Shown piece after piece: positions 1 through 12,199 of a stretch of DNA of 12,199 nucleotides (the first letter of the stretch is position 1; the number at the start of each line of letters is the position of its first letter). This stretch comes from a bacterium (GTDB lineage: Bacteria > JAMCPX01). The translations under genes were made by a program, and so were the position numbers. The stretch covers positions 1-12,199 of the forward strand of contig JAJYLN010000034.1 in NCBI GenBank assembly GCA_021787665.1, read 5' to 3'. The notes under the pieces are model-generated. The model saw nothing but the letters and a program-made list of their open reading frames with translations. It did not search any database and was not told where the DNA came from.

Positions 1-110
1 TCACCTCCGATTTTGGAGGAGTATACCATGTGCTGGAATTCAAATCGTTCCCGAACGAAAACCGTGATTTAATGAGGAATATCATAATGTTATTGTTGGC
101 CAGATATTTT

Positions 111-170
111 TTATTGGACACCAGTGATGGCGAATATAAGAAGAGTTGCGGAATGTCTGTTCTTCATCAT
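111..170 (-). CDS. Tiny ORF with strong ribosome binding site; possible broken or very small gene
   Basis: A near-perfect Shine-Dalgarno sequence (AAGGAGG, 175-181 on the complement) sits 4 bases before one ATG (168-170) and 7 bases before a second (165-167). The reading frame is MMKNRHSATLLIFAITGVQ and then stops at 111-113. The peptide has a basic start followed by a hydrophobic stretch, like the beginning of a signal peptide or membrane segment. After the stop, a different frame (the +1 frame) stays open to the window edge, so this may be the 5' end of a frameshifted secreted or membrane protein gene. It lies about 40 bases downstream of the dsbA-like gene on the same strand and may be cotranscribed with it. 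The product is not recognised. Alternatives are a genuine small peptide or a chance ORF. Confidence 0.3.
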   Translation of the reverse strand: MMKNRHSATLLIFAITGVQ

Positions 171-209
171 AAAACCTCCTTAAATAACCTTATCGTCTTT
201 CTACCGATT

Positions 210-929
210 TCATTTGCTCTTCGCGATAAGCCCCTTGAACTGCTCGTACGGCTGGGCACCGATAAGCATCTTCCCATTGATAAAGAAGGTCGGTGTACCT
301 TGTACCCCTGCTGCCGCACACTGTGCTCTGTCTGTCTGCACTATGCCTGCCATTTCTCCGCTATCGAGGCAATGGTCGAACTCCTTTGTGTTAAGCCCGA
401 TCTGCTTTGCATAGGATTTAAGACTGTCTACATCCAGTCTCCCGTTTGAATTGAACAAAAGGTCGTGCATCTGCCAGAATTTGCCCTGCCTGTTCGCGCA
501 CTCTGCCGCCTCTGCTGCCTTCTCGGCAAATTGGTGGAAAGGCAGTGGGAAGTTCTTGAATACAAGCCTGACCTTGCCTTTCTTGATTTCGTTTGCTCTC
601 AACTGCTTGAGTGTATCATTGGCGAATCTCGCACAGAATGGACATTGAAAATCCGAACATTCTATAATTGTTATAGGGGCGTTCTTTCTCCCTTCATAAG
701 GACTTCCTACAATATTAAGTTTGGAAACATCCCCTGTTGGCTGGGGCGGTGGCTGTGGCATTGTTGGAGAGGGTGGTACAGGATTCGGTTGGTTGACTGC
801 CTGTGCTACCCTTTGTGCCGATCCCCTTTCCAGTCCTATCCTTATTTGTTTCGCGGAAAACCATAGTGACAGACCTATGACCACAGCTACGATGATACGC
901 GTGATACCGGCTACGGAACTGTCTTTCAT
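210..929 (-). CDS. DsbA-family thiol:disulfide oxidoreductase, membrane-tethered
   Basis: A 239-residue thioredoxin-fold protein that probably forms or transfers disulfides on exported proteins. Residues about 9-27 form a single hydrophobic N-terminal segment with no obvious cleavage site, followed by a Pro/Gln-rich linker (about 48-65). This suggests a membrane anchor with a periplasmic catalytic domain. The domain carries the redox motif CPFC at 96-99 in the context SDFQCPFC and the cis-proline loop GTPTFFING at 211-219, both typical of DsbA-like proteins. C91, C144, C187 and C204 are additional cysteines; C91, five residues before the motif, is less usual. The start is supported by AGGAGG (935-940 complement) five bases before the ATG. 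It is transcribed away from the dnaK-hsp20 unit, separated by a terminator and a structured leader. A dedicated reoxidase such as DsbB or VKOR is not visible here. Family assignment is firm; the substrate is unknown. Confidence 0.93.
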   Translation of the reverse strand: MKDSSVAGITRIIVAVVIGLSLWFSAKQIRIGLERGSAQRVAQAVNQPNPVPPSPTMPQPPPQPTGDVSKLNIVGSPYEGRKNAPITIIECSDFQCPFCARFANDTLKQLRANEIKKGKVRLVFKNFPLPFHQFAEKAAEAAECANRQGKFWQMHDLLFNSNGRLDVDSLKSYAKQIGLNTKEFDHCLDSGEMAGIVQTDRAQCAAAGVQGTPTFFINGKMLIGAQPYEQFKGLIAKSK

Positions 930-990
930 TACGTCCTCCTTCGAATAACGGGATTCTCATTCATATGTAATAAAAGGGAAAATCCCGGTC

Positions 991-1059
991 AATAGCCATT
1001 CGGCTATTTCTCGTTACTAAAGTATCAAAACGACAGCATCTATAAGGTTTCTTGTCGTT
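991..1059 (-). repeat. Two inverted repeats in the dsbA-like leader region
   Basis: Upstream of the dsbA-like gene lie two perfect hairpin-forming repeats: AATAGCC/GGCTATT (991-997 and 1002-1008, 4-base loop) and AACGACA/TGTCGTT (1029-1035 and 1053-1059, 17-base spacer). A looser GGGATT/AATCCC pair lies nearer the gene (about 951-986). The 274 bases between the dsbA-like start and the hsp20 stop hold no gene I can support. No clear promoter hexamers stand out, so whether these repeats are operators, leader RNA structure or chance is open. Confidence 0.4.
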
Positions 1060-1125
1060 AGAATTATGGTTATACAATATTTTCCAACACACGGTTCCTT
1101 TCTACACATAAAGTAAAAAATGTCT

Positions 1126-1166
1126 ATAAAAAATCCCCCTTCATCCTTTTGGAATGAAGGGGGATT
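1126..1166 (-). terminator. Rho-independent terminator of the dnaK-hsp20 operon
   Basis: A perfect 13-bp stem (AATCCCCCTTCAT at 1132-1144 with its complement at 1154-1166) closes a short loop. On the minus strand it is followed immediately by a T-run (complement of the A-run at 1126-1133). It lies 38 bases past the hsp20 stop codon, which is the geometry of an intrinsic terminator for that operon. It would insulate the dsbA-like gene downstream. Confidence 0.9.
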
Positions 1167-1203
1167 CTCCTGAAGCTCCATGGCGTCCGATTGCGCCCTG
1201 ACC

Positions 1204-1653
1204 TTACTCGACGTCCACGCTAATCTGCTTCGGCTTTGCGGACTCGGTCTTCGGTATCGTGACCTCGAGCACCCCGTCCTTGAACTTTGCTTTCACCTTG
1301 TCCTTGTCTACCGCAGTCGGAAGGGTGAAAGATCTGGTGAAAGAGCCATATGCCCTCTCCATTCTGTAATAGTTATCTTCCTTCGTCTCTTTCTCGCACT
1401 TCCTCTCGCCTTTGAGCGTCAGGAGGTTATCCTTTACCTCTATGGAAAAGTCTTTCTTTTCGAGGCCCGGCAGCTCGGCCTTGAGCACGACGCTGTCCTT
1501 GGTCTCAAAAATATCGACCGCCGGACTCCAGGAGCCTGCCGAAAGCTCTATGTCAGGGAACCTGACCTTCCCAATGTTCTCATCGAACACCCTGTTAATC
1601 CGTTCCTGGATGGTCGTAAGCTCCTTGAACGGATCCCACTTTGCCATTGCCAT
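1204..1653 (-). CDS. hsp20: Small heat-shock protein (Hsp20/alpha-crystallin family)
   Basis: A 149-residue ATP-independent holdase that binds unfolding cytoplasmic proteins, normally passing them to DnaK. It has the usual layout: an N-terminal arm with WDPFKEL at 6-12, an alpha-crystallin domain at about 42-135 opening with PAVDIFE and containing the conserved AELPG (59-63) and the DGVLEVTIPK strand (126-135), then a short tail with alternating hydrophobics (QISVDV, 143-148) that would act as the I-x-I/V oligomerisation motif. The start at 1651-1653 follows AGGAGG (1665-1670 complement) by 11 bases; a second ATG two codons in is farther from that site. The gene begins 17 bases after the dnaK stop, with its ribosome binding site directly after that stop, so the two are almost certainly cotranscribed. 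Length and domain match the family. Confidence 0.95.
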   Translation of the reverse strand: MAMAKWDPFKELTTIQERINRVFDENIGKVRFPDIELSAGSWSPAVDIFETKDSVVLKAELPGLEKKDFSIEVKDNLLTLKGERKCEKETKEDNYYRMERAYGSFTRSFTLPTAVDKDKVKAKFKDGVLEVTIPKTESAKPKQISVDVE

Positions 1654-1670
1654 ACGCCTTCACACCTCCT

Positions 1671-3581
1671 TTATTTTTTTTCCTCGAATTCCGCATCTAT
1701 CACATCCTCTTTCTTCTCGCCCTCGCTCGCCTCGCCGCCGTTACTTTGCGTACGGGCATCCGCGCCGCCCTTACCGCCCGTCGACGCTTTCTTGTACATC
1801 TCTTCCGCAAGATGGTGTGACGCTTTGGTGAGCTGTTCTATGGACGCTTTCATCTTTTCTATATCCCTTTCCTCGAGCACCGCCTTCGCCTTTTCCAGGC
1901 TGTCTTCCAGGCTCCTGACTTCGTCCGCGGCCAGCTTCTCCTTATTGTCGTTCACGAGCTTCCGGATGCCATAGATGAGATTGTCGAGATTGTTGGCAAC
2001 TTCGATCTTCTCTTTGTTCTTCTTGTCATCGTCAGCGTGTCTTTCAGCCTCCTTGACCATCTTATCGACCTCGTCCTTTGCAAGCCCACTCGACGCCGTA
2101 ATGACGATCTTCTGCTCCTTCGCTGTCGCAAGGTCTTTCGCAGAGACATTCAGTATTCCATTGGCGTCTATATCGAAGGTGACCTCTATCTGGGGTATGC
2201 CTCTCGGTGCCGGTGGCAGGCCGACGAGCTGGAATCTACCGAGGGTCCTATTGTCGGAGGACATCTCCCTCTCACCCTGCAAGATGTGTATCTCGACACT
2301 CGTCTGGTTATCCGCAGCGGTCGTGAAGATCTCGCTCTTCCGGGTCGGTATGGTGGTGTTCCGGTTGATGAGCTTGGTCATGACACCGCCGAGCGTCTCG
2401 ATACCGAGGGAGAGCGGTGTGACATCGAGCAGGAGCACGTCCTTGACCTCTCCCGATAGCACGGCGCCCTGGATCGCAGCCCCTACAGCCACGACTTCGT
2501 CCGGATTGACCCCTTTGTGCGGCTCCTTGCCGAAGAATTCCCGGACCATCTCCTGTATCTTGGGCATCCTTGTCTGTCCGCCGACGAGCACGACCTCGTC
2601 GATTCCCGAGGGCTTCAGACCGGCATCCTTCAATGCCTGCTTCATCGGCTCAAAACTCAGCTCCAGCAGGTCCATGCAGATCTGCTCCAGCTTCGCCCTG
2701 CTCAGCTTCAGGACCAGGTGCTTCGGACCCGATGCGTCCGCAGTGATAAACGGAAGGTTGATTTCGGACTCCATCGTGGACGACAGCTCAATCTTGGCCT
2801 TCTCGGCCGCCTCCTTGAGGCGCTGGATGGCCATGATATCCTTGCTGAGATCGATGCCCTGATCTTTCCTAAACTCGCCGATGATCCACTCTATGATGCG
2901 CTGGTCGATATTGTCGCCGCCGAGATGGGTGTTTCCGTTGGTGGACTTCACCTCGACGATGCTCTCCCCTACTTCGAGAATCGAGATATCGAACGTGCCT
3001 CCGCCGAAGTCGTAGACCGCTATGACCTCTTCCTTCTTCTTGTCGAGCCCGTACGCGAGCGCTGCCGCGGTCGGCTCATTGATTATCCTCTTCACGTCGA
3101 GCCCTGCTATCTTCCCCGCGTCCTTGGTCGCCTGGCGCTGACTATCGTTGAAATATGCCGGGACGGTAATAACCGCTTCGGTAACTTTTTCGCCCAGATA
3201 CGCCTCTGCAGCCTTCTTAAGCTTCTGAAGTATCATGGCCGAGATCTCCGGAGGTGAATACAGCTTTCCTTTTATATTGACCCTCACGTCCTGATTGTCA
3301 GCGGACACGACCTTGTAGGGCACCATCTTCATTTCCTGCGTTACTTCGCCGTACCGTCTTCCCATGAACCTCTTTATAGAATATACCGTATTCTCTGCGT
3401 TCGTTACTGCCTGACGCTTTGCCACCTGACCTACCAGAATCTCTCCCTCTTTGGTAAACCCCACAACAGACGGCGTTAGCCTGCTACCTTCCTCGTTGGG
3501 AATGACGATGGGCTCCCCCCTCTCAACAAAGGCGACGACGGAGTTAGTAGTACCCAGATCTATGCCTATTACTTTTCCCAT
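1671..3581 (-). CDS. dnaK: Molecular chaperone DnaK (Hsp70)
   Basis: A full-length 636-residue Hsp70 that binds and releases hydrophobic peptide stretches in an ATP-driven cycle in the cytoplasm. The three Hsp70 signatures are present: IDLGTTNS (7-14), [14 protein letters not shown] (189-202) and [14 protein letters not shown] (330-343). The interdomain linker [15 protein letters not shown] (382-396) leads into the substrate-binding domain. The alpha-helical lid covers about 500-600, and the protein ends in a flexible Gly/Glu-rich tail with the conserved DVIDAEFEE. The start is supported by AGGAG about eight bases upstream. It is followed by hsp20 but not by grpE or dnaJ; those partners may lie elsewhere. 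No CIRCE repeat is seen upstream. The last codons form a run of eight A's, but a -1 slip there meets a TGA before hsp20, so no fusion is made. Confidence 0.98.
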
Positions 3582-3612
3582 GATTTTTCTCCTTTATCCT
3601 AAAAAATAATCA

Positions 3613-3640
3613 CTTATAGCCCATCGTCAATATTGGTCAG
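3613..3640 (-). promoter_or_regulatory. Candidate housekeeping-type promoter of dnaK-hsp20
   Basis: On the minus strand CTGACC (3635-3640) and TATAAG (3613-3618) are separated by 16 bases, and lie about 30 bases upstream of the dnaK ATG. The -10 match is good and the -35 is partial. No sigma-32 type element (CTTGAAA/CCCCATNT) and no CIRCE repeat is seen in this intergenic region. Confidence 0.3.
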
Positions 3641-3657
3641 CGGTATCATGCCATTTT

Positions 3658-3671
3658 CAGACATTTGTCTG
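3658..3671. repeat. Palindrome in the dnaK/HEAT-gene divergent region
   Basis: CAGACA-TT-TGTCTG is a perfect 6-bp inverted repeat with a two-base centre, the size of a dimeric repressor site. It is nested, slightly off centre, between GGTCAG (3635-3640) and CTGACC (3695-3700), which are themselves inverted. The left outer arm overlaps the candidate dnaK -35. It could be an operator controlling heat-shock expression, but no cognate regulator is in the window. Confidence 0.35.
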
Positions 3672-3724
3672 GAACGGTCATTCTGTATTATTAACTGACC
3701 CCTTAAACACGAATGATTCTTTCA

Positions 3725-3769
3725 TTGCAGAAACGCTGCAGATGGCGTATACGTAAATCTGGCTATAAT
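3725..3769 (+). promoter_or_regulatory. Candidate promoter of the HEAT/HD-GYP operon
   Basis: TTGCAG (3725-3730) and TATACG (3748-3753) are spaced by 17 bases and would start transcription only about 8 bases before the ATG at 3768. A perfect TATAAT (3764-3769) overlaps the start codon itself, but no matching -35 was found for it. No Shine-Dalgarno sequence precedes the ATG, which fits a very short or leaderless transcript. Confidence 0.3.
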
Positions 3770-5297
3770 GAATACAAAAAACACGACACCGGAAACGACC
3801 ATATTATCGGAGATGGAGAAGCTCATACGATTGTTCTCCTTTTATCCGGAGGGGCACTCCTACCTCGCCGTGGCATCGACCCGTATCTTCAACACCATTC
3901 AGCAGCAGCTCGGGGGCGTCAATACCGCCATATACTCGGTCGATAGAAGAAACATATCCATAGGCAGCGTTGTGCTCGATGGGTTCGGCAAGCTCTCAAA
4001 ACTGCTGTTTTACAAAAGGATAAAGGCCCTCATTATCCATAACACCGTCAAGCTCCAGGAATTGATCACATTCGTACAGCTGGTATCGAGAGGAGACCTC
4101 ATACTCCCCAGAGACAAGAGCATGAAGCAGCTTTTACTCGGCGGCAATATCTCGGGTATAGAGGTGGAAGAAGTCGACTATGATACGATCCGCGAAGAGC
4201 TTGAGGAGGAGTCAGATCAGCAGGTGGAGACGCCCGAAGATACCGTTGAGCTCGAAAACGTCGTACAGGACCTTTCGGACGACGAGCAGGAGGCGATCAG
4301 GTTTATAAATCTTATCGATAAGGAGGCCAATCCTTTGCGGTATGCCGAACTATCCGATGCGCTCATCGTGATCATACAGAGACTCGTGGACATAGAGAAA
4401 TACGAGATACCCCTCATTGCAATAAGGACCTATACGCAGCACGCCTACCAGAACAAAAGGGGCCAGACGATCGTGGCGATGGCAGGAAAACAGGTCGGAC
4501 TCATTGCGCTGGAGAAGGGTATGCTCCAGCAGGTCACCGCGCCGATAGCAATGGGTAATCCCTATTATTACGACTCATCCATCGCTATCGCAACGATAGT
4601 CGGGGAGCCTGCTATGCAGGAGCTCTCGGAAATCATGATAAAGACAGAGACCATGCAATCGCTGAAGTTCATTGCAAGGGCGCTCTCGGTCTTCGGGAAA
4701 GATGCGTCCCATCACTTGGAAAAGATCATGCTCTCCGGCAATTACAGAGCTGCATCCGTGGCCATCGACACGGCGGCAGGCATGAAACCCGCTCCGGAGC
4801 ACACCGTGGCCCACGGCCTGAAGAGCAGCGATGTCAGGATAAAGAAACGGTCGCTGCAGGCGTTGTTCGATCTGAACACAACTACGGGCAACAGTATAAT
4901 CGACAAGCTCATTGCCGGGGCCCCGGAACAGAGGATGATAAGCCTGACCATAAGCATGATAGGCAAATATAAGAGAACAGCATTCGTGCCCCGGCTCCAG
5001 CACTTATTGTCCGATGAGGCCATCCCCTATTCCATCAAGCATGATGCTCTGCTCGTGCTGGGTGAGATCGGAGGAAGGGATGCAGTCAATGTTATCATTA
5101 CTTCCATCTTCGGTTCCGCGGCGCTCCTGCCAAAGCAATACCCCGAAATAAAGCTCGCGGGGATAAAGGCCCTCGCCCTCACGATGAACGAGGTCGCCCT
5201 TGCCAACCTTGTAAAATTGTTGGAGAACAAGGACGCGCACATACGGGGAACAGCATGGAGCACGCTCTACGAGGTCGGGAAAAGAATAAATGTCTGA
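3768..5297 (+). CDS. HEAT-repeat protein with N-terminal domain shared with the adjacent HD-GYP protein
   Basis: A 509-residue protein predicted to be cytoplasmic (no signal peptide or membrane segment). Residues about 14-140 resemble the N-terminal domain of the next gene product: both have an SFYP/SLYP-x-x-H motif near residue 24, then a beta-rich stretch and a closing GIEVEEV/GVEIRKI motif. An acidic linker follows (about 132-175). The C-terminal half is helical with HEAT-like repeats, clearest at about 406-449 and 460-504 (LLVLGEIGGRDAV; LANLVKLLENKDAHIRGTAWSTL). Such scaffolds bind partner proteins, and the likely partner is the HD-GYP protein whose start overlaps this stop by 8 bases. 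The ATG at 3768 lacks a ribosome binding site, but no other ATG or GTG start lies upstream in frame, and the length before the shared motif matches the sibling. The biochemical role is unknown. Confidence 0.8.
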   Translation: MNTKNTTPETTILSEMEKLIRLFSFYPEGHSYLAVASTRIFNTIQQQLGGVNTAIYSVDRRNISIGSVVLDGFGKLSKLLFYKRIKALIIHNTVKLQELITFVQLVSRGDLILPRDKSMKQLLLGGNISGIEVEEVDYDTIREELEEESDQQVETPEDTVELENVVQDLSDDEQEAIRFINLIDKEANPLRYAELSDALIVIIQRLVDIEKYEIPLIAIRTYTQHAYQNKRGQTIVAMAGKQVGLIALEKGMLQQVTAPIAMGNPYYYDSSIAIATIVGEPAMQELSEIMIKTETMQSLKFIARALSVFGKDASHHLEKIMLSGNYRAASVAIDTAAGMKPAPEHTVAHGLKSSDVRIKKRSLQALFDLNTTTGNSIIDKLIAGAPEQRMISLTISMIGKYKRTAFVPRLQHLLSDEAIPYSIKHDALLVLGEIGGRDAVNVIITSIFGSAALLPKQYPEIKLAGIKALALTMNEVALANLVKLLENKDAHIRGTAWSTLYEVGKRINV

Positions 5298-6648
5298 CAA
5301 CAGTCAATTCGGCACGCTGGTGACCCTGATGACAGGAATCGTAAAAAACCTGTCACTCTATCCAAAGACGCACCCCACAATAAAAACAGCGGTCCGCGGT
5401 ATCAACGAGACCCTTCATAAACTGCTTGAAACGCGCAGGGAGCTGGTTATCGCTATCGTAAAGAACACACTCCTCGTCGACAGAACCCCCCTCTATACGA
5501 CGACGAAAGGAGTTGAGGAGTTCATAGACAGGCTCATCAGTCTCGAAGTCAACGGGATCGTCTTCTTCAGGACGATAAACGAGAAAGAGATACTCATCCT
5601 GCTGGAGAGCCTGACGGTACCTATGGAAGAGCTGAAGAAGCAGAAAGGGCTGCCGGAAAGGCTCAAGAACATGGGGGTCAGGGGCGTGGAGATAAGGAAG
5701 ATAGAGGATGACGTCAAGATCGAGATCTTTAAAACCTACACGGCGGCAAGAGACGAGGTCGTCAATATGATGGGCGAGTTGAGGCTCGGTCATCTCCCCG
5801 AGAAAACAAAGATACAAGAGATGATCAGCGATTTAAACGAAGCCATGCTGAAGGATAAGAATACGCTCCTCTGCCTTACCATGCTCCAGGATTATGACGA
5901 GTATACGTTCAACCATTCTGTGAACGTCGGGATCCTTTCCCTATCGCTCGCCCAGGAGCTCGGCTTGCAAGGTGACGACCTGCTGTTCGTAGGACTATCC
6001 GGTATTCTGCATGACATTGGAAAGACAAGAATTAATCGAGGGATCATACTTAAACCATCAGCATTGAGTGATTATGAGTGGGACGAGATGAAGAAACACC
6101 CTGTTTACGGCAGGGATATTATCAAGGAAATAGGCGGCATAAGCGATGCGACTGCCCATTTTGTTCTCTATCACCATCTCAGATACAACCTTTCCGGCTA
6201 CCCGCGGCCTGACGGCATCATGTCCCAGCCGCATGGCTCGAAGATCATTGCGATAGCCGATACCTATGACTCGATGACGACCCTGAGGCCGTACCAGAGG
6301 AGGTTCGATCCAAAAGAGTCCATGGAGTTGCTGAGCAGCCGGGCACATGAAGATTTCGATGCGGACTACGTCAAGGCTTTCATCAAGAATCTCGGTATAT
6401 ATCCCATCGGCTCGGTGGTAAGGCTCGATACCAACGAGGTAGGCGTGGTCACCAAAACAAACGACACTGTACCCCAGAGGCCCTATCTGAAGCTCATCCT
6501 CGACGCAGCAGGCAACACGATGGAGCAGGCAGAGGAGATATCGCTCGAAGAGAAGGACGCCACGACCCATCGTTACCGGAAGACCATCGTAGCCACGGTG
6601 GGCAGCGCCCAGCAGGGCCTCATAGACCTCAATAAGTACCTCAAGTAA
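5290..6648 (+). CDS. HD-GYP domain protein, probable cyclic-di-GMP phosphodiesterase with variant motif
   Basis: A 452-residue protein with two parts. Residues about 9-148 form the domain shared with the preceding HEAT protein, here with SLYPKTHP at 22-29. Residues about 180-370 form an HD-GYP domain, a subclass of HD hydrolase that degrades cyclic di-GMP using two or three metals. Visible ligands are H209 (NHSVNVG), H241-D242 (HDIGK), H270, H295-H296 and D324 (ADTYDSM), with GYP at 303-305. The motif reads HHLRYNLSGYP where the family normally has HHE followed by a D/N-G pair, so the Glu is replaced by Leu; catalytic metals are retained. A C-terminal extension (about 371-425, YPIGSVVRLDTNEVGVV) is usual for the family. 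No membrane segment is seen, so input must come through the N-terminal domain or the HEAT partner. The 8-base overlap with the upstream gene implies translational coupling. Confidence 0.92.
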   Translation: MSDNSQFGTLVTLMTGIVKNLSLYPKTHPTIKTAVRGINETLHKLLETRRELVIAIVKNTLLVDRTPLYTTTKGVEEFIDRLISLEVNGIVFFRTINEKEILILLESLTVPMEELKKQKGLPERLKNMGVRGVEIRKIEDDVKIEIFKTYTAARDEVVNMMGELRLGHLPEKTKIQEMISDLNEAMLKDKNTLLCLTMLQDYDEYTFNHSVNVGILSLSLAQELGLQGDDLLFVGLSGILHDIGKTRINRGIILKPSALSDYEWDEMKKHPVYGRDIIKEIGGISDATAHFVLYHHLRYNLSGYPRPDGIMSQPHGSKIIAIADTYDSMTTLRPYQRRFDPKESMELLSSRAHEDFDADYVKAFIKNLGIYPIGSVVRLDTNEVGVVTKTNDTVPQRPYLKLILDAAGNTMEQAEEISLEEKDATTHRYRKTIVATVGSAQQGLIDLNKYLK

Positions 6649-6653
6649 AACAG

Positions 6654-6691
6654 GAAGGAAGCGCTCTGCGTGCCCCGACACGCTTACCTTC
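6654..6691. terminator. Weak hairpin between convergent genes
   Basis: In the 56-base gap between the convergent HD-GYP and beta-propeller genes, GCGTG (6668-6672) pairs with CACGC (6679-6683) around a six-base loop. An outer GAAGG/CCTTC pair (6654-6658 and 6687-6691) may extend it. There is no T-run on either side, so it is at best a weak or Rho-dependent bidirectional stop. Confidence 0.25.
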
Positions 6692-6704
6692 AGGAACCCA
6701 GTCT

Positions 6705-7850
6705 TCAGCCTCGAAGGGGATTCAATTGATGGAATACTTTTCGATGCTGGATAGTACTGATCTTATAGCCATAGAGAAAGCCCCCATTAGATACCACGTA
6801 GATCTTATTACCTGCAATTACCGGTCCGGCGGATATGCCGGAAACAATGGAAAGCCGTTGGAGCATCGTGCCGTCGTCCGGATCCAGCACGACAATTCCC
6901 TTGTTATGTCCCTCTGCGACGCCTACGATGAGAAGATTGTTTACCTTATAAGGAGTAAAGAGATTTACCTGCTTTCCAAGGCTGGCCTTCCAGATCGTGT
7001 CTCCGGTCCTCAGGTCAAGCCTGTACAGCTCCCCGGTTGAGCGTGTTACATAAACTGCATTGCCGGTACTGTATAACCCGAGCGGCCTTTTCAGATCGTT
7101 GCGTTCCCACACCATGGTCCCATCATGCTTGTTCAGACATGATACCCCATTATCGTAACTGCCAAAGACAACCGCATCGTGATTGCCGGCCGGGGAAGCT
7201 ACCATGTCCTGTAACTGCCTCAGCACGGTCGGTTTTTTCTCCCATATCAGCTTACCAGTCCTCGCATCGAGAGCGACCGCAGCACCATTCGAAAATCCGG
7301 TAAAAATAATACCATGGGAAATGTATGGCGTAGGGGTCGAATAAATGGTCAAACCGCCCAATACGTTTTTTGACGTGAATTGCCATAGCAGAGAGCCATC
7401 CTTTAAGCTAAACGCATACAATGTATCAAGCGTCGTTTGAATATACAGCATGGAGTCATAAGCCCTGATCCCGGACCGTATTTGTTTTTGTGTGTTGTAG
7501 CTCCATAGCAGCTTGCCTGTCTTACCGTTCAGGGCATATACAAGACCCTTTAAAGTTGTCACGACCATAGTGTCATGGTAAAGAAAGGTGCTTGTAGGGC
7601 TCTCATTACCCTTGAATTGCCATAATACTCTTTGATTTTCAATATCCTGGGAAAGGATAGTACCGTTATGTAATCCCTGATAAAGGACATTACCTTTTAT
7701 AATTGGCGCACAAAGCTCATTATGGTTTAGTCGTAGGCTGGTGTGTAATATCAAATAGTTAGCAGGTGTGATTCGATAAGAAAAAAGCGGCTGGACTGCA
7801 GATATCGATATACTTGCAAGTAAGAGGCTTCGTGCTATAATTATTCTCAT
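6705..7850 (-). CDS. BamB-like PQQ-type beta-propeller protein, exported
   Basis: A 381-residue protein with an N-terminal signal-like segment (1-24, MRIIIARSLLLASISISAVQ) and repeated PQQ-type blades. The repeat hallmark, a D/TG-x-x-hydrophobic-W turn, recurs at 111-116 (TGKLLW), 151-156 (DGSLLW), 198-203 (TGKLIW), 243-248 (DGTMVW) and 282-287 (TGDTIW), with a degenerate copy at 326-331 and another W near 77, giving about seven blades. PQQ-dehydrogenase catalytic features are not evident, so a BamB-like scaffold in outer-membrane protein assembly is more likely. Unlike Escherichia coli BamB there is no lipobox cysteine, so it is probably soluble or anchored by the uncleaved segment. It lies 24 bases after the YfgM-like gene, matching the yfgM-bamB order of E. 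coli. No Shine-Dalgarno sequence precedes the ATG; translation may be coupled. Function by homology only. Confidence 0.75.
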   Translation of the reverse strand: MRIIIARSLLLASISISAVQPLFSYRITPANYLILHTSLRLNHNELCAPIIKGNVLYQGLHNGTILSQDIENQRVLWQFKGNESPTSTFLYHDTMVVTTLKGLVYALNGKTGKLLWSYNTQKQIRSGIRAYDSMLYIQTTLDTLYAFSLKDGSLLWQFTSKNVLGGLTIYSTPTPYISHGIIFTGFSNGAAVALDARTGKLIWEKKPTVLRQLQDMVASPAGNHDAVVFGSYDNGVSCLNKHDGTMVWERNDLKRPLGLYSTGNAVYVTRSTGELYRLDLRTGDTIWKASLGKQVNLFTPYKVNNLLIVGVAEGHNKGIVVLDPDDGTMLQRLSIVSGISAGPVIAGNKIYVVSNGGFLYGYKISTIQHRKVFHQLNPLRG

Positions 7851-7874
7851 AGAGCAATCGTATTGTATGCTTTA

Positions 7875-8609
7875 TCAAAACTTTCTTGTTTTAAAGTTTA
7901 TGATATTATTCTGCCCATTCGCCTTCACGTACGTAATCAAATCTGTAAGTTGTGGTTCAATCACTTTATTGTCTTTGTACTTTTTAAGGCCTTCCTTCAA
8001 CAAATCTATGGCACTGCCGGGCTGTTTCATTTGTAAATAACAATCGACTGCATGCACATAGGTCAACAGCAGAAACGCATTGTTACGATCGTTCAGCAAG
8101 GTACGTATCAAAGGTATGGCAGTCTTGCAGTCGTTCTTTGCAATATCTGCCTGTACAATGCCGTTATTTGCTATTGCGGAGAGATAGCCCTGTTTTCCCC
8201 CTAAATCCGAGACCAATGTTTTATAGTCAATAATGGCCTTGTCATAGTCGCCGAGCATATACTCGCAGTTCCCCATATACAGGGATGCAAGCCTCGAGAT
8301 GCTGAGAAGATTAAACCTTGTTTTGAACGCCTCAAATGCATGCAGTGCAGTCATGATGTCTTTCTTGTCCTGGGTCTTCTGTGCAACCTCGTACAACTGC
8401 AGGTCTCTGAAATACTCCAGGCTGCCCTTCTTGGAGTAGTCTTTGTAGTAATAGAAACCTACGGAAGCGAAGATAGCAGTAAACAACAGTATGATACCGG
8501 CAACAATGAGGTACGATCTGTTTAATGCTGCTACCTTCAACACTTTTTCCAGTGTTGTCAGAAACTCATCCTTCTGCTTCAGTTTTTTCCTTGTTAGCCT
8601 CTTGGACAT
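7875..8609 (-). CDS. YfgM-like membrane-anchored tetratricopeptide protein
   Basis: A 244-residue protein with a charged, Lys-rich cytoplasmic N-terminus (1-30), a single transmembrane segment (about 33-55) and a helical periplasmic domain. TPR-like helices are seen around 105-135 (LYMGNCEYMLGDYDKAIIDY) and 180-212 (AVDCYLQMKQPGSAIDLLKEGLKKY). This is the architecture of YfgM/TPR_21 proteins, which in E. coli associate with the SecYEG translocon and the PpiD chaperone. The start follows GGGAGG four bases upstream (8614-8619 complement). It is directly followed by the BamB-like gene, so the pair probably handles exported or outer-membrane proteins together. The gene looks more A+T-rich by eye than dnaK or nadE. 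A generic TPR protein, or a BamD-like role, is the alternative; BamD would normally be a lipoprotein, and none is seen here. Confidence 0.7.
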   Translation of the reverse strand: MSKRLTRKKLKQKDEFLTTLEKVLKVAALNRSYLIVAGIILLFTAIFASVGFYYYKDYSKKGSLEYFRDLQLYEVAQKTQDKKDIMTALHAFEAFKTRFNLLSISRLASLYMGNCEYMLGDYDKAIIDYKTLVSDLGGKQGYLSAIANNGIVQADIAKNDCKTAIPLIRTLLNDRNNAFLLLTYVHAVDCYLQMKQPGSAIDLLKEGLKKYKDNKVIEPQLTDLITYVKANGQNNIINFKTRKF

Positions 8610-8664
8610 GTATCCTCCCTTTCATTCATCTGCTGCAAACGACGCAACGATCAGACCATCGTTT

Positions 8665-9372
8665 TCACATACCGAGGTATGCCATTTTTATCCTCTCATT
8701 GTCCTTCAATACCTCCGATGGTCCGGACAAATTCATATGTCCGAGCTCGAGTACGTAGGTCCTGTCGGTAAACTCGAGTGCGATATTGGCGTTCTGCTCG
8801 ACAATGAGGATTGAAACACCGGAATGGTTTATTTCGTCAACAATTTTGAATACCCTGGACACCATGATAGGAGAGAGCCCGAGTGAAGGCTCGTCGAGCA
8901 ACATGAGTTTCGGGCTACCCATGAGTCCCCTTGCGATCGCCAGCATCTGCTGCTCCCCACCGCTCAGTGTACCGGCCATTTGCCTCCTCCTGTCCTTCAA
9001 AAGAGGAAACATCGTGTACATTCGTTCGAGCTGTTCGCCCAGCCTATCGCGCCGGTCCGCCATCAGGAACCCGCCGATGAGGATATTCTCTTCCACCGTG
9101 AGTCTGGTAAAGACGTGCCTGCCTTCCGGGATGAGCACTATCCCTTTTCTTACAGCGTTGTACGTTTCTATGTTCGTGATGTCCTGCTTGTCGAAGGTGA
9201 TCACGCCGGATTTTTCCTTCGCAATACCGACGATGCTCGCGAGCGTCGTCGTCTTGCCAGCGCCGTTTGCACCAAGCAACGCGACCTTCTCGCCCCTTGC
9301 TATCTTCATGCTTATGCCATGAAGCACTTCTATGCCGTTATAGCTGGTATGTAAGTTTTCGATCGTCAGCAT
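8665..9372 (-). CDS. livF: ABC transporter ATP-binding protein, LivF type
   Basis: A 235-residue nucleotide-binding subunit of the high-affinity branched-chain amino acid (or related amide/aromatic) transporter family. Walker A is GANGAGKT (34-41), the Q-loop region IPEGRHVF (81-88) is characteristic of LivF, the signature is LSGGEQQ (136-142) and Walker B is LMLLDEP (156-162). VEQN (191-194) replaces the H-loop histidine, as is usual in LivF but not in LivG. Length is normal for LivF. It would power substrate uptake with LivH/LivM permeases and a LivK binding protein, but none of these is present: the gene upstream is nadE (75-base gap) and downstream is the YfgM-like gene. The ATG is preceded only by a weak GGAT-like site; the in-frame upstream codons contain a stop. 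It is either an orphan subunit serving a distant liv operon or a rearranged remnant. Confidence 0.92.
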   Translation of the reverse strand: MLTIENLHTSYNGIEVLHGISMKIARGEKVALLGANGAGKTTTLASIVGIAKEKSGVITFDKQDITNIETYNAVRKGIVLIPEGRHVFTRLTVEENILIGGFLMADRRDRLGEQLERMYTMFPLLKDRRRQMAGTLSGGEQQMLAIARGLMGSPKLMLLDEPSLGLSPIMVSRVFKIVDEINHSGVSILIVEQNANIALEFTDRTYVLELGHMNLSGPSEVLKDNERIKMAYLGM

Positions 9373-9447
9373 GATCTATCCGTTTGCCCGGGGATATCCG
9401 CAGCAAGATCGTGAATATCTTTTGAACTCCAGAACTCTTTAACTCTA

Positions 9448-11244
9448 TCACTTCTGAATTAACTCTCTATACCTGTTCGTTATGGGCATCCTTCTGTCCT
9501 TACCGAGCGCCTTCTTGGTTATTTTGACCCCCGGCGGGGACTGCCTCCGCTTATACTCGCTCGCGTCTATGAGGTGTTGGACTTTCAAAACGGTGCGCCT
9601 ATCACTGCCCGAGGATATCGCCTCCTCGACGCTCATGTCCTCCTCGATGAGCATGGCGAGTATCGGGTCGAGTGTTGGATACGGCGGCAGGGAGTCCTCA
9701 TCCTTCTGTCCGGGTCTGAGCTCGGCGGTCGGAGGCTTCGAAAAGACCCTTGCCGGTATTGGTTCGCCGGGCCTCGCCCCGTTCCTGTATCCGGCCAGCT
9801 TGTACACGAGCATCTTTGAGACGTCCTTTATGACGGCGTAGCCGCCGGCCATGTCACCGTAGAGCGTGGCATACCCGGTGCTCATCTCGGACTTGTTGCC
9901 CGTAGTAAGAACGAGCCAGCCGAATTCGTTGGAAAGTCCCATCAGAAGGTTTCCCCGTATGCGTGCCTGGATATTCTCTACGGTTATGTTGCCGCCACTG
10001 CCCTTGAACGAATGCTTGCCCGATCCAGTTTCGCTGTTTACCGTGTGATTATGCAAGTGCGGTGCAAGCGTCTTCAGGTAGGCGTAATAGACGTCCGCTA
10101 TGGGGATCACCTTCAATTCTATACCGAGGTTCTCAGCAAGCTCGGACGCATCTTCCTTGCTTTCTTTGGAGCTAAACATGGAAGGCATAAACACGCCGAC
10201 GACATTGTCCTTTCCCACAGCGTCTACCGCAATACAGGCAACGAGGGACGAGTCGATGCCTCCACTCAGCCCTATCACGGTCTTCTTGAAGCCATTCTTT
10301 ACGATATAGTCCCTTGTACCGGTGACCAGTGCTCTATACAGCTCTTCCTCGTGCGCGTACAGGTCATGCACCGTGTTCTTGATCCTTGCCCTGCGGCCTT
10401 TGTCCTCGGATCCCCGGCCTACCACGTATTCTCTGACCATTGCATCCGATTCAAAGGTCAGCTTGTCCTCCCTCCTCCTCGGATCGTGCAGCCGAGCTCT
10501 GAGCACAGCATCGACATCGATATCCGCTACCAGCAGCTCTTCATCGAACTGTTTCGCTCTTGCAACAAGCTGCCCGGACTCAGAGAAGATGACGCTTCCA
10601 CCATCGAACACGAGCTCGTCCTGTCCACCGACCATGTTTACAGATACTACAGCCACGACGTTGTCCTGTGCCCGTGTGGCGAGCATTCGCTCCCGGGTCA
10701 TCTGCTTGCCTGCATGGTACGGTGAGGCATTGATGTTGATGATGACCTCTGCATCGCCGCCCAGCGCCTGACCGAGTATGGGGCCGTCAGGATACCAGAT
10801 GTCTTCGCAGATGTTCACGCCGACGATGATGTCGCCTATTTTGTAGACCGGCGAGGATGTCCCTCTCTGAAAATAGCGGAACTCATCGAATACGCCGTAG
10901 TTCGGCAGGAAGACCTTCCGTGCCGTACCAACGAGTTTCCGGTCGTGAATGAACGCCGCTGCGTTGTAGAGGTCAGCATCGAGCTCGACGAAGCCCACTA
11001 TCGCGTTCATCCCGGCCGTAGCCTTCACAATAGTGCCCAAAGCATGCAGGCTTGCCTTGATGAACCCCGGCTTCAGGAGCAGGTCCTCCGGGGGGTAGCC
11101 GGTTAGTGCCAACTCCGGGAAGACCACGATGTCGGCCTTCTGCCTTCTGGCATCCGCAATGAAGCGTTTTATCTTTTCCGCATTCCTGTCCAGAGCTCCA
11201 ACCTGACTGTTGATCTGAGCAAGTGCGACCCTCAATAGGTTCAT
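9448..11244 (-). CDS. nadE: Glutamine-dependent NAD+ synthetase
   Basis: A 598-residue two-domain enzyme making NAD+ from deamido-NAD+, ATP and glutamine, the last step of NAD biosynthesis. The N-terminal nitrilase-type glutaminase domain (about 1-270) shows the E-K-C triad: E44 (VFPELALTGYPPEDLL), K110 (ARKVFLPNYGVFDE) and C146 (NICEDIWYP). It supplies ammonia to the C-terminal synthetase (about 295-598), which has the PP-loop SGGIDSS (327-333), the NIQARIRGNLLMGLSN helix (424-439) and TGNKSEMSTGYATLYGDMAGG (448-468). Between about 395 and 420 a Gly/Ser/His-rich stretch appears longer than usual. Both domains look intact. An AGAGG-like site lies about 12 bases before the ATG. It is the first gene of the leftward run nadE-livF-yfgM-like-bamB-like. 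Confidence 0.97.
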   Translation of the reverse strand: MNLLRVALAQINSQVGALDRNAEKIKRFIADARRQKADIVVFPELALTGYPPEDLLLKPGFIKASLHALGTIVKATAGMNAIVGFVELDADLYNAAAFIHDRKLVGTARKVFLPNYGVFDEFRYFQRGTSSPVYKIGDIIVGVNICEDIWYPDGPILGQALGGDAEVIININASPYHAGKQMTRERMLATRAQDNVVAVVSVNMVGGQDELVFDGGSVIFSESGQLVARAKQFDEELLVADIDVDAVLRARLHDPRRREDKLTFESDAMVREYVVGRGSEDKGRRARIKNTVHDLYAHEEELYRALVTGTRDYIVKNGFKKTVIGLSGGIDSSLVACIAVDAVGKDNVVGVFMPSMFSSKESKEDASELAENLGIELKVIPIADVYYAYLKTLAPHLHNHTVNSETGSGKHSFKGSGGNITVENIQARIRGNLLMGLSNEFGWLVLTTGNKSEMSTGYATLYGDMAGGYAVIKDVSKMLVYKLAGYRNGARPGEPIPARVFSKPPTAELRPGQKDEDSLPPYPTLDPILAMLIEEDMSVEEAISSGSDRRTVLKVQHLIDASEYKRRQSPPGVKITKKALGKDRRMPITNRYRELIQK

Positions 11245-11267
11245 GGAACGAGTACACCTCTTTTGAC

Positions 11268-11296
11268 CATATATAACAACTCAACACCCATATCAA
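11268..11296 (-). promoter_or_regulatory. Candidate nadE promoter
   Basis: On the minus strand TTGATA (11291-11296) and TATATG (11268-11273) are separated by 17 bases and end 23 bases upstream of the nadE start codon. TTGTCT/TGTTAT with the same spacing overlaps this pair, 5 bases upstream. The position and hexamers fit a housekeeping sigma factor, though no start site is proven. Confidence 0.4.
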
Positions 11297-11305
11297 GACA
11301 ATTAC

Positions 11306-11356
11306 CAATCAATCTGTTTCAGGAGATAGTCATCGGTGATGATTCTCTATTGATTG
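11306..11356. repeat. Inverted repeat in the nadE/flavin-reductase spacer
   Basis: CAATCAAT (11306-11313) and ATTGATTG (11349-11356) are perfect complements 35 bases apart, enclosing a smaller TCATC/GATGA pair near 11330-11340. They lie just upstream of the candidate nadE promoter. The whole 304-base spacer (11245-11548) is AT-rich and contains no gene I can support. I found no convincing plus-strand promoter for the flavin reductase gene. Confidence 0.3.
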
Positions 11357-11548
11357 TCATAGTAGCAAAATACTCAGTAGTGTCATGATAAATTTTATAG
11401 TAATATTTTACGATACGAATACCCATTTCTTTCCTCAACGGCCCGAAGCTTATATCCGGACAATAAAAGTGGGCAAGTCCTTCTCCACCCATAGCTTGCA
11501 GGATGGCCGTCCGTCATGTTATGGTACCGCAGAATAACCGGAGGTCTT

Positions 11549-12082
11549 ATGACAGGATTCTATCAATTTTACCCGAATGTCGTGACGCTGATTGGATCGA
11601 GGCACGGAGGCAGGACGAACCTCATGCCTGCCGTGTGGCAGACGGGCATATCGAAAAACCCCATGGTATACATCGTGTCCATCTCGCAGAAGAGGTTCAC
11701 GCACGGGCTGATCAAGGCGTCCGGGGTGTTCTCCGCAAACTTCGTGGACTTTCGCTATCTAAGGACCGTCGTCAGGCTCGGGGGCTGCAGCGGAAGAGAC
11801 GTGGACAAGATCAGGGAGTTCGGCATCGAGCTCGGGCAGCACATCCAGCTCGATGTCCCCATCGTGAAGCTCGCGTACGCGTCCTTCGAGTGCAGCGTAC
11901 AGGAAATAATCCCGTCCGGCGACCACGACCTGTTCGTGGGCAGGATCGCCCATGTCCACGAGGCAGAAGGGCTGAAGGGCGGGTCCGAGACCATCGACTG
12001 CAGCGCGGTAAAGCCGATCCTGTACCTCGGCAAGGACACGTATCTGACCGTGGACACGGGCAGCCTCATCACGACTGAATGA
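11549..12082 (+). CDS. Flavin reductase-domain (flavoredoxin-like) protein
   Basis: A 177-residue FMN-binding split-barrel protein of the flavin reductase-like family. Typical features are the opening strand FYPNVVTLIGSRHGGRTN, then a WQTGISKNP segment followed by a VSISQKRFTHGLIKASGVFSANF-like stretch (here split over residues about 45-65), where family members bind the flavin phosphate and isoalloxazine. The family transfers electrons between reduced flavin and partners; in anaerobes, flavoredoxins serve sulfur or other reductive pathways. The exact partner is unknown. The start at 11549 is chosen because GGAGG (11540-11544) lies four bases upstream; a start 11 codons earlier lacks such a site. 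The gene is divergent from nadE. Its TGA (12080-12082) directly abuts the stop codon of a minus-strand transposase end, so its last codons may derive from the inserted element. Confidence 0.88.
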   Translation: MTGFYQFYPNVVTLIGSRHGGRTNLMPAVWQTGISKNPMVYIVSISQKRFTHGLIKASGVFSANFVDFRYLRTVVRLGGCSGRDVDKIREFGIELGQHIQLDVPIVKLAYASFECSVQEIIPSGDHDLFVGRIAHVHEAEGLKGGSETIDCSAVKPILYLGKDTYLTVDTGSLITTE

Positions 12083-12103
12083 CTACCGCCTTGAAGGCGG
12101 TAG
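12083..12103. repeat. Perfect palindrome, probable IS right-end hairpin
   Basis: CTACCGCCTT (12083-12092) and AAGGCGGTAG (12094-12103) are exact complements around a single G; in practice an 8-bp stem with a five-base loop. GC-rich hairpins with a CCGCC/GGCGG stem like this are common at IS200/IS605 ends and are recognised by TnpA on single-stranded DNA. It may also act as a weak bidirectional transcription stop for the convergent genes, although no T-run follows. Confidence 0.7.
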
Positions 12104-12199
12104 GTTCGGAGACCCGTCAATTTGAAATTGACTGTCATCGGCAACCTGCTCCCCTTCCTGCTGCTTGATATATTCCTGTATCGCTTCATCGGTGATCGT
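12083..12199 (-). CDS. tnpA: IS200/IS605-family transposase TnpA, C-terminal fragment
   Basis: The last 38 codons of a minus-strand gene that enters from the right edge. The visible peptide contains TITDEAIQEYIKQQEGE, resembling the C-terminal helix of single-tyrosine (Y1/HUH) TnpA proteins (pattern V/I-I-x-x-Y-I-x-x-Q, on which the catalytic domain ends). A polar tail, DDSQFQIDGSPNLPPSRR, then stops at TAG (12083-12085). The catalytic HUH motif and the tyrosine would lie outside the window and cannot be seen. The tail is encoded across two palindromes, as expected where tnpA overlaps the right-end hairpin. The fragment is short, so the family call rests on this helix pattern plus the hairpin context. 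A chance ORF is the alternative. Confidence 0.6.
   Translation of the reverse strand, partial: TITDEAIQEYIKQQEGEQVADDSQFQIDGSPNLPPSRR
12116..12132. repeat. Second palindrome within the transposase 3' end
   Basis: GTCAATTT (12116-12123) and AAATTGAC (12125-12132) are perfect complements around a single G, 12 bases from the GC-rich hairpin. It lies inside the transposase-like reading frame and encodes the DSQFQID part of its tail. Confidence 0.5.

Follow-up and report, generated by a model that had tools for sequence, protein, structure and literature searches.

An overlapping HEAT-repeat/HD-GYP gene pair with a homologous N-terminal domain suggests a widespread, putative two-gene c-di-GMP module

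The two adjacent genes described here, A and B, encode a HEAT-repeat protein and an HD-GYP protein, and the first approximately 140 residues of both are a homologous domain, named ND in the following. Neither HD-GYP enzymes nor HEAT proteins are new as protein types; the combination of an ND-HEAT with an ND-HD-GYP protein suggests a two-gene signalling module that is widespread and apparently undescribed. No paper on an HD-GYP/HEAT-repeat gene pair or on ND was found in the open-licence literature; a description elsewhere is possible. We lean towards a reading in which A and B form a soluble two-protein unit, with the HD-GYP phosphodiesterase B joined via the NDs to the HEAT partner A, which would regulate or localize it. 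The broader proposal, held with about even confidence, is that ND might be an unrecognised hetero-association domain defining a widespread two-gene c-di-GMP module, which would have arisen by one ancient duplication, been retained as an overlapping pair across many phyla and would use its HEAT subunit to target or gate the phosphodiesterase.

Both open reading frames and their 8-base overlap, as described in the sequence-only reading, were recovered in the window (the whole stretch of 12,199 nucleotides analysed), where they share bases 5290–5297 (Table 1). The assignment of the HEAT domain to one protein and of HD-GYP to the other was likewise confirmed: Pfam recognised HEAT_2 at residues 453–504 of A and HD_5/HD at residues 197–358 of B, with HEAT_2 as the only family in A and HD-type families as the only ones in B. 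Orthologues of A have the same length (509 amino acids) in six genomes of the same family, and wherever the region is intact within the family, which is the case in six genomes, the −8 overlap is kept. In another one (G006), B is present and cut by the contig start, while neither A nor B was found in G007, which is about 80% complete and the sole such genome of the family. Since no strongly hydrophobic segment was found in A or B of the window, both proteins are probably cytoplasmic.

Table 1. Features of the gene pair, numbered from the first base of the window
Feature	Position	Strand	Basis
Gene A, ND-HEAT protein, 509 aa	3768..5297	+	ORF call, HEAT_2
ND copy of gene A, about residues 5-145	3768..4202	+	hmmsearch 5-145; profile match to ND of B
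Linker of A, acidic, low-confidence, about residues 146-169, between ND and helical repeats	4203..4274	+	AF2 pLDDT < 50 at residues 149-167
HEAT-type helical repeat scaffold of A, residues ~170-509	4275..5294	+	Pfam HEAT_2; AF2 helices 171-507; alphaRep structural matches
8-base overlap, stop of A/start of B	5290..5297	+	shared bases; overlap identical in six genomes of the family
Gene B, ND-HD-GYP protein, 452 aa	5290..6648	+	ORF call, Pfam HD families
ND copy of gene B, residues 3-142	5296..5715	+	ND profile search
HD-GYP catalytic domain of B, residues ~196-371	5875..6402	+	Pfam HD_5; PmGH 4mcw alignment; residue conservation among 48 B-type proteins
C-terminal beta-rich extension of B, residues ~373-452	6406..6645	+	AF2 strands 376-436

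The similarity of the two N-termini, noticed at first by eye, proved to be true homology, with a strong profile-profile match and a nearly identical order of predicted secondary structure elements. A direct BLASTP comparison gave one collinear alignment of 148 residues (16% identity, E=0.003 for a single comparison), which includes both the SFYPEGHSYL/SLYPKTHPTI and the GIEVEEV/GVEIRKI blocks on which the original observation was based. Searched against other genomes, the B sequence matched A-type proteins of two of them (E=5e-6 and 6e-6). With relatives collected from 60 related and distant genomes, profiles of 12 A-type and 18 B-type sequences (residues ~8–142) matched over 130 columns (P=99.45, E=5.1e-22; wrong-domain controls 0.3–2.1%), and enlarged profiles of 45 A-type and 44 B-type NDs gave P=99.86 and E=5.7e-31 (1.3% at most in 50 column-shuffled controls). 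In the AlphaFold models of A and B (mean pLDDT 86.5 and 87.1, respectively), both NDs consist of two helices, a beta hairpin, a helix, a strand, two helices and a strand, with the YPxxHP turn between the first two helices; in A, DSSP divides one of the strands into two. Chance or convergence around this helix turn, for which the pairwise identity of just 16% might be taken to speak, is hardly conceivable in view of a collinear match of about 130 residues, at E=5e-22 and 6e-31 while the controls stayed at nil, and of nearly one predicted secondary structure order in both domains.

ND was not assigned to any catalogued family. The N-termini of A and B gave no credible match in Pfam or NCBIfam, and 116 ND segments yielded there only isolated matches of single members at chance level (E ≥ 0.0025). 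Searches with ND profiles for sequence relatives in the PDB returned nothing convincing, just low-significance matches over short stretches. Because the fold searches mostly matched the HD-GYP and HEAT parts, it is not claimed that the fold of ND is new. Within the genome harbouring the window, single-sequence queries and a profile search revealed no further ND copies; the profile matched just A and B.

Among 386 sampled genomes, ND was found in 107 (ND profile, E ≤ 1e-5). Genomic regions were fetched around the better matches, apparent tandems first and then single matches by rank, so that the sample of loci is non-random. The fetched regions contain 55 ND-HD-GYP ORFs, and for 50 of these an ND-HEAT ORF is located directly upstream on the same strand, which bears out the expectation that the two genes co-occur as neighbours across genomes. 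The upstream partners contain ND without HD and nearly always a HEAT signal. Overlaps of 4 bases (14 pairs) are the most frequent arrangement, followed by those of 8 bases (9 pairs); a few large overlaps arise because the first possible start codon was chosen. Of the five unpaired B genes, L145 and L150 are each located at the end of a contig, and each of these genomes has an A-type or ND fragment at the end of a different contig; L163 is close to a contig start, L146 follows a broken A frame and L167 follows masked sequence. Phylum-restricted searches around the window and around G051, G251, G065 and G014 returned disjoint sets of genomes, and hence the gene pair is present in at least five phyla. 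No plasmid record covering 80% of B was found by tblastn. About 17 full ORFs in the fetched regions encode ND-HEAT proteins without an ND-HD-GYP neighbour, which indicates that an adjacent B is not always required for A. Several genomes harbour two copies of the pair, namely G065 (G065:C1:4433636-4435857 and 1658349-1660616), G014 (L067 and L068) and that of L137, in which the copies are apparently in tandem. A second architecture is encoded at six loci (L141, L142, L143, L153, L157 and L158): these ORFs of 880–930 amino acids are long HEAT proteins with ~240 extra N-terminal residues, carry ND at about residues 230–385 and have no ND-HD-GYP neighbour.

The genes surrounding the pair are less uniform. 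Hsp20 and DnaK genes are located divergently upstream of it in the window (1204–3581, − strand). A third operon member was considered and rejected, as the adjacent genes vary by lineage and the DnaK/Hsp20 neighbours recur just in the window's own family; a Pfam search of 61 neighbours revealed no family that recurs, except for additional HEAT genes in places. One of the latter (L118:7003-8214) follows closely after the pair on the same strand, and the related locus L117 has a gene comparable in size and position (L117:7307-8509). In one genome, a T2SSE ATPase with an MshEN domain is encoded just upstream of the pair (L132:994-2847). MshEN is a known c-di-GMP receptor domain, and this neighbour is a possible hint at a link to pili or secretion.

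The phylogeny of the NDs speaks for the proposed duplication: the A-type separated from the B-type in one split before the lineages diverged. A quick tree of 89 NDs required three changes of the A/B label, and the misplaced rows had long branches; the likelihood improved when the A-type rows were constrained to group (p-AU 0.936). Five long-branch pairs, chosen after this first tree had been seen, were left out of a more careful tree, in which 40 A-type and 39 B-type NDs are split at one branch (support 98/98). This split was recovered in 98% of the bootstrap trees of the reduced set and one label change sufficed. With the five pairs left out, the one-branch split thus points to one ancient duplication before the spread of the module, which would be the simplest reading. 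In the two genomes with two pairs each, G014 and G301, each A groups with the A and each B with the B of the corresponding pair (89-ND tree); since the duplication, the pair has mostly been passed on as a unit.

Protein A is a HEAT-repeat protein, with tandem antiparallel helix pairs that are recognised by the HEAT profile (HEAT_2, 37.6 bits against a cut-off of 27.7). Its model is a helical solenoid, and the best structural matches are the HEAT-like alphaRep proteins (Z about 15). A differs from HEAT-repeat proteins and alphaRep designs in the ND placed in front of the repeats and in the conserved HD-GYP partner gene.

The HD-GYP fold of B is reproduced in the model (AF2 pLDDT 87), which matches PmGH of Persephonella marina (PDB 4mcw/4mdz/4me4) over 185 residues (4mcw, Z 19.5, rmsd 3.5), as well as 9rbz (Z 20.4) and 3tmb (Z 25.1). 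The roles of the active-site residues were taken from PMC4159591. Seven of the eight metal ligands of this HD-GYP phosphodiesterase have equivalents in B (H209, H241, D242, H270, H295, H296 and D324), as do Asp183, Lys225, Asp308 and Arg314 (D203, K245, D327 and R333), and the GYP motif is present as G303-Y304-P305. B differs from PmGH in its own N-terminal domain and partner gene and in two residues of the active site. Tyr205 replaces the third-metal ligand Glu185, so that the carboxylate of the three-metal E/D-T-G subgroup is lacking; a tyrosine occupies this position in 40 of 48 B-type relatives. An HD-GYP subgroup with Y/F at the position of the third-metal Glu has been described (PMC4159591), and with B in this subgroup a two-metal site is the natural prediction. 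Gln336 takes the place of Lys317, which contacts guanine in PmGH, and the nucleotide specificity of B is therefore uncertain. The genome contains seven GGDEF loci, so c-di-GMP is probably made there. Taken by its sequence, B is a putative metal-dependent phosphodiesterase of the HD-GYP class with c-di-GMP as the presumed substrate.

All eight catalytic positions checked are intact in 41 of the 48 B-type proteins and at least one is altered in the other seven, so that catalysis cannot fully account for the function of B in every case; the tyrosine of GYP is kept in 45 and replaced by phenylalanine in three. Four of the altered proteins (L063:5533-7101, L123:2171-3853, L147:2981-4372 and L130:5863-7227) have all lost the equivalent of Lys245; in addition, the histidine of HD is changed to tyrosine in L123 and L147, and the equivalent of Asp324 is lost in L063. 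These four may be inactive HD-GYP partners.

The best whole-protein match among solved structures, and the one reaching furthest into the ND of B, is Bd1817 of Bdellovibrio bacteriovorus (PDB 3tm8/3tmb/3tmc/3tmd; Z 22–25, 224–254 residues), which like B consists of an N-terminal domain followed by an HD-GYP domain, the latter with a two-iron site in Bd1817. The matched range extends to residue 1 for 3tmc, and about 30–70 more residues are aligned than with the HD-GYP structures 4mcw, 4r8z and 9rbz (185–195 residues). This is a hint from the models that the N-terminal domain of Bd1817 might be a relative of ND; sequence does not confirm it, as the ND profiles gave no match to Bd1817. In contrast to B, in which GYP is present, Bd1817 is without the tyrosine of this motif and inactive (PMC4159591).

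Pairwise distance matrices of the domains were compared across 40 A/B pairs for signs of joint evolution. The distances of ND_A and ND_B are correlated with r=0.69 (partial 0.39 given the HD and HEAT parts), with the reservation that the distances are saturated and the taxa non-independent, compared to r=0.47 (partial 0.03) for ND_B and its own HD domain. A bootstrap of the difference between these two correlations excludes 0, and the difference persists after thinning of near-copies. The correlations fit an ND-ND interface and are weak evidence for it; together with the common operon order, they can also stem from co-inheritance alone. A and B might also be co-expressed and work separately, with each ND homodimerizing or sensing a ligand and the pair being kept since both proteins answer one signal. 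Paralogous domains often homodimerize, and ND-HEAT proteins exist without an adjacent ND-HD-GYP gene, but the fixed order of the pair persists across at least five phyla and ND_A correlates better with ND_B than the latter does with its own catalytic domain; we regard separate action as unlikely. Less likely still is a true complex with its contacts outside the NDs: the HEAT arch of A would wrap around the HD-GYP domain of B and inhibit or chaperone it, while the NDs bind a third partner. HEAT arches commonly serve as protein-binding scaffolds, and the distances of HEAT_A and HD_B are correlated as well (r 0.61, partial 0.33), a value below the partial 0.39 of the NDs by a gap that is small for 40 pairs and weakly disfavours this arrangement.

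Co-inheritance, the tight gene overlap and the co-evolution of the domains lend indirect support to a two-part complex formed via the NDs, as the sequence-only reading had suggested. In this preferred scheme, A would be the dedicated partner of B, a HEAT scaffold equipped with a paralogous copy of the ND of B. The two NDs, derived from one ancient duplication, would most likely bind each other and keep A and B together, and binding of a client by the HEAT arch of A would place or gate the breakdown of c-di-GMP by B.

Discussions of HD-GYP enzymes usually centre on sensor domains that these proteins carry themselves. In the present pair, a separate HEAT protein, tied to the HD-GYP enzyme by a duplicated domain, appears to act as the regulator. 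ND, absent from Pfam and NCBIfam and found in over one quarter of the genomes sampled, is a domain family deserving a name, and for many c-di-GMP phosphodiesterases that are otherwise unassigned, the pair offers a specific partner that can be tested.
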